Shown in pieces: positions 1 through 64,000 of a stretch of 64,000 nt of DNA (the first letter of the stretch is position 1; each line of letters begins with the position of its first letter). This DNA is from Lachnospiraceae bacterium UBA1818 (GTDB lineage: Bacteria; Bacillota; Clostridia; Lachnospirales; Lachnospiraceae), in NCBI GenBank assembly GCA_904419285.1, contig CAJFQZ010000008.1:86253-150252 (forward strand), read 5' to 3'. The translations under genes and the position numbers were made by a program. The notes below the pieces were generated by a model. The model had not been told where the DNA came from. It did no database searches and saw nothing but the letters and a program-made list of their open reading frames with translations.

Positions 1-513
1 GAGATAATGATACCCCTTGATATGAGCCGGAATGCCGATCTCGTGCAGCATATTTGTGACACGGTTTTCGAGATTCTCTCCGTTGACCGCATTTTCTGAT
101 TTTATATCTTCATTTTTCTTATCGTTATTACGGAACATTTTTCTGACGGATTTTATCCTGTTCAGCAGCATTTCGTTGTTGAACGGCTTCATGATATAGT
201 AGTTCGCGCCTTTGTTAAAGGCATCTTCTGTAATCCTTTCCTGTCCCACCGCTGTGACTACGATAAAATATGGCCGTTTGCTGACATTTTTGTCCTGACT
301 GACCTGTTCCATTACTGTCAATCCGTCCATTTTCGGCATTATCAGATCGAGAAGAACAACGTCCGGTTTTTTGTCTTTGATGATCTGACACATCTCCTCG
401 CCATTTTTCGCTTTTCCCACCAGGTTCAATTCTTTATCCATGCCGATAACAGTCTCCAGCATATCGAGAATTCTCTGGTTATCATCAGCGATGGCAACAT
501 TCAAATGCTCCAT
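1..513 (-). CDS. spo0A: Stage 0 sporulation response regulator Spo0A (C-terminus cut by window edge)
   Basis: Master regulator of sporulation; phosphorylated through the phosphorelay, it binds 0A boxes. The first 171 codons are present. A receiver domain covers about residues 1-125, with the acidic pocket IADD at 8-11, phospho-acceptor Asp56 in LLDLIMPKMDG, and a conserved TAVGQ and KPF (Lys near 110). The last visible residues, HIKGYHYL, begin the Spo0A DNA-binding domain, which separates it from other response regulators. The ATG at 513 has AAAGGAGA upstream. The gene follows spoIVB, the usual Firmicute order. Two exact 0A boxes lie upstream, suggesting autoregulation (inference). Confidence 0.96.
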   Translation of the reverse strand, partial: MEHLNVAIADDNQRILDMLETVIGMDKELNLVGKAKNGEEMCQIIKDKKPDVVLLDLIMPKMDGLTVMEQVSQDKNVSKRPYFIVVTAVGQERITEDAFNKGANYYIMKPFNNEMLLNRIKSVRKMFRNNDKKNEDIKSENAVNGENLENRVTNMLHEIGIPAHIKGYHYL

Positions 514-567
514 TCTCTTCTCTCCTTTAGAAATTTTGAGAACCAGCTTTGAAAACGCCACTTGCTT

Positions 568-596
568 ATTATATCCAGCCGTATTTGCGGAATCAA
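568..596 (-). promoter_or_regulatory. Sigma-A-type promoter of spo0A
   Basis: On the minus strand TTGATT (591-596) and TATAAT (568-573) are separated by 17 bases, and spo0A starts about 55 bases downstream. The spoIVB-spo0A gap is otherwise AT-rich and non-coding. Confidence 0.7.
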
Positions 597-615
597 GGAG
601 ATTTTGTAGCTCTAA

Positions 616-634
616 TTCGACATAAAATTCGACA
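616..634 (-). promoter_or_regulatory. Two Spo0A boxes (TGTCGAA) upstream of spo0A
   Basis: Minus strand reads TGTCGAA at 628-634 and again at 616-622, a 12-base period. Both match the established 0A-box consensus exactly. They sit 20-40 bases upstream of the -35 element, consistent with Spo0A~P control of its own gene (inference). Confidence 0.65.
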
Positions 635-641
635 AATCAGT

Positions 642-1724
642 CTATTCCACCTGGTTCAGCATATTTTCTATAAAGATCCCATACCCCTTTGTCGAATCCT
701 GAACAAACACATGTGTGACTGCCCCGATCAGCTTTCCGTTCTGGATGATCGGACTCCCGCTCATCCCCTGGATGATCCCGCCCGTTTTTTCAAGGAGCTC
801 CGGGTCCGTCACCTGGATGACCAGTCCCTTATTGATCTCGTTTCCCGATGTGTCGATATCTGTCACCTGGATTTTATAGTCCCTCACCTCGTTATCGACA
901 AAACAGCGCATGAGCGCATCTCCTGTCACAATTTCGGCTGTGGAAGCAGTCTCAATGGGGATTTGTTCCTCAAACAGCTCGTCGATCCGGTCCACGGTTC
1001 CGTAGATTCCCGCCTCCGTATTCTTGTCGATTGTGCCCAGGATGTTGTAATTATTATAGACAATGATCCCCTCCATCGTCCCCGGACTTCCGTCGGCGCC
1101 TTTTATGACGTCCTGTATGCTCGTCTTATACAGTGTGCCGTCGGAAATGGTCATAAGGACATTGGTGTCCGTGTCGTGGATCCCGTGCCCGAGGGCGCCG
1201 AACCTGCTCTGCTCCGTCAGGAATGTGACCGTCCCGAGGCCCTGCACATTGTCCCGCACCCAGATCCCCAGCTTATAATCATCGGGCGCGCATTCCACAG
1301 GCCGGATCCGGACGTCCATGGTCTCCCCGCTCCGCCGAAGCGTCAGCACCACGCTGTCCCTGTCAAGATCATCCACCGCCTCGAGAAGTTCTGATTTTCC
1401 GGAGATCTCCTTCTCATTGACCGCCGTGATATAATCTCCGGTCCGGACAATCCCCGCGGCCGGCTCGTGCTCTTCGCCGTCCACGCCTTCCAGGCTCTCC
1501 GTGCTCAGGACCATAACTCCGTCAGTCTCCATATAGATTCCGACAGGCATCCCTCCCAGGAGCACCGTCCTGTTCCCGGATCCGCCTGCGCTGGCCTCGG
1601 CCTGCTGAAGCCTGTTTTCAGGTTCCAGGAACCAGGCGCACAGAAGCACGGCACACAACAGGGCTGCCGCGAGGAACAGTGCCGTGAGATAACGCTTTCC
1701 TTTTTGTTCCCGGTCGCTTGACAT
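642..1724 (-). CDS. spoIVB: SpoIVB serine peptidase (S55), sporulation signalling protease
   Basis: In the family this forespore-made protease is secreted into the intermembrane space and triggers SpoIVFA/BofA cleavage, and so pro-sigma-K activation. The 360-residue product has an N-terminal membrane anchor (about 13-35), a PDZ domain (about 65-145) and a C-terminal S55 domain with GHGIHDTD and the nucleophile motif GMSGSPI. The ATG at 1724 has AAAGGAAG eight bases upstream. An in-frame ATG at 1826 would read back through the upstream terminator, so it is rejected. The gene lies between recN and spo0A as in Bacillus and Clostridium. Confidence 0.95.
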   Translation of the reverse strand: MSSDREQKGKRYLTALFLAAALLCAVLLCAWFLEPENRLQQAEASAGGSGNRTVLLGGMPVGIYMETDGVMVLSTESLEGVDGEEHEPAAGIVRTGDYITAVNEKEISGKSELLEAVDDLDRDSVVLTLRRSGETMDVRIRPVECAPDDYKLGIWVRDNVQGLGTVTFLTEQSRFGALGHGIHDTDTNVLMTISDGTLYKTSIQDVIKGADGSPGTMEGIIVYNNYNILGTIDKNTEAGIYGTVDRIDELFEEQIPIETASTAEIVTGDALMRCFVDNEVRDYKIQVTDIDTSGNEINKGLVIQVTDPELLEKTGGIIQGMSGSPIIQNGKLIGAVTHVFVQDSTKGYGIFIENMLNQVE

Positions 1725-1741
1725 AGATTCACTTCCTTTCA

Positions 1742-1776
1742 CACATAAAAAGAAAACGGATACATCGCTGTATCCG
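1742..1776 (-). terminator. Intrinsic terminator after recN
   Basis: An 8-bp stem CGGATACA/TGTATCCG (1757-1764 and 1769-1776) with a 4-base loop is followed on the minus strand by TTTTCTTTTT. It ends the long nusB-recN operon. Confidence 0.85.
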
Positions 1777-1780
1777 CTCT

Positions 1781-1805
1781 TAGTATGTGTGCCTTCCGTA
1801 GATTT
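1781..1805 (-). promoter_or_regulatory. Candidate sigma-G promoter of spoIVB
   Basis: Minus strand carries CATACTA (1781-1787), identical to the sigma-G -10 consensus, 57 bases before the spoIVB start. The -35 side is weak: TGAAAT is present but the spacer is short. Sigma-G control of spoIVB is established in Bacillus subtilis. The predicted transcription start falls inside the recN terminator stem. Confidence 0.42.
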
Positions 1806-1815
1806 CACACTGGTA

Positions 1816-3492
1816 TTATGTTTCACGCTTTGCCAATTCTTTCATCTCGCCTGCGCTCTCCAGGATCCTGTCGGTCACGTTGGCTCCTCCCAGCATCCTT
1901 GCCAGTTCCCGCACCGACGCCTCTTCATCAAGGAGTGTGATATCTGTCTTCACGGACTTTCCGTCGGTCTCCTTCTCGATCAGGAAATGACTGTCCGCCG
2001 CTGCCGCGATCTGGGGCAGGTGGGTGATGCAGATGACCTGACGGCTCTTTCCGATCAGCCTCAGCTTCTCCCCGACCTTTCCTGCAGTGATCCCTGAGAT
2101 TCCTGTGTCGATCTCGTCAAAGATCAGAGTCGGCGTATCCTCCTCGTCGGCGAGGACGGTCTTGACCGCCAGCATGACGCGGGACAGCTCGCCGCCTGAT
2201 GCCACGCTGCCCAGCGGCTTCATCGGTTCGCCCGGATTCGCCGAGAAGTAGAATTCTGCATCATCCTTTCCGTTTGCGCTGTAATGTCCGGCGTCAGAGA
2301 TCCGGATCTCCAGGCGCGCGTCAAGAAAATTCAGTTCGGTCATCTGCTTCTGTATCTCGGCTGCGAACACCTCTGCAGCCTCTTCTCTCACTCTGTGAAG
2401 CTTCTCTGCCGTCTCCTCGACCTTTTGCAGCGCTTCCTCTATCCTGCTGTCAAGCTCCCGCATAAATGCATCATAATCTTCAAGTTCTGATAGTCTCTGC
2501 TGTTTTTCTTCACAATATGCCTGGATCTCGGAAATTGTCTTTCCATATTTTGCCTTTAAATGATTGATCAGGTTCAGCCGGTCTTCTGTATCGCGGAACT
2601 CTTCCTCCGAGAATTCAAAACTTTTGGCATACTCGGACAGTTCCCGGTTAAAATCATTGAGCAGGCTGTCAATCTCCACAAGCTGATCATAAAGACGGCT
2701 CCCCGCGTCGTCAAACTCTGCGGCATCCTGCATGGAACGGATCGCCCTGCTCAGGAAATCGCTGGCGCTGCCTCCTGCGTCTTCCCCGGTGTACTGATAG
2801 GTCTCCGCCACGGATTCCGTCACTTTCCTGCTTTCGGTCATCCTCCGGTACAGCTCTTCCAGCTCTTCATCCTCTCCCGGGACAAGTTCTGCCTCCAGGA
2901 TCTCCTTCACCTCAAACTCCGCCAGGGCAGCTTCCTTCCTTCTGCTCTCGTCATCCAGGGCGGAACCTTCCTTTTTCCTGCAGAGCTCCTGATATGCACG
3001 GAACTTCTCCGCCATCTCTTTTCTGAGCGGAGCAGTCTCTTCCTTCACGTACAGGTCAAGGAGCGCCAGATGATTCTTCCGGTGCAGGAGCGTCTGATTC
3101 TCATGCTGTCCGTGGATATCGATCAGCATGCCGGCCGCATCCCTGAGCACCCGTGCGCTCACGGTCTCTCCGTTGATCCTGCTGACGCTCCGTCCCTCCA
3201 TGAGACGCCTGCTCAGCGTAAGGCACCCGTCTTCCGGAAAAAGATCCAGCTGTTCAAGCTGGCGTCTGATCCTCTCATCCTCAATAGTAAATGTCAGTTC
3301 CACAAGCCCGCTCTTCGCTCCGCTCCGGAGCATGTCCGCACTGTACTTTCCTCCCAGCGCGAGATTGACAGAGCCGAGCAGCAGTGATTTTCCCGCGCCG
3401 GTCTCTCCGGTCAGTATGTTCAGCCCCGGACCGAATTCTACTTCCGTCTCATCGATCAGAGCCAGATTTTTCACAAACAGATTCTGCAACAT
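1816..3492 (-). CDS. recN: DNA repair protein RecN
   Basis: SMC-like ATPase that gathers DNA ends in double-strand break repair. The 558 residues begin with an N-terminal head (Walker A GETGAGKS near 30-37), run through a long central coiled coil (about 155-370), and end in a C-terminal head with SGGELSR, Walker B TLIFDEIDTGI and ITHLPQIA. Length matches the family. It starts nine bases after argR, and its ribosome-binding region overlaps the argR stop. It is the last gene of the housekeeping operon before a terminator. Confidence 0.97.
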   Translation of the reverse strand: MLQNLFVKNLALIDETEVEFGPGLNILTGETGAGKSLLLGSVNLALGGKYSADMLRSGAKSGLVELTFTIEDERIRRQLEQLDLFPEDGCLTLSRRLMEGRSVSRINGETVSARVLRDAAGMLIDIHGQHENQTLLHRKNHLALLDLYVKEETAPLRKEMAEKFRAYQELCRKKEGSALDDESRRKEAALAEFEVKEILEAELVPGEDEELEELYRRMTESRKVTESVAETYQYTGEDAGGSASDFLSRAIRSMQDAAEFDDAGSRLYDQLVEIDSLLNDFNRELSEYAKSFEFSEEEFRDTEDRLNLINHLKAKYGKTISEIQAYCEEKQQRLSELEDYDAFMRELDSRIEEALQKVEETAEKLHRVREEAAEVFAAEIQKQMTELNFLDARLEIRISDAGHYSANGKDDAEFYFSANPGEPMKPLGSVASGGELSRVMLAVKTVLADEEDTPTLIFDEIDTGISGITAGKVGEKLRLIGKSRQVICITHLPQIAAAADSHFLIEKETDGKSVKTDITLLDEEASVRELARMLGGANVTDRILESAGEMKELAKRET

Positions 3493-3501
3493 ATCCGATA
3501 C

Positions 3502-3954
3502 CTACAATCCTTTTGACACAATCCTTCTTATCTTCTCCATCACGGCTGTCGTATCCTCCACCGTGCGGATCGCGCACATGATGGTGTCATCCCCCGCGAT
3601 ACACCCCACGACCTCATTCCACTTCATGGCGTCCAAAGCGGCGGCGACCGCCATCGCCATGCCGGACACCGTCTTGATCACCAGGATATTCTGCGCCATA
3701 TCCATGGAGACATAACCGTCCTTCAGCACCCGGATATACTTTTCGCTCATCCCCTCCTCCGGTCTGTGGACGATATACTTCTGTTTTCCTCCTACGGAGA
3801 CTTTGGTGAGTTTCAGATCACGGATATCCCTCGACACCGTTGCCTGCGTCACCTTGAATCCGGCATTATTAAGATATTCAGCCAGTTCTTCCTGTGTCTC
3901 GATATCGTACTGACTGATAAGTTCAATGATTTTTGCATGACGACTGACTTTCAT
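3502..3954 (-). CDS. argR: Arginine repressor ArgR
   Basis: Arginine-dependent repressor or activator of arginine metabolism, hexameric in known members. The 150 residues show an N-terminal winged helix (VTQATVSRDIRDLKL near 34-48) and a C-terminal arginine-binding/oligomerisation domain with the family GDDT motif. It sits between nadK and recN in the common Firmicute order, four bases after nadK. No arginine genes are in the window, so its regulon lies elsewhere. Confidence 0.95.
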   Translation of the reverse strand: MKVSRHAKIIELISQYDIETQEELAEYLNNAGFKVTQATVSRDIRDLKLTKVSVGGKQKYIVHRPEEGMSEKYIRVLKDGYVSMDMAQNILVIKTVSGMAMAVAAALDAMKWNEVVGCIAGDDTIMCAIRTVEDTTAVMEKIRRIVSKGL

Positions 3955-3958
3955 TTTC

Positions 3959-4792
3959 TTAATTTCCTTTCATCTTTCTGCGCATGGTCTTCATAAAGCT
4001 CTCCCGGCTCAGCTTCACCAGCCGTGCCGTCTCCTGTGCCCTGCGGATGACGACCCTGTCTCCGGTCACAAGAGTGGTCTGCTCTGCCCCGTCGTAGCAG
4101 ACGGCCACCTGCTCCGTCCTGCCGTATCTGCCCTCGCAGATCTCCACCTCGATGACGTCGTCGGATGAGAGGACCACACTGCTCGTGTTCAGCGCGTGGG
4201 AACAGATCGGCGTGATCACGATCATGCTCGCCGTAGGCTCCACCACCGGTCCACCCGCCGACAGATTGTATCCCGTGCTCCCCGTCGGTGTGGATAGGAT
4301 GACGCCGTCCGCAAGATAGGTGTTCAGAAGCGTGCCGTTCACATACAGGTTGAACTGCACGATGCGTATCTTTCCCTCTCTTGCGAGAACAATGTCATTG
4401 ACTGCGAGATCTCTCCTTCCGTCCGCGGTCGTTCCCTCGAGCATCATACGCTCCTCGATGTCAAAGTCTCCACGGAAGAGCCTGTCCAGCGCCGGGCGGA
4501 ACTCTTTGAGCTCCACGTCTGTAAGATATCCCAGCGTCCCCAGATTGATCCCCAGAAGGGGCATCGCGCATCCTCCCATATCGCGGACAGCACGGATCAG
4601 CGTCCCGTCCCCGCCGAGGACAAGAGCGCAGTCCGCTTCCTCCGGGACCGTTCCCGGAACAATATGTCCCGCCTCGTCCTTCTGCGAGAGTACAGCCTTC
4701 CTGCCGTTCTCTTCAATGTAGTTCAGGATCTGGTTCGTGACCGCATAGTCAGGATCTTTCAGCTTATTCGTGATAATGTAAAAACAGTCCAT
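3959..4792 (-). CDS. nadK: NAD kinase
   Basis: Phosphorylates NAD to NADP in the cytosol. The 277-residue product has the family signatures GGDGTLIRAV, NDIVLAR and PTGSTGYNLSAGGP. The start chosen is ATG at 4792 (MDCFYIITNK) because AGAGGTG precedes it and overlaps the tlyA stop. The longer reading frame from 4852 lies inside tlyA. The 10-base gap to tlyA suggests translational coupling. Confidence 0.95.
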   Translation of the reverse strand: MDCFYIITNKLKDPDYAVTNQILNYIEENGRKAVLSQKDEAGHIVPGTVPEEADCALVLGGDGTLIRAVRDMGGCAMPLLGINLGTLGYLTDVELKEFRPALDRLFRGDFDIEERMMLEGTTADGRRDLAVNDIVLAREGKIRIVQFNLYVNGTLLNTYLADGVILSTPTGSTGYNLSAGGPVVEPTASMIVITPICSHALNTSSVVLSSDDVIEVEICEGRYGRTEQVAVCYDGAEQTTLVTGDRVVIRRAQETARLVKLSRESFMKTMRRKMKGN

Positions 4793-4802
4793 GTACGCAC
4801 CT

Positions 4803-5609
4803 CTATTTTGCCAGTGTTTCAAACGCTCTGTCAACCACGCTCTCAAGATCAACGCCTTCTGCTCCGGCTTCCCCGGGCGGACATTTCTTCAGGTGGATCA
4901 GATATTCAATATTTCCCTCCGGTCCTCGGATCGGCGAGAAATCAATGGCCAGGACTCTGAAGCCGATGGAGACCGCATAGTCCGCCACCTTTTCGATGAC
5001 TTCATGGTGGGTGCTCTTCTCACGCACCACGCCCTTCTTGCCGACCTTTTCGCGCCCCGCCTCAAACTGGGGTTTGATCAGGGCCACGATCTCCCCGTCC
5101 TCTCTCAGGTAATTGCGGATCGGTTCCAGTACTTTCGTAAGAGAGATAAAGGAGACGTCAATGGAGGAAAAATCGATGGGCTCCCCGAGATCCTCCGGAG
5201 TCACATATCGGATGTTTGTCTTCTCCATGCAGACGACTCTCTCATCCTGGCGCAGCTTCCAGTCCAGCTGTCCTCTTCCCACATCGATGGCAAATACTTT
5301 TCTCGCTCCGTTCTGGAGCATACAGTCCGTGAACCCGCCTGTGGAAGAACCCACATCAGTGCACACCTTATCCCTGACATCCACGTCAAAATTGGCGAGC
5401 GCCTTCTCCAGCTTCAGCCCGCCGCGGCTCACATAGGGCAGTGTGTGTCCGCGCACCTCAATGGACACATCCGGCGGAAATGAAGCTCCTGCCTTATCTT
5501 CCCGCTGTCCGTCCACAAAGACATTTCCGGACATGATCACTGCCTTCGCCTTCTCTCTGGACTCAGCCAGATTCCGTTTTACAAGCATAACATCCAAACG
5601 TTCTTTCAT
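4803..5609 (-). CDS. tlyA: TlyA-family rRNA 2'-O-methyltransferase / hemolysin A family
   Basis: Family members methylate rRNA 2'-O positions; a haemolytic role has also been reported for some. The 268 residues comprise an N-terminal S4 RNA-binding domain (about 3-60) and an FtsJ-type SAM methyltransferase domain with DVGSSTGGFTDC near 85-96 and IDVGRGQLDW. It abuts dxs directly (the dxs stop precedes it with no gap) and its AGGAGA lies in the dxs coding end. The substrate nucleotide cannot be read from sequence. Confidence 0.92.
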   Translation of the reverse strand: MKERLDVMLVKRNLAESREKAKAVIMSGNVFVDGQREDKAGASFPPDVSIEVRGHTLPYVSRGGLKLEKALANFDVDVRDKVCTDVGSSTGGFTDCMLQNGARKVFAIDVGRGQLDWKLRQDERVVCMEKTNIRYVTPEDLGEPIDFSSIDVSFISLTKVLEPIRNYLREDGEIVALIKPQFEAGREKVGKKGVVREKSTHHEVIEKVADYAVSIGFRVLAIDFSPIRGPEGNIEYLIHLKKCPPGEAGAEGVDLESVVDRAFETLAK

Positions 5610-7484
5610 CTATTCTCCTCTCATTGTCAGATAATCTGTAATGACCTGCTTAACAATAGCGTCTCTGTCCAGCCCCACTTCGCGGCGCAGCACTTCCACG
5701 CTTCCGTGCTCCACATAATCATCTGAGATCCCGATACAGCGCACATGGACATCCAGCTTCGCCCGCGTCACATAGTCGAGGACCTGCTCTCCGTATCCGC
5801 CTGTCAGGACATTTTCCTCGATCGTCACAAACAGGCTGTGGTCCTCTGACAGCATTTCCAGCGCCTCTGTGTCCAGCGGCTTGACAAACCTTGCATTGAC
5901 AAGGCTGCAGCTGTAGCCGGTCTTCTTCAGCTCGCTTCGCACACTGTCCGCCAGCTCCGACATATGCCCCACAAAAAAGATGGCGATATCCTCCTCCTCA
6001 TAGAGGATCTCACATTTCCCATACTCGATGGGTGCACGGAAACGGCGCATTCCCTCATATGCCGCCCCCCGCGGGTAGCGCAGGGCGATGGGATACTGGA
6101 AATCCACGGCAAAGCGCACCATATCCGCCATCTCCCAGCGGTTCTTCGGGGACAGGATCGTCATGTTCGGTATCGTAGACAGGAAGGACAGGTCAAACAC
6201 CCCCTGATGGGTCTCCCCGTCGCTGCCGACCAGCCCCGCCCGGTCCACTGCGAGAAAGACCGGAAGGTTCTGGAGACAGACGTCATGGATCGTCTGGTCA
6301 TAGGCTCTCTGCAGGAAGGAGGAATAAACTGCAAATACCGGCTTCATACCGCCTGCCGCAAGGCCCGCCGCAAAAGTCATCGCATGCTCCTCTGCAATGC
6401 CTACATCGAAGAATCGCTGCGGAAACCTGCGGGCGAACCTGGACAGGCCGGTCCCGTCCGCCATCGCCGCAGTGATCGCGACCACCTTCTCATCCTTCTG
6501 TCCGATATCGGTAAGGACCTTGGAAAACACATCCGTATAAGAATCCTTTACATCTTTTGCCTTTGGCTCGCCTGTACTGATCTCAAAGGGACCTGTGCCG
6601 TGGAACCTGGAAGGATTTTCCTCAGCCGGCGGATACCCTTTCCCCTTTTTTGTGATCACATGGACAAGCACCGCGTGGTCCACGCGCTTGGCCTCTCTGA
6701 GTATCTTCACGAGCGCCCGGATATCATGGCCATCCACCGGTCCGAGATAGGTAATGCCCATATCTTCGAAAAACATTCCCGGGACGAACAGCTGCTTGAT
6801 CCCGCTCTTGGTCCTCCGCATCTGGTTCACGATCCGGTCTCCCCGCCCCGGGATCTTCTTAAGGGTGTCCTCCACCCCTCTCTTCAGCTCGGTATATGCC
6901 TGTGCAGTCCGAAGTCCGTTGAGGTAGCGGGACATTCCTCCCACATTCTCTGAGATAGACATATTGTTATCATTGAGTACGATGATGAAATTACTCTTCA
7001 GACGGGACGCATTGTTCAGCGCTTCATACGCCATTCCTCCCGTCAGAGATCCGTCGCCGATGATGGATACCACACTGTGGTCCTGCTTCAGCAGTTCCCG
7101 CGCCGCCACATATCCAAGTCCCGCTGAGATCGAGGTGGAACTGTGGCCTGTGTCAAAGGCGTCGCAGTCGCTCTCTTTCCGCTTCGGGAATCCGCTCATC
7201 CCTCCGTATTTCCGCAGGTCGTCAAACCCTGCCTTCCTTCCGGTCAGCATCTTGTGCGTATAGGACTGGTGTCCTACATCCCAGATCAGCTTGTCCTCGG
7301 GCAGATGAAAACAGAGATGGAGCGCAATAGTAAGCTCGACCACGCCTAAATTGGATGCAAGATGGCCGCCGGTCACGCTGATCTTCTCGATCAGGAACTT
7401 CCGGATCTCTTCCGCCAGCACCGGAAGTTCTTCCGGTTTCAGCTTCTTTACATCATTTGCTTTCTGAATCTTTTCAAGCACCAT
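5610..7484 (-). CDS. dxs: 1-deoxy-D-xylulose-5-phosphate synthase
   Basis: Thiamine-diphosphate enzyme making DXP from pyruvate and glyceraldehyde 3-phosphate, the first step of the MEP isoprenoid pathway. The 624 residues carry HQSYTHKMLTGR, the ThDP/Mg motif GDGSLTGGMAYEALNN, the transketolase central domain (GIAEEHAMTFAAGLA) and a C-terminal domain. It follows ispA by 12 bases, so the first MEP step and a prenyl synthase are co-expressed here. Confidence 0.97.
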   Translation of the reverse strand: MVLEKIQKANDVKKLKPEELPVLAEEIRKFLIEKISVTGGHLASNLGVVELTIALHLCFHLPEDKLIWDVGHQSYTHKMLTGRKAGFDDLRKYGGMSGFPKRKESDCDAFDTGHSSTSISAGLGYVAARELLKQDHSVVSIIGDGSLTGGMAYEALNNASRLKSNFIIVLNDNNMSISENVGGMSRYLNGLRTAQAYTELKRGVEDTLKKIPGRGDRIVNQMRRTKSGIKQLFVPGMFFEDMGITYLGPVDGHDIRALVKILREAKRVDHAVLVHVITKKGKGYPPAEENPSRFHGTGPFEISTGEPKAKDVKDSYTDVFSKVLTDIGQKDEKVVAITAAMADGTGLSRFARRFPQRFFDVGIAEEHAMTFAAGLAAGGMKPVFAVYSSFLQRAYDQTIHDVCLQNLPVFLAVDRAGLVGSDGETHQGVFDLSFLSTIPNMTILSPKNRWEMADMVRFAVDFQYPIALRYPRGAAYEGMRRFRAPIEYGKCEILYEEEDIAIFFVGHMSELADSVRSELKKTGYSCSLVNARFVKPLDTEALEMLSEDHSLFVTIEENVLTGGYGEQVLDYVTRAKLDVHVRCIGISDDYVEHGSVEVLRREVGLDRDAIVKQVITDYLTMRGE

Positions 7485-7496
7485 GAGGCACCCCTC

Positions 7497-8387
7497 CTAT
7501 TTTTCCCTGCTGACAAGCGACCTGAGGAGCTGTGCAAGGAACTCATCCCGCGCCGGGAACTGTCCGAGTTCATCCAGCGCCTCGTCTGTAAGACGCTCCA
7601 CATCCCTGCGGGCTTCCTCGATTCCCTTCCAGGTCACATAAGTCGTCTTCTCATTCTTCTCGTCGCTGTGGACCGGTTTGCCGAGCACTTCCTCCGTGCC
7701 CGTCACATCGAGGATATCGTCCTGGATCTGAAATGCGAGGCCGATCTTCTCTGCGATCCGTTCCATCGCCTTCACCTGTTCCTCGTCTGCACCTGCCAGT
7801 ACCGCTCCGACCATCATGGAGGACTCGATCAGAGCACTTGTCTTGAGGCGGTAGATAAAGTCAAGCATTCTGCCGGACACCTTATGTCCCGACTCCTTCA
7901 CGTCCACCACCTGACCGCCGATCATGCCATAGATTCCCGCCTTATGTGCCAGGATACGGAGTGCTTTCCCGATGCGGGCACAGTCTGCGCCCTCTGCGCC
8001 GAACGCGCTGCATGCCGTCTCAAAGGCATAATTCAGAAGTGCGTCGCCCGCCAGGATGCCCATATCCTCTCCGTAGACGATATGAGTCGTCTTTCTGCCG
8101 CGCCGGTACTCATCGTTATCCATTGCCGGCAGATCGTCGTGGACGAGGGAATAAGTATGGATCATCTCAATGGCTGCAAGGAAGGGCTCGATCGCTCTGT
8201 CCTCTCCTCCGAAGAGGCGGTATGTCTCCAGCATCAGCACAGGGCGGAGACGCTTGCCGCCCGCCATGAGGCTGTACTCCATCGCCTCCATGATGACTTT
8301 CTGGTATCCTTCCTGTTCAGGAAGATACTTTTTCAGGACGTTCTCGATATACTCTTTTTTCTCACGATATATTTCATTAAAATTCAT
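7497..8387 (-). CDS. ispA: Short-chain polyprenyl (farnesyl/geranyl) diphosphate synthase
   Basis: Condenses IPP with allylic diphosphates to give geranyl/farnesyl diphosphate, precursor of undecaprenyl lipid and quinones. The 296 residues show the first aspartate-rich motif DDLPAMDND and the second DDILD, with GGKRLRP upstream. The start is ATG at 8387 (MNFNEIYREK), preceded by GGAGAG and overlapping the xseB end by 11 bases. The in-frame extension to 8510 would lie inside xseB and is rejected. Confidence 0.95.
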   Translation of the reverse strand: MNFNEIYREKKEYIENVLKKYLPEQEGYQKVIMEAMEYSLMAGGKRLRPVLMLETYRLFGGEDRAIEPFLAAIEMIHTYSLVHDDLPAMDNDEYRRGRKTTHIVYGEDMGILAGDALLNYAFETACSAFGAEGADCARIGKALRILAHKAGIYGMIGGQVVDVKESGHKVSGRMLDFIYRLKTSALIESSMMVGAVLAGADEEQVKAMERIAEKIGLAFQIQDDILDVTGTEEVLGKPVHSDEKNEKTTYVTWKGIEEARRDVERLTDEALDELGQFPARDEFLAQLLRSLVSREK

Positions 8388-8589
8388 GGGTCTCTCCATT
8401 CTCATCCAGGACAAGTACTTTCTTCTCCACTTCATCGATCGCTTTGCTGCACTGACCGAGAAGAGCCATTCCGCGGCTGTACAGCTCAAAGGACTTCTCC
8501 AGGGAAACATCTTCTTTCTCCATGTTTTCGATCACTGTCTCGAGCTGCCCGAAGAGCTGCTCCAGACTCTCTTTTTCTTTCTTTTCCAC
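8377..8589 (-). CDS. xseB: Exodeoxyribonuclease VII small subunit
   Basis: Small helical subunit of exonuclease VII, which degrades single-stranded DNA. The 70-residue product has the family pattern LEKSFELYSRGMALLGQC near 29-46. The start is GTG at 8589, six bases after AAGGAGG. It lies 11 bases downstream of xseA and overlaps ispA, the standard xseA-xseB-ispA order. Confidence 0.94.
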   Translation of the reverse strand: MEKKEKESLEQLFGQLETVIENMEKEDVSLEKSFELYSRGMALLGQCSKAIDEVEKKVLVLDENGETHEF

Positions 8590-8600
8590 TCTGTACCTCC

Positions 8601-9839
8601 TTATGCTCCGCCGCCCGGCGCTTTCTCTGTGCCCGGATACTCCGTCCCGGCGGCTGAGATCACCTCTGTCTCGATCTTTCCGTCCGTCACATACACGGTC
8701 AGACGTTCCCCCTGCCGGACCTGACGGATACTTTTTATATTCCTGCCGTTCTCATCCTGCACGAAAGAGAATCCCTGATTCAGCTTTTCCAGCGGAGACA
8801 GGCCTTTCATCTTCTCTGCTGAGAGGGCCAGCCTGTGCTTCTCAGCAATGAGGCGCCTGTCCATAAGATTCCGGAGACGGTCCTCCAGTTCCACACAGTA
8901 CTGTCTCTTCTCATTGAGCTTCTGTCTTGGGTGGGCAAACTTAAGGCGCAGCTCCATCTGCTTCAGCCTGGCACGCTGGGCGTCCGCCCTGATCAGGACG
9001 GCCCGCCGCATCCTCTGCGCACAGTTCAGCATTGTCTCCTTCACCTCTCTGTACTCATAGACCGCCAGCTCTGCGGCCGCCGACGGCGTCGGAGCGCGCA
9101 GATCAGCCACATAGTCCGTGATCGTGGTGTCCGTCTCATGTCCCACCGCCGAGATGACCGGCACCGTACAGTCAAACACTGCCCTCGCCACGGCCTCCTC
9201 GTTGAAGGCCCACAGATCCTCGATACTTCCGCCCCCTCTTCCGACGATGATGACATCCACCTGTTTTGCTTCCAGGGCATGGATTCCCTTCACGATGCTC
9301 TCCGCAGCTCCTTCACCCTGCACGAGAGCCGGATAGAGGATCAGCTGCACATAGGGATTCCTCCGCCCGGCAATATTGATGATATCCCGGACTGCAGCAC
9401 CGGTGGGTGCTGTCACGATGCCCACTGTCCGCACATATTTCGGTATGGGCTGCTTGTACTCAGGGGCAAACATTCCCATCTCGGCAAGTTCCTTTTTCAG
9501 CGCCTCGAACTTCTCATACAGAAGTCCCGCACCGTCCGGCACGATCTCCCGTGCGTAGAGCTGATACTTCCCGTCCCGCTCATAGACGCTGATGCTGCCC
9601 AGCACGATCACCTGCTGTCCTTCCTTCATACGAAAAGAAAGCCCCGCTCTGGAGCCTGCGAACATGACGCAGGCAATCGTGCCGGACTCATCTTTCAGTG
9701 AAAAATATATATGTCCCGATGTATGATACTTACAGTTTGATACTTCTCCTTTTACATAGATCCGGTTCAGCATAAAATCCTGGGTGAACATATTCTTGAT
9801 GTAGGAGTTCACCTGCTTTACCGTGTAGACATTTCTCAC
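8601..9839 (-). CDS. xseA: Exodeoxyribonuclease VII large subunit
   Basis: Catalytic subunit of exonuclease VII. The 412 residues have an N-terminal OB fold (about 1-100), then the catalytic region with GRGGGSIEDLWAFNEE and SAVGHETDTTITDYVADLRA, and a helical C-terminal stalk. It overlaps the nusB stop by four bases (ATGA), indicating translational coupling. Confidence 0.96.
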   Translation of the reverse strand: MRNVYTVKQVNSYIKNMFTQDFMLNRIYVKGEVSNCKYHTSGHIYFSLKDESGTIACVMFAGSRAGLSFRMKEGQQVIVLGSISVYERDGKYQLYAREIVPDGAGLLYEKFEALKKELAEMGMFAPEYKQPIPKYVRTVGIVTAPTGAAVRDIINIAGRRNPYVQLILYPALVQGEGAAESIVKGIHALEAKQVDVIIVGRGGGSIEDLWAFNEEAVARAVFDCTVPVISAVGHETDTTITDYVADLRAPTPSAAAELAVYEYREVKETMLNCAQRMRRAVLIRADAQRARLKQMELRLKFAHPRQKLNEKRQYCVELEDRLRNLMDRRLIAEKHRLALSAEKMKGLSPLEKLNQGFSFVQDENGRNIKSIRQVRQGERLTVYVTDGKIETEVISAAGTEYPGTEKAPGGGA

Positions 9840-10249
9840 GCCTTCTGCTCCTGTTCTGCAACTCTTCCCAGCACACCGTTCACAAACGCCGGGCTGTCAT
9901 CGCCGCCAAACCGTTTTGCAAGCTCCACCGCTTCATTGATCGCGACTCCGACCGGGATCTCGTCATCCCATTTCAGCTCATACACCGCCAGTCTCAAGAT
10001 CGTCAGATCGACCTTGTTCATCCTGGAAGTCTTCCAGCCCTTCGCGTTCTCATTGAGGATCCTGTCGATCTCAGGCACGCGGGAGACAACTGCCTCATAC
10101 TTGTTCTGAATATACTTCTTATCCTTCTCCGCCGCATCTTCCAGCGTCTCGAAGTAATACTTCAGATGCTCCGGCATCTCCCCCGCCTCATTAAACTCTA
10201 TCTGGAACAGCATTTTAAAAATATGCTCCCGCAGTTCCTTTCTAACCAT
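9836..10249 (-). CDS. nusB: Transcription antitermination factor NusB
   Basis: Small all-helical protein that with NusE binds boxA RNA in rRNA antitermination. The 137 residues include IDRILNENAKGWKTSRMNKV and the C-terminal signature INEAVELAKRFGGDDSPAFVNGVLG (quoted in part: NEAVELAKRFG). AAGGAG precedes the ATG by five bases. It is the first gene of the long operon reaching recN and has its own promoter just after asp23. Confidence 0.95.
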   Translation of the reverse strand: MVRKELREHIFKMLFQIEFNEAGEMPEHLKYYFETLEDAAEKDKKYIQNKYEAVVSRVPEIDRILNENAKGWKTSRMNKVDLTILRLAVYELKWDDEIPVGVAINEAVELAKRFGGDDSPAFVNGVLGRVAEQEQKA

Positions 10250-10290
10250 ATCGGCTCCTTTCTTCCTGCTGTTGTTCTTAAAGCTGTTTT

Positions 10291-10321
10291 TTTACTATAA
10301 AAAGGATGTCTTGCGACATCC
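10291..10321 (-). terminator. Terminator after the asp23-like gene
   Basis: The stem GGATGTC/GACATCC (10304-10310 and 10315-10321) with a TTGC loop is followed on the minus strand by TTTTTATAG and then a second T-rich run. It lies between asp23 and nusB and overlaps the predicted nusB transcription start. Confidence 0.75.
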
Positions 10322-10324
10322 CCT

Positions 10325-10354
10325 ATTATACAACACCCGTCATCCGCCTGGCAA
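10325..10354 (-). promoter_or_regulatory. Sigma-A-type promoter of the nusB operon
   Basis: Minus strand TTGCCA (10349-10354) and TATAAT (10325-10330) are 18 bases apart. The predicted start (about 10318) lies within the first arm of the asp23 terminator. Confidence 0.6.
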
Positions 10355-10372
10355 CAGTACGGAGAGAAAGGA

Positions 10373-10756
10373 TCACTCCTGTTTCTCCATCTCGACTCCG
10401 GCGACTCTGATGTTGACGTCAGCCACTTCGAGTCCTGTCATATTCTCCACAGCGTTCTTGACTCTCTCCTGTACTTTTGCGGAAACATCCATAATGCTGT
10501 AATTGTATTTCAGATTCAGTGCCAGGGATACAGTGACGACGCCCTCGAGCACATCCACCTTCACACCCTTGGAAAGGTTCTTCATGCCCAGCCTGCTGAT
10601 GAGCTCGTTCGTGATGTTTCCCGCCATGGAAGCAACTCCGTCCACTTCCGTTGCCGCCAGAGCTGCGATGATCGCCACCACTTCATCCGCGATCTTCACT
10701 TCGCCGAGGCTGGCGTCATTCTGTATAGTATACGTATTTCTTTCGTCCTTCGCCAT
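10373..10756 (-). CDS. Asp23/Gls24 family envelope stress response protein
   Basis: Members are small cell-envelope-associated or alkaline-shock proteins of poorly defined function; in B. subtilis YqhY sits at this locus. The 127-residue product contains the DUF322 pattern: VKIADEVVAIIAALAA, an EVDGVASMAGN strand and V(V)TVSLALNLKY, ending VNIRVAGVEM. The ATG at 10756 has AGGAGG eight bases upstream; a TTG two codons earlier is too close to it. It has its own promoter and terminator, so it is monocistronic although it neighbours nusB. Confidence 0.88.
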   Translation of the reverse strand: MAKDERNTYTIQNDASLGEVKIADEVVAIIAALAATEVDGVASMAGNITNELISRLGMKNLSKGVKVDVLEGVVTVSLALNLKYNYSIMDVSAKVQERVKNAVENMTGLEVADVNIRVAGVEMEKQE

Positions 10757-10792
10757 ATTCAAAACCTCCTGTTTTGTCTAATATCTTTCTCC

Positions 10793-10820
10793 ATTATAGC
10801 AAATATCACTCTGATTGCAA
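10793..10820 (-). promoter_or_regulatory. Sigma-A-type promoter of the asp23-like gene
   Basis: Minus strand TTGCAA (10815-10820) is 16 bases from a perfect TATAAT (10793-10798), about 37 bases before the start codon. Confidence 0.7.
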
Positions 10821-10822
10821 AG

Positions 10823-10918
10823 GAAAAATGCCGGTTCCGTGTGAACAGCAGTCCGAAATGTCCGACGAACAGTATTCTGAAACGCAGGCGGTCCCGGCCA
10901 TTCCGGAACTTCCGGCAT
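10823..10918 (-). terminator. Probable terminator after prfC
   Basis: ATGCCGG/CCGGCAT plus GTTCCG/CGGAAC (arms 10904-10918 and 10828-10839) form a 13-bp stem with a two-base bulge and a loop of about 64 bases, followed on the minus strand by TTTTT. The first arm begins at the prfC stop. The loop is unusually large, so the call is moderate. Confidence 0.5.
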
Positions 10919-12510
10919 CAGGAGCGGCCAAATTCAGAGAGCTTCAGTCCCTCGTTCCTCTCCAGCGTCATACGTATACTCCACTCGTGCGCGAACAGGA
11001 GCAGCGGGCGTCCTTTAAGATCCTTGATCTTCTTCATATCCGACGTTCCGCTTAAGTGATCCATATCCACATCCGTGTTCTCGATCCAGCGGATATGCTC
11101 ATAGGGCAGGTTCTCCAGGAGGATCTCCACGTTGTATTCATTCTTCAGGCGGTATTTCAGCACGTCGAACTGAAGGACGCCGACAACGCCCACGATGATC
11201 TCCTCCATGCCCGTATTATATTCCTGGAAGATCTGGATGGCGCCTTCCTGGGCGATCTGATTGATTCCCTTGACGAACTGTTTTCGCTTCATTGTATCCA
11301 CCTGGCGCACACGCGCGAAGTGTTCCGGAGCGAACGTGGGGATTCCCTCATAGGCAAACTTCTCTTTTGATGTGGTCAGAGTATCCCCGATAGAGAAGAT
11401 ACCCGGATCGAAGACTCCGATGATATCGCCGCCGTACGCCTTGTCGATCATCTTCCTCTCGCTCGCCATCATCTGCTGGGGCTGGGAGAGACGGACTTCT
11501 TTGTTTCCCTGAACGTGCCATACCGACATACCTGCCTCGAACTCGCCGGAACAGATCCTCATGAATGCGATCCTGTCCCTGTGCGCCTTGTTCATATTCG
11601 CCTGGATCTTGAACACAAAGGCAGAAAAATCTTTCTCTGTCATGGGATCGATGGGACCCTGATCCGACATTCTCGGGAGCGGTGAGGTAGTCATCTGAAG
11701 GAAATGCTCCAGGAAGGTCTGAACACCGAAATTGGTGAGTGCCGATCCGAAGAACACCGGAGAGAGCTCTCCTTTGTCCACCAGGTCCTGGTCAAACTCC
11801 GCCGAAGCGCCGTCGATCAGCTCGATCTCTTCCTCAAGATTGATCTTTGCCTCTGTGCCGATAAGCCAGTCAATCTCCGGGTTATTGATTGCGACTTTCT
11901 TCACTTCTCCGACCGCGGTCCCCTTCTTCGTATCCGAGAAAAGTTCCACTTCTTTCTTTGCCCTGTCATAGACCCCTTTGAAGCCTTTTCCCGATCCAAT
12001 CGGCCAGTTCACGGCACAGGTCGGTATCCCCAGCTCCTTCTCGATATCGTCCAGCAGATCAAAGGTATCCTTAGCGTCACGGTCCATCTTGTTGATGAAC
12101 GTAAAGATCGGGATGTGCCGCATGGCGCAGACTTTGAACAGCTTCCTCGTCTGCGCCTCAACTCCCTTGGACGCGTCGATGACCATGACCGCCGAATCCG
12201 CCGCCATCAGGGTACGGTAGGTATCCTCCGAGAAATCCTGATGTCCCGGCGTATCCAGGATATTGATGCAGTATCCCTCATAGCTGAACTGCAGTACCGA
12301 GGAAGTGACCGAAATACCTCTCTCCTTCTCGATCTCCATCCAGTCCGATACCGCATGCTTTGCCGTCGCTTTTCCCTTGACCGAACCCGCCTGGTTGATC
12401 GCTCCCCCGTAGAGGAGGAACTTCTCCGTCAGAGTTGTCTTTCCCGCATCGGGGTGGGAAATAATGGCAAAAGTCCTTCTCTTCTTTATCTCATTCGTAA
12501 TATCCGACAT
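10918..12510 (-). CDS. prfC: Peptide chain release factor 3
   Basis: GTPase that recycles RF1/RF2 from the ribosome after peptide release. The 530 residues have a G domain with G1 SHPDAGKTT (18-26), the effector region ERGISVTSSV, DTPGHQDF, and NKMD, followed by a domain-2 beta barrel and a C-terminal domain. Length and DAGKT-type P-loop distinguish RF3 from EF-G. AGGAG precedes the ATG by nine bases. cysK lies about 95 bases upstream in the same direction. Confidence 0.96.
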   Translation of the reverse strand: MSDITNEIKKRRTFAIISHPDAGKTTLTEKFLLYGGAINQAGSVKGKATAKHAVSDWMEIEKERGISVTSSVLQFSYEGYCINILDTPGHQDFSEDTYRTLMAADSAVMVIDASKGVEAQTRKLFKVCAMRHIPIFTFINKMDRDAKDTFDLLDDIEKELGIPTCAVNWPIGSGKGFKGVYDRAKKEVELFSDTKKGTAVGEVKKVAINNPEIDWLIGTEAKINLEEEIELIDGASAEFDQDLVDKGELSPVFFGSALTNFGVQTFLEHFLQMTTSPLPRMSDQGPIDPMTEKDFSAFVFKIQANMNKAHRDRIAFMRICSGEFEAGMSVWHVQGNKEVRLSQPQQMMASERKMIDKAYGGDIIGVFDPGIFSIGDTLTTSKEKFAYEGIPTFAPEHFARVRQVDTMKRKQFVKGINQIAQEGAIQIFQEYNTGMEEIIVGVVGVLQFDVLKYRLKNEYNVEILLENLPYEHIRWIENTDVDMDHLSGTSDMKKIKDLKGRPLLLFAHEWSIRMTLERNEGLKLSEFGRS

Positions 12511-12523
12511 AATCTCTTTCTCC

Positions 12524-12554
12524 TGATCTTTTTTATCACATGATCTTTTTTATC
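12524..12554. repeat. Direct repeat, 14 bp, period 17, in the prfC leader
   Basis: TGATCTTTTTTATC occurs at 12524-12537 and again exactly at 12541-12554, just upstream of prfC. Its function is not evident; it may be slippage in an A/T-rich leader. Confidence 0.7.
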
Positions 12555-12604
12555 GCATAGACTCTGCAGTCCGCCCCTCTTTCTTCAGACTGCACCTGTT
12601 ACTC

Positions 12605-13546
12605 TTATTCATCGAAAAGAGGAGTGGAAAAATATCTCTCCGCCGTATCGGGAAGCACTGTTACCACAGTTTTCCCCTTCCCAAGCTTCCGCGCCAGCTT
12701 CAGAGCCGCCGCCACATTGGTGCCGGACGAGATCCCGCACATGATTCCTTCCTTGGACGCCAGTTCCTGGGATGTCCGGATCGCTTCCTCATCCGTCACG
12801 ATACAGATTTCATCATAGATACCCATATTCAGAATAGCCGGGATCACACCGTCACCGATCCCCATCTGCAGATGGGTCCCGATGGATCCTCCGGAGAGGA
12901 TCGCCGCATGTTCCGGTTCCACTGCCCAGATCTCTATCTCCGGGTTCTTCTCTCTGAGCACCTCGCCAATGCCGGTGATCGTACCGCCCGTCCCGATGCC
13001 GGAGCAGAATCCGTCGATGGGACAGTCTGTCTGTTCCAGGATCTCAGCTGCCGTCCGGTCTCTGTGCACGGCAGGGTTTGCCGGATTTTCAAACTGCTGC
13101 GGGACGAACACCCTCGGATCTTCCTCTGCCATTCGAAGAGCCGTGTTCAGGCACTCCTCGATGCATGCTCCGATATTGCCGGCGTCATGGATCAGGATCA
13201 CTTCGGCTCCATAATGCTTCACCAGTTTTCTCCTCTCCTCGCTGACCGAATCCGGCATGATGATCTTCGTCTGATAGCCGCGCACCGCGCCGACCAGCGC
13301 GAGACCGATCCCCTGATTTCCGCTGGTGGGCTCCACGATGATCGTGTCTTCCCGGATCAGCCCCTGCTTCTCCGCCTCGCGGATCATATTATATGCCGTC
13401 CTCGTCTTAATGGAGCCTCCCACATTCAGCCCCTCAAATTTGACCAGGATCTGCGCGCTGTCCTCCTCTGCCATGCGGTTCAGACGGATCAGCGGCGTAT
13501 TTCCCATTGCCTCTAATATATTATTATAAATCACTGCCGTTTCCAT
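12605..13546 (-). CDS. cysK: PLP-dependent cysteine synthase family protein
   Basis: The family forms L-cysteine from O-acetylserine and sulfide. The 313 residues show the PLP-lysine region (EGLNVGGSIKTRTA, Lys near 48), the substrate loop PTSGNQGIG and the phosphate-binding GTGGTITG. The lysine motif departs from the usual NPGGSVKDR: the Asp after the lysine is Thr. It therefore belongs to a CysK-like subfamily whose substrate could differ. The N-terminus and ATG at 13546 are consistent with family length. It has a strong promoter and tandem repeats upstream. Confidence 0.85.
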   Translation of the reverse strand: METAVIYNNILEAMGNTPLIRLNRMAEEDSAQILVKFEGLNVGGSIKTRTAYNMIREAEKQGLIREDTIIVEPTSGNQGIGLALVGAVRGYQTKIIMPDSVSEERRKLVKHYGAEVILIHDAGNIGACIEECLNTALRMAEEDPRVFVPQQFENPANPAVHRDRTAAEILEQTDCPIDGFCSGIGTGGTITGIGEVLREKNPEIEIWAVEPEHAAILSGGSIGTHLQMGIGDGVIPAILNMGIYDEICIVTDEEAIRTSQELASKEGIMCGISSGTNVAAALKLARKLGKGKTVVTVLPDTAERYFSTPLFDE

Positions 13547-13588
13547 ACCTTTCCGCTGCTTATTGCTTACACTGCAGCCAACTTTACT

Positions 13589-13617
13589 ATTATATTACGC
13601 CCGACGGAAGAACTCAA
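13589..13617 (-). promoter_or_regulatory. Sigma-A-type promoter of cysK
   Basis: Minus strand TTGAGT (13612-13617), a 17-base spacer and TATAAT (13589-13594), about 43 bases before the start codon. Confidence 0.7.
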
Positions 13618-13625
13618 CTGATTTC

Positions 13626-13670
13626 TTCAACTTTACCGTTTACTGTTGTTCAACTTTACCGTTTACTGTT
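13626..13670. repeat. Two perfect 22-bp tandem repeats upstream of the cysK promoter
   Basis: Plus strand TTCAACTTTACCGTTTACTG(TT) occurs at 13626-13647 and 13649-13670, a period of 23. A degenerate third copy beginning CAACTTTAC (13579) runs into the -10 element. Position and period suggest regulator binding sites, but this is inference. Confidence 0.8.
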
Positions 13671-13721
13671 CACAGCTCTTTTTATTGTACTTGACATTTC
13701 CCGGCTTGGCAAGACAGAACA

Positions 13722-13792
13722 AAGGCCGCGGAGAGACCGCCGCAGACCGGTTTCCTGCCGTTTCTGTCTGCTGGTGATCTTTCCGCGGCCTT
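13722..13792 (-). terminator. Long stem after spoIIIAH, possible terminator
   Basis: AAGGCCGCGGA (13722-13732) pairs perfectly with TCCGCGGCCTT (13782-13792), an 11-bp GC-rich stem around a 49-base loop that can fold further. On the minus strand it follows spoIIIAH and leads into TTTGTTCT, a weak U-run. Confidence 0.5.
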
Positions 13793-13815
13793 CCCGCGTG
13801 GAAGCGCTTCTGGAT

Positions 13816-14427
13816 TCACTCATGGATCGGAGTGATCACAATATTCTCCGGCGCAATGTCCGTCTTTCTTGTCACGATGTCCTCGATCTGGGCGCGGTTG
13901 GCATCTGTCAGCTCATCCGCCTTGACGACCACATCCGCCGAATCCTCCGTAAGGCTCACGACAGCCTCGGAAAATCCCTTCGTCGCCATCAGCGTCTCGA
14001 TCGCATTCTCCTGTTCGGAGAGTTCTGTCATCTGCACCATCTGAGCCACCGCGTCCTGCTTCTCTGCATCACTCAGATTCGTATTGTCAATGATCGCCTG
14101 GAGAGTCTCCTTATTCTGAGCGCGCACCTGCTCTCTGGAGACCTTCGCCTGCGCCACGGTGCTGTCCGCCGTGCCGCTGGTGAGCACTGCTTCCCCCGGC
14201 GTTCCTTCTGTCTCCGAATCATTGCTTGCAATGTCCTCTGTGGACGTCTCAATATCATCCTGGGATATATCCAGGAGTTCCTGATTTGCAAGGTCTGCAT
14301 TCGCCTCTTCTGTGCTCCCCGAAGAGTCTCCGAACAGTTTTCCCGAATAGTTCAGATACCCGGCCACCGCGATCATGACGGCGAGAGTCGCGATAATGAT
14401 CTGGTTCTTCTTGAACAAACGTTTCAC
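13816..14427 (-). CDS. spoIIIAH: Stage III sporulation protein AH
   Basis: Mother-cell membrane protein that pairs across the intermembrane space with forespore SpoIIQ and forms the A-Q channel. The 203 residues begin with a basic segment and one transmembrane helix (QIIIATLAVMIAVAGYLNY, 9-27), then a variable acidic linker (about 30-90), then the conserved C-terminal ring-building domain (SREQVRAQNKETLQAII onward). It is the last of the eight spoIIIA genes, 16 bases after spoIIIAG. Confidence 0.94.
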   Translation of the reverse strand: MKRLFKKNQIIIATLAVMIAVAGYLNYSGKLFGDSSGSTEEANADLANQELLDISQDDIETSTEDIASNDSETEGTPGEAVLTSGTADSTVAQAKVSREQVRAQNKETLQAIIDNTNLSDAEKQDAVAQMVQMTELSEQENAIETLMATKGFSEAVVSLTEDSADVVVKADELTDANRAQIEDIVTRKTDIAPENIVITPIHE

Positions 14428-14443
14428 TTGATAATCCTCCTTT

Positions 14444-15052
14444 TTATGTATCAGCCCGTTTCATTATTTTAATCTTATGCGCTTCCACACCGAATAATGC
14501 CTGGACCGCTTCTGTGATATTCTGCACGACGACCGCATTGTCTCCGCCGTCGGCGATAATGATCACACCTTCGATCTCCGGTGTGAGTTCCTTGCTCACA
14601 TACGGTGTCTGTGATCCGTCTGAATCCTGTTCGTATATACTCGTTTTATCAGAAGAAGTGTCCTGGGCAGTCCTTGTTCCGCCGCCGCTGTCTGTCTCTT
14701 CTGTTGTCTGAGTGGAACTCTGCTGATCTTTTTCCACGATCTTCTGCCCTGAAGACTTCAGCGTGATCATGACCTTCACCCGTCCAACCCCTTCCACATA
14801 CTGCAGTGCCTGCGCTGTCTTTTCTTCCAGATACGCCTCGTAGGACGACGGATCCGTCTCCGCCCGGACAGCAGCCGGTTCTGTCTCTGCGCCGCCTTCC
14901 TTACCATCTCCTTCCTTTCCATCCGGGACAGGAAGGACGATGACAAAGAGAAGAACACCGGCGAGCAGAAGGATTAAGAGCTGGTTTTTCTTCGGAAGCT
15001 TCTCCCCCGTGCGCACACCTTCCAGCCATCTCCTGAGCTTACTCTTCTCCAA
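14444..15052 (-). CDS. spoIIIAG: Stage III sporulation protein AG
   Basis: Ring-forming component of the SpoIIIA-SpoIIQ feeding channel. The 202 residues have one N-terminal transmembrane helix (LLILLLAGVLLFVIVLPV, about 25-42) and a C-terminal domain split by a serine/threonine/glycine-rich insertion (about 120-155), as in known AG proteins. It overlaps spoIIIAF by 14 bases. Confidence 0.94.
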   Translation of the reverse strand: MEKSKLRRWLEGVRTGEKLPKKNQLLILLLAGVLLFVIVLPVPDGKEGDGKEGGAETEPAAVRAETDPSSYEAYLEEKTAQALQYVEGVGRVKVMITLKSSGQKIVEKDQQSSTQTTEETDSGGGTRTAQDTSSDKTSIYEQDSDGSQTPYVSKELTPEIEGVIIIADGGDNAVVVQNITEAVQALFGVEAHKIKIMKRADT

Positions 15053-15419
15053 TCCTGATCTCCTCCACTTCTATCCGGCCTCCGTTCTCCTCATCTTCCT
15101 CGTTTTCCATATATCCCCGGTATTCTTCCGGGACAAAGTCCAGAAGATCCGCATTCCGGAACATCTCCTCCGCATCCTCGATCTCCTTTCTGTCCATCTC
15201 ATACTCCCGGCTTTTATACAGGCTGGTAAACTCCTCCGCCATTCCGGTCAGGTTCAGAAGCGGTGTGAACAGGAGCAGGATCAGCATCAGCCCCGAAAAA
15301 AAACGGATATATTTTTCATAGTCCTTCCCAGGTATAGCGTGCATCACCGCTGAGACGAGGATCAGATACACTGCAATATTCTGTATCCAGTCATACAGCT
15401 GACGAAACATTGTTCTCAC
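15039..15419 (-). CDS. spoIIIAF: Stage III sporulation protein AF
   Basis: Membrane component of the mother-cell channel. The 126 residues carry two N-terminal transmembrane helices (about 11-29 and 36-56) and a charged cytosolic tail ending in an acidic stretch. The tail is shorter than in B. subtilis AF (about 206 residues). Assigned by its position between AE and AG and by the YDWIQNIAVYLILVSAV start. Confidence 0.9.
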   Translation of the reverse strand: MRTMFRQLYDWIQNIAVYLILVSAVMHAIPGKDYEKYIRFFSGLMLILLLFTPLLNLTGMAEEFTSLYKSREYEMDRKEIEDAEEMFRNADLLDFVPEEYRGYMENEEDEENGGRIEVEEIRIGEE

Positions 15420-15423
15420 TCCC

Positions 15424-16689
15424 TTACGTTGTAGACGCTGCCACGACGGCGATCGTCAGCAGGAACAGCAGGCCGGATGAAAAGAGCACTCTGACCAGCA
15501 GTTCATATCCCTCGCTCACACTGCCGATACAGTCCGTGATCCGTTTGTCGGACACCGGCTGGACCAGCGCCGACGCCAGCTTATACAGAAAAGCCAGGAT
15601 CAGCATCTGCAGGATCGGGACGGCACAGAGGATTACCGCGATGAGAGCTCCTGCCATTCCGATGCCGTTCTTGATCAGCACCGCAGTCCCCAGCACCACC
15701 TCCGCTGCTCCGCCGACCGCGTTGCCGATCCAGGGGAGCGCCTCTGCTGTCCTGGTGAGCGCACTTCTTTTCAGTGTATCAATGGCAGGAGCCAGAAGTC
15801 CCTGGACCACATTGACACCGATGATGCAGGTGACCAGTGTCTTCAGGATCCAGGACACAAGCTTCTGAAGAAGTTCTGCCAGTTCTGAGAGCGCATTTTC
15901 CCCGGTAAGATTCCCCAGTACACGGACCATGAGATAGACATTGATCAGCGGGAGCAGGAACCGGACCACGACCACTTCTGCCAGATAGATCAGGAACAGG
16001 ACCGCATTATAGAAGAACATCGCCGTCACACTGCCGGAAGCGAGAGCAACTGCCAGAAAATAGCTCGGGCAGAGGACCTGCATGAAATCTGTCAGCGCGC
16101 CCAGCCTCTCCTCCACTCCCGCGGCAGCTACCCGGAACGCGGTCAGGCAGAGCGCGATCAGCAGTATATAAAGGACGTAAAAACTGAGTTCCGATACCTG
16201 CCGGCTGCGGAAAGCTCCTGCGAAATTCGTAAACACTGCGGCCGCAAGAGCGATCAGCAGCATGTAGACAAGATTCTGTCTGTTGTAGCGAAACTCGTAG
16301 AAAACCTGATCCGAGAGATATTTCATAAACAGTTCCCCGACCCCATCCAGATCCCCGGAGGTCAGCATGGTGACGATCTCTGAAAAGGACGTCTTCTGTT
16401 CCGGGAACATGACGGCAAGACTGTCCTCCACCTCATCAAAGTCAAATGCTTCCAGAAGGGAGGATTCCGTTTTTTTCTGAAGTTCATCCCGTTCCTCCTC
16501 TGTCAGCGTCAGCCCCTCCTGTTCTTCCGCACCGATGCTGTCCGCTTCGCCGTTTTCTGCTCCTCCTCCCGTTCCGAAGTCTGACGTCTCTTCCTGCGCC
16601 GTCACCGTAACGTCCCGGCTCCACAAAACAGCAGACGCGGTCAGGAAGAACACCAGGAGCAGGACCGCCTTCCCTGTTCTCCTTCTCAT
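15424..16689 (-). CDS. spoIIIAE: Stage III sporulation protein AE
   Basis: Polytopic membrane core of the SpoIIIA complex. The 421 residues begin with a signal sequence (about 1-31), then an acidic region, then seven or so transmembrane segments from about residue 140 to the end. LPWIGNAVGGAAEVVLG is a recognisable family stretch. Its ATG overlaps the spoIIIAD stop by four bases. Confidence 0.95.
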   Translation of the reverse strand: MRRRTGKAVLLLVFFLTASAVLWSRDVTVTAQEETSDFGTGGGAENGEADSIGAEEQEGLTLTEEERDELQKKTESSLLEAFDFDEVEDSLAVMFPEQKTSFSEIVTMLTSGDLDGVGELFMKYLSDQVFYEFRYNRQNLVYMLLIALAAAVFTNFAGAFRSRQVSELSFYVLYILLIALCLTAFRVAAAGVEERLGALTDFMQVLCPSYFLAVALASGSVTAMFFYNAVLFLIYLAEVVVVRFLLPLINVYLMVRVLGNLTGENALSELAELLQKLVSWILKTLVTCIIGVNVVQGLLAPAIDTLKRSALTRTAEALPWIGNAVGGAAEVVLGTAVLIKNGIGMAGALIAVILCAVPILQMLILAFLYKLASALVQPVSDKRITDCIGSVSEGYELLVRVLFSSGLLFLLTIAVVAASTT

Positions 16690-17072
16690 GCCAGGAACTC
16701 CTGTATGGTCTCCAGAAGCGCCAGAAGCACGGGCATGCCGAGCGCCAGGATCGTGAGCTTGCTGAAGATCTCGATCTGGGATGCGATCGTCTGATAACCT
16801 GCGTCCCTGCAGATACCGGAAGAGAACTCCGCGATGTAGGTGATCCCAATCATCTTCAGCATGGTGGCGAGATATCCTGCATCCATATTGATATAAGAGC
16901 TGATCTGCTCCACCGTACTGATGAAGATCTCCAGCCGGTCAATGATGCACACAAACAGAAAAATCCCCGCCGCCACACTCATATAGATGCCGTATTCTGT
17001 TTTTCCACTCTTAAACTGCACTGCCAGGAGCGCTCCCAGAACGCCGACGATCCCGACCTGTACTACATTCAT
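16686..17072 (-). CDS. spoIIIAD: Stage III sporulation protein AD
   Basis: Small polytopic membrane protein of the SpoIIIA complex. The 128 residues hold about four hydrophobic segments and the conserved ITYIAEFSSGICRDAGYQTI stretch, which identifies AD. It is separated from spoIIIAC by 108 bases, the largest gap in this otherwise tightly packed operon; the gap can form alternative RNA structures. Confidence 0.95.
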   Translation of the reverse strand: MNVVQVGIVGVLGALLAVQFKSGKTEYGIYMSVAAGIFLFVCIIDRLEIFISTVEQISSYINMDAGYLATMLKMIGITYIAEFSSGICRDAGYQTIASQIEIFSKLTILALGMPVLLALLETIQEFLA

Positions 17073-17094
17073 CTCTCTCCCCCCTGATATAAAG

Positions 17095-17172
17095 CCTGCC
17101 GGCTCGTTTGCTCCGCCAGTCTGTTTTCTGACCGGCAGGATAAGACAGACTGGCAGGAGCTGTCTTTGCCGG
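17095..17172 (-). other. Mutually exclusive stem-loops between spoIIIAC and spoIIIAD
   Basis: Four segments run in A-B-A'-B' order: CCTGCCGG (17095-17102), GCCAGTCTGT (17115-17124), CCGGCAGG (17132-17139) and ACAGACTGGC (17145-17154). This is the topology of a pseudoknot or of competing stems. A competing hairpin uses CCGGCA+AAGACAG (17132-17137, 17142-17148) with CTGTCTT+TGCCGG (17160-17172). No U-run follows. Confidence 0.6.
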
Positions 17173-17180
17173 AACCTTGT

Positions 17181-17375
17181 TCAGAGCGAGAACATCTGCC
17201 TGATCGAAAGGAACAGGTCGTAGATATATGGAAGCACCCAGGACAGGACGAGAATCAGCCCCGCCAGGCTCGTCAGAAACGCCTGTTCGTCCCTTCCGCT
17301 GTGCTTGAGCACCTGGCTCAGTATGGAGACGAGAATCCCAACCGCCGCGATTTTGAATATCAGATTTATGCTCAT
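17181..17375 (-). CDS. spoIIIAC: Stage III sporulation protein AC
   Basis: 64-residue membrane protein with two transmembrane helices (about 3-22 and 33-55), matching family length. NLIFKIAAVGILVSILSQVL is typical of AC. GGGAGG precedes the ATG, and the gene starts 12 bases after spoIIIAB. Confidence 0.93.
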   Translation of the reverse strand: MSINLIFKIAAVGILVSILSQVLKHSGRDEQAFLTSLAGLILVLSWVLPYIYDLFLSIRQMFSL

Positions 17376-17387
17376 GATTCCTCCCTG

Positions 17388-17906
17388 TCAGAGCAGGACT
17401 ACGACAAGGAAGATGCCGCTCATCACCCCCAGGCAGCGGCTGATCTTCCGCTTTGTCGCAAGCCCCTCCCTCAGTTTCTCGATCTCCAGATCCATCCGGT
17501 TCAGATACATTGTAAGTGAACGGTCCAGCGTATCTCTGTCAGACTGCCCGAGAAAAGTCCCCAGCTCTTTCAGAAAGATCGAATGGGTGCTTTTCAGGTT
17601 CAGATCTTTCAGCCACCGGTCGATCCCCCTGTTCCAGATCCTTGCAAATGCAGACTCCTCCCTCTGATCGATCTCCGAAGCCACATTTTTCAGCCATGAG
17701 GCGCAGGGCTCTCTCACTCTTCCTCCGATCGAACGGAAGATCTCTGAGAGAGGCGCCCCTGTATACTCCATCTCCCCCCTGATCAGCCCGACAATATATC
17801 TGAGATAAAGCATTTTATCAAGATAACGCTTCAGATCCGCCCCGTACAGATATCCCGCTCCGCTGGTCGCCGTAATGATAAGTACCGCTCCGATCACTCT
17901 CTGCAC
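17388..17906 (-). CDS. spoIIIAB: Stage III sporulation protein AB
   Basis: The 172-residue protein resembles type II secretion/pilus GspF-like components. It has one N-terminal hydrophobic helix (about 4-22), a soluble helical domain (about 30-150) and one C-terminal transmembrane helix (ISRCLGVMSGIFLVVVLL). It overlaps the end of spoIIIAA by 13 bases. It is probably the partner of the SpoIIIAA ATPase. Confidence 0.93.
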   Translation of the reverse strand: MQRVIGAVLIITATSGAGYLYGADLKRYLDKMLYLRYIVGLIRGEMEYTGAPLSEIFRSIGGRVREPCASWLKNVASEIDQREESAFARIWNRGIDRWLKDLNLKSTHSIFLKELGTFLGQSDRDTLDRSLTMYLNRMDLEIEKLREGLATKRKISRCLGVMSGIFLVVVLL

Positions 17907-18832
17907 AGCACACTCCCCCGCTCATCATAGATTTCCCGGATCTCTCCGGGGTGTTTTCCGTTTCCCAGTACCACATACCGCTCAAACATTCTCCGGCGGA
18001 TCATCTCTCCCAGGACCGGCTTCTTCTTTGCCTCGTCCATATCCAGCCCGTGAACGCTCGCAATCAGCTTGCATCCGCACTGCATCGCATACTCAATGGC
18101 ATGGATATCCTCGCTCGTCCCGATCTCATCCACGGCGATCACCTGCGGCGCCATGGAGCGAATGAGCATGATCATTCCTTCCGCTTTCGGACAGCAGTCC
18201 AGTATATCCGTCCTGGATCCCAGATGGTTCTGCGCGATCCCCAGATAACAGCCGCCCAGCTCAGAGCGCTCATCCACCACTCCCACGGAACATCCCTTAA
18301 CGTACCGGTTCCCGTCCGAGATCTGCCGGATCAGATCCCGGATCAGAGTCGTTTTCCCGCAGCACGGCGGAGAAATGATCAGGGTATGGCAGACCTGTCT
18401 GTTTTTCGTGATATATGGGAGAAGACTGTCCGCGCACCCGATGATCTCATGAGATACCCGTATATTGACTGATGATATGTACTGGATATTCTTCACCTTG
18501 TCCTTATCCATGATTACCTTTCCTGCCACGCCTACTCTGTGCCCTCCTTCTACTGTGAGAAATCCCTGTCTCAGTTCATTTTCAAAAGCATAGAGGGAGT
18601 ACCTGCTGATATATTCCATGGTCTCCCTCAGTTCTTCTTTTGTGACAATATGGCCTCCTCTCTCTCCCGGCAGGACCAGTTCCCTGCCCGCGCAGCACAC
18701 CCGCAGCGGCTGCCCGGTCCGCATCCTGATCTCCTGCAGACTATCGAAGTCCGGCACCTCTTCCTCTATGATCCTGCGCACACTTTTCGCCAGGATATGC
18801 AGTATCTGCGCTCTTCTGTCCTGTCTCTCCAT
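17894..18832 (-). CDS. spoIIIAA: Stage III sporulation protein AA (ATPase)
   Basis: Secretion-type ATPase thought to energise the SpoIIIA channel in the mother cell. The 312-residue product shows Walker A SPPCCGKTT near 150-158, Walker B VIAVDEIG and the R(V)GVAGK segment of the N-terminal domain. The ATG at 18832 has AGAGGTG eight bases upstream; the longer in-frame reading lies inside the VanZ-family gene and is rejected. It is the first gene of spoIIIAA-AH. Confidence 0.96.
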   Translation of the reverse strand: MERQDRRAQILHILAKSVRRIIEEEVPDFDSLQEIRMRTGQPLRVCCAGRELVLPGERGGHIVTKEELRETMEYISRYSLYAFENELRQGFLTVEGGHRVGVAGKVIMDKDKVKNIQYISSVNIRVSHEIIGCADSLLPYITKNRQVCHTLIISPPCCGKTTLIRDLIRQISDGNRYVKGCSVGVVDERSELGGCYLGIAQNHLGSRTDILDCCPKAEGMIMLIRSMAPQVIAVDEIGTSEDIHAIEYAMQCGCKLIASVHGLDMDEAKKKPVLGEMIRRRMFERYVVLGNGKHPGEIREIYDERGSVLCRE

Positions 18833-18851
18833 CTTGTCCACCTCTTTACAA

Positions 18852-18879
18852 AATATATGACGAGGCAGAAAAAATATGA
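18852..18879 (-). promoter_or_regulatory. Candidate sigma-E promoter of the spoIIIA operon
   Basis: Minus strand TCATATT (18873-18879) and CATATATT (18852-18859) resemble the sigma-E elements (ATA and CATANNNT), with 15 bases from ATA to CATA. They lie 20 bases before spoIIIAA. Sigma-E control of spoIIIA is established in B. subtilis. Confidence 0.5.
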
Positions 18880-18927
18880 CCGTCAGATTGAAAGAAAGTT
18901 CTCGTGCGGTTACCTGAAGAGCTGATG

Positions 18928-18968
18928 ACAAAAGCGCGTCCGGTCCCAGCTTTCCGGACCGGCCGCGC
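18928..18968 (-). terminator. Terminator after the VanZ-family gene
   Basis: Arms 18956-18968 and 18934-18946 form a 12- to 13-bp GC-rich stem around a nine-base loop, followed by TTTTGT on the minus strand. Confidence 0.7.
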
Positions 18969-19004
18969 CTGACACTCTGTTTATTCTGTTTATCTCTTCC
19001 ACTC

Positions 19005-20420
19005 TTACTGCACCGCGGGAACCAGGACCGCATTCTCCGTATCTCCCTGGATCCGAAACGAATACACCGGCTGATAGAACCCCTTCGAATCCGTCTGATA
19101 GACAAGGGCGACATCTCCGAGAACAAGCTCCCCGGGTTCCTCCCCATACCAGCGGAACTTTCCGTCCAGGATCTGCTCATAGGCCTCTTTCTCCGAGATG
19201 ACCGCCATATCTTTATATTTCTCGCAGGCCACGATATAGTTCCTGATCTCTCCCATCCTGCCGTCCTCATACAGAGTGCAGGAGAGCTGCCCATTATAGA
19301 GGGTATCCCCGTCCCTCTGCTGATAAGCCGCGAAGACATACTGCCCTTCTCCCTGATTCTCAAACGTCATGCCGTCCGGCAGGTCGATCCCGTATCCTGA
19401 CATGGCTTCGCGGACCTCAGATTCTTCTGCATCCGCGTCCGGCTCTGTCTCCTGCGAATCTGCGTCAAGAAGCCCGAAATCTATATAACTGAAGGTTCCT
19501 CCGGAGAAATCGATCCACAGCATTGTATTGTCCGTGCTGTAGTAAACTGCAGTCTCATCATAGAGATCCGTCCTGCTCTCGTCCGGCTCCTGTCCCAGAC
19601 GGGCGAAGAACTCTTTCGCCATCGCTCCCGTCTCGTCCCTGCTCAGCACAGATACTTTATACACAGGAGCTGTTCCGCTCTTCTGACTGTACACGGCGTC
19701 AGAACTGACCCGGACCCTGTCCATATCCTGACGGACAATATAGCTGGACGGCAGATTTCCCAGTTCCTGTCTGCTGTAGACAATGATGACCGCCGCGAAT
19801 GCCAGCCCTGCAGCGATCAGCGGGATCTGGAACGCTGCAGCGGCAGCGGCATGTGTCTTTTTCTTTTTCACGCTGCGGCAGATACACAGCACTGCAGCAT
19901 AACCTCCGAAGCCGATCATAGTCCCAAGAAAATTGTTGAAGATATCATCCATCTCCACCACGCCTCTGCCAAGCACAAGCTGTGCGAGCTCGATCAGGAC
20001 AGTCAGGAGAAATCCCGCCAGATATGTGACCCAGAACTTCCGGAAGATCCGTATCCCCGCCGGCAGAAGGAATCCGAGAGGGACGAACAGCAGAATGTTC
20101 AGGACCAGGTTCCTCCACTGGACCGCGGAAAAGCTGTTCCACGCCTCCCGATAGGAATAGAAAAGTGGCATGACCCGTCCTCCGGCCCAGGAATCGCTCC
20201 GATTCAGCAGGGTCGCGGCAAGGAGTACTGTCAGATAACACAGGAAAGCAGCGCACCACACCACTCTTGCTGCTCTCAGCCGCCTTGTCCCCTTCATGAG
20301 TTTTCTGTAAACGATATAATACCCTGCAGCCGCGGCAAGCCCCACAGCCAGCACGAGGATCAGCCCAAGCGCCAGATACTGCTTTGCCATCGACAGGATT
20401 GCTTCCAGTGTCATATCCAT
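19005..20420 (-). CDS. VanZ-family membrane protein with C-terminal extracellular domain
   Basis: VanZ homologues are polytopic membrane proteins of unclear mechanism; the namesake gives low-level teicoplanin resistance. The 471 residues have about five transmembrane helices in the first 180 residues with the VanZ pattern NILLFVPLGFLLP and MDDIFNNFLGTMIG. One further helix at about 195-215 precedes a soluble domain to the end, which is not typical of VanZ and is unrecognised. AGGAGG precedes ATG 20420. It is monocistronic. A role in glycopeptide resistance is not supported here. Confidence 0.85.
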   Translation of the reverse strand: MDMTLEAILSMAKQYLALGLILVLAVGLAAAAGYYIVYRKLMKGTRRLRAARVVWCAAFLCYLTVLLAATLLNRSDSWAGGRVMPLFYSYREAWNSFSAVQWRNLVLNILLFVPLGFLLPAGIRIFRKFWVTYLAGFLLTVLIELAQLVLGRGVVEMDDIFNNFLGTMIGFGGYAAVLCICRSVKKKKTHAAAAAAFQIPLIAAGLAFAAVIIVYSRQELGNLPSSYIVRQDMDRVRVSSDAVYSQKSGTAPVYKVSVLSRDETGAMAKEFFARLGQEPDESRTDLYDETAVYYSTDNTMLWIDFSGGTFSYIDFGLLDADSQETEPDADAEESEVREAMSGYGIDLPDGMTFENQGEGQYVFAAYQQRDGDTLYNGQLSCTLYEDGRMGEIRNYIVACEKYKDMAVISEKEAYEQILDGKFRWYGEEPGELVLGDVALVYQTDSKGFYQPVYSFRIQGDTENAVLVPAVQ

Positions 20421-20510
20421 TTTTCCTCCTCTTCCCTTATAATTTTTGATTTGCTTCGGATCTCCGGTGTTCTGCTTTCCCATCCCGCTGCTCCTGCACG
20501 GGACAAAAGA

Positions 20511-21824
20511 TCAGCTCTCCCTGAACCTTCGGATTTCCTCCAGCCGCTCAGCGGTCTTCTTCTCGTCGCCCTGGCCAGTCGGATGATAGTAGGTCCTGTC
20601 CTTTAAGCTGTCCGGCATGCACTGCATATGCGTCAGCTTCTCTTCTGTGTCGTGGGCATACTCATATCCTTTTCCATACCCCAGCTCCTTCATCAGGCCG
20701 GTGACTCCGTTCCGGATCTGCAGGGGCACCGGCTCCGCCCGCATGGTGCGCACATCCTTCTTACACGCCTCGCATGCCGTGTAGAGCGCATTTGACTTTG
20801 GCGCCATGGACAGGTACACGACCGCGTGGGTCAGATGGACGTCGCACTCCGGCATTCCGAGAAAATGACACGCCTGATAGGCAGCCACCGCCACCTGCAG
20901 GGCATTGCTGTCCGCCATCCCCACGTCCTCGCTGGCAAAACGGATCAGCCTTCTCGCGATGTACAGCGGATTCTCCCCGCCCTCCAGCATCCGCATCATC
21001 CAGTAGACCGCCGCATCTGGATCGCTGTTTCTCATGGACTTGTGGAGCGCAGAGATCAGGTTATAGTGTTCTTCGCCTGTCTTGTCATAGAGCAGGGATC
21101 TTCGGCTGATGCACTGCTCCAGCCCTTCGTCCGTGACCGTGATCCCCTCTGCACTGATCTCTCCGTTCAGCACCGCCATCTCCAGCGTATTGAGGGCTGT
21201 GCGCGCGTCCCCGTTTGCGAATGCCGCAATTGCCCTCACCGCCTCATCCGTGATCTTCACATTCTGTCCCCCGAATCCTTCCGGGCTCTCAAGGGCATGG
21301 CAGAGCAGCTTTATCAGATCCTTTTCCTCCAGCGCTTTGAGGACAAACACCCGGCATCTCGACAGGAGCGCGGCATTGATCTCAAAAGAGGGATTCTCCG
21401 TCGTCGCGCCGATCAGGATAATGCTCCCCCTCTCCACATAAGGGAGGAATGCATCCTGCTGGGCCTTGTTGAACCGATGGATCTCATCCACGAAAAGCAC
21501 GGTCCGAAGCCCCACTCTCCGGCTCTGCTCCGCCCGGTTCATGACTTCCCTGATCTCCTTGATCCCGCTGGTCACCGCGCTGAAATTAATGAATTCCGAT
21601 CGGGTCTTCCCGGCGATGATACTTGCAAGCGTTGTCTTTCCGACCCCCGGCGGTCCCCAGAATATCATAGAAGAGATCTGATCCCGCTCGATCAGCTGGC
21701 GCAGGATTTTTCCCTTTCCCACCAGGTGCTCCTGCCCCACAAAGTCATCCAGAGAGGACGGGCGCAGTCTGCTTGCCAGAGGAGTCGTAACACGGTTATT
21801 ATCAAATAATGTCATCTGTTCCAT
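20511..21824 (-). CDS. rarA: Replication-associated recombination protein A (RarA/MgsA)
   Basis: AAA+ ATPase related to clamp-loader subunits that acts at stalled forks. The 437 residues carry Walker A GPPGVGKTT (near 59-67), Walker B VLFVDEIHRFNKAQQD, sensor ATTENPSFE and the C-terminal tetramerisation part (YKGYEYAHD-like GKGYEYAHD). The start is ATG 21824 because GGGAGGTG precedes it; a GTG three codons earlier overlaps that site. Promoter elements overlap the pnp terminator. Confidence 0.95.
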   Translation of the reverse strand: MEQMTLFDNNRVTTPLASRLRPSSLDDFVGQEHLVGKGKILRQLIERDQISSMIFWGPPGVGKTTLASIIAGKTRSEFINFSAVTSGIKEIREVMNRAEQSRRVGLRTVLFVDEIHRFNKAQQDAFLPYVERGSIILIGATTENPSFEINAALLSRCRVFVLKALEEKDLIKLLCHALESPEGFGGQNVKITDEAVRAIAAFANGDARTALNTLEMAVLNGEISAEGITVTDEGLEQCISRRSLLYDKTGEEHYNLISALHKSMRNSDPDAAVYWMMRMLEGGENPLYIARRLIRFASEDVGMADSNALQVAVAAYQACHFLGMPECDVHLTHAVVYLSMAPKSNALYTACEACKKDVRTMRAEPVPLQIRNGVTGLMKELGYGKGYEYAHDTEEKLTHMQCMPDSLKDRTYYHPTGQGDEKKTAERLEEIRRFRES

Positions 21825-21851
21825 ATTATGCACCTCCCTGCATCTGTCTCT

Positions 21852-21880
21852 ATTATAAAAGCCGGAGAAGAAGGAAACAA
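21852..21880 (-). promoter_or_regulatory. Sigma-A-type promoter of rarA
   Basis: Minus strand TTGTTT (21875-21880), 17 bases, TATAAT (21852-21857). The -35 and spacer lie in the 3' arm of the pnp terminator. Confidence 0.6.
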
Positions 21881-21910
21881 TATCTATCTGACAGTTCCTT
21901 CCACTCCGGC
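21857..21910 (-). terminator. Terminator after pnp, overlapping the rarA promoter
   Basis: Arms 21895-21910 and 21861-21876 pair at 15 of 16 positions (GCCGGAG plus GGAAGGAA against TTCCTTC plus CTCCGGC) around an 18-base loop. TTTTAT follows on the minus strand. Confidence 0.7.
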
Positions 21911-21964
21911 CTCTTATCTGCCGTCCGATGCTGTGCGCCGTACTTACGTTTCTTCTATTATTTC

Positions 21965-24052
21965 TTATTCAGCCACATCTCTCATGCTGAAGCTGAATCT
22001 TCCCATCTTGTCCTTGCCAAGGCATACGACCTTGACCACGTCGCCGATCGAAAGGACATCCTCAACCTTGTCCACTCTCTTCTTGGAGATCTTGGATATA
22101 TGGACCAGGCCTTCCTTGCCCGGTGCGAACTCGAGAAATGCGCCGAAGTCTTTGATGCTTACGACCTTGCCCTCGAATACCTGGCCTGCCTCGAAGTCTG
22201 TGACGATCGTGTGGATCAGCTTCGCCGCCTGATCCATTGCTTCCTTCTCTGTTCCGCAGATGGAGACGGATCCGTCGTCCTCAATATCGATCTTCACGCC
22301 GGTCTGCTCGATGATCGCGTTGATCGTCTTGCCTCTCTGTCCGACTACATCGCCGATCTTCTGAGGATCGATCTGCATCTGGATGATCTTCGGAGCGTAC
22401 GGTCCGACTTCCGGCCTCGGCTCGGCGATCGCCTTGTTCATTACTTCATCAATGATATAAGTCCTTGCCTTCTTCGTCGCAGCGATAGCCTCCTCGATGA
22501 TCGGTCTTGTCAGGCCGTGGATCTTGATATCCATCTGGATCGCAGTGATTCCCTTGTGGGTTCCTGCAACCTTGAAGTCCATATCGCCGAAGAAGTCTTC
22601 CAGTCCCTGAATGTCTGTCAGGACGATATAATCATCGTCCGTCTCTCCTGTCACAAGACCTGCGGAGATACCTGCCACTGCAGCCTTGATCGGCACGCCG
22701 GCAGCCATCAGCGACATGCTGGATGCGCACACGCTGGCCTGTGATGTGGATCCGTTGGACTCAAATGTCTCGGATACCGTGCGGATCGCATACGGGAACT
22801 CTGCCTCGCTCGGGAGCACCGGGATAAGCGCTCTCTCGGCAAGCGCTCCGTGTCCGATCTCGCGGCGTCCCGGTCCTCTTGACGGCTTCGTCTCGCCGAC
22901 AGAGTAAGACGGGAAGTTATAGTGGTGCATATATCTCTTTGAGGTCTCATTTTCATCCAGTCCGTCCAGTCTCTGAGCCTCAGAAAGGGGAGCCAGAGTT
23001 GTCACGTTGCAGATCTGTGTCTGTCCTCTCGTGAACATTGCGGAACCGTGAACTCTCGGGATCAGGTCCACTTCAGCCGCAAGCGGCCTGATCTGATCGA
23101 TCGCACGTCCGTCCGGACGCTTGTGATCCTTCAGGATCATCTTTCTGACCGTCTTCTTCTGATACTGGTAAACCGCCTCGCCGAGAACCGAGAGCCATTC
23201 CTCATTGTCTGCGAACGCCTCCTCCAGCTTCTCTGTGATCACGCGGATATTCTCTTCTCTCGTCTGCTTGTCATCCGTAAATACAGCTTCTTCCATCTGC
23301 TCCGGTGGAACGATTTCCCTGATCGCCGCGAAAAGCTCTTCCGGAACAGAGAAATGCTCATAATCATGCTTCGGCTTTCCGCACTCTGCAACGATCGTGT
23401 CGATGAATGCGATCACCTTCTGGTTAAGATCATGAGCCGCAAAGATTGCCTCGATCATCTTATCCTCCGGCACTTCGTTGGCGCCCGCCTCGATCATGAT
23501 CACTTTTTCTTTCGTGGAAGCCACTGTAAGAGACAGATCAGATACTGTGCGCTGTTCAGACGTCGGATTGAACACAAACTCTCCGTCAATAAGACCTACC
23601 TGTGTAGTAGAGATCGGGCCGTCGAACGGGATATCGGAAATGCAGGTAGCGATTGCCGCACCAAGCATGGCTGTCAGCTCCGGGCTGCAGTCCTGATCCA
23701 CTGACAGCACAAGGTTCTCCAGTGTCACATCGTTTCTGTAATCCTTCGGGAACAGCGGACGCATCGGACGGTCGATGACACGGTCTGTCAGGATCGCATT
23801 CTCCGACGCTTTTCCCTCTCTCTTGTTGAATCCTCCCGGAATCTTTCCTACCGCATACATTCTCTCGTTATATTCCACGCTCAGAGGGAAGAAATCGATT
23901 CCCTCTCTCGGCTTCTCTGATGCAGTCGCCGTACACAGGACAGTCGTATCGCCGTAGTGCATCAGGACAGCGCCGTTGGCCTGTTTTGCCACTCTGCCGA
24001 CGTCCACGCGCAGAGTTCTTCCGGCCAGTTCCATCTCAAATTTCTTGTACAT
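21965..24052 (-). CDS. pnp: Polyribonucleotide nucleotidyltransferase (PNPase)
   Basis: Phosphorolytic 3'-5' exoribonuclease of RNA decay. The 695 residues contain two RNase PH domains (about 1-225 and 300-540, with the second-domain FFGDMDFKVAGT and GDTTVLCTA in the first), a KH domain (GKTINAIIEQTGVKIDIEDDG, quoted in part: INAIIEQTGVKIDI) and a C-terminal S1 domain. Length matches the family. rpsO is immediately upstream, the conserved order; the leader holds a long hairpin. Confidence 0.98.
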   Translation of the reverse strand: MYKKFEMELAGRTLRVDVGRVAKQANGAVLMHYGDTTVLCTATASEKPREGIDFFPLSVEYNERMYAVGKIPGGFNKREGKASENAILTDRVIDRPMRPLFPKDYRNDVTLENLVLSVDQDCSPELTAMLGAAIATCISDIPFDGPISTTQVGLIDGEFVFNPTSEQRTVSDLSLTVASTKEKVIMIEAGANEVPEDKMIEAIFAAHDLNQKVIAFIDTIVAECGKPKHDYEHFSVPEELFAAIREIVPPEQMEEAVFTDDKQTREENIRVITEKLEEAFADNEEWLSVLGEAVYQYQKKTVRKMILKDHKRPDGRAIDQIRPLAAEVDLIPRVHGSAMFTRGQTQICNVTTLAPLSEAQRLDGLDENETSKRYMHHYNFPSYSVGETKPSRGPGRREIGHGALAERALIPVLPSEAEFPYAIRTVSETFESNGSTSQASVCASSMSLMAAGVPIKAAVAGISAGLVTGETDDDYIVLTDIQGLEDFFGDMDFKVAGTHKGITAIQMDIKIHGLTRPIIEEAIAATKKARTYIIDEVMNKAIAEPRPEVGPYAPKIIQMQIDPQKIGDVVGQRGKTINAIIEQTGVKIDIEDDGSVSICGTEKEAMDQAAKLIHTIVTDFEAGQVFEGKVVSIKDFGAFLEFAPGKEGLVHISKISKKRVDKVEDVLSIGDVVKVVCLGKDKMGRFSFSMRDVAE

Positions 24053-24097
24053 AGTTTTCTCCTTTAAATAAATATGATTCCCTGCAGGCAGGCGTCT

Positions 24098-24154
24098 CCG
24101 AAACTACTGAAAAACATATTAAACAGCGCCTAATATACTTTTCAGTGGTCTCGG
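24098..24154 (-). promoter_or_regulatory. Long leader hairpin upstream of pnp
   Basis: Arms 24131-24154 and 24098-24121 (24 bases each) pair at 23 of 24 positions, including three G-U pairs and one C-A mismatch, around a nine-base loop. It ends 45 bases before the pnp start. In E. coli a comparable leader stem is cut by RNase III and mediates PNPase autoregulation; a similar role here is inference. Confidence 0.75.
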
Positions 24155-24210
24155 TTACATCTCTCTGCCCGCAATCCAATTTATTATATCACACTATATT
24201 TCATTAGGCA

Positions 24211-24256
24211 AACATTTTTAAAGGGCGCCCGGCACATCTTCTGTGCCTGACGCCCT
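24211..24256 (-). terminator. Terminator or processing hairpin after rpsO
   Basis: Arms 24242-24256 and 24222-24236 pair at 14 of 15 positions around a five-base loop and are followed by TTTAAAAATGTTT. The U-run is broken, so partial read-through to pnp is plausible. Confidence 0.65.
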
Positions 24257-24265
24257 CTGAAATGA

Positions 24266-24532
24266 TTATTTTCTAAGTCCAAGTCTCTCGATCAGTGAAC
24301 GGTATCTCTCGATGTCCACTTTCTTAAGGTATGCAAGAAGTCCTCTTCTCTGACCAACCATCTTAAGAAGTCCTCTTCTTGAGTGGTGATCCTTCGGATT
24401 CGCCTTGAAGTGCTCTGTCAGCTCGTTGATTCTTGCTGTCAGGATAGCAACCTGTACCTCCGGTGATCCTGTGTCTCCTTCTGTTCTTCCATACTCTTTG
24501 ATGATAGCCTGTTTCTTGTCCTTTGCGATCAT
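24266..24532 (-). CDS. rpsO: 30S ribosomal protein S15
   Basis: Primary 16S rRNA binder of the 30S platform. The 88 residues include [14 protein letters not shown] and [23 protein letters not shown] (quoted in part: [17 protein letters not shown]), the diagnostic signature. The ATG at 24532 is chosen because AAGGAGG is eight bases upstream; an ATG two codons earlier is too close to it. It has a strong promoter and a leader of about 90 bases. Confidence 0.97.
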
Positions 24533-24631
24533 TTTCATTTCCTCCTTAAAATATCTCTTACAAAACGCCTGACATTAAGTAACGGTCGGAGTGATCCTGT
24601 TACCGAATGCCGGTTCATTTCATACTTGCAA

Positions 24632-24660
24632 AGTATAGCATACCGCACTCTGAATGTAAA
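24632..24660 (-). promoter_or_regulatory. Sigma-A-type promoter of rpsO
   Basis: Minus strand TTTACA (24655-24660), 17 bases, TATACT (24632-24637). The leader to the start codon includes GTAAC/GTTAC arms that could pair; a link to S15 feedback is only a possibility. Confidence 0.75.
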
Positions 24661-24690
24661 GGGAAAAATCAACCTCTTCCGAAATCTCCT

Positions 24691-27600
24691 TTATTTTGTT
24701 CTTTTCTTAATGAAAACAGTCCCATTTATCAGCAGCACAGCCGCTCCCGCCATCAGAAGAAATACCCGTGCCGTATCCTCGTCTCCCGTCTTTGCCGCCT
24801 TGACTCTGGTATCCTCTGCAGCGTCAGCGGTATCCGCAGCGTCCCTGGAACCTGCGGCGGCAACGGTATCTGCTGTGGGTGTGGAACCGGCGGCATCCGC
24901 GGTACCGATGACGGACGCGGTCAGTTTTTCCATTGCATCTTCCAGTGCTTCCACGGACGTACTGACTTTCTCCTCTGTCGCACTTCCGTCTGCAAGCACC
25001 GTTTTGGCCTCGGCAAGAGCTGCGCGCATTACAGAAAAGCTCTGTGCATCATAGTCCGCCTCATTCAGCACCTCTGCCTGTCTGATCAGTTCTTCCAGAA
25101 GGCTCTTATCCGGCTTCAGTCTCAGGTCTGCCATTGCTTTCAGAAGATTCCGCCATGCATTGTCCACATCTTCCTGCGGCGCGAATTCGTCTTCATAAAC
25201 GTTTTCTGCCGTATCCAGAGCTGTCACAAATGCAGGCCTGCCTTCTTCCAGATATGCGTCCAGATTGCTGTTCATCGTCTCTGCCAGCGAGAGGACCTTC
25301 GCCAGGTCGTCCTTATCGGCTTCCTTAAATTCCATGTACTGCATTGCCTTGATCAGATTCTGCCAAGCGGCGTCCACAGCGTTCTGCGTCACGGAACCGT
25401 CTCCTGCCTTCACTCTTTCAAGGATATCCTCAGCATCCCTGAGCGCCTTCTCAAAATTCTCTGTCACGGCATCCATCACGCCGTCGGTATCGACATCCCC
25501 TGCCAGTTCGATCGCATATTCCAGAACAGCGGTTGAGATCTCTTTCCCGGGTTCCGGTTCCTCTGCTCCCTCTCCTACAGTCACAGTGAGCAAAGCCTCA
25601 TATCCCAGAGGATTGGAAAGGTTATAGCGGTACGGAAGAAAGCCTGCAATATCCGCGGCTCCGTCTGCAGACGTATCCACCTCATCCGGGCTCCATTCCG
25701 GCATTACAAGGACCTTTGTCTCCTGGGGGTCATCCTCTGCCTTTACGGCTGCCTGTACAAAGACCGGAAGTTCAACTGCCGCTCCGATCTCCACCCTCTG
25801 TTCCTCCGGGTCCTGTACGGATACATAATCCATCTCCGCACGGCGTCTCACACCGCTCACTTCAAGCTCCTGCAGTCCGATACAGTTCCCGGCAGCCACA
25901 CTGTTGATGGACCGGAACACAAGGCGCACATATCTTGCCATGACCGGAACTTCAAACTCCTCATCCACAGTATCTGTCGGATAAGTCGGCCCATTATTTT
26001 CGTGTGTGATCGTCTTTACTGTAACCCAGTTCTCCTTGTCGTCCGATACCTGGATATCGTAATCTGTAGGATACACTTTATTATAATAGCTCATTTTAAT
26101 GCCGGAGATCATATTGGAATAGCCTCCGAGATCTACGATGATCCACTGCGGACTTGACGCGCCGGCGCCCTTCAGGGCACCGCTGTCCCATTTTGTATCC
26201 AGGCTGCCGTCCACAGCCGACTCCGGCTTGACGGATGGAACCTCTATGCCGGATACTTCCACCGGCTGATTCAGCGCCAGATTAACCGTCTCCGTGGAAT
26301 CCGGGGTTCCGTCATCCAGATAGATGTTATCCACCGCCTGTCCGATGTCCCCTGAGGCATCCTCGCCGTAAGTGACGACGATCTCACTGATCTCCGCCGG
26401 AATGCCCGCCCTGAACTCAAGGCGCACCGCATAAATGCCGCCCTCAGGCGCTTCAAAGATCTGATCTGTATCCGTAAGCTCTCCCAGCTTCTCCATGGTT
26501 CCGTCCGGTTTTTCTACAAGGACGTCTGCATTGCTGGAGCCATTCTGAAGGATACGGAACTTTTCCACATTTATATTCCCGGTGATCCGGTATTCCAGAT
26601 AATCTCCTTCTTCCGTATCCCCCGTAAGGAACACACTGGAGAGATCTCTGTCATTCACAAAAGCCGTATTACCCGATGTATTTGTGATCACCGCCGCCGG
26701 ATCGATCCTTTCCGGAGTCTCTGTATCCTGGTTGAGTGTGATCTCATACAGCCGGAGCGCCGCGTCTGCATCGGCGGTAAGCTCCAGTTTAAGATATCTC
26801 GCCTGTGCGCCCCGGGCGTCGGCAGTATAGTTTCTCACAGGCGGCTCCACGACGCCTTCATCTCCAAATGTTTTGACCGTTGTGTAGTTCACATTATCCT
26901 CAGAGATCGAAAGCTCCGCCTGATAGATCCGCTGCGCGCCGTCCGCTGTGGCAATCGTGATATCATACAGTTCCTGCGTCAGGCCCAGATCAAAAATGAT
27001 ATAGTTTCCGGCGCGCTGGGCCTGTGCAGTCTCCACATAAGTTTCCCTGCTGCCGTCCAGCACGTCTGCCCACTCTCCGCCCTGGGCGAGAGACATGTCT
27101 GAATCTTTCACCGTGATGACAGGCTGAAGATTCTCAACAGATATCTCCAGCTTGGACAGCACCGCTGAGACACTCTCATCCCCCCTGTTGATCAGGCGCA
27201 CATATCTTGCGGCAGCGTTCTCTGACAGATCTCCCGGATCCGCCTCTGTCCATCTGTCGCCATGCAGAGAGTACTCCAGGCTCAGCCCGCCCAGACCGTT
27301 TCCTTCAGTCAGGATCCGGGAGATCTCCGCGATATCCTTTTTCTTGATCCCGATATAATCGCCGGGGTCAAACGTGATTCTTCCTAAATTGCGGATCCCA
27401 TACTGCTTCTCCCGGATAGTGAGCGGCGCTGCAGCATATTCCTCCATGTTTGTGTAAACTCTGTCAGCTGCAGTTTCCTCATTTGCTTCCGCCAGAATGC
27501 CGTCCATATATGCTCCAACATGCTCCATGCACGCTTCCACAAAAGGCACGACCCGTTTGCTGGCCGCTTTGACCGCCGGCTTATTCGCTCCGTCCGGATA

Positions 27601-29508
27601 CTGGTAGGTCCTCTCATTATATCTGCTCATCTCAGCAGAGGCAGAGGCAAACGCCTCCCAGATCACGCCAAGATCTGCATTTTCTTTATCCATTTCCATC
27701 TCGGCAGTCAGCAGCTTCTCCCCTGCTGACGCCACATTTTTCAAAGCCTGAAGCCATCCTTCTCCGCCATCTGTTCCTCCCGGATTGGACAGTTCCTGGA
27801 CAAGCGCCTCATTTTCACAATTCTCCATAAAGTCATCGATTGCCGACTGGATGTGCCGGAACTCCGCAAGAAGATCCTGAGCTTCCTGATCCGATGAGAT
27901 ATCCTGTCCGTCTTCGATCCGTGCAAGGACATTTTCCAGTTCGTCTTTTATGTACAGCGACTCTTCAAATCCCTGGGGCACCCGTCCTGATCCCGGACAG
28001 TCAGACACATTTCTTGCGATTGTCAGATATGCATCGTAAACTTCCGGCTGAAGATACTTAAAGCACTGTTCCCATACCTCTTCTGTATGTGCGGAATAAT
28101 TATTCACGTTCCAGAAGTATGCTCCCAGCTGGAAAAGGGCAACCTTATCCGCTTCTGCAAAGAAGATCGGATTGGACACCGCTCCGGCCAGCCCGCTGAT
28201 ATTATCTCTGATGTAATGGGCGCTGCTTCCCAGGAAAATCCCGGACTTTGCATGCTCGCTGCAGGGATAGTTTACCCAGAAAACCGGACTGTGTCCTGTA
28301 TTATTGATCACATAGTCAATAGCGCTCTGCTCAAATGGAGAATTCACATCCAGGCCTGTCCAGAAAATAAACACATCCTGGTCAAACCCTTTCATTGCTT
28401 CAAGTTCCGCCGGTCTCGCCCAGCTGTTGTTGTATCCCTGAGGGCAGTAAATAATATTTCCGCATCCCTTTGGCTTGATATATTCCCGATTCAGATCATT
28501 GACCAGCTGCACCACAACTTCGTTTGATCCCGAACCGAAATCATCATTCAGGATGCAGAATCTTCTCACGCCGATCTCATACAGCTGGTCAAACTTTGCT
28601 TTCAACTGTTCTTTACGCTCTTCGTAGCGCGGATCCGTGACAGAAGTGATCCCGGAAAGCATGCTTGTCAGATGTACAGACCATGCGAATTCACATTTTG
28701 TCTTTTCCTGAAGCGCAGTAAGCTCACGGAACTCCGCGATCGTCTCCTCCGGATAAGGTTCCGCCCATTTGCTCGTATGATATGCGTCCGTTTTAGACGC
28801 ATAGACATAGAGATTCATCTTTATGTCTCGTGTAAATTCCATCAGGCTTTTTCTCTGCTCATGCGTCCAGCCCCCATAAAATCCCTCGATGTATCCTCTT
28901 GCATCAATAGAAGCATAATCCTCGATCTCCACAGGAAGGAATTTTTCTCCGACAAAGGAAGAAAACATCATCTTCAGCGTTGAAACACCATAAAACGCCG
29001 CCGTGGCATCTTTTCCGAGAATATAGATGCTGCCGTCTTCTGCATAGAGAGAATAAGCGTCAGACCGGGAAAACAGCGCATCATCTATGCCCTTGTCCTG
29101 AAACCACTGATCAGCCTGGTCCCCGCTGTCCTTGATGCCGATCACAATACTTCCTTCTCCGCCTGCACTCTCCGCATCTGTCCGTGTTCTCCCGTAATCC
29201 TCAAGTACTTCATCGAGATAGTCCAGTGCAGCCTGATCGATTCCGCTTCCCGCCACAACATCTACATTTTCGGGCAGAATAAAAGCCGACCCCTCTGTGT
29301 ACTCAATTGACTGAGGGATCGGATAAATCTGATATGCATCCCCGTCTGCCGAGTATGCATCGCCTTCCTGCCAGGAAGACTCCCAGGGTGAAGCCTGCGT
29401 CGTTTCCGCACTCTCCTGACCGGCCCCCATGACCGGTACTGAGGTGACAAGCATCGCCGCCGCAGCCGCCAGGGCAAAAAATTTTGTGATTTTTCTGCTC
29501 TTTCCCAT
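24691..29508 (-). CDS. Large secreted GH84 beta-N-acetylglucosaminidase with CBM32 and FIVAR modules
   Basis: Predicted cell-surface exo-beta-N-acetylglucosaminidase acting on host glycans such as mucin O-glycans. The 1605 residues have: a signal peptide (1-30); a GH20b-like domain (about 57-195); a GH84 catalytic domain from GYIEGFYGGW (205) with adjacent catalytic Asp322-Asp323 in CILNDDFGSG; helical and beta-rich regions; F5/8-type C (CBM32-like) modules, one around 1100-1240; three FIVAR-like helical repeats (about 1310-1530); and a C-terminus with KTGDE, a hydrophobic helix and KKRTK, resembling a non-canonical sortase or membrane anchor. ATG 29508 has GAAGGGA upstream. No neighbouring glycan genes are seen. 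Confidence 0.9.
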   Translation of the reverse strand: MGKSRKITKFFALAAAAAMLVTSVPVMGAGQESAETTQASPWESSWQEGDAYSADGDAYQIYPIPQSIEYTEGSAFILPENVDVVAGSGIDQAALDYLDEVLEDYGRTRTDAESAGGEGSIVIGIKDSGDQADQWFQDKGIDDALFSRSDAYSLYAEDGSIYILGKDATAAFYGVSTLKMMFSSFVGEKFLPVEIEDYASIDARGYIEGFYGGWTHEQRKSLMEFTRDIKMNLYVYASKTDAYHTSKWAEPYPEETIAEFRELTALQEKTKCEFAWSVHLTSMLSGITSVTDPRYEERKEQLKAKFDQLYEIGVRRFCILNDDFGSGSNEVVVQLVNDLNREYIKPKGCGNIIYCPQGYNNSWARPAELEAMKGFDQDVFIFWTGLDVNSPFEQSAIDYVINNTGHSPVFWVNYPCSEHAKSGIFLGSSAHYIRDNISGLAGAVSNPIFFAEADKVALFQLGAYFWNVNNYSAHTEEVWEQCFKYLQPEVYDAYLTIARNVSDCPGSGRVPQGFEESLYIKDELENVLARIEDGQDISSDQEAQDLLAEFRHIQSAIDDFMENCENEALVQELSNPGGTDGGEGWLQALKNVASAGEKLLTAEMEMDKENADLGVIWEAFASASAEMSRYNERTYQYPDGANKPAVKAASKRVVPFVEACMEHVGAYMDGILAEANEETAADRVYTNMEEYAAAPLTIREKQYGIRNLGRITFDPGDYIGIKKKDIAEISRILTEGNGLGGLSLEYSLHGDRWTEADPGDLSENAAARYVRLINRGDESVSAVLSKLEISVENLQPVITVKDSDMSLAQGGEWADVLDGSRETYVETAQAQRAGNYIIFDLGLTQELYDITIATADGAQRIYQAELSISEDNVNYTTVKTFGDEGVVEPPVRNYTADARGAQARYLKLELTADADAALRLYEITLNQDTETPERIDPAAVITNTSGNTAFVNDRDLSSVFLTGDTEEGDYLEYRITGNINVEKFRILQNGSSNADVLVEKPDGTMEKLGELTDTDQIFEAPEGGIYAVRLEFRAGIPAEISEIVVTYGEDASGDIGQAVDNIYLDDGTPDSTETVNLALNQPVEVSGIEVPSVKPESAVDGSLDTKWDSGALKGAGASSPQWIIVDLGGYSNMISGIKMSYYNKVYPTDYDIQVSDDKENWVTVKTITHENNGPTYPTDTVDEEFEVPVMARYVRLVFRSINSVAAGNCIGLQELEVSGVRRRAEMDYVSVQDPEEQRVEIGAAVELPVFVQAAVKAEDDPQETKVLVMPEWSPDEVDTSADGAADIAGFLPYRYNLSNPLGYEALLTVTVGEGAEEPEPGKEISTAVLEYAIELAGDVDTDGVMDAVTENFEKALRDAEDILERVKAGDGSVTQNAVDAAWQNLIKAMQYMEFKEADKDDLAKVLSLAETMNSNLDAYLEEGRPAFVTALDTAENVYEDEFAPQEDVDNAWRNLLKAMADLRLKPDKSLLEELIRQAEVLNEADYDAQSFSVMRAALAEAKTVLADGSATEEKVSTSVEALEDAMEKLTASVIGTADAAGSTPTADTVAAAGSRDAADTADAAEDTRVKAAKTGDEDTARVFLLMAGAAVLLINGTVFIKKRTK

Positions 29509-29541
29509 AAATTTTCCCTTCTTTTTGTTCATTTTTATAAG

Positions 29542-29570
29542 ATTATAGCATTGCAAATTCAGCAGAGCAA
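29542..29570 (-). promoter_or_regulatory. Sigma-A-type promoter of the GH84 gene
   Basis: Minus strand TTGCTC (29565-29570), 17 bases, TATAAT (29542-29547), directly after the ribF terminator. Confidence 0.6.
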
Positions 29571-29571
29571 T

Positions 29572-29607
29572 AAAAAAAGAGGGGTTTTCCTTCTTTCCCC
29601 CCTTTTT
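29572..29607 (-). terminator. Terminator after ribF
   Basis: An 11-bp stem (29597-29607 with 29574-29584; G/C core flanked by A/T) is followed by TTTTTTT on the minus strand. The plus strand is also T-rich after the stem, so it could work both ways. It closes the rimP-ribF operon. Confidence 0.8.
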
Positions 29608-29716
29608 CTAAGGCATTTTGCATATATTCTCTCAGAACAAACATCCGGAAGATGTATCCATGGAAAATTTTACAGAGCGCTGATCATATTTTCGGGATGC
29701 CGGTACAGAAGAACGC

Positions 29717-30610
29717 TCACCGGATCCCGAAATATTTTTCCCCGAAACGGATATCTCCCTCCACATGGGCCTTCAGCTCCTCCACCGAGGCGAACTTCGT
29801 CTCCGGGCGTTCAAACTCGCAGAACTGCGCAGTGATCTCTCTCCCGTAAGCGTTCCCCTTATACCCGAATACAAAAACCTCAAGAAGCCTCTTGTGCTCA
29901 TCCGTGACCGTGGGCTTCACTCCCGCATTGCCGATGCCGGGATACCATGCCCCTCCGATCTTTACCCGGCAGGCGTAGACACCGAACCGCGGGAGGATCT
30001 TCTCAGGCTGGGGTTCAATATTCATTGTCGGGAATCCCAGCGTGCGCCCGAGCTGTCTTCCGTGTTCCACAACGCCGGACATCTCATAGGGATACCCCAG
30101 CAGCTCTGCTGCAAGAGCCACATCCCCCTGTGAAAGCGCCTCCTTGATATAGGTGCTGCTGATAACCCTTCCCTGATACTTTTCCTTCTCGATCACATCA
30201 AGAGTATAGCCGTACTTCTGCGCGTAAGCCGCCAGCATATCTGCATTGCCCCGCTTTTCATAGCCGAAGCTGAAGTCCGTGCCGATCACGATATGGGCCG
30301 CGTGCAGCCGCTTCCAGAGGATCTCCCTGATAAAATCTTCTGCTTCCATCTCGCGCAGTTCCTTTGTGAACGGATACTCTACCAGCCAGTCCACCCTGCC
30401 TTCCAGGCGGACACGCCGCTCTTTCTTCGTCATCAGAGATTCCCTGTGCATGTCAAAGGCACAGACGACGCTCTCGCACCCATCTCTTCCATATTCTTCT
30501 ATCTTGCTGATCAGCTTCTGATGCCCTCTGTGAAGTCCGTCGAACTTGCCAAGCGTCACCGCTGTCCTGTTTTCCCAGTTATGAGATTCAATTCCTTTGA
30601 TATACTGCAT
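29717..30610 (-). CDS. ribF: Bifunctional riboflavin kinase / FAD synthetase
   Basis: Phosphorylates riboflavin to FMN and adenylates FMN to FAD. The 297 residues have an N-terminal nucleotidyltransferase domain (GKFDGLHRGHQ near 21-31) and a C-terminal kinase domain (GRTLGFPTMNI near 190-200). The ATG at 30610 (MQYIKG) has GAAGGGA upstream; longer in-frame readings run into truB. It follows truB by 10 bases, the conserved order. Confidence 0.96.
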   Translation of the reverse strand: MQYIKGIESHNWENRTAVTLGKFDGLHRGHQKLISKIEEYGRDGCESVVCAFDMHRESLMTKKERRVRLEGRVDWLVEYPFTKELREMEAEDFIREILWKRLHAAHIVIGTDFSFGYEKRGNADMLAAYAQKYGYTLDVIEKEKYQGRVISSTYIKEALSQGDVALAAELLGYPYEMSGVVEHGRQLGRTLGFPTMNIEPQPEKILPRFGVYACRVKIGGAWYPGIGNAGVKPTVTDEHKRLLEVFVFGYKGNAYGREITAQFCEFERPETKFASVEELKAHVEGDIRFGEKYFGIR

Positions 30611-30620
30611 TTCTTTCCCT

Positions 30621-31544
30621 TCAGTCCGTTCCCAGTTCCTCCGGATCCAGGAACATTTTCTCAAGTGTAAAACGGCGTTTTTCGCCATCATATCTGTAAA
30701 CCGCAATGAACCGCCCCTGTGGATCATAGACCCTGCACCGCTCGCCCGGAAGAAACTCTCCCGGTTCCGTCAGATGCTTTCTCAGGAAAAAATTACCGTT
30801 GTATGCCATGGACGCAGACCTGCCGTCGATCACGATCTTCCTGCAGTCCTCGAACATTCTGTCAAGAGGGATCAGCAGCTCTTTGAGCCGCCCTTCTTCC
30901 GCCGCCTCAGCCACGTCATCAATTCGGATGCTCTCCTCGATCCGGAAGCGTCCCACACGGGTGCGCAGAAGGTTCTCCATGCATCCTCCCACTTCCAGCT
31001 GCTCCCCGATATCCTGGCAGAGCGTCCGAATATAAGTTCCTTTCGAACATGTAACTTCCATGCGGACACGGGGCAGCTCCATACTCAGGATCCGGATACT
31101 GCGGATCACGACCCGCCTGCTCTTCCGCTCCACAGTCTTTCCTTCGCGGGCAAGCTCATAGAGTTTCCTGCCGTTTACTTTCAGCGCCGAATACATCGGC
31201 GGTATCTGGTCATACTCTCCGAGGAAGCCGAGGATACATGCTTCTACTTTCTCTTTTTCCAGCCCCTCTGTGCTGCATTCCGAGAGCACTGTGCCGGAGG
31301 TGTCCTGTGTATCTGTGGTCCTTCCGAGCAGCAGAACCGCCTCATAAGTCTTATCCCTGTCCGTGAGCATATCACAGATCCTGGTGGCTCTGCCCAGACA
31401 AACGGGAAGCACGCCCTCCGCATCCGGATCCAGCGTGCCCGTGTGTCCGATCTTCTTCTGTCCCGCGATCCTCCGCAGACGTGCCACCACGTCATGGGAA
31501 GTATATCCTTTTTCTTTATAAATATTCAATATCCCGTTGATCAT
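30621..31544 (-). CDS. truB: tRNA pseudouridine-55 synthase TruB
   Basis: Makes pseudouridine 55 in the tRNA T-loop. The 307 residues open with GILNIYKEKGYTSHDVV and carry the catalytic motif GHTGTLDPDAEGVLP, with Asp near 39, and a C-terminal PUA-like region. Its ATG overlaps the stop of the upstream DHH gene (ATGA). Confidence 0.96.
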   Translation of the reverse strand: MINGILNIYKEKGYTSHDVVARLRRIAGQKKIGHTGTLDPDAEGVLPVCLGRATRICDMLTDRDKTYEAVLLLGRTTDTQDTSGTVLSECSTEGLEKEKVEACILGFLGEYDQIPPMYSALKVNGRKLYELAREGKTVERKSRRVVIRSIRILSMELPRVRMEVTCSKGTYIRTLCQDIGEQLEVGGCMENLLRTRVGRFRIEESIRIDDVAEAAEEGRLKELLIPLDRMFEDCRKIVIDGRSASMAYNGNFFLRKHLTEPGEFLPGERCRVYDPQGRFIAVYRYDGEKRRFTLEKMFLDPEELGTD

Positions 31545-32563
31545 TCGTCCACCTGTGCGCCGGCTGTCTCCTCGGCGCCGTCTCCGCTTTCTTTCTCTGC
31601 TCTGTCAAGCTGGAGAAGGATCTGCCCTGTAATATTGTTGATCACATCATGGCTGGACCCCTTCATCGTCACTCCCGCGGCCCTCACATGTCCGCCGCCG
31701 CCGAAGTAGCGCGCGATCCTGCTCACATCCACGCTTCCTTTGGAGCGCAGGCTGACCTTGAACTGCTGCGGAGCAGTCTCATGAAGGAACATCGCGACCT
31801 CGACACCCTTGGTCAGGCGAAGCTGGCTCACGATCCCCTCAAGATCTGCAGGCACTGCCTGGAAGAACTCCATCTCCTTCTGGCGCACCACTGACACGAT
31901 ACACCTCTTATCCAGGATGAGCATGCTCTCAAGGAGCGCCCTTCCCAGAATCTGATTCTGGATATAAGTCTTCTCATAATAAGTCTTATCTATGATCTCA
32001 CTGCCGTCAATGCCCTTTCTCATCAGTTCAGCAGCGATCTCCATAGTCTCCGGCGAGGTGCAGGAATACTGAAACACACCGGTGTCATGGGCGATTCCCA
32101 TGTAGAGCGCTTCCGCTGTCCTCTTACTGATCTTCTGGCTGTCGAGCAGCGTATAGACAAGCTCGGAGGTCGAGCTGGCGTCCGGCACTATGTAATTCTG
32201 GTCCGCGAACGCGCCGTTGCTCACATGGTGGTCAATGCACAGCGTCTCCTTTGCATTCTCAAACAGCTTTTCTGCAAACCCGAGCCGCTTCAGATCCCCG
32301 CAGTCCAGACAGATGAACAGGTCATAGACATCGTCCTCATCAGCCTGTGTTTTCACCTCATCCGTGCAGCTGATCATACGGAACGCCTCCGGTACATTTT
32401 CCAGATAGACATCCGTCTCGATCTCCGGATACTGCTCTTTCAGATACATATACAGTCCGAGACAGGAACCGATGCAGTCGCCGTCCGGGCGGACATGCCC
32501 GCCCAGCGCTGCTCTTCGTTTCCCCTTTAAAATATCTCCCAAAACTATTTTCATTTTATTCAT
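31541..32563 (-). CDS. nrnA: DHH-family phosphoesterase, NrnA-type oligoribonuclease/pAp phosphatase
   Basis: Known members degrade nanoRNAs and dephosphorylate 3'-phosphoadenosine 5'-phosphate. About 340 residues: the DHH domain has GHVRPDGDCIGS, LDCGDLKRLG and the namesake IDHHVSN; the DHHA1 domain has GGGGHVRAAG. Three ATGs are close together (32572, 32563, 32554) with one GGAG, so the exact start is uncertain. It overlaps the rbfA end by a few bases. Confidence 0.92.
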   Translation of the reverse strand: MNKMKIVLGDILKGKRRAALGGHVRPDGDCIGSCLGLYMYLKEQYPEIETDVYLENVPEAFRMISCTDEVKTQADEDDVYDLFICLDCGDLKRLGFAEKLFENAKETLCIDHHVSNGAFADQNYIVPDASSTSELVYTLLDSQKISKRTAEALYMGIAHDTGVFQYSCTSPETMEIAAELMRKGIDGSEIIDKTYYEKTYIQNQILGRALLESMLILDKRCIVSVVRQKEMEFFQAVPADLEGIVSQLRLTKGVEVAMFLHETAPQQFKVSLRSKGSVDVSRIARYFGGGGHVRAAGVTMKGSSHDVINNITGQILLQLDRAEKESGDGAEETAGAQVDE

Positions 32564-32930
32564 CAGCTCCATCTTTCAAATCTCTTGTCACTTCATCAAT
32601 CTTCTTACTGATATTCACTCCATATTCTATGGACTGATCCACGATAAATCTGATCTCGGGAGTGTTGCGCATGTTGATCGTCCGCGCCAGTTCGCGGCGG
32701 ATATATCCTTCCGCGCTCTGCAGCCCCCGGATCGTATCCTGCTGCATCTTCTCATCTCCGAGGACGCTGATGTATGCTTTACATGTTTTCAAATCCGGAG
32801 CCACCTCAACAGCTACTACGGATGTCATCGGCGCCACTCTGGGATCTTTGATCCCGCTGCGCAGGATATTGCTCAGCTCTCTGAGTACCTCTGCATTCAC
32901 TCGTGTATTTTTTATACTGTTTTTTCTCAT
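32556..32930 (-). CDS. rbfA: Ribosome-binding factor A
   Basis: Assists late 30S maturation near the 16S 5' end. The 124 residues form a KH-like fold with VNAEVLRELSNILR, DPRVAPMTSVVAVEV and the C-terminal IRFIVDQSIEYG signature. It follows infB by 42 bases in the classical order. Confidence 0.95.
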   Translation of the reverse strand: MRKNSIKNTRVNAEVLRELSNILRSGIKDPRVAPMTSVVAVEVAPDLKTCKAYISVLGDEKMQQDTIRGLQSAEGYIRRELARTINMRNTPEIRFIVDQSIEYGVNISKKIDEVTRDLKDGADE

Positions 32931-32972
32931 TGCTGCCCCTTCTTTCCTGTTTTCTCCTGTGGATGACCGAGA

Positions 32973-35705
32973 CTATTTTCTCTCGATCTCCACCATCTTA
33001 TAGGCCTCTACCTGGTCGCCTTCCTTGACATCGTTGAAGTTCTCGAAGACAAATCCACACTCGTATCCTGCCCTTACTTCCTTCACATCGTCCTTGAATC
33101 TCTTCAGGGATGCCAGCGGACCGTCGAAGATCACGATACCGTCGCGGATCAGCCTTGTAGAGCAGTTTCTCTCGAAGATACCATCCTGGATATATGCGCC
33201 GGCGATGGTTCCCACTCCGGAAGCCTTGAATGTCTGGCGCACCTCCGCATGTCCGAGCACCTTCTCCTCGAAGACCGGATCGAGCATACCCTTCATCGCA
33301 GCCTCCACGTCCTCGATCGCGTTGTAGATAACTCTGTAAAGTCTTAAGTCCACGCCCTCGCGCTCTGCGATATCCTTCGCAGTTGCATCCGGGCGGACAT
33401 TGAATCCGATGATGATCGCATTGGAAGCTGACGCAAGGATCACGTCGGACTCGTTGATCGCGCCGACACCGCCGTGGATGATCTTGACAACGACCTCGTC
33501 GTTGCTCAGCTTCAGCAGGCTCTGCTTCAGCGCTTCCACGGAGCCCTGCACATCCGCCTTCACGACGATGTTCAGTTCCTTTAAGTTTCCTTCCTTGATC
33601 TGATTGAAGAGATCGTCCAGAGACATCTTGGACTTTGTCTCTTCCAGCAGTTTCACTTTGTTCTGTGCGATAAAGGTATCTGCAAAGTTTCTCGCTTCCT
33701 TCTCTGACGCACATCCCACGAATACTTCGCCTGCGTTCGGCACGTCGTTCAGTCCGAGGATCTCCACCGGCTGGGACGGTCCTGCCTCTTTGACACGTCT
33801 TCCCTTGTCATCCATCATCGCTCTGACACGTCCGTGGGCGGATCCTGCCGCGATCGCATCTCCCACATGGAGCGTACCCTTCTGTACGAGCACGGTCGCA
33901 ACGGAACCTTTTCCTTTATCCAGCTGGGCCTCGATCACAAGACCTCTTGCCGCACGGTTCGGGTTCGCCTTGAGTTCCATCACCTCTGCTGTGAGAAGGA
34001 TCATCTCAAGGAGTTCCGGGATTCCCTCTTTTGTGTGTGCGGATACCGGTACGAACACCGTGCTTCCGCCCCAGTCCTCAGGGATCAGTTCATATTCTGT
34101 GAGCTCCTGCTTTACTCTCTCCACATTGGCGCCCGGCTTGTCGATCTTGTTGATCGCAACGATGATCTCCACTCCGGCAGCCTTGGCATGGTTGATCGCC
34201 TCCACTGTCTGCGGCATCACGCCGTCGTCCGCGGCGACGACAAGGATCGCAATATCTGTTGCGTTTGCACCGCGCATACGCATGGCAGTGAACGCCTCAT
34301 GTCCCGGTGTATCCAGGAACGTGATCTTCTCGCCGTTGATTTCAACAACGTAAGCTCCGATGTGCTGGGTGATTCCGCCTGCCTCGCGGTCTGTCACATT
34401 GGAATGACGGATCGCGTCCAGAAGAGAAGTCTTACCATGATCGACATGGCCCATGACGCAGACTACCGGCGGACGCTTCACCATAAGGCTCTCGTCCTCC
34501 TCGTCCTCTTTCAGGAGTTCTTCGATCACATCGACAACTTCCTCCTTCTCGCAGAGCACGTCGAATTCCATCGCGATCTCCTCGGCTGTGTCAAAGTCGA
34601 TCTCCTGGTTCACTGTCACGACTTTGCCCTGCATGAAGAGCTTCTTGACGATCACGGACGGCACGACCTTCATCTTGTCTGCCAGCTCTTTGATCGTGAG
34701 GACTTCCGGGATCACGATCTGCTTGATCTGCTCTTCCTTCTTCTCCGCCGGCTTCTGCTGCGGTTTCTTCGCCTCAGCGACCGGTTTCTGCTTCTTGTTC
34801 TTCTTTGCTTTTCCTTCGAAAGCCTCGTCTCTGTATTCTTTCTTCTTGTTGTCTCTCTCTTTGTCCTTCGCCTTGTTTCTCTGGCTCTTCTGCTGCTCCA
34901 TCATCGGAGAGCTCAGGCTCTCTCTGTCGTCGCGGCGGGAATCAGGCCTTCTGTCACCGCGCTGTCCGCCCTGGCGCGCTCCCTGGCCGCCGAACCGCTG
35001 GTCTCTGCCGCCTCTCTCCTGGCGTCCTCCGCGGTCGCGGCTGTCTCTGCTGTCTCTTCCATCGCGTCCGTCTCTGCCGTCGCGGTTGTCTCTTCCTCTC
35101 TGGCCCTGAGCATTTCTGTCCTGACGCGGACCTCTTCCTTCACGCTCTCCGGCGGGACGCTGACCCTGTCCCCGTCCTTCCTGGCGTGCTCCGCCCTGTG
35201 CAGGTCTCTCCTGACGAGGCGCTCTTGCCTCTTCTGCCGGGCGCTGTCCCTGCGCCGGTCTCTCCTGACGGGGTGCTTTCGCCTCGCCTGATGCCGGACG
35301 GGTTCCTGCCTGGGCAGTTCTCTCCGGACGAGCCGGCCTTCCCTCTCCTGCCGGGCGGGACGGATGGTTCTCACCTGCTGTCCTTGCGTTTCCCTGTGCG
35401 GAACGTGCCGGGCGCTGTCCCTGCCGTCTGCCCTGGATACGGCTGCTGTTCTTGGAATTCTGCGGACGCACTACGAACGCGAGATTCTTCTTTTTCGGAG
35501 CGGCTCCGTCCTTCTCCGCAGCCTTCTCCTCTTTCTTCTCCGCGCCCTTTCTTCCGGCAGCTTCCTTCCGGATCTGAGCAGCCACATCGTCGTCCAGTGT
35601 GCTCTGGCTCTTCGCCTCAATATTCTTTGACTTCAAAATATCTACAAGTTCTTTACTCTCCATGCCCAGCTCCTTCGCCAGATCATGTACCCTTATTTTT
35701 GCCAT
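32973..35705 (-). CDS. infB: Translation initiation factor IF-2
   Basis: GTPase that places initiator tRNA on the 30S subunit. The 910 residues have an IF2N module (1-52), a disordered Arg/Gly/Gln/Ala-rich linker (about 93-265, with RDG/RDS triplets and repeated [18 protein letters not shown]-like units), a Lys-rich stretch, a second IF2N module (about 330-385), the G domain (GHVDHGKT 419-426, [12 protein letters not shown]) and C-terminal domains. ATG 35705 has AGGAGG nine bases upstream. Confidence 0.97.
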
Positions 35706-35720
35706 AATCAACTACCTCCT

Positions 35721-36041
35721 TTATGCAATACTCTCCCTGTTTTTCAGTTCTTTCTGAATCCCTGCTGCAAATCCTTCGTCCAATATCGCCAGAGATGCAC
35801 GGAATTCTTTTCCCATTGCATGCCCTAAGGTATCTTTATCTCCGTAAAAACAAATTGGAACTTGGTAAAATTTACACATATCCCGAAATTTCTTTTTCGT
35901 GTTTTCTGATGCGTCCGCGGCAACGATCACAAGGTGTGCTTTTCCGGATTTCGTCTCGCTCTCTGTCATGTATTCGCCGCTGGCGCATTTTCCTGCTTTC
36001 ATCGCAAGGCCGATCAGAGACAGTACTTTATCCCTCTGCAA
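35721..36041 (-). CDS. ylxQ: L7Ae/L30e/S12e-family RNA-binding protein YlxQ
   Basis: Probable K-turn RNA-binding protein. The 106 residues show the L7Ae-like GLAMKAGKCASGEY, LVIVAADAS and the C-terminal helix. No ATG lies near the family N-terminus; TTG at 36041 follows GGGAGAGA and gives MQRDKVLSLIGLA, matching family length. It overlaps ylxR by 14 bases and sits between ylxR and infB as in other Firmicutes. Confidence 0.88.
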   Translation of the reverse strand: MQRDKVLSLIGLAMKAGKCASGEYMTESETKSGKAHLVIVAADASENTKKKFRDMCKFYQVPICFYGDKDTLGHAMGKEFRASLAILDEGFAAGIQKELKNRESIA

Positions 36042-36306
36042 TCTCTCCCATCTCCTTTTCCAGTCTGTCGTATACTTCCTGCGGTATCGCCTGCTTAAAG
36101 GAACGCTCAAGCCCTTTGTTCTTCACTGCCTTCCGGAAACATTCTTCCGAAAAGCACAGGTACGCTCCCCTTCCGTTCTTCTTGCCGGTCGTATCCGTCA
36201 CGAACTCCCCTTCTTCGGTCCGGAGGATACGCATCAATTCCTTCTTCGGCTTCATCTCGCCGCAGCCCACGCATTTTCGCATGGGGATCTTTTTCTTTCC
36301 AGCCAA
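36028..36306 (-). CDS. ylxR: YlxR-family RNA-binding protein (DUF448)
   Basis: Small nucleic-acid-binding protein; B. subtilis YlxR has been linked to gene regulation. The 92 residues begin MAGKKKIPMRKCVGCGEM with the family CVGC motif and contain GRGAYLC. The start is probably TTG at 36306, eight bases after AAGGAG; a GTG at 36315 abuts that site. It follows nusA by 17 bases. Confidence 0.9.
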   Translation of the reverse strand: MAGKKKIPMRKCVGCGEMKPKKELMRILRTEEGEFVTDTTGKKNGRGAYLCFSEECFRKAVKNKGLERSFKQAIPQEVYDRLEKEMGEIAEG

Positions 36307-36323
36307 ACAACCCACTCCTTCAG

Positions 36324-37556
36324 TTAATTTTCACCGTCGGTCTCTACAAACTCGATCTCTTCTTCGTCTGCGCCGTAATCTGCATCGTCGTCATAGGAGC
36401 CGTCGTACTCGTCTGCATACTCTTCTCCGTCGTCGTACTCCTCGTCGTCATAATCTCCGGTATAGCCTTCTTCACCCATCATGCCCATCTGCTCCATGTA
36501 GTTCTCCGGCAGTTCTCCAGACTCGATCGCCTGCGTCTCGCTCTTGATATCGATCTTGTATCCTGTCAGCCTTGCCGCAAGACGTGCATTCTGTCCTTCC
36601 TTGCCGATGGCGAGGGAGAGCTGATAGTCCGGCACGATCACGCTTGCGATCTTCTCCTCCGGATCCGCCATAACGGAAATGACTTTTGCCGGACTCAATG
36701 CGTTCTCGATCAGGAGCGCCGGGTTCTCATCCCAGTTTATGATGTCGATCTTCTCGCCGCGCAGCTCCTGCACGACCGCGTTGACTCTGGCGCCGTTCAT
36801 TCCCACACATGCTCCCACCGGATCCACGTTCGGGTCGTTGGACCACACAGCCATCTTCGTCCTGGAGCCGGCCTCGCGGGCAATGCTCTTGATCTCCACT
36901 GTGCCGTCCTTCACCTCAGCGACCTCAGCCTCAAACAGCCTCTTCACCAGCTCCGGATGGGTACGGGACACAAGGATCTTCGGTCCCTTCGGCGTGTTCT
37001 TCACTTCCACCACATACAGCTTGATACGCTCCGTCGGCTTGAACACCTCGCCCTTCACCTGCTCGTTCTCGGTCAGCATGGCGTCCGCCCTGCCCAGATT
37101 GATGCTGATATTCTTGCCAACATAGCGCTGTACGATACCTGTGACGATATCCTTTTCCTTCTCGAAATACTGATCAAATACGACCTTGCGCTCTTCCTCT
37201 CTGATCTTCTGCAGGATCAGATTCTTTGCGTTCTGTGTGGCGATGCGTCCGAACTCTTTGGAGTGGACCGGCACCTGAGCGATATCTCCGATGTGGAGAG
37301 AGGAATCGATCTTCTCCGCATCCTCCAGGCTGATCTCAAGCGCCGGATCCATCACTTCCTCCACGACCTCTTTTTCCGCGTAGACCGCGTAATCGCAGGT
37401 CTCTCTGTTCATGATCACCTTAATGTTCTCCGCCGTGCCGAAATGGTTCTTGCACGCACTGAGCAGAGAATTCTCTATGGCATCCATCATGACGTCTTTG
37501 CTGATGTTCTTCTCTTTCTCAAGGATTGTCAATGCTTCCATTAACTCTGTATTCAT
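36324..37556 (-). CDS. nusA: Transcription termination/antitermination protein NusA
   Basis: Binds RNA polymerase and modulates pausing and termination. The 410 residues have an N-terminal polymerase-binding domain (about 1-125), S1 (about 135-200), and two KH domains with [16 protein letters not shown] and [13 protein letters not shown]. The tail (about 355-410) is almost entirely Asp/Glu/Tyr/Gly, longer and more acidic than in B. subtilis NusA (371 residues). Confidence 0.97.
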
Positions 37557-37573
37557 TTTTATTTCCTCCTATT

Positions 37574-38041
37574 TTAAAAATCCAGTGCCAGACGTATCAG
37601 GGCGATCTCACTTCTGTCAAACGTCTGCTCCGAGTCATCTTCATATGCGATCGTGACGGTCTCGTCATCATAGCGCTTCAGGATCCCTACAAACTCCTTC
37701 TGCCTGTCGACCGCGCGGTATGTGCGTATCTCCACTTCTTCCCCGATGCTTCGCGCGAAGTCCTTCTCCTTCTTCAGCGGTCTCCCGAGGCCGGGCGAAC
37801 TGACCTCGAAAACATAAGAATCTTCAATGTAGTCTTTCTCGTCAAGGATGTCGGAAAATCTCCTGCTGACTGCCTCGCAGTCGTCTACGGTGATTCCTCC
37901 GGGCTTGTCGATATATGCCCGCAGATACCATGTGCCGCCTTCCTTCACATATTCCACATCCACCAGCTCAAAACCGAGTTCCTCAACGACCGGTTCCAAG
38001 AGTTTTTCTGTCTTCTGCTCATATTCTTCTCTTCTGGACAC
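37574..38041 (-). CDS. rimP: Ribosome maturation factor RimP
   Basis: Needed for 30S maturation. The 155 residues show YEQKTEKLLEPVVEELGFEL, DDCEAVSRRFSDILD and VSSPGLGRPLKKEKDF. The start is GTG at 38041 because AAAGGAAG precedes it; the in-frame extension to 38143 runs through the parC terminator. It is the first gene of the rimP-ribF operon. Confidence 0.94.
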   Translation of the reverse strand: MSRREEYEQKTEKLLEPVVEELGFELVDVEYVKEGGTWYLRAYIDKPGGITVDDCEAVSRRFSDILDEKDYIEDSYVFEVSSPGLGRPLKKEKDFARSIGEEVEIRTYRAVDRQKEFVGILKRYDDETVTIAYEDDSEQTFDRSEIALIRLALDF

Positions 38042-38059
38042 ACTAAACTTCCTTTCCTT

Positions 38060-38065
38060 ATTATA
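38060..38065 (-). promoter_or_regulatory. Possible -10 element of the rimP operon
   Basis: A perfect TATAAT on the minus strand lies about 20 bases before the rimP GTG. No convincing -35 was found at 16-18 bases. Confidence 0.35.
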
Positions 38066-38111
38066 CTCATGTGCACAAGAAACCGCCCTGCTCTGCCCGG
38101 AGATATTTTCC

Positions 38112-38149
38112 TCTGCAACAAAGAAGAGTGAACTTTCGTTCACTCTTCT
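38112..38149 (-). terminator. Terminator after parC
   Basis: A perfect 12-bp stem (AGAAGAGTGAAC with GTTCACTCTTCT; arms 38138-38149 and 38122-38133) and a four-base loop are followed by a short U-run (TTTGTT). Confidence 0.75.
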
Positions 38150-38230
38150 GCCGGATTCCTTATGTAACTATAAAAACTCTAACACCTTTTTCCAGAGAAA
38201 TCAAGTACTTTTTCTCTGTTTTCTGTGGAT

Positions 38231-40471
38231 TTACCTTGTCTTTGTGCCCATTCCGTCGCGTTTTGCCAGCTTCAGCCGGTTCAGGGTGACTTCCTTCTCC
38301 CCGTACGGCACCTTCGTCTCCGTGCCCTCCTCGAAGAGATATGCGTTCTCCAGCTCATCCTTTTTCTGGAGCCGGATGCCCCGCACGCCCACTGCCGCCT
38401 TCTTCTTCTCCGGCACTTCCGAGGCGTGGAATCTCAGGAAATATCCGTTCTTTGTCTGAAGCACCACATTCTGGCTGTCATTGACCACCTTCACGGCCGT
38501 CAGAGAATCGCCCTCCTGCAGCTTCGTCGCTGCGATGGTGCGCTTGGACACCTGGAATTCCGTTCCGTCCACCCGCTTGATCATCCCCTGGGCTGTGGCG
38601 AAGAGAAGCTTCGCGAACCGCATCTGCTCCGCGTCGTACACGGCGATGATCTGTTCCTCGCTGCTGGAATAGTTGCTCACATTGTCGATCGGCGTTCCCT
38701 TCTCACGGAACCTTCCATAGGGAAGATCCAGGACTCTGACCTGGTGCATCCTGCCTGCATCCGTAAAGATACACAGTTTTCCTGTGTTCATGCAGTGCAC
38801 CACATACCGGCTCTCACTGTCCGCCGCCTCTTTATTTCTCTCATAGACAGACACGTCCACGGTCTTGGCATAGCCGAACCGGTCCATCAGGAAGACCACT
38901 TCCTGCTCCTCGATCTTCTTCTCCTCAAAGACCGCCTCCGCGGCATTCTCTATGGCAGTGCGGCGTTTCCTGCCGTACTCCTTCTTAAACCGGTCCAGAT
39001 TCTCTATGATCACGCCCGCCATGGAATCATAATTGTTGAGGATATCCTCATAGCGCGCAATATTCTTCAGCGTTTCCTCGTGCTCTTTTATCAGCGCCTC
39101 GATCTCCAGCCCGATCAGGCGGTACAGGCGCATCTCCAGGATCGCCGCAGCCTGACGCTCGGTGAAGCGCAGAAGGGCGGCCATTTTCTTCGAGCGCGGA
39201 GACTTGAACGTGATATTGTCCGTGACGCCGTTCACAAGACATGCCTTTGCATCCTTCACTGACTTGCTTCCCCTTAAAATCTCGATGATCAGGTCGATCA
39301 CATCGCAGGCCTTGATCAGGCCTTCCTGCACCTCGCTCTTCTCCCTCTCCTTCTCGAGCAGCGTCGTATATTTCCGCGTCGCAAGCTCAAACTGGAAGTC
39401 TACATGGTGCTCAATGATCTGCTTTAAGCTCAGTGTCTCGGGCCTTCCGTCCGCCACCGCCAGCATGTTGACTCCGAAAGTATCCTCCAGGCGGGTCTTC
39501 TTATAGAGCATGTTCTTTAAATTCTCCACATCGGCTCCCTTTTTCAGCTCCAGGACGATGCGGATCCCTTCTTTGGAGGACTGGTTTGAGATGTCCACGA
39601 TGTCCGTCGTCTTCTTCGACTCCACGAGTCCTGCCACGTCATTTAAAAACTTGCCGATGCCGGTGCCGATCATGGTGTAGGGAATCTCCGTGATAACGAG
39701 CTGTTTTTTTCCGCCCTTGAGCTCTTCCACTTCCACTCTGCCGCGGATCTTGATCTTGCCCTGCCCGGTCTCATAGATGTTCGGCAGGTCGTCCTTGTTG
39801 ACCACGATGCCGCCGGTGGGGAAGTCAGGTCCCTTGATATATTTCATCAGCTGCCTTGTACTGACCGCGCTGTTCTTCATATAGGCCTTGACCGCGTCGA
39901 TCACCTCTCCCAGGTTGTGGGTGGGGATGCTGGTCGCCATTCCGACCGCGATCCCTTCCGCCCCGTTCACCAGCAGGTTCGGGACACGCACGGGAAGCAC
40001 CAGAGGTTCTTTCTCCGTCTCGTCAAAATTGGGGCCGAAGTCAATGACGTTCTTATCCAGGTCCGCCAGGCATACCTCCTGGGTGAACTTCGTAAGCCTT
40101 GCCTCCGTGTAACGCATAGCCGCCGCCCCGTCTCCCTCGATCGAACCGAAGTTTCCGTGTCCGTCCACAAGGACCTGTCCCTTCTTAAAGTCCTGCGCCA
40201 TGACGACCAGAGCCTCATAGATGGAGCTGTCGCCGTGTGGGTGGTATTTACCCATGGTGTCTCCCACGATACGGGCGCATTTTCTGTACGGTCTGTCGCA
40301 GCGGATGCCCAGCTCATACATATCATAGAGGGTGCGCCGCTGCACAGGCTTAAGTCCGTCCCGCACATCCGGCAGCGCTCTGGCAATGATCACGCTCATG
40401 GCGTAATCTATATATGATTTCTTCATCAGATCCGAATACTCGGTCCGGATGATCTGTGATTCACTGTCCAT
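38231..40471 (-). CDS. parC: Type II topoisomerase subunit A (ParC-like)
   Basis: DNA cleavage-religation subunit. The 746 residues have [14 protein letters not shown], the [15 protein letters not shown] region (quinolone-determining segment), and the active tyrosine in [13 protein letters not shown] near 120. The C-terminal beta-pinwheel lacks the canonical GyrA box QRRGGKG and shows only REKGTP, and the protein is shorter than GyrA, which favours topoisomerase IV ParC. ATG 40471 has AAGGAG seven bases upstream. It pairs with the upstream parE-like gene, 97 bases away. A second gyrase cannot be excluded. Confidence 0.8.
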
Positions 40472-40568
40472 TCTCATTCTCCTTCTCTTACAGGCCTTTC
40501 CGCCGCAGTCGCAGCGAAAGCCTGCCCTCATCCCATGTTACTGTCCACACCGGGATCCCGTCTCTGCA

Positions 40569-42491
40569 TCAGATATCCAGCTCCGCCTCTGTGGCATTCT
40601 CATAGATAAATGCCCTCCGCGGCGGGACCTCCGTGCCCATCAGCATCTCTGTGACGCTGGACGCCATCCTGGCATCCTCGATCTCCACAAGCTTAAGAAG
40701 CCTTCGCTCCGGATCAAGGGTCGTCTCCCAGAGCTGCTCCGCATCCATCTCACCGAGACCTTTGTACCGCTGGAGGGTAAATGGCCCGCTGTGGGTCTTC
40801 CGGTATTTCTCCAGCGCCTTGTCATCGTAGAGGTACTCTTCCTTTCCGTTCTTCGGCATCGCCTTGTAGAGTGGCGGCATGGCGATATAGACATGCCCCT
40901 CGTAGATCAGCTCCGGCATAAACCGGTAGAACAAAGTGAGCAGAAGCGTGGAAATATGGGCACCGTCCACATCCGCATCCGCCATGATGATGATCTTGTC
41001 ATAGCGGAGCTTCGTAATGTCGAAGTCGTTGCCGTACCCTTCGGAAAATCCGCACCCGAAGGCATTGATCATGGTCTTGATCTCCGCGTTGGCGAGGATC
41101 TTGTCAATGCTCGCCTTCTCCACGTTCAGGATCTTTCCGCGGATCGGGAGGATCGCCTGGAAGTTTCTGTCTCTCGCCGTCTTCGCGGAGCCCCCCGCGG
41201 AATCTCCCTCCACGATAAAAATCTCACACTTCTTCGGATCCCTGCTCTCGCAGTTGGCAAGCTTGCCGTTGCTGTCGAAGGAGTATTTCTGCTTCGTCAG
41301 AAGATTGGTCTTCGCCTTCTCCTCCGTCTTGCGGATCTTCGCCGCCTTCTCCGCGCTGGAAAGGACGGTCTTAAGCACCTCCAGGTTGCGGTCAAAGTAT
41401 CGGACGATCTCATCTCCCGTCACCTTGCTGACCGCCTTGGCCGCGTCCGGGTTATCCAGCTTCGTCTTCGTCTGTCCCTCAAATCTCGGATCCGGATGCT
41501 TGATCGAGATGATCGCGGTCATGCCGTTCCGGATATCCGCGCCGGTGAAGTTGGGATCCTTGTCCTTCAGGATTCCCAGCTCCCTCGCGTACTGGTTCAT
41601 CACCGTGGTAAATGTGGTCTTAAATCCGGTCAGATGGGTGCCCCCTTCTGCATTATAGATATTGTTGCAGAATCCGAGCACATTCTCATGAAACTCGTTC
41701 ACGTACTGAATCGCAGCCTCCACCTCGATTCCATCCGCCTCGCCCTTGAAATAGACCGGCTCATGGAGCGCCTCCTTCTTCTGGTTCAGCTCCCGGATAA
41801 ATCCGATGATGCCCTCCGGCTCGTGATACACAATATGCTCCGGTGTGTCCAGCCGCTTGTCGTCAAAGATGATCGTCAGCTCCGGATTCAGATACGCAGT
41901 CTCATGGAGACGGCTCTTTACTTCATCCGCCCGGAAACGGGTCTTCTCAAAGATCGTGTCGTCGGGCAGGAAGTTCACCGTCGTGCCTGTCTTCCGCGTC
42001 TTCCCGATCTTCGGGAGCAGCCCGTCTTCCAGCTCGATGACAGGGATCCCTCTCTCATACCGGTCATGGTGGATGTAGCCGTCCCTGCTGATCTTCACGT
42101 CCATATACGCAGAGAGGGCGTTCACGACCGAGGAGCCCACTCCGTGGAGTCCGCCGCTGGTCTTGTACGCAGAATCATCGAACTTTCCTCCGGCATGAAG
42201 GGTCGTGTACACAAGCCGCGCAGCCGACACTCCCTTCTGATGCATGTCCACCGGGACTCCGCGCCCGTTGTCCGAGACCGTTGCGGAGCCGTCCTTCTCC
42301 AGCGTGACATGGATCTCCGTGCAGAATCCCGCCAGATGCTCGTCCACGGAATTGTCCACAATCTCATAGATCAGGTGGTTCAGTCCCTTTGTGGAGACGC
42401 TTCCGATATACATTCCCGGTCTCTTGCGGACTGCCTCCAGCCCTTCGAGTACCGCGATACTCCCTGCATCGTATGTATTCTTACCTGCCAT
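40569..42491 (-). CDS. parE: Type II topoisomerase subunit B (ParE-like)
   Basis: ATPase subunit. The 640 residues carry GHKL motifs (EIVDNSVDEH, DNGRGVPVDMH, GGLHGVGSSVVNALS), the TOPRIM domain (VEGDSAGGSA; DADVDGAHI) and the C-terminal QRYKGLGEMDAEQLWETT. Co-transcription with a subunit A lacking the GyrA box supports ParE, though GyrB and ParE are hard to tell apart by eye. The leader has a GC-rich hairpin just before the ribosome-binding site. Confidence 0.8.
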   Translation of the reverse strand: MAGKNTYDAGSIAVLEGLEAVRKRPGMYIGSVSTKGLNHLIYEIVDNSVDEHLAGFCTEIHVTLEKDGSATVSDNGRGVPVDMHQKGVSAARLVYTTLHAGGKFDDSAYKTSGGLHGVGSSVVNALSAYMDVKISRDGYIHHDRYERGIPVIELEDGLLPKIGKTRKTGTTVNFLPDDTIFEKTRFRADEVKSRLHETAYLNPELTIIFDDKRLDTPEHIVYHEPEGIIGFIRELNQKKEALHEPVYFKGEADGIEVEAAIQYVNEFHENVLGFCNNIYNAEGGTHLTGFKTTFTTVMNQYARELGILKDKDPNFTGADIRNGMTAIISIKHPDPRFEGQTKTKLDNPDAAKAVSKVTGDEIVRYFDRNLEVLKTVLSSAEKAAKIRKTEEKAKTNLLTKQKYSFDSNGKLANCESRDPKKCEIFIVEGDSAGGSAKTARDRNFQAILPIRGKILNVEKASIDKILANAEIKTMINAFGCGFSEGYGNDFDITKLRYDKIIIMADADVDGAHISTLLLTLFYRFMPELIYEGHVYIAMPPLYKAMPKNGKEEYLYDDKALEKYRKTHSGPFTLQRYKGLGEMDAEQLWETTLDPERRLLKLVEIEDARMASSVTEMLMGTEVPPRRAFIYENATEAELDI

Positions 42492-42513
42492 TTACATTCT
42501 CCTTCTTTCTGCC

Positions 42514-42544
42514 GCGGCGGCGGGAAATCTCTTCCTGCCGCCGC
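42514..42544 (-). promoter_or_regulatory. GC-rich hairpin in the parE leader
   Basis: Arms 42532-42544 and 42514-42526 pair over 13 bases (eight consecutive G/C pairs, one G-U). It ends about eight bases before AAGGAGA. No U-run follows, so it is unlikely to be a terminator. Confidence 0.6.
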
Positions 42545-42600
42545 TTTACAGTATCGTTCTTCTCCTTGTCCTGCCCGAAGTGCAGAACACGCCATTACAT

Positions 42601-42629
42601 ACTATATCACCAGTTTTTGCGGTTTTCAA
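42601..42629 (-). promoter_or_regulatory. Sigma-A-type promoter of parE-parC
   Basis: Minus strand TTGAAA (42624-42629), 17 bases, TATAGT (42601-42606). The leader is about 105 bases. Confidence 0.7.
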
Positions 42630-42642
42630 CTGAAAAAAGGCA

Positions 42643-43839
42643 TCATCCCTCCCCCAGTATCACACTGCAGAGCGTATCCGCCAGCACTTCCATCGCGTTC
42701 ATCATCTCTTCCACCGTATTGGTCTGAGCCCCCGCTTCGACAAGCAGCGACTTGGGTAGAAGATGGAGGTTATAGCGGTATGCCCTCAGATAGATATGCC
42801 GCACGAACCCCGGATATTGGCTCTCGGAGGCAAGCTGCATCTGGAGGGAAAAGGCAAGGTTATCCTGTATGTACGGGTTGTAGAGATAATCAATGTCCCC
42901 GTTCGTCCTTGAGCGGCTCAGGCCGTTAAAATACATGATCTTCGCGGTGGGCTTCCCGTTGATCTCCGTCACCAGATGGGTTCCCTCCGCCACCCCGTCC
43001 CGGTGCAGGTCAATGGCCACCTCTATGGTAGGATTCGCCTCGATGACCGGGCGGACCGACGCCTCGGCGTTCTCATATGCGTTGCTCCGGTCAAGCTTTC
43101 CGTTGATGATATCGTACACTCCGGTGTCATGGATCGTCTCAACGCCCCGCTCGTTGAGCAGCCGGGTCAGATACTCCCCCACTCCCACAATACTCGTCGC
43201 CGGGTCCCCCGGCGTGGAGTCTGCAAATTCTTCCTGCGAATGGGTATGGAAGATCAGGATCTTCGGTCCCCCTGTCGTATTGTCGATCTTCATGCTGCGC
43301 CCCAGAAGATCATCCGCATTGAGCTGGTCGGGACCGATCATAGTGGAACTGTCTACCGTGTAGAAATTACTGAGCAGATAATCAAAATCCCGGAGCTTCT
43401 CAATAGACATATCGACTGTGGGAGTTACTTCCGTCGCCGCAGCTGCGGAGTCGTCCGGCTCTCCCACCAGATTTCCGTTTTCATCCACCGCGTTTTCATC
43501 GTTTGCCTGACTCTCCAGAATCTTCGCGATCGTCTCTTCGTCTTCGATGGATGATTCATAAGGGATATGATCCTCGATATAGCTTACCAGGGGCATCCAG
43601 GCAAGGGCCTTTTCCCGGATCCATGTCCCGATATCCGCGGACGGATCCCGGTCCAGCCAGGCAAGCCCCGGCATGTACATCTCTTCCGCGCTTTTTAGGA
43701 TTTTCTGCTGAACGGCATAGTTCCACTCATCCGCGAATCCCCGGATCCCCAGATACAGAAGCACGCCGGACAGGAATACAGCAGCCGCTGCCATCCCTGC
43801 CCGTCCTGCCCAGTCTCTTTTCAGTCTGTTCATGATCAT
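42643..43839 (-). CDS. spoIIP: Stage II sporulation protein P
   Basis: Peptidoglycan hydrolase (amidase/endopeptidase) of the DMP complex that drives engulfment. The 398 residues have an N-terminal transmembrane helix (about 15-36), a linker, and the SpoIIP domain with ILIFHTHSQEEF, AIDLHRDG and the C-terminal LPKSLLVEAGAQTNTVEE. Start uncertain: ATG 43839 with GGAAGG is preferred; ATG 43920, four bases after GGGAGGTGAG, would add 27 residues. It follows gpr as in Bacillus. Confidence 0.93.
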   Translation of the reverse strand: MIMNRLKRDWAGRAGMAAAAVFLSGVLLYLGIRGFADEWNYAVQQKILKSAEEMYMPGLAWLDRDPSADIGTWIREKALAWMPLVSYIEDHIPYESSIEDEETIAKILESQANDENAVDENGNLVGEPDDSAAAATEVTPTVDMSIEKLRDFDYLLSNFYTVDSSTMIGPDQLNADDLLGRSMKIDNTTGGPKILIFHTHSQEEFADSTPGDPATSIVGVGEYLTRLLNERGVETIHDTGVYDIINGKLDRSNAYENAEASVRPVIEANPTIEVAIDLHRDGVAEGTHLVTEINGKPTAKIMYFNGLSRSRTNGDIDYLYNPYIQDNLAFSLQMQLASESQYPGFVRHIYLRAYRYNLHLLPKSLLVEAGAQTNTVEEMMNAMEVLADTLCSVILGEG

Positions 43840-43921
43840 GGCAGCATTTCCTTCCGTATATTCTTCTGAATGTTCTTCTGAAATTCTATGCCGCCGCCCG
43901 GGCTGATATGCCAAATGCATC

Positions 43922-44902
43922 TCACCTCCCGCTGCGGCTGACGAACAGCATATTGAGTGCCTCAGAGATAGTGTGGCTGATGTGATGCACCATCTCGTCC
44001 ACATCCTTCGGGGTGACGAACATTCCGTTGAGGTGGGGCGAGATCAGTTCCTTAACAAATTCATATTTTTCCCCCGCATTATAAGAGCGGAGAACTTCCC
44101 CGACTCCTTTCAGCGACTCTGAACTTTCCAGCGCCCGGATAAAGTTCTCCATCGTGTCGTTGACGATCGTCGCCGCATCCACCACAGTGGGGACTCCGAT
44201 CCCGATCACCGGCACGCCCAGAGACTCCTCCGTCATCCCGCACCGGTGATTTCCCACCCCCGAGCCGGGATGGATACCTGTGTCCGCGATCTGCACCGTA
44301 CGGTTGAGCCGCTTGCTGTTCCGCGCCGCCAGCGCGTCCACTGCGATCACCAGATCCGGATGAGTCTCGTTTACGATCCCACGGACGATCTCCGCAGACT
44401 CCATTCCTGTCTGTCCTGTCACGCCGGGCACGACCGCGCTGATCAGATTCGCATGCTCCATCCCCATGGCGTATTTTCCATATTCCTTCACAATATGTCT
44501 CGTGACACACAGATGATCCACAACATAAGGGCCGAGCGCATCCGGAGTCACCTCTCTGTTTCCAAGTCCGACAATGAGGACAGACAGGTCTTCTCCTCCG
44601 CATCGGTCATTCTTCTCGATCAGTTCCCGAAGATGCCGGCACAGTTCTCCGGCGATCTCCATATGTTCCTCATCATCGGGGACAGCGAGATTCGGCGTCT
44701 CCAGCGTCAGATAGGTGCCGACAGGCTTTCCCATCGCCTTCGCCCCGTTCTCTGTCTCGATCTGCACCCTTGTCACCCGGATCTCCCTCTCTTCATCATA
44801 GTCCTCTTCCAGGACCACCCCGGGGATCTCCACATTGTCCGACTCAAATCGTTCTTTTTCCTCTAACGCCAGATCCGTTCTCACACTATAATTTTTTACC
44901 AT
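43922..44902 (-). CDS. gpr: Germination protease GPR
   Basis: Degrades small acid-soluble spore proteins at germination; made as a zymogen. The 326 residues include the autoprocessing region VRTDLALEE near 7-15, GLGNREVTPDALGP, and DALAARNSKRLNRTVQI-type motif (DALAARNSKRLNR). It is the first gene of gpr-spoIIP. No clear forespore promoter was identified upstream. Confidence 0.95.
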   Translation of the reverse strand: MVKNYSVRTDLALEEKERFESDNVEIPGVVLEEDYDEEREIRVTRVQIETENGAKAMGKPVGTYLTLETPNLAVPDDEEHMEIAGELCRHLRELIEKNDRCGGEDLSVLIVGLGNREVTPDALGPYVVDHLCVTRHIVKEYGKYAMGMEHANLISAVVPGVTGQTGMESAEIVRGIVNETHPDLVIAVDALAARNSKRLNRTVQIADTGIHPGSGVGNHRCGMTEESLGVPVIGIGVPTVVDAATIVNDTMENFIRALESSESLKGVGEVLRSYNAGEKYEFVKELISPHLNGMFVTPKDVDEMVHHISHTISEALNMLFVSRSGR

Positions 44903-45024
44903 GTCTCACCCTCGCTTTTCACTCTTTACTGCGGCTGCTGCAGTTCACGCCTGACCGCCGCCCTGTATGCGCACTCGCTACGCTGCTGTGGTTACAGTTT
45001 TTGCATTATTTCTCAAAATATGTA

Positions 45025-45053
45025 TTGACAACCATTTCTACTTGGAATAAAAT
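45025..45053 (+). promoter_or_regulatory. Sigma-A promoter of rpsT
   Basis: Perfect TTGACA (45025-45030), 17 bases, TAAAAT (45048-45053) on the plus strand. Confidence 0.8.
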
Positions 45054-45067
45054 GAATGAGTATGTTC

Positions 45068-45096
45068 CGGCAGAGCGTCCGTGTCCGAATCTGCCG
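45068..45096 (+). promoter_or_regulatory. Leader hairpin of rpsT
   Basis: CGGCAGA (45068-45074) pairs with TCTGCCG (45090-45096) around a 15-base loop, a few bases after the predicted transcript start. Flanking AATGAATG/CATTCATT could extend it, but the first copy overlaps the -10 element and is probably not transcribed. Confidence 0.55.
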
Positions 45097-45148
45097 CTGT
45101 ACATTCATTCACATTTGAAATTTCATATTATATTTGGAGGTGTACAAG

Positions 45149-45412
45149 TTGGCTAATATTAAGTCTGCTAAGAAGAGAATTTTAGTAAACGAGACAAAGG
45201 CTGCAAGAAACAAAGCAATCAAGTCTAAAGTAAAGACTGCTGTAAAGAAAGTTGAGGCTGCTGTTGCTCAGAAAGATACTGAGGCTGCTAAGACTGCGCT
45301 TCACACAGCGATCGTTGAGATCTCTAAGGCAGGAAGCAAGGGTGTTTATCACAAGAACACTGTTTCCAGAAAGATCGCTCGTTTAACAAAAGCTGTAGAT
45401 TCACTTGCTTAA
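45149..45412 (+). CDS. rpsT: 30S ribosomal protein S20
   Basis: 16S rRNA-binding protein of the 30S body. The 87 residues start MANIKSAKKRILVNETKAARN, are Lys/Ala-rich and fully helical, and end RKIARLTKAVDSLA. The start is TTG at 45149, eight bases after GGAGG; no ATG fits. E. coli rpsT also starts with UUG and is autoregulated. It is the only housekeeping gene here on the plus strand. Confidence 0.97.
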   Translation: MANIKSAKKRILVNETKAARNKAIKSKVKTAVKKVEAAVAQKDTEAAKTALHTAIVEISKAGSKGVYHKNTVSRKIARLTKAVDSLA

Positions 45413-45433
45413 TTTGAGTATATAGACAAAATC

Positions 45434-45469
45434 AAGGCGTCCGCTGCCGTCAGGCGGACGCCTTTTTTC
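45434..45469 (+). terminator. Terminator of rpsT
   Basis: Perfect 11-bp stem AAGGCGTCCGC/GCGGACGCCTT (45434-45444 and 45454-45464) with a nine-base loop and TTTTTT. It may also stop the convergent MATE gene. Confidence 0.92.
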
Positions 45470-45501
45470 TATGCTTTTTTCATGAATTGTTTTTCATTGC
45501 C

Positions 45502-46884
45502 CTATGATGGAACGGCTTCTCTTCCGCTCTTAAGCGCAGGCCACACGGTGATGAGCATGGTCACAAAGCACGCGGTCCCTCCGATCACATTTGACACCGG
45601 TTCCGCGAGGAACACGCCGTCTGTGCCGAGCCCGCCGATCATCGGAAGGAAGATCGTGAGCGGCACCACGATGATGACTTTTCTGAAGAGTGAGAAGAAC
45701 ACTGCCTGTTTCGGACGGTTGAGCGCCACATAGGTGGACTGTCCGGCAAACTGCAGCGCCATCATGAAGATCCCGCAGAAGTAGATCCGCATCGCAGGGA
45801 TTCCCTCCCGGATCAGTTCGCTCTCCTGTGTAAACAGATGCATAAAGAAACGCGGCTCAAAAAAGATGACTGCCCAGACTACGAGGGAAAACACAATGCT
45901 CCACACCGTCATGAATCTGACCGCACTTTTTACTCTGTCATAGCACTTCGCGCCGTAATTATAGCCGATCACCGGCTGGGCTCCCGACGTCAGCCCGGTC
46001 AGCGGCATATTAATGATCTCTCTCACGGAATTGATGACGGTCATAACTCCCACATAGAGATCCCCTCCGTTCCTGGACAGGACTGCGTTGCAGACGATCT
46101 GGACCAGGCCGTTTGTGACCGACATGACAAAACCGGAGGTTCCCAGAAGGGTGATCTCTTTTACAAGACTTCCTCTCAGGCGGACGGACCGTCTCTTTAA
46201 TCTCAGCAACGCCTTCTTTCCCGTCAGGAAACGAAAGACCCACAAAGCCGAGGCTCCCTGGGATATGACGGTGGCGACCGCTGCGCCCCTGACGCCCATC
46301 CCCAATCCGAAGATCAGGACCGGATCCAGGATAATATTGAGGACCGCGCCGAGGAGCACGGTCAGCATCCCTGTCTTTCCGAATCCCTGTGCATTGATAA
46401 AGTTGTTCATGCCAAGGCTGACCATCACAAACAGTGTGCCGCACAGATAGACCGAGATATATTGATCTGCATACGGATAAGTCACATCGCTGGCCCCGAA
46501 GAGATAGAGAAGGGGCTCTCTGAAGATCAGGCAGGCTGTCATAAGGACTGCTCCGGATATCAGGAGCATGGCAAAGGAATTGCCCATTACGTCCTCCGCC
46601 CGCTCTTCGTCATGACTGCCTCTCGCGATCGAACAAAGCGGCGCCCCGCCCATCCCGAACAGATTGGCGAATGCAGTGATGATCGTGATGATCGGAAGAG
46701 CAAGCCCTACTCCTGTCAGTGCGTCTGCAGACACATGAGGAATATGGCCAATATAGATCCGGTCTACAACGCTGTAGAGCACGTTGATGAGCTGAGCCAG
46801 CGTCATCGGAAGAGCGAGACTTAAAATATTCCGGGCAATACTTCCCCTGCTGAAGTCATTTTCAGTATTCTGGCTGTTATCCAC
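45502..46884 (-). CDS. MATE-family multidrug/Na+ efflux transporter
   Basis: Polytopic antiporter, substrate unknown. The 460 residues have about 12 hydrophobic segments, with the MATE features PMTLAQLINVLYSVVDRIYIG in the first helix region (quoted part: LINVLYSVVDRIYIG), NNFINAQGFGKTGM, ILDPVLIFGLGMGVRGAA and the half-repeat PVIGYNYGA. The start is GTG 46884, with AAAGGAAG seven bases upstream; the longer frame runs through the ilvC terminator. It is monocistronic and convergent with rpsT. Confidence 0.9.
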   Translation of the reverse strand: MDNSQNTENDFSRGSIARNILSLALPMTLAQLINVLYSVVDRIYIGHIPHVSADALTGVGLALPIITIITAFANLFGMGGAPLCSIARGSHDEERAEDVMGNSFAMLLISGAVLMTACLIFREPLLYLFGASDVTYPYADQYISVYLCGTLFVMVSLGMNNFINAQGFGKTGMLTVLLGAVLNIILDPVLIFGLGMGVRGAAVATVISQGASALWVFRFLTGKKALLRLKRRSVRLRGSLVKEITLLGTSGFVMSVTNGLVQIVCNAVLSRNGGDLYVGVMTVINSVREIINMPLTGLTSGAQPVIGYNYGAKCYDRVKSAVRFMTVWSIVFSLVVWAVIFFEPRFFMHLFTQESELIREGIPAMRIYFCGIFMMALQFAGQSTYVALNRPKQAVFFSLFRKVIIVVPLTIFLPMIGGLGTDGVFLAEPVSNVIGGTACFVTMLITVWPALKSGREAVPS

Positions 46885-46960
46885 TGGAGTACTTCCTTTC
46901 TCGGGCCACCCGGATGAGCCGTCCTGTCCCTGCAGGCATCCCGCCCGTCTGTCCCGTTTT

Positions 46961-47007
46961 TCAGAAAAAAGAATACACATCCATGAATTCATGTTTGTGT
47001 ATTCTTT
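46961..47007 (-). terminator. Terminator after ilvC
   Basis: Perfect 12-bp stem AAAGAATACACA/TGTGTATTCTTT (arms 46996-47007 and 46968-46979), 16-base loop, then TTTTTT on the minus strand. Confidence 0.88.
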
Positions 47008-47045
47008 CTCGTCATATATTATGTTTTATCCTGTCTCAGCGCCGA

Positions 47046-48116
<1,071 letters not shown>

Positions 48117-48229
48117 TTATATATAGTGAAAGGGCGGTGCACAGCACTGCGCCTCTTACTAACAAATTAATCCTGTAAAGTGATCCTGCTTCCCGGCAAA
48201 CGTCACTTTCACAAAACAAAACGTCATTC

Positions 48230-48727
48230 TCACAGATATGTAACATCCTTGCTTCCTCTGGACAGTCCGGTGATGCCGGTCCGCGCCAGCTCCAGGATCT
48301 CATAATCCTTCAGGAGATTCAAAAACGCCTCCAGTTTGCTCTGTGTTCCTGTGAGTTCTATCATCAGGGAATCCTCTTCCACATCCACGATCTTCGCACG
48401 GAAGATATCCGCCACGGAAATGATCTCGCCTCTCTGCGCTGCATTGGCGCGGAGCTTCACCATGATCAGTTCTCTGCAGACAGACTCATCGCTCTTTAAG
48501 ACCTTGATGTTCACCACGTCCTCCAGCTTTCTGAGCTGCTTCTCGATCTGTGAAAGTATCAGTTCGTCTCCTGATGACACAACTGTGATCCTGGTGTATC
48601 TGGGATCCGCCGTCATTCCCGCTGTAATGCTGTCAATGCTGTATCCCCGGCGGCTGAACAGCCCCGCGATCCGGCTTAAGACACCCGGATTATTATCTAC
48701 AAGCAGTGAAAATACCTGATTTCTCAT
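48230..48727 (-). CDS. ilvN: Acetolactate synthase regulatory (small) subunit
   Basis: Regulatory subunit that confers valine feedback on acetolactate synthase. The 165 residues contain an N-terminal ACT domain (LLVDNNPGVLSRIAGLFSRRGYSIDSI, part: NNPGVLSRIAGLFSRRGY) and a C-terminal domain ending LARTGITGLSRG. ATG 48727 has GAGGAAG upstream. The catalytic subunit ilvB is not in the window. Confidence 0.95.
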   Translation of the reverse strand: MRNQVFSLLVDNNPGVLSRIAGLFSRRGYSIDSITAGMTADPRYTRITVVSSGDELILSQIEKQLRKLEDVVNIKVLKSDESVCRELIMVKLRANAAQRGEIISVADIFRAKIVDVEEDSLMIELTGTQSKLEAFLNLLKDYEILELARTGITGLSRGSKDVTYL

Positions 48728-48812
48728 CGTCTTCCTCTCTTTCCTAACGAGGACCTTCAAGATCCTGCGTTCAAAATAGTTCTCACGTCCTGCGCGAGAA
48801 TCATTCGCGTAC

Positions 48813-48838
48813 AGAAAACAGAGTGCATTCTGTTTTCT
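48813..48838 (-). promoter_or_regulatory. Hairpin at the 5' end of the ilvN transcript
   Basis: Perfect 10-bp stem AGAAAACAGA/TCTGTTTTCT (arms 48829-48838 and 48813-48822) with a six-base loop, starting at the predicted transcript start. A smaller CGCGA/TCGCG stem follows (48793-48809). There is too little room for a T-box. Confidence 0.6.
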
Positions 48839-48841
48839 ATA

Positions 48842-48870
48842 ATATTAACAACTGTGTCAGTCTTTGTCAA
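48842..48870 (-). promoter_or_regulatory. Sigma-A promoter of ilvN-ilvC
   Basis: Minus strand perfect TTGACA (48865-48870), 17 bases, TAATAT (48842-48847). Confidence 0.75.
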
Positions 48871-48901
48871 GACATTCTTTTGAATTAATCATGGCAGACT
48901 C

Positions 48902-49113
48902 AAGCTACGGTTTGGAATCAAGATTTCTTAATACCGACCGTACGCAGTTCAGTGTTCTTACGGTCGGAAATCCAAAGTTTCTTATTTCAACCGTAATCGA
49001 TTTGGTATTCTTACGGTCGAGAACCCAAGAAGCCGCGCTCTAACCGTACTTGCTTCAATATTCCTACGGTTGAAAATCCAAATACGCCTATCTCGACCGC
49101 CCGTATGATATTA
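48902..49113. repeat. Array of four degenerate 53-bp tandem repeats with paired ACCGTA/TACGGT sites
   Basis: Units: 48902-48954, 48955-49007, 49008-49060, 49061-49113. Each has (T)ACGGT at unit position 5-10 and ACCGNN at 36-41. Neighbouring units form hairpins: 48934-48942 with 48959-48967 (9 bp), 48990-48996 with 49011-49017 (7 bp), 49042-49048 with 49065-49071 (7 bp). The outer pair changes from G-C to A-T between the first and third hairpins with pairing kept. This explains most of the 400-base gap between the ABC-F gene and ilvN. No ORF is evident. Confidence 0.85.
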
Positions 49114-49129
49114 CCTTACCGAATCCTTC

Positions 49130-51019
49130 TTATCCCTGCTCTGCGATCTTCTCCGCCAGGTCATTGAGATAGACCCAGCGCTCCATCTTTTCTTCCAGCA
49201 GAGCGTTCGTCCTTTCCTGCTCTTCCATGAGCTCTTTCAGCTTCACAGAGTTCGTGGCATTCGCTTCGATCTGGCGCTCGACAGATTCTAATTTTTCTTC
49301 CAGCGCGGCAATGTCCGCATCAATCGTCTCGTATTCCCGCTGCTCCTTGTAGGAGAATTTAAGCTTCTGGGGACTGTTCTTCTTCCAGTCCTTCGCTCCT
49401 TTTTTCTGTCCGTCCGCCTCCTGCTGTCCGGCATCTTTTCCGGAAGTACTGCCCGCAGTGCTGTCTTGGGAGCAGTTTCCGGCTTTTTCTCCGGCTCGTG
49501 CCTTCCCTCTGCCGCTTCCAGATACATTGCCGCCGGCATCCTCTCCTGCCCTTCTCTTCTTTGCCTCTAGATAATCTGTGTAGCCGCCCTCATACTGAAC
49601 GGCATGGCCCATTCCGTCCAGCTCGAAAATACGGTCTGCCATATTGTCAAGGAAATATCTGTCATGGGATACCGCGATCACGATTCCGGAAAAGGAATTC
49701 AGATAATCCTCCAGGATCGTAAGGGTAGGGATATCAAGGTTATTCCCCGGCTCGTCGAACAGAAGCACGTTCGCATTCTCCGCCAGAACACCCAGGAGAT
49801 ACAGCCTGCGTTTCTCTCCTCCCGAGAGCTTGCCGATCGGAGCATACTGCATGTCCGGCGTAAAAAGGAAGCGCTCCAGCAGCTGAGACGCGCTGATCTT
49901 TCCGTCCTTTGTGGTAATATACTCGGCGATATCCTTTACATAATCGATCACACGCTGACTGTCGTCCATATCCTGTTCTTCCTGTGCAAAATAGCCGATC
50001 TTCACTGTATCGCCGATGTCAATATGCCCGGAATCCGGCTCTGCAATACCGGCGATCATCTTCATGACCGTGGACTTGCCGCACCCGTTCGGTCCAATGA
50101 TGCCAAGCCTCTGATTCTTCAGGACGATATAAGTGAAATCTTCCAGTATCTTCTTCTCACCATAACTCTTGCTGACATGGTGGAATTCGATCGTCTTCTT
50201 TCCCATCCGCGTCTCCACGGAATCCAGCTCCACAGTCTGATCCTTCACAGGCGCCTTTCCGCTCTTCAGCGCTTCCAGGCGTTCAAGCCTCGCTCTCTGT
50301 TTCGTACTTCTCGCACGGCATCCCCTCTTTGCCCATTCCAGCTCCATCCGAAGGATACTCTGCCGCTTCCGTTCCGACGCAAGCTCCATCTCTTCCCTTG
50401 CCGCCTTCAGCTCCAGAAATCCGGAGTAGTCCGCATCGTAGCCATACATCTTTCCACGGCTGATCTCCAGGATCCGGTTCGTCACCCGGTCCAGGAAATA
50501 TCTGTCGTGGGTCACCATGATGGCCGTGCCGCGGTACGACCTCAGATACTCCTCCAGCCAGGCGATCATGCTGCCGTCCAGGTGGTTGGTCGGCTCATCC
50601 AGCAGAAGAACGTCAAAGTCCTGCGCGAGGACCTTCGCGAGGACAACTCTTCTCTTCTGCCCGCCGGAGAGATGGCTGATCGGTATATCGTACTCCCGAA
50701 TCCCCAGCTCTGTCAGGCAGCTTTCCACCTTCCAGTCCTCTCCGTCTCCCCGGTCAAATGCGTAGGAGCGGATATCCGCATCCTCGGGAAATACCGGATT
50801 CTGGGGTACATACGCGATCTTCAGTCCATTCTGCCGGATGATCTGCCCGGAATCCGGGTTCTCTTTTTCTGCGATCATCTTGAGAAGTGTGGATTTTCCC
50901 GCCCCATTGATCCCAACGATCCCGATCTTGTCTCCCTCCTGGATACCGAAAGAGGCGTCGTCAAAGATCGTCTTCTCACCGTAAATCTTGCTGATATGTT
51001 CTATGTTTATAATATTCAT
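49130..51019 (-). CDS. ABC-F family ATPase (Uup/EttA-like)
   Basis: Soluble tandem ABC protein; relatives act on the ribosome rather than in transport. The 629 residues have ABC1 (Walker A GINGAGKS near 36-43, LSGGQKRRVVLA, LLLDEPTNHLD), a basic linker (about 235-290), ABC2 (GPNGCGKS, LSGGEKRRLYLL, LLFDEPGNNLDIPT) and a C-terminal coiled coil (about 565-625) after a low-complexity Gly/Ala/Lys stretch. The second site has PGNNLD in place of PTNHLD. A C-terminal coiled coil suggests the Uup group. AGGAG precedes the ATG by nine bases. Confidence 0.9.
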   Translation of the reverse strand: MNIINIEHISKIYGEKTIFDDASFGIQEGDKIGIVGINGAGKSTLLKMIAEKENPDSGQIIRQNGLKIAYVPQNPVFPEDADIRSYAFDRGDGEDWKVESCLTELGIREYDIPISHLSGGQKRRVVLAKVLAQDFDVLLLDEPTNHLDGSMIAWLEEYLRSYRGTAIMVTHDRYFLDRVTNRILEISRGKMYGYDADYSGFLELKAAREEMELASERKRQSILRMELEWAKRGCRARSTKQRARLERLEALKSGKAPVKDQTVELDSVETRMGKKTIEFHHVSKSYGEKKILEDFTYIVLKNQRLGIIGPNGCGKSTVMKMIAGIAEPDSGHIDIGDTVKIGYFAQEEQDMDDSQRVIDYVKDIAEYITTKDGKISASQLLERFLFTPDMQYAPIGKLSGGEKRRLYLLGVLAENANVLLFDEPGNNLDIPTLTILEDYLNSFSGIVIAVSHDRYFLDNMADRIFELDGMGHAVQYEGGYTDYLEAKKRRAGEDAGGNVSGSGRGKARAGEKAGNCSQDSTAGSTSGKDAGQQEADGQKKGAKDWKKNSPQKLKFSYKEQREYETIDADIAALEEKLESVERQIEANATNSVKLKELMEEQERTNALLEEKMERWVYLNDLAEKIAEQG

Positions 51020-51074
51020 TCACCAAAACTCCTGTATTTTCTTATTATGCAGTGTTTTATATCTGACAGGAAAA

Positions 51075-51083
51075 ATTATAGCA
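51075..51083 (-). promoter_or_regulatory. Extended -10 promoter of the ABC-F gene
   Basis: Minus strand TGCTATAAT (51075-51083) matches an extended -10; no strong -35 is seen. Confidence 0.45.
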
Positions 51084-51122
51084 AGGTTTTGGTTGAAAAT
51101 CCACCGGTCTTTTCAGCAGACG

Positions 51123-51168
51123 GCGGGCCCTATCCGTCCGGCTGACCTGCCTTCAGGATAGGACCCGC
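51123..51168 (-). other. 13-bp hairpin between the flippase and ABC-F genes
   Basis: Arms 51156-51168 and 51123-51135 pair over 13 bases with one G-U. There is no U-run on either strand, so termination is doubtful; it may protect a 3' end. Confidence 0.5.
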
Positions 51169-51170
51169 AG

Positions 51171-51193
51171 TAAAAAAAGTCAATCTTTTGACC
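51171..51193 (-). terminator. Short-stem terminator after the flippase gene
   Basis: GTCAA/TTGAC (51088 is not involved; arms 51188-51192 and 51179-51183) with a four-base loop and TTTTTTT on the minus strand. The stem is only 5 bp. Confidence 0.5.
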
Positions 51194-51229
51194 GTAATTC
51201 ACAGCTCGACTGTCAGGAAAGTCCCGATT

Positions 51230-52300
51230 TTACGCGGTTTTCCCAACCTCAGTCTCCCGGTCTTCCGCCGGCTGTCTCCGCCTTCTCCGTTCCAAAATCA
51301 GACGGTTGACCAGCTCCACCCCGAGACTTAAGATCATCAGAAAATAGAAATTGATCCCACGGCTCACAAGCATGGACGGGATCAGATATGCCCCGGTAAA
51401 CACATTGACGAACACGGTCTGATACATCAGCTCTGTGATACCCTGGGCGCCCGGCAGCGGCAGCATGTCCACTGCGATGTAGACAGACGCCTGCAGAAGG
51501 ATGACCTTCATCGCGCCGGCCCCCTCCAGGCCGAATCCCAGATAGACCATATAGGTCAGCACGAACAGACTGCACCGCTGTAAAAATGTCATCGCCACCA
51601 CGCCGGCGAGCCTTCCCTTATGCTTTCCAATCCAGACGACCGCCTGCTGATAGCTCTCGATAAAGCCGTTCAGCTTCTCTTCCCGTTTTACAGATGGCTT
51701 CCAGATCTTCATACGGATCAGAAGCCCTTCGAAGAATTTTGCGATTCGGAAAATCACCCTCGGAAACAGCATCACTCCCAGGATCAGGACCACAAGAATC
51801 ACGTTCAGTGCCAGACCCAGAAGATACAGCGGAAAATAGTGTTTCAGTTCTGCCCGCAGCGGCCCGTTCCAGAACACCAGGATCCCGAATCCCAGAACAA
51901 CAAGGACAAATTTATATACAACCGCCACAGTCATAAGGACTACTGTGCTGTCGGATACCCTGTTCCCGTCCTTATTCATATAATAGAGCTGCACCGGCTG
52001 CCCTCCGGAGGCAGACGGCGTGATCCCGGAGTAGAAAAAGCCGATAAAAGAGTACTGGATGCACCGGAACAGGCTGTTCTTCTTTTCCCGCATGGCGTTA
52101 AGCAGATACCAGATCATAAATCCTTCCGCACATACGAAGAACACAGCAAGCGCCGCCGACGGAATCAGATACAGAGGCGACATCCGCGCCAACCACCGTC
52201 CGATTTCCCCCAGATCCCGTCCGCTGAACAGGGCATAAAAGGTAAGAAACATGACAAGGAGAAAAACCGTGATCTGGATGATCCTTTTCTTAACGCTCAT
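51230..52300 (-). CDS. Lysylphosphatidylglycerol synthase TM-region/UPF0104 family membrane protein
   Basis: The family is the flippase-like membrane domain of MprF and stand-alone relatives, often beside glycosyltransferases; substrate unknown. The 356 residues have about eight transmembrane segments with the family motif GFFYSGITPSASGGQPVQ and LPLPGAQGITE, and no synthase domain. ATG 52300 has GAGGTG six bases upstream and overlaps the previous gene by 11 bases. Third gene of a three-gene operon. Confidence 0.88.
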   Translation of the reverse strand: MSVKKRIIQITVFLLVMFLTFYALFSGRDLGEIGRWLARMSPLYLIPSAALAVFFVCAEGFMIWYLLNAMREKKNSLFRCIQYSFIGFFYSGITPSASGGQPVQLYYMNKDGNRVSDSTVVLMTVAVVYKFVLVVLGFGILVFWNGPLRAELKHYFPLYLLGLALNVILVVLILGVMLFPRVIFRIAKFFEGLLIRMKIWKPSVKREEKLNGFIESYQQAVVWIGKHKGRLAGVVAMTFLQRCSLFVLTYMVYLGFGLEGAGAMKVILLQASVYIAVDMLPLPGAQGITELMYQTVFVNVFTGAYLIPSMLVSRGINFYFLMILSLGVELVNRLILERRRRRQPAEDRETEVGKTA

Positions 52301-52916
52301 AAGGTACACCTCGATATGCCCTGTATGCTGCTCCCGCATAGGCAGGCTGCGCTAAATGAAATACAGGAACTCCCGCATCTGCCGTCCTGTCAGACTCAAC
52401 CAGCTCTCTGAGACTTCCCTCGAAGATTTTCTGTTTTTCCCGGTATTCGAAAAAGTCTTTCGGGGTCACAAGAGAAAAATGCTTTCCCCATCTGCAGATT
52501 CCCGCCTCCTCCAGCAGTCGTGCAGCATAGGACGAACAGGTATAATGATTTTTCTGATAAAACGGGATATTCATCAGAAGGAACGGAAGTCCTAGTATCG
52601 TGTAATGATACCGGAAACGTTTCCGCATCGCCTCCTGAAGTCTTTCCTCCACATATTCTTTCTGTTCTGTAGTACATTCAAGGCTGCAGATCATATAATC
52701 GGCGCCTGGGAACGCCTTCAGGATCTTCCTTTTGTCCTCTTTCTCGAATCCGGCGATCAGAGGGACCGACGGATGCCTGCGCCCGATGCTGTACGCCTCT
52801 TCAAGGCGCGGGTCCAGAGACAGCGCCACATGGATGTATTTCTGCTTTAAGACCCGTCTGATGATCCCGGCAAACAATCCGGGAGTGTCTACGAATGCGA
52901 TGTATAACTGTGCCAT
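52290..52916 (-). CDS. Predicted permuted papain-fold (YiiX/NlpC-P60-like) protein
   Basis: Assigned by pattern only. The 208 residues show an early His in KYIHVALSLD (near 30) and a later Cys in HYTCSSYAARLLEEAGI (near 147), the order expected of permuted papain-like peptidases/acyltransferases. AGGAGGTG precedes ATG 52916. No signal peptide or transmembrane segment is evident, so it is probably cytoplasmic. It sits between the glycosyltransferase and the flippase and overlaps the latter. Confidence 0.65.
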   Translation of the reverse strand: MAQLYIAFVDTPGLFAGIIRRVLKQKYIHVALSLDPRLEEAYSIGRRHPSVPLIAGFEKEDKRKILKAFPGADYMICSLECTTEQKEYVEERLQEAMRKRFRYHYTILGLPFLLMNIPFYQKNHYTCSSYAARLLEEAGICRWGKHFSLVTPKDFFEYREKQKIFEGSLRELVESDRTADAGVPVFHLAQPAYAGAAYRAYRGVPYER

Positions 52917-52936
52917 TTTTCCACCTCCTGCGCTGC

Positions 52937-53974
52937 CTACTGGAATTGATAGATCCGTTTTGCAAAGCGATATCCGCCCACTGTCAGTCTGCCTCCCAGA
53001 CGGCCGGGAAGATAAGTCAGCCCGCTCACTGTGGAGCATCTCAGCCTGTAGTACAGTGCCTTGTCATAGGCTTTGACCCGTTCCCACATATCTCTGCGCT
53101 TCTGTTCCGCCTCCGCGGTCCGGATCAGAAGGAGATGAATCGACGAGATAGAGAGCATGATCGAGATATTCCGCATCATGTAGGACGCCAGCTTCGGATA
53201 TTTCTTCTTCACCTCGTTCAGATCAACACAGCGGGAGACAAGATCTGTCACCTTGATCTGCTGGTCGATCCGCTTCATCAGCACCTTCTCATTCACCGAC
53301 TGGTCGTCGCGCCCCAGATAGTAATGATAGAGGTCAAGATCCATATAGTAGAGATTCTCCGCAAACGGAAGCGGCTGATAGGAAAAAAGATTATCTACAT
53401 AGAAAGTATGTTCCGGAAGCCGGACGCCCGACTTTCTCAGCACCTCTGTGCGGAACATCAGAGAATGCATGATCAGATACTGAGACGGGTGGAACCGTCC
53501 GATCGTATTCCATGTGCACATCTCCTCTTTCGGAAAAACATTCCGATAATCCATCACACGGCTCCTGCCCTCGTCCAGATGGTCATAGACATAATTGCAG
53601 ATAAACAGATCCGGGATTTTCTCAAAGGCATCCCGCCCTGCGCCGCAGAATTCCTTTATCTTCGCGATCAGCCTGAAAAATGAATCCCTGTCCAGCCAGT
53701 CGTCCGAATCCACCACTTTATAATAAACTCCCCTTGCCAGCTCAAGTCCCTTGTTCACCCCTGAGCCGTGTCCGCCGTTTTTCTTATGGACGACCCTTAC
53801 GATATCCGGATATGTCAGCTCATAAGAATCCGCGATCGCGGCCGTCCCGTCCGTAGAACCATCATCGATCAGGATGATCTCCACATCCTTTCCTCCCGCG
53901 AGAAGTGAATCGACACATCTCCTCATATAACTCTCAGAATTGTAGCATGGTACTGCCAGTGTTATGTATTTCAT
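52937..53974 (-). CDS. Family 2 glycosyltransferase
   Basis: GT-A fold transferase; sugar and acceptor unknown. The 345 residues begin ITLAVPCYNSESYMRRCVDSL, then LIDDGSTDGT (nucleotide site), HGSGVNKGLELARG and the metal-binding VDSDDWLD. The remainder is mixed with a basic C-terminus that could touch the membrane. First gene of the operon with the papain-like protein and flippase. Confidence 0.9.
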   Translation of the reverse strand: MKYITLAVPCYNSESYMRRCVDSLLAGGKDVEIILIDDGSTDGTAAIADSYELTYPDIVRVVHKKNGGHGSGVNKGLELARGVYYKVVDSDDWLDRDSFFRLIAKIKEFCGAGRDAFEKIPDLFICNYVYDHLDEGRSRVMDYRNVFPKEEMCTWNTIGRFHPSQYLIMHSLMFRTEVLRKSGVRLPEHTFYVDNLFSYQPLPFAENLYYMDLDLYHYYLGRDDQSVNEKVLMKRIDQQIKVTDLVSRCVDLNEVKKKYPKLASYMMRNISIMLSISSIHLLLIRTAEAEQKRRDMWERVKAYDKALYYRLRCSTVSGLTYLPGRLGGRLTVGGYRFAKRIYQFQ

Positions 53975-54053
53975 GATCTAACGCCTCTCTTTCGTCTCTT
54001 CCTTATACAGATCCGCCAAATTGTATTACTAAAATCAATTTTATTTTAAACAG

Positions 54054-54122
54054 GGCTTCTTAAGATAATCGGAAGAGATTTCTTAAGAAATTACAAAGAA
54101 TTCTGAAATAAATTAAGAAGCC
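54054..54122 (-). terminator. Long hairpin between a small membrane ORF and the glycosyltransferase
   Basis: GGCTTCTTAA (54054-54063) pairs with TTAAGAAGCC (54113-54122), 10 bp, around a 49-base AT-rich loop containing the palindrome TTTCTTAAGAAA. CTGTTTAAAA follows on the minus strand. It could end the small ORF upstream. Confidence 0.4.
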
Positions 54123-54126
54123 GCCC

Positions 54127-54255
54127 TCAGTCCATGCTGTTGTCCGCAAGAGACCATATTCCGGAAAGGATCAGCATGACAAATCCTACCGGGACAGCGA
54201 TCATACATAACACTTTTGTAAGGCTGAGAGACAGCGCCGCTTTCCTGCCGGCCAT
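54127..54255 (-). CDS. Putative 42-residue single-pass membrane protein
   Basis: ATG 54255 to TGA 54127 encodes a basic N-terminus (MAGRKAALS), one hydrophobic helix (about 13-34, VLCMIAVPVGFVMLILSGIW) and a short acidic end. Codon use resembles neighbouring genes. The ribosome-binding site is weak (AGGGCGG nine bases upstream). It is divergent from the acidic membrane protein. No family recognised. Confidence 0.4.
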   Translation of the reverse strand: MAGRKAALSLSLTKVLCMIAVPVGFVMLILSGIWSLADNSMD

Positions 54256-54418
54256 ATGTGCGTCCGCCCTGTTACGGTTCCTCCGCCCATGCTGCAAAAG
54301 TAAAATCTTTTTTAATTTTTGCCCGCCGCTCTTGTACTGCCGCCGAAAAAGTTATAACATAAGTAGGATTTATCCAAAGACGGATAAAGATTCTGAATTT
54401 AAGAAAGTGAGGGATTCC

Positions 54419-55258
54419 ATGGGTTCATCAAAGAACGACTACTCTGATCTGTTTGACGATGATTTTGAGGTCACCTACGAAGAAGACCCGGGACTTACAC
54501 TGGATATGTACTCCAGCGCGCGAAAGAAAAAAACTGCTCATACCGCTCTCGAGGATACAGATCCGGATATGGATTTTGAGGACGACAGCTACGATGATTT
54601 TGAGGACGTGGATGAGGATTCCGATTATGATTATGATGACGACGAGGAGGATTATGATCCACGGAGACGGCGCAGGGGAAGGAACGGCTATGACGATGAA
54701 GACGGCAGCCGGGACTCCGGCAGACGCCGTCGGAAAAGCAGAGGCGGCGTGCCGCTTGCAGCTCCGATCCAGAAGGGCGGGAAGCTCCTGTCCAGGCTCT
54801 CTGGCGCTCTGCTGCGCCAGCTCTCTCTGATCCTCATCATCGTCACGGCAGCATATGTCACATACACCTTCTGGCGGGCAAGCGCTCCCTACGGGGATAT
54901 CATGGAGTCTGTGCGGCTGCGTTCCATCACACAGACGCTCGCCGCATACTTAAGCGTGGCCGCTGCTTTTCTGCTCTTTGAATTCATCTCCCTTCTGTGG
55001 GCAATGACAAGAGTCCGGGTCCACAGCAATGGTGAGAGCTGGAAGGAAGATACAGGGCGGGGACTTTTCTCCTTTATTATCGTTTTCGCCGCCTCCTATG
55101 TGTCATTCCTTTTCAGCGGCCTTCTCCCGGAATCTCCGGAACTCATCTACGGACTGAAGGGCGCGCTCACTGTATACGGCTCCATGCACAACGTCCTGCT
55201 CGGGCTCTGTGCCGCCGGCGTGATCTCCTGCCTGATCCGGAGATACAAATCTCATTGA
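54419..55258 (+). CDS. Membrane protein with highly acidic N-terminal domain
   Basis: Unrecognised. The 279 residues start with a cytosolic-looking region (1-110) dominated by Asp/Glu/Tyr (DYDYDDDEEDYD), then an Arg-rich stretch (RRRRRGRNG; RRRRKSRGG), then four transmembrane helices (about 139-156, 175-197, 218-238, 254-273). ATG 54419 has GTGAGGG upstream; the in-frame extension to 54134 lacks a site and overlaps the divergent small ORF. One of only two plus-strand genes. Confidence 0.75.
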   Translation: MGSSKNDYSDLFDDDFEVTYEEDPGLTLDMYSSARKKKTAHTALEDTDPDMDFEDDSYDDFEDVDEDSDYDYDDDEEDYDPRRRRRGRNGYDDEDGSRDSGRRRRKSRGGVPLAAPIQKGGKLLSRLSGALLRQLSLILIIVTAAYVTYTFWRASAPYGDIMESVRLRSITQTLAAYLSVAAAFLLFEFISLLWAMTRVRVHSNGESWKEDTGRGLFSFIIVFAASYVSFLFSGLLPESPELIYGLKGALTVYGSMHNVLLGLCAAGVISCLIRRYKSH

Positions 55259-55317
55259 CGGGAGACATGCACGGAAAGCAGAATCTCAGAAACTGCCTCT
55301 TAAAACAGCAGGGATAT

Positions 55318-55352
55318 AGAAAAACCGCAGTTCTTACAGCTGCGGTTTTTCT
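55318..55352. terminator. Bidirectional terminator between convergent genes
   Basis: Perfect 13-bp stem AGAAAAACCGCAG/CTGCGGTTTTTCT (55318-55330 and 55340-55352) with U-rich ends on both strands. One arm encodes the last residues of the recombinase-like gene. Confidence 0.85.
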
Positions 55353-56230
55353 ATTCTCATCTTCACAAGATCATTTGCTTTTTTTCTGAGATTTCCCTGA
55401 TAGCTTAAGCCCCGGTAGCGCCGGATCTGGATCTCAGTGCGCCCCATCTGCCCCGCCACCTGCCTGGAGGACGCTCCATAGGAGAACAGATTAAAGGCAC
55501 AGCAGTTCCTCACCGCCTCGGCGCTGCAGCTTCTGATCCCCGCCGCCGCGCAGTACTTCTTCATCATACGGCTGATATACATTCCGTTCAGCCTCCTCCC
55601 TCTGCGGTTGTAAAAGAGGCTGGGATGGGGCTCTCTTGCCGCCATATATTCCTTCAGGATCTCCCACGCATCTTCCGGTATATAGCAGGGCTCTCTTCTC
55701 CGCGGCAGGAATACATATGCTCCGTCATCGTACAGGGCAAAATCCTCCTCGCCGTTCAGTTCTGTGATCTCAGTAGATGACAGACCTGCACGGTACATCA
55801 GCGTCAGGATCGTGTACGCCATAAGATCCTTTTCAGCCGCTTTCAACAGGGCGTCCATCTCTTCTACCGGGACAGATCTCGCAAGCGCATCTTCCTTCGC
55901 CAGATCCTTCAGATAAGGATAGAAAGGATCGCTCCTTCCGCTGTCTTCCCCGTCATATTCCACGAGAAACTGCGCGAAAGAATGCAGTTCACGGAACTTT
56001 TTCGTCAGTGTCAGAGGACTGATCCTTCCCTCCGAGATCCGATCCCGCATTTTCTCATAGTAACGCCGGACATCCTCCTCTTCCGCCCTGTCAAAGGGCT
56101 TCCCGGTCATCCTGCAGAATTCCCGGATGTCAGACCGGTAGGACGCCTCTGTAGTGGAGCTTTTAAACCTGTTTCTGAATAAATTCCATAGTTCGGTATT
56201 GACAAATTCCTGTTCACAGTTCTGGCTCAA
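55334..56230 (-). CDS. Tyrosine recombinase-fold protein with degenerate active site
   Basis: The 298 residues have a SAM-like N-terminal core-binding domain (about 10-110) and a catalytic-type domain (about 120-285) with LFYNRRGRRLNGMYISRMMK. The expected residues are partly lost: Arg-I position is Ser151 (MYRAGLSSTEI), the HxxR motif reads EAVR (Glu238, Arg241), the LGH histidine is Arg264, while Tyr272 remains. DNA strand exchange is doubtful; a DNA-binding role is possible. The start is TTG 56230, nine bases after AGGAGG, because upstream ATG/TTG codons lie inside its own promoter. Confidence 0.8.
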   Translation of the reverse strand: MSQNCEQEFVNTELWNLFRNRFKSSTTEASYRSDIREFCRMTGKPFDRAEEEDVRRYYEKMRDRISEGRISPLTLTKKFRELHSFAQFLVEYDGEDSGRSDPFYPYLKDLAKEDALARSVPVEEMDALLKAAEKDLMAYTILTLMYRAGLSSTEITELNGEEDFALYDDGAYVFLPRRREPCYIPEDAWEILKEYMAAREPHPSLFYNRRGRRLNGMYISRMMKKYCAAAGIRSCSAEAVRNCCAFNLFSYGASSRQVAGQMGRTEIQIRRYRGLSYQGNLRKKANDLVKMRIEKPQL

Positions 56231-56279
56231 CAGTCCGGCCCTCCTCTCCTTGTTCAATATTTCTCCCGATTTGTTAATA

Positions 56280-56308
56280 GTATTATTCATACTATAACAT
56301 TCTGTCAA
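56280..56308 (-). promoter_or_regulatory. Sigma-A promoter of the recombinase-like gene
   Basis: Minus strand perfect TTGACA (56303-56308), 17 bases, TAATAC (56280-56285). The -35 shares bases with the preceding terminator's U-run. Confidence 0.7.
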
Positions 56309-56356
56309 AGAAAAGACAAGGCTGCATCTGCAGAATAGTCTCAGATGCAGCCTTGT
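56305..56356 (-). terminator. Terminator after the 76-residue protein gene
   Basis: Perfect 15-bp stem (arms 56342-56356 and 56316-56330) with an 11-base loop, followed by CTTTTCTTT on the minus strand. Confidence 0.88.
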
Positions 56357-56359
56357 TTC

Positions 56360-56590
56360 CTATTCGTCGAATTCCAGCACCGCAATGTGGAACTGCGGCG
56401 TCTCCTTTAACTCCTTCACGGTCCCCTTCCGTGTCTTAAGCCGCTCTGCCTGACGGAAGTTTGCGCTCATTCCGAGTGCATGTTCGATCGTGTAATAATA
56501 CGAAGAAGGCAGGACGCCCTCTGTCACGTTCACGACCATTCCCGGTTTCAGCGCTTTCGTGTCCTCAATTGTAAATTCCATTGTCCGCAT
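56360..56590 (-). CDS. Conserved-looking small protein of unknown function
   Basis: 76 residues, soluble, no signal peptide, likely beta-rich (KPGMVVNVTEGVLPSSYYYTI near 15-35; FHIAVLEFDE at the end) with a Lys/Arg-rich middle (ERLKTRKGTVKELK). AGGAGA lies upstream of ATG 56590; an ATG three codons on is possible. It is 67 bases after the cupin gene with no terminator between, so they are probably co-transcribed. Family not recognised. Confidence 0.7.
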   Translation of the reverse strand: MRTMEFTIEDTKALKPGMVVNVTEGVLPSSYYYTIEHALGMSANFRQAERLKTRKGTVKELKETPQFHIAVLEFDE

Positions 56591-56657
56591 GCTTCTCTTC
56601 TCTCCTGTCTGACTGTAGAATGCTGATGCAGCGATCCATCTGCCGCGATCCGGCTGA

Positions 56658-56984
56658 TCAATCGTAAATGATCAGAGCCATGAAGACAAGATTCTCGTCT
56701 CCGGTGTTCTCCAGTCCATGGCCGCATCCATTCGGAGTGTATGTAATATCTCCTGCTTTGACCGGACGTACTGTTCCATTGTCATTATAATCCCCTTTGC
56801 CTGAAAGGATGTAATATGTCTCGCTCTCTCCATGATGCTCATGGTAGCCCAGGGAACATCCCGGCTCGATCGTCACCTCTGAATAGAGTCCGCATTTCCC
56901 GTTCAATTCCTTCTCTCCGAGGATGTCCTTGATCAGAACGTGGCCTTTTCCGCCTGCCATATTTTCTACTCGTCTAATCTCCAT
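56658..56984 (-). CDS. Small single-domain cupin
   Basis: The 108 residues form one cupin barrel: motif 1 GYHEHHGESETYYILSG, with three metal-ligand candidates His-His-His/Glu, and motif 2 GDITYTPNGCGHGLENTG. Such proteins bind a metal and serve as sugar or oxidoreductive enzymes or sensors; substrate unknown. ATG 56984 is chosen since AGGGAGTG is six bases upstream and overlaps the alternative GTG. It lies downstream of the aldo/keto reductase. Confidence 0.88.
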   Translation of the reverse strand: MEIRRVENMAGGKGHVLIKDILGEKELNGKCGLYSEVTIEPGCSLGYHEHHGESETYYILSGKGDYNDNGTVRPVKAGDITYTPNGCGHGLENTGDENLVFMALIIYD

Positions 56985-57022
56985 CTTTTTCACTCCCTGC
57001 TGTTTTTTCTCTTTTACGGGTT

Positions 57023-57050
57023 ACAGGCGGCTCCTGACGAAGCCGCCTGT
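57023..57050 (-). terminator. Hairpin after the aldo/keto reductase
   Basis: Perfect 10-bp stem ACAGGCGGCT/AGCCGCCTGT with an eight-base loop. No U-run follows, so it may be only a weak terminator. A TATAAT at 57054-57059 lies just before it. Confidence 0.45.
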
Positions 57051-57059
57051 ACCATTATA

Positions 57060-58193
57060 CTATAATCCTAACTTTTCTGCAAAGTCTGACATTGCCTCTG
57101 AGATTTTGATCTGCTGCGGACAGACAGCCTCACAGCTCCGGCATCCGATGCAGGCGCTGGGCTTCTTGTCATCCGGATAGGAAGAAAGTGCCATCGGCGC
57201 GATGAAACCGCCCTCTGTAAAGCAGTGTTCATTGTAAAGTTTCAGAAGTTCCGGAATGTCAAGCCCCTGCGGGCAGTGGCTCACGCAGTAGTGGCACGCT
57301 GTACACGGAAGAGTCTTTTTCTCCAGCATTTTATCCGCAATCCCGAGAAGTGTCTTCATTTCTTCCTCATTCAGCGGCTTATCCTCTTCATATGTACGGA
57401 TATTTGCCTGGAGCTGTTCCATATTGGACATGCCTGACAGCACGACCTTCACCTCCGGAAGGCTCTGAAGGAACCGGAACGCCCATGCAGGCGTCTCTTC
57501 ATCCGGACGCATCTCCCTTAATTTCTTTGTGTTCTCTTCCGAGAGCGACGCCAGCTTTCCTCCACGCAGCGGCTCCATAACCCATACCGGGATATCGTGC
57601 TCTTTTATGAGCTCTACTTTGGCTTTTGCATCCTGGAAGCTCCAGTCAAGATAGTTGAGCTGAAGCTGGCAGAACTCCATGTCTTTCCCATAAGCGTCAA
57701 GGAACCTCTTGATCACATCATAGCTTCCATGAGCCGAAAATCCCAGATGGCGGATCCTTCCGTTCTTCTTCTGTTCGATCAGATAATCATAGATTCCATA
57801 TTTCTCGTCCAGATATGCGTCGATATTCATCTCGCAGACATTGTGGAACAGATAGAAGTCAAAGTACTCGACCTGGCATTTCTTCAGCTGTTCCTCGAAG
57901 ATCTCTTCCACCTTGTCCATGTTGGAGAGGTCGTAGCCCGGGAACTTCGTTGCAAGATAGAAGTTCTCTCTCGGATACTTCTTCAGTGCATTTCCCATGA
58001 CGATCTCCGACTGTCCGCCGTGATATCCCCATGCGGTGTCATAGTAGTTAATGCCGTGCTCCATTGCATAGGCGACCATCTCTTCTGCGGCCGCTGTGTC
58101 GATCTTAGAATCGTCTCCGTCGATAACCGGAAGACGCATCGCTCCCATTCCGAGCCCGGAAAGCTTTAAATCCTGAAAATCTCTGTAAATCAT
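57060..58193 (-). CDS. Aldo/keto reductase with C-terminal 2x[4Fe-4S] ferredoxin domain
   Basis: Predicted NAD(P)H- or ferredoxin-linked oxidoreductase, substrate unknown. The 377 residues have a TIM-barrel AKR domain (1-280; catalytic-type YYDTAWGYHGGQSE and GFSAHG) and a ferredoxin-like domain with CTACHYCVSHCP and CIGCRSCEAVCP, each fit to ligate a [4Fe-4S] cluster. AAGGAG precedes the ATG by nine bases. This architecture is common in anaerobic Firmicutes. Confidence 0.92.
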   Translation of the reverse strand: MIYRDFQDLKLSGLGMGAMRLPVIDGDDSKIDTAAAEEMVAYAMEHGINYYDTAWGYHGGQSEIVMGNALKKYPRENFYLATKFPGYDLSNMDKVEEIFEEQLKKCQVEYFDFYLFHNVCEMNIDAYLDEKYGIYDYLIEQKKNGRIRHLGFSAHGSYDVIKRFLDAYGKDMEFCQLQLNYLDWSFQDAKAKVELIKEHDIPVWVMEPLRGGKLASLSEENTKKLREMRPDEETPAWAFRFLQSLPEVKVVLSGMSNMEQLQANIRTYEEDKPLNEEEMKTLLGIADKMLEKKTLPCTACHYCVSHCPQGLDIPELLKLYNEHCFTEGGFIAPMALSSYPDDKKPSACIGCRSCEAVCPQQIKISEAMSDFAEKLGL

Positions 58194-58266
58194 AAGCTCA
58201 TACTCCTTTTTCTCAGTTCAGACAGCAGAATGCCTGACGGCACGCTGCACCTTCTTTTCCGTTTAA

Positions 58267-58295
58267 ATTATAGCGTCTTTTCCGGGCATTGTCTA
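58267..58295 (-). promoter_or_regulatory. Sigma-A-type promoter of the aldo/keto reductase
   Basis: Minus strand TAGACA (58290-58295), 17 bases, TATAAT (58267-58272). Confidence 0.6.
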
Positions 58296-58342
58296 ATACT
58301 TGTAAAAAATAGAATGGTATGCTTTTTTCCTATAATATTTTT

Positions 58343-58960
58343 TCACCGTATAAAATTCGTCGGGCTGAACGGCTCCTGCTCCGGCAGACCGTACTTCTCT
58401 TTCCCGAGTGCAATGCTCTTCATAAGAAATGTCATATTCCTTGCCAGAGTCCGCATCGTCTGCAGTCCTTCTCCGTCCTGCTCCGCTTCCCCCTGGGCTC
58501 TTCCGTGGATGCTGTTCCAGTACTGGCTGGACGCCACCGGCATACCGCAGATCGTAAAATACTTGTTCAGCTCATCAAATGTCGCTGAGAGACCGCCTCT
58601 TCTGGCTGCCACGACAGCTGCTCCTACTTTCATCGTCTTATCAAATGATGTGCTGTAGAAAAGGCGGTCGAGGAACGCGATCAGGGTTGCGTTCGCAGAT
58701 GCATAATACACAGGGCTTGCCACGACGAGTCCGTCGCACTCTTCAAATTTCGGCGCCGCCTCATTTACTGCATCGTCGAATACACATCTTCCCTTTTCAG
58801 AACATGAATTGCAGGCGATACAGCCGCGGATCGGTTTATTTCCGATCTGAAGGATCTCTGTCTCCACCTCTTCCTTCTGAAATATCTTCTCCATCTCATG
58901 CAGGGCAATATATGTATTTCCCTTTGCATGCGGGCTTCCATTGATCATCAATACTTTCAT
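58343..58960 (-). CDS. NADPH-dependent FMN reductase / iron-sulfur flavoprotein family
   Basis: Flavodoxin-like fold oxidoreductase. The 205 residues have the FMN-phosphate loop NGSPHAKGNTY (7-17), then CIACNSCSEKGRC (C-x2-C-x2-C-x5-C near 47-59), the compact cluster motif of iron-sulfur flavoproteins, and SPVYYASANA. This suggests FMN plus one [4Fe-4S] and electron transfer in an anaerobe. AGGAGG precedes the ATG. Confidence 0.88.
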   Translation of the reverse strand: MKVLMINGSPHAKGNTYIALHEMEKIFQKEEVETEILQIGNKPIRGCIACNSCSEKGRCVFDDAVNEAAPKFEECDGLVVASPVYYASANATLIAFLDRLFYSTSFDKTMKVGAAVVAARRGGLSATFDELNKYFTICGMPVASSQYWNSIHGRAQGEAEQDGEGLQTMRTLARNMTFLMKSIALGKEKYGLPEQEPFSPTNFIR

Positions 58961-58980
58961 TTCACTGCCTCCTGTTCTTC

Positions 58981-59013
58981 AAAACAGACCGATCCAGCAA
59001 TGGACCGGTCTGT
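58981..59013 (-). terminator. Terminator after the ribbon-helix-helix gene
   Basis: 12-bp stem (arms 59002-59013 and 58984-58995, one G-U) with a six-base loop and TTTTG on the minus strand. Confidence 0.75.
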
Positions 59014-59015
59014 CT

Positions 59016-59219
59016 TTATTTAATATCCAATTCGGGCGGTTCGTCAAGATGTTCTGAAACATATTTCCCGTTTTTCTTTCTCTGCCTCACACACTCCGTC
59101 AGCAGATATTCGATCTGTCCGTTGACCGAGCGGAAATCATCCTCTGCCCAGGCTGCTATGGCATCGTACAGTTTCGCTGAGAGTCTGAGCGGGATCTGTT
59201 TCTTCTTATTGTCTGCCAT
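59016..59219 (-). CDS. Small Arc/ribbon-helix-helix-type protein
   Basis: 67 residues with an RHH pattern: strand [32 protein letters not shown] (parts: [36 protein letters not shown]), as in Arc-like DNA-binding proteins. It starts one base after the SPFH stop, so translation is probably coupled. A palindrome over the SPFH promoter could be its operator (inference). Confidence 0.82.
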
Positions 59220-59220
59220 A

Positions 59221-60249
59221 TCAGTACAGGCTGCCTGAATTCACGACCGGCTGGGCATCCCGGTTGCCGCAGAGCACTACGAGCAGATTGGACACCATGG
59301 CAGCCTTCCGTTCCTCGTCCAGTTCCACAACGCCTTTCTCGTTCAGGCGCTCCAGCGCCATCTCGACCATGCCGACCGCACCGTCCACGATCATCTTTCT
59401 CGCGTCCACAACCGCTGACGCCTGCTGCCGCTGGAGCATGACCGCTGCGATCTCCGGCGCATAGGCAAGATAGGTGATGCGCGCCTCGATCACTTCCAGT
59501 CCGGCTTCCTCCACTCTCTTCTGGATCTCATCCCGGATCCTGGCAGCAACGACCTCGCTGGATCCTCTCAGGCTTCCCTCATCTGCGATCCCGTCCCCGG
59601 TCGTATCCACATTCGGCGCCACATCGTAAGGATAGATGCGTACGATATTCCTCAGGGCCGTATCACACTGCAGGGACAGGTATTCCTTATAGTTGTCAAC
59701 ATTGAACACCGCCTTGGCCGTATCCACCACTCGCCACATGACCGCGATGCCGATCTCCACCGGATTGCCGAGGCAGTCATTGATCTTCTGCCGGTTATTA
59801 TTGAGTGTCATGATCTTAAGCGAGATCTTCTTTCCCGTGCCAGACATATCGATCTCTGTCTTTCCCACGTTAAGGGCCAGCGACAGAGCCGACTTTGACG
59901 CACTGTTGTCTACGTCACCGCTCTGGTGCAGATGTGTATCCGCCGCAGGGTTCACGCTCGTACAGAACGGATTCACATAATAGAATCCCTCATTTTTCAG
60001 CGTGCCGACATATTTTCCAAACAGTGTCAGGACAAGGGCCTCCTGCGGCTTCAGCACTTTCAGTCCGCAGTACGGGATCCATCCGAGGCAGACCCACACG
60101 ATACTGATGACGAGAAGCGCCGGACTTCTTCCGTCGCCCACCAATATCCCGCCGAATACACATCCTGCGATAGCCGCCACATAAAGCAGCGTAGTCAGGA
60201 TCAATACAAGCATGCCTTTCTTTTTGTTCTCCAGTAATTTTTCTTTCAT
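59221..60249 (-). CDS. SPFH/Band 7 domain membrane protein
   Basis: Stomatin/prohibitin-like membrane scaffold, function unknown in this family. The 342 residues have two N-terminal transmembrane segments (about 12-34 and 43-62), an SPFH domain (about 65-260; [38 protein letters not shown] in part) and a helical C-terminus. AGGAGG precedes the ATG by eight bases. Co-transcribed with the RHH gene. Confidence 0.9.
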
Positions 60250-60280
60250 CCTTCATTCCTCCTCACAGAGACTATCTTTT

Positions 60281-60299
60281 TGATATCATCATAATATCA
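60281..60299 (-). promoter_or_regulatory. Palindrome over the SPFH promoter
   Basis: TGATAT (60281-60286) and ATATCA (60294-60299) are separated by seven bases and cover the -10 element. Confidence 0.45.
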
Positions 60300-60319
60300 T
60301 ATTGCATTTTCCTTGTAAA
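60291..60319 (-). promoter_or_regulatory. Sigma-A promoter of the SPFH-RHH operon
   Basis: Minus strand TTTACA (60314-60319), 17 bases, TATTAT (60291-60296). Confidence 0.7.
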
Positions 60320-60335
60320 GAGAAATGCTGTATTT

Positions 60336-61736
60336 CTAATAAAAAGAATGGATCTCCTCATACCATTTTTCCGCTTCACCGTCTGTCTCACTGTTGATAT
60401 ATACGGGACCATCCTCAGTATCGATCACAAGGATCGGCTCATATCCTGTGTAGAGGAACATCCTGCACATTCCAGTCTCATTTCCCTTGAATCTGCCAAT
60501 ATTCTGCCGGCTGTCCGACACTCCGTTCGTCCTGCGGTATTCATCCTCAGGCAGCTCGTCGATCAGTCTGACGCCCAGTATTTCCCCATAAGAAAGGGAA
60601 AGATCTGTATACCCGGATGTAATGCTGAGCCCATCCTCCTGCACCTCCATCTGGATCGGCACAAAATCCAGCTTCAACATCTCCACGCACAGCCAGATCA
60701 GACATACCGCCGTCACTGCGATCCCCGCTGCCATCCATGCCTTTCCCGCCGGTCTTGCCAGGTTGACTGTGTAGTTCCAGGAACAGGCCCAGTCCTGTAC
60801 AAACACCCGTTTATCACTGGGATTGCTGTACCATCCGTTCTTCCAGTAGATATCGTCGTCTGTATAAAGCGGAGCTGTATTCTGCGCCAACAGTCCTTCC
60901 TTTCTGCGATGGATATAGAGAAACCCGAGAAGGAAAAACACGATCGGAATGCCTTCCAGCACAACATAGACGATATAAGCGCCGCTGCTGATCCACGCCT
61001 CATCGTTCATTGATAAGATGACTGACAGGTATGCCGCAGCATTGAAAAAGCCGCACCCTGTCATGATCCACGACCAGACATTTTTCTGCATACGGTTCAC
61101 TTCCAGATTCAATCCAGAATCCTCGCTGTACACCTTGTTCGGCATCCGGAGGAGTACCGCGTGAAGGACTCCGAACGCGGCGCCGACCACCAGACTGCAC
61201 AGAAAGAGGATCCAGCCTCCCTCATCCCCGTTCAGATACTCTTGCACCCGAGGGAAGAAACAGGGAAACAGGATAAGCATAAGGAAAAGGATATGCCATC
61301 GGGGACGGATCCCCGACTCAGCCGACTGCGCCGCTGTCCTTGTATCAGCAGTCATGATGCGGCTGCCGGTGCTTCCGATCCAGCCCTTTTCTACCTTCAG
61401 GTCATACAGCTTCCTGTGTGTTCTGTTCAGAAGAGCAATGGCTCCAATGCACATCTCCAGAAGCCAGACCGTCCACACGATAACAAACACTGACTCCCGC
61501 CAGAAACATAGTCCTCCGATCAGGATCACCGCCGCCAGATTCCAGAGGTAGAACTTTTTCGTCCGTGCATGATATCGCTCCATCATCCTTCTGACTTCTT
61601 CACCACAGGCCGCGCTCTCCGGAAGATGCACGCCCATCAGCATGCCCTCCGAGTACTTCCGCTTCCTCCCGTATACGGCATAGAAGATCCCAATTACAGA
61701 GAGGTCTACAAACAGAAATATGAGAAACAGCATCAT
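60336..61736 (-). CDS. DUF5808-containing polytopic membrane protein
   Basis: Function unknown. The 466 residues have about eight hydrophobic segments; a DUF5808-like segment (DDDIYWKNGWYSNPSDKRVFV, part: DIYWKNGWYSNPSDKRVF) near 298-325; and a C-terminal PH-like domain (about 375-466). ATG 61736 is nine bases after GGAGG and four bases after the GntR stop, so the two genes form an operon typical of YtrA-type regulators with membrane proteins. Confidence 0.82.
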   Translation of the reverse strand: MMLFLIFLFVDLSVIGIFYAVYGRKRKYSEGMLMGVHLPESAACGEEVRRMMERYHARTKKFYLWNLAAVILIGGLCFWRESVFVIVWTVWLLEMCIGAIALLNRTHRKLYDLKVEKGWIGSTGSRIMTADTRTAAQSAESGIRPRWHILFLMLILFPCFFPRVQEYLNGDEGGWILFLCSLVVGAAFGVLHAVLLRMPNKVYSEDSGLNLEVNRMQKNVWSWIMTGCGFFNAAAYLSVILSMNDEAWISSGAYIVYVVLEGIPIVFFLLGFLYIHRRKEGLLAQNTAPLYTDDDIYWKNGWYSNPSDKRVFVQDWACSWNYTVNLARPAGKAWMAAGIAVTAVCLIWLCVEMLKLDFVPIQMEVQEDGLSITSGYTDLSLSYGEILGVRLIDELPEDEYRRTNGVSDSRQNIGRFKGNETGMCRMFLYTGYEPILVIDTEDGPVYINSETDGEAEKWYEEIHSFY

Positions 61737-61740
61737 ATTC

Positions 61741-62127
61741 TCATCCCTCCATCCCTGCAAATGCCATACTGCACAAATGAATAAACTCTTCCCGTCCGAG
61801 TCCCTTGATCTTCGCCTCGGCGCTCAAAAGCTCCAGCTCATCCTCCAGCTTTTCTCTGAATCTTTCATCCGGCTGTGCCCCGCTCTGCACGCCTGAGCGC
61901 ACAATGGCTCCCCTTCTCCGGTCCGTCTCAATAAAGCCTTCCGCCTTCAGTGTCTGATAGGCCTTGCTCACAGTCATGGAATTTACTCCAAGGTCCGCAG
62001 CCAGCTGCCGCACAGTCGGAAGGCACTCGCCCTCGGAGAGTTCTCCCCTTCCAATCCCTTTGACGATCTCGTTCCTAAGCTGGACATAGATCGGTGTTGT
62101 ACTTACAGTATCAATGCGAATAATCAT
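61741..62127 (-). CDS. GntR-family regulator, YtrA subfamily
   Basis: The 128 residues begin with the GntR winged helix (TPIYVQLRNEIVKGIGRGEL; LPTVRQLAADLGVNSMTVSKAYQ in part) and end in a short helical tail (about 85-128) rather than a ligand domain, which defines the YtrA type. ATG 62127 has GGAGGG seven bases upstream. It probably represses its own operon through the palindrome in its promoter. Confidence 0.92.
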   Translation of the reverse strand: MIIRIDTVSTTPIYVQLRNEIVKGIGRGELSEGECLPTVRQLAADLGVNSMTVSKAYQTLKAEGFIETDRRRGAIVRSGVQSGAQPDERFREKLEDELELLSAEAKIKGLGREEFIHLCSMAFAGMEG

Positions 62128-62148
62128 AAGCATCCCTCCGTTTCATAT

Positions 62149-62171
62149 TTGTATTATATCAAATAATACAA
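62149..62171 (-). promoter_or_regulatory. Operator palindrome for the YtrA-type regulator
   Basis: TTGTATTA and TAATACAA (62149-62156, 62164-62171) are perfect 8-bp arms seven bases apart and cover the -10 element. Confidence 0.7.
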
Positions 62172-62180
62172 TTAATTCAA
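62153..62180 (-). promoter_or_regulatory. Sigma-A-type promoter of gntR-DUF5808
   Basis: Minus strand TTGAAT (62175-62180), 16 bases, TATAAT (62153-62158). Confidence 0.7.
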
Positions 62181-62202
62181 CGTTTTTCGATATGCAGGAC
62201 AT

Positions 62203-62237
62203 AGAAAAACCGCACCGGTCATCAGACCAGTGCGGTT
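62203..62237 (-). terminator. Terminator after the GGGtGRT gene
   Basis: 13-bp stem (arms 62225-62237 and 62208-62220, one G-U) with a four-base loop and TTTTTC on the minus strand. Confidence 0.88.
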
Positions 62238-62263
62238 CATAAAAATCATAACATATTGTTTTA

Positions 62264-63274
62264 TTAGAATTTGCCTGCCTTTGCTGCTTCTTCTACAGAA
62301 ACTGCAACTGCAACAGTCATACCAACCATCGGGTTGTTTCCTGCTCCGATCAGACCCATCATCTCAACGTGAGCCGGTACGGAAGAGGATCCTGCGAACT
62401 GTGCGTCAGAATGCATACGTCCCATTGTATCTGTCATACCGTAGGAAGCCGGTCCTGCTGCCATGTTGTCCGGGTGAAGTGTACGTCCTGTACCACCGCC
62501 TGATGCAACAGAGAAGTATTTCTTTCCAGCCTCTACGCACTCTTTCTTGTATGTTCCTGCAACCGGGTGCTGGAAACGAGTCGGGTTCGTGGAGTTACCT
62601 GTGATGGAAACGTCAACGCCTTCCTTCCACATGATGGCAACGCCTTCGCGGACGTCGTTTGCTCCGTAGCAGTTTACTTTGGAGCGAAGTCCGTCAGAGT
62701 AAGCGATTCTCTGAACTTCTTTCAGCTCGCCTGTGAAGTAATCATACTCTGTCTGAACATATGTGAATCCGTTGATTCTGGAGATGATCTTTGCAGCGTC
62801 TTTTCCAAGACCGTTCAGGATAACGCGGAGAGGTTTCTTACGAACCTTGTTTGCCTTCTCTGCGATACCGATCGCACCCTCTGCTGCTGCGAAGGACTCA
62901 TGTCCTGCCAGGAAGCAGAAGCAGTCTGTCGTCTCTTCCAGAAGCATCTTTCCAAGGTTTCCGTGTCCAAGACCTACCTTACGCTGATCAGCAACAGATC
63001 CCGGAATACAGAAAGCCTGAAGGCCTTCTCCGATCGCTGCAGCTGCGTCTGCTGCGTTTCTGCAGTCTTTCTTGATCGCAATTGCTGCACCTGTGATGTA
63101 AGCCCAGCATGCGTTCTCGAAACAGATCGGCTGAATTCCTTTGACCTGATTGTAAACGTCCAGTCCGGCATCTTTTGTGATCTTCTCAGCCACTTCCAGA
63201 GAAGCGATACCGTAGCTGTTTAAAACTTCATTGATTTTATCAATTCTTCTTTCATATGATTCAAATAAAGCCAT
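62264..63274 (-). CDS. GGGtGRT protein
   Basis: Conserved protein of anaerobes named for its motif; function unknown. The 336 residues contain ASGGGTGRTLHPDN near 262-275 and several conserved-looking cysteines (IQPICFENACWAY, AFCIPG, TDCFCFLAGHES, KVNCYG). No signal peptide. AGGAGG precedes the ATG. It directly follows the NifU-like scaffold gene, the usual partner, pointing to iron-sulfur or metal chemistry (inference). Confidence 0.93.
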   Translation of the reverse strand: MALFESYERRIDKINEVLNSYGIASLEVAEKITKDAGLDVYNQVKGIQPICFENACWAYITGAAIAIKKDCRNAADAAAAIGEGLQAFCIPGSVADQRKVGLGHGNLGKMLLEETTDCFCFLAGHESFAAAEGAIGIAEKANKVRKKPLRVILNGLGKDAAKIISRINGFTYVQTEYDYFTGELKEVQRIAYSDGLRSKVNCYGANDVREGVAIMWKEGVDVSITGNSTNPTRFQHPVAGTYKKECVEAGKKYFSVASGGGTGRTLHPDNMAAGPASYGMTDTMGRMHSDAQFAGSSSVPAHVEMMGLIGAGNNPMVGMTVAVAVSVEEAAKAGKF

Positions 63275-63342
63275 TTATATATCCTCCTGAATTATTTACC
63301 TTTGTTGAGATTACTAAAAGCGTCGTTCCGCCGTCTTAAGTA

Positions 63343-63999
63343 TTACTCTTTACGCGGATCGATGATCTTCACTGCATCGTCAACACGGCCGTACTGTCCT
63401 TTTGCTTTCTCCCAAGCTTCGTTCGGTGTATCGCCGTTCTTGATGAAGTCTGTGAATTTTCCAAGGCTTACGAACTGGTATCCGATGATTTCGTTATTCT
63501 CATCCAGAGCGATGCCTGTTACATAACCCTCTGCCATCTCAAGGTAACGAGGACCTTTTGCAAGTGTACCATACATAGTACCTACCTGAGAGCGGAGCCC
63601 TTTTCCAAGGTCTTCCAGTCCTGCACCGATCGCAAGTCCGTCTTCTGAAAATGCGCTCTGTGTTCTTCCGTATACAATCTGAAGGAAGAGTTCTCTCATT
63701 GCTGTATTGATCGCATCACAGACAAGGTCTGTGTTCAGTGCCTCTAAGATTGTCTTGCCCGGAAGGATCTCAGATGCCATAGCTGCGGAATGAGTCATTC
63801 CTGAACATCCGATCGTCTCTACCAGTGCCTCCTGGATGACGCCTTCTTTTACATTCAGTGAAAGCTTACATGCTCCCTGCTGAGGTGCACACCAGCCGAC
63901 ACCGTGTGTAAAACCGGAAATGTCCTTGATCTCCTTAGCCTGTACCCATTTCGCTTCTTCCGGGATCGGAGCCGGTCCGTGATTCGCGCCCTGAGCCAC
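63343..63999 (-). CDS. NifU/IscU-like iron-sulfur cluster scaffold protein (N-terminus at window edge)
   Basis: The visible 218 residues show an IscU-type pattern with cysteines at 37 and 44 (GWCAPQQGACKL), 65 (TIGCSGMTHSAAMAS) and 94 (DLVCDAI), followed by a C-terminal extension (about 140-218) absent from IscU. The first readable codon is GTG at 63999; a true ATG may lie just beyond the window. It is co-oriented with, and 68 bases from, the GGGtGRT gene. Confidence 0.88.
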   Translation of the reverse strand: MAQGANHGPAPIPEEAKWVQAKEIKDISGFTHGVGWCAPQQGACKLSLNVKEGVIQEALVETIGCSGMTHSAAMASEILPGKTILEALNTDLVCDAINTAMRELFLQIVYGRTQSAFSEDGLAIGAGLEDLGKGLRSQVGTMYGTLAKGPRYLEMAEGYVTGIALDENNEIIGYQFVSLGKFTDFIKNGDTPNEAWEKAKGQYGRVDDAVKIIDPRKE

Positions 64000-64000
64000 C

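Follow-up and report, generated by a model that had tools for sequence, protein, structure and literature searches.

The array of 53-bp units located upstream of ilvN in the analyzed window, i.e., the whole stretch of 64,000 nucleotides from Lachnospiraceae bacterium UBA1818, is probably a dispersed, orphan member of a two-part system of repeat arrays and a nuclease. The data point to a repeat-and-nuclease system without an earlier description. In the open-licence literature, no description of such arrays or of their link to a nuclease was found, which is not proof of absence. In the genome of the window, one array is positioned directly upstream of a gene for a nuclease-like protein of 264 amino acids, and it is this nuclease-like gene preceded by such arrays that was missed in the initial annotation.

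The tandem array was confirmed at positions 48902–49113 with four units of 53 bp. As claimed before, half-sites occupy unit positions 5–10 (TACGGT, starting at 48906, 48959, 49012 and 49065) and 36–41 (ACCGTA, starting at 48937, 48990 and 49043). Seven of the eight half-sites were exact, and the sole inexact one reads ACCGCC (49096). Both stems noticed initially are present as letters in the array, namely CCGACCGTA/TACGGTCGG and AACCGTA/TACGGTT. Self-similarity peaked at a lag of 53 (0.56), followed by lags of 106 (0.51) and 30 (0.37), and the copies were 63–72% alike to the reference copy. Tandem Repeats Finder, run with a minimum score of 40, did not list the array. The chain of inverted arms scored 18 in 48701–49400, as compared with 8 or less in 100 mononucleotide shuffles of the same 700 bases, in each of which the best motif was searched. 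Other tandem repeats in the window were an exact 23-bp doublet (13626–13670) and an array with a 42-bp period (35001–35096). The features of the locus are compiled in Table 1.

Table 1. Features of the ilvN locus in the window.
Feature	Position	Strand	Basis
ilvN, acetolactate synthase small subunit	48230..48760	-	name from the initial annotation
ilvN promoter by consensus: TTGACA 48870-48865, 17 bp, TAATAT 48847-48842	48842..48870	-	by eye
Insertion of about 245 bp carrying the array, between ABC-F stop codon and ilvN promoter	48885..49129	.	comparison with 26 related loci; bounds judged by eye, accurate to a few bases
Probable orphan array, four 53-bp units, inverted 7-bp arms, '>' sense AACCGTA	48906..49101	.	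sequence, chain search
Site 1, TACGGT ... ACCGTA, arms 30 bp apart in heptamer register	48906..48942	.	layout from nuclease-linked arrays
Site 2, layout as site 1	48959..48995	.	
Site 3, layout as site 1	49012..49048	.	
Site 4, right arm ACCGCC	49065..49101	.	
ABC-F type ATPase of 629 aa, encoded ahead of the array	49130..51019	-	name from sequence

The ilvN gene is present in 57 of the 58 genomes of the genus. Thirty ilvN loci were fetched, 27 of which, including that of the window, had a readable upstream region; for further ilvN hits there was no locus. The array was absent from all 26 related loci read and occurred at ilvN in the window's own genome only; the loci of the nearest relatives, with 97–98% identical ilvN, are among those without it. 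At 23 of these 26 loci, as read, the ABC-F end is followed within about 10–100 bases by a TTGACA...TAATAT-like promoter, and another sequence lies upstream of ilvN at the other three. The promoter boxes at array-less loci were similar to those of ilvN in the window, whose −35 box (TTGACA on the minus strand, assigned by eye) is 35 bp away from the array. Since the ABC-F end lies close to the promoter in most relatives, the window is read as carrying an insertion, which brings the array without a nuclease gene. The initial annotation had considered a regulator array for ilvN or a structured 3' region of the ABC-F transcript; since none of the 26 related ilvN loci read has the array, the former was discarded and the latter, as a conserved feature, was not supported. 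An inverted repeat (16-nt arms, 88% complementary) was observed at 48810–48841, where it separates the ilvN promoter from the start codon, and the ilvN loci read in relatives have a similar ACAGA..TCTGT palindrome at the corresponding position. Since it also occurs in relatives, this palindrome rather than the array seems to be a conserved element of the ilvN leader.

More arrays of the same unit were found at unrelated loci of the window genome (contigs C38, C46 and C1), and the REP-like dispersed character suggested for the unit was thus upheld. A sequence-only model of 86 positions detected arrays in 23 of the 58 genomes of the genus (E ≤ 0.01), with five genomes (G000, G030, G047, G049 and G053) matching by construction as they had fed the model. 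Forty array regions were fetched for study. Collinear and clearly similar arrays of about 300 bp, with uncertain bounds and partly similar flanks, occurred at different loci: four in G030 (L104, L106, L107 and L108), one in G018 (L099) and two in G031 (L111 and L112). Their similarity at different loci leads us to infer copying or movement of entire arrays. Among the 23 genus arrays that were placed between genes, nine lay between co-directional, seven between convergent and two between divergent genes, and five were at contig edges; few arrays were located in divergent promoter regions in this small sample. This placement draws on the genus rows only, as the loose chaining rule behind it also picks up ATTCGTA chains within GCTACTA arrays and open frames within arrays.

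Clustering of the open reading frames around arrays in 41 sources revealed one family, which was found near arrays in 14 of the sources and always downstream, 26–107 bp from the array end. A profile built from 13 family members identified the full-length nuclease-like gene in 16 of the 58 genus genomes and short matches in three more. Arrays were present in all 16 genomes with the full-length gene, as compared with 7 of the 42 genomes without it, two of the seven being marginal (Fisher p 3e-9, to which linked arrays contribute and in which kinship is not controlled). By hand count, at least seven of the 16 gene-holding genomes (G000, G007, G010, G030, G031, G049 and G053) harbor orphan arrays. 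Matches were found in 2 of 50,697 phage records (32–35% identical) and in 4 of 72,556 plasmid records (with 35–58% of the query covered on the C-terminal side).

The best 80 of at least 538 relatives of the gene among named genomes were analyzed as a wider set, which spans Mediterraneibacter, Blautia, Eisenbergiella, Roseburia, Oribacterium, Butyrivibrio, Coprococcus comes and others. An array was detected upstream of 66 of the 78 homologues having at least 200 bp of upstream sequence, above all shuffles and control stretches; the chain search assumes no motif, and its spacing ranges were preset from the first arrays. The homologues of two cultured commensals, Coprococcus comes (L204) and Faecalicatena contorta (L188), are among those with a linked array. 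Downstream of the gene, period signals of 52–53 were seen in 8 of the 80 loci (L135, L137, L154, L156, L168, L180, L181 and L184). At least 31 of the 80 loci (L135–L214) have the C-terminal end of ribosomal protein S9 (rpsI) on their upstream side at a distance of no more than 3 kb, many other loci being cut by contig ends. This position behind rpsI suggests a long-standing residence of the array-nuclease locus. Three of the 80 nuclease genes (L161, L200 and L201) contain in-frame stops or a frame break.

The array-linked protein, of about 264 amino acids, is predicted to comprise an EDxHD/Vsr-like PD-(D/E)XK domain at its C-terminus, preceded by a more variable and mostly helical N-terminal part. 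In the modelled PD-(D/E)XK-like fold, putative active-site residues E...D...H...D were found; the predicted PD-(D/E)XK/EDxHD type sets the enzyme apart from an HUH (Y1) transposase. A first AlphaFold model, derived from 13 sequences, was poor (pLDDT 52). Foldseek returned no match from the PDB at E ≤ 0.001, with DrdV as best hit at 0.02, and eight matches at this threshold among viral structure models, mostly without a telling name. By sequence, neither the PDB nor Pfam, NCBIfam and PHROGs gave a convincing match, the latter three yielding scattered weak ones (best 1.3e-5, for a single member), and the Vsr, TnsA and Bax1 families had no Pfam match in the protein. Profiles of the PADLOC candidate PDC-S68 matched 69 of 69 members (best 2.8e-31), and those of PDC-S69 matched 68 of 69. 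The PDC-S68 profiles are 1202–1273 positions long and the match is confined to their C-terminal part (best stretch 1061–1216 of 1221, for the first member). The nuclease domain is what these candidates have in common with the array-linked protein, and PDC-S68 is not matched over its full length.

The letters of the arms vary by lineage, e.g., AACCGTA, GCTACTA, ATTCGTA, GGTCAAG and AGTCATA, further CAACAGG, GGCAGGG, AGCAGAC, AAATCAA and more. Despite these changing arms, repeat lengths were stable near 52–54, or 63–64 in some. Genome G099 holds two nuclease paralogues that are 62% identical. GCTACTA-N17-TAGTAGC occurred there at 53 places on at least 11 contigs, as compared with 0–8 places in 14 other genomes, and ATTCGTA-N16-TACGAAT at 8 places, as compared with 0–1 in 14 others. 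In genome G404, the latter pattern was found 77 times (0–1 in ten other genomes), spread over at least 12 regions, one of which is the linked array. Hence, dispersed arrays carry the arms of a resident gene in these two genomes. Within one genome, the inner sequences of the arrays differ, while arms and phase are constant; the arrays of paralogues in G241, G225 and G404 bear different arms, with ATTCGTA and CTAGTAA as those of two genes in G404. Two misfits were noted: the arms of the linked array in G030 (GCCGAAC) differ from those of the G030 orphans, and the arms of G110 occur on one contig only. One orphan array of the ATTCGTA type (L270:6189-6490, in G099) lies between two large genes for 892 and 887 amino acids.

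In the layout common to the arrays, about 30 bp separate the inverted arms and the repeat length is 52–54 bp, with longer linkers mostly extended by about one or two helical turns. When spacing was left free of restriction and each array was shifted to a median site spacing of 30, which makes distances comparable within arrays only, across-site distances were 28–31 in 281 cases. Across linkers, distances of 22–25 (245 cases), 26 (one), 33–35 (13) and 44 (one) were obtained. Odd distances were also present and are probably chance arm matches; they include values up to 17, of which 31 were measured across linkers. In 74 arrays, 20 of them from the second set, linkers measured 20–26 in 62, 32–36 in 8 and 43–47 in 4 arrays; 27–31 was seen in one, 37–42 in none and 48–60 in two. 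Linkers therefore cluster near 23, 34 and 44–45 bp, with few at 26–32 or 37–42, the longer ones stemming from few independent lineages. In the periodicity score for the 74 arrays, 10.5 bp was not separable from 9.5–12 bp (0.77–0.83). We read this layout as a rigid site with a linker whose length changes in steps of roughly full turns of the helix; this supports a role as double-stranded DNA that is contacted on one side. The clustering of the linkers in these related arrays supports the initial proposal that the phased sites share one face of the DNA.

A quite improbable alternative is that the arrays act as hairpins of RNA or single-stranded DNA, REP-like or attC-like, with the arms as stems. 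The arms are indeed inverted repeats, the 9-bp and 7-bp stems exist, and the window array folds better as RNA than shuffles do (z −3.1, with 2 of 200 shuffles equal), as is the case for any inverted repeat. The initial annotation had read the two stems as differing by a compensatory change, which was taken to suggest selection on pairing or on palindromic protein sites. In a compensation test covering the seven arm positions, with arms pairable across the site or across the linker, the 66 nuclease-linked arrays showed 10 matched double changes across the site (13.5 ± 2.6 expected, 362 pairs) and 11 across the linker (11.9 ± 2.4 expected, 344 pairs). The 26 genus arrays, including that of the window, gave 28 (34.6 ± 2.8 expected) and 35 (36.0 ± 2.8 expected), respectively. 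Neither array set thus had an excess under either pairing; the compensatory reading and selection on pairing were not sustained, and RNA pairing was abandoned as the main idea. Covariation across the site, which had been read by eye in the arrays of G030 and L006, was likewise not borne out by the counts. In one flanking column (−3), the count exceeded permutation across the linker (19 vs. 10.5) and fell below it across the site (5 vs. 14.5). Moreover, linker lengths form clusters spaced by about one helical turn, a regularity that hairpins would not require, and Rfam covariance models had no match at E ≤ 1 in window positions 48000–49400. Since the arms lack compensatory change, the comparisons favor double-stranded DNA sites over hairpins.

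Double-stranded sites might also belong to another protein, the arrays being its operators or chromosome-organizing sites and the nuclease gene merely one of the array-bearing loci. Dispersed intergenic arrays with kept arms and phase would fit any cooperative dimeric binder, some genomes contain arrays and no nuclease gene, and the arms of orphan and linked arrays differ in G030. We nevertheless consider this explanation unlikely, given that 66 of 78 homologues from many genera have an array before this one gene and that arms specific to each paralogue within one genome are unexplained by a single host protein. A local, non-functional tandem duplication would account for the absence of the array from the 26 related ilvN loci and for the degree of likeness among the window units. 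Absence from relatives at the locus, named initially as a refuting result that would point to such a duplication, did occur. A mere duplication does not follow, because other arrays, both in this genome and in related ones, retain the half-sites and their phase; with arms and phase retained at many unrelated loci and genomes while the rest diverges, this origin appears very improbable. Scarcely credible is a guide-RNA or spacer array, CRISPR-like or TIGR-like, with the nuclease as effector. Here, too, a tandem array would adjoin a nuclease-like gene, and in older arrays the inner sequence varies between units. However, the units of L150, L177 and L195 are nearly identical inside, unlike spacers, and the conserved part consists of the arms rather than of a long repeat.

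The preferred reading thus remains the two-part system, composed of the protein of about 264 amino acids and the arrays of long dimeric sites. The best-supported mechanism would be cooperative binding of a dimeric nuclease to phased inverted arms on double-stranded DNA. We infer that the protein binds the arms, cuts DNA, drives dispersal by cutting and regulates itself. The N-terminal part of each subunit would read one arm, and the array would be filled cooperatively. With a repeat every five turns, the sites would all lie on the same side of the DNA. Self-regulation and copying driven by breaks are put forward as proposals: at its own gene, the array before the start codon may allow control of expression and a nick or cut within the array, while repair of breaks could lengthen or shorten arrays and occasionally copy them elsewhere, giving orphans like that of the window. 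Each nuclease lineage has its own arm letters, with the arrays following. More generally, sequence-specific EDxHD proteins may form a family in which new specificities for 7-bp arms arise fast in the N-terminal part and each member has its own helically phased dimeric sites across the chromosome; several such dispersing repeat-nuclease systems, acting on double-stranded DNA, may coexist independently in one cell.

REP/REPIN sequences with their RAYT (TnpA-REP), the 'REPtron', are inverted repeats scattered between genes, and the resident gene has the same repeats next to it; the repeats are matched to the enzyme of the lineage and are more numerous in gene-holding genomes (PMC8049555, PMC8266576). 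Scattered intergenic inverted repeats, with matching ones next to the resident gene, were also found here, as were arms matched to the lineage's enzyme and more arrays in gene-holding genomes. In contrast to this system, the enzyme has a predicted EDxHD/Vsr-like fold instead of HUH, no signal of pairing is seen in the arms, a tandem array phased with a five-turn period forms the unit and several paralogues with different arms occur in one genome. By analogy, the system may work like REP/RAYT with another enzyme class and no hairpin signal. I-Bth0305I is an EDxHD homing endonuclease (PMC3943268). It resembles the array-linked protein in the predicted fold of the catalytic domain and the conserved E, D, H and D residues, and the spacing of about 30 bp between the inverted arms likewise suggests a dimer that acts on a very long target. 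It differs in that the present gene is free-standing and comes with many-site arrays.

If this reading is correct, the REP/RAYT arrangement would have an unrelated counterpart in bacteria, in which a resident nuclease is maintained together with scattered arrays that it recognizes. Changing arms in a constant layout would represent natural matched pairs of protein and site, some of them within one genome, and such pairs would let the protein–DNA code be read directly. It would also account for intergenic repeats of one class that common gut bacteria carry before genes such as ilvN and that otherwise seem unrelated oddities.
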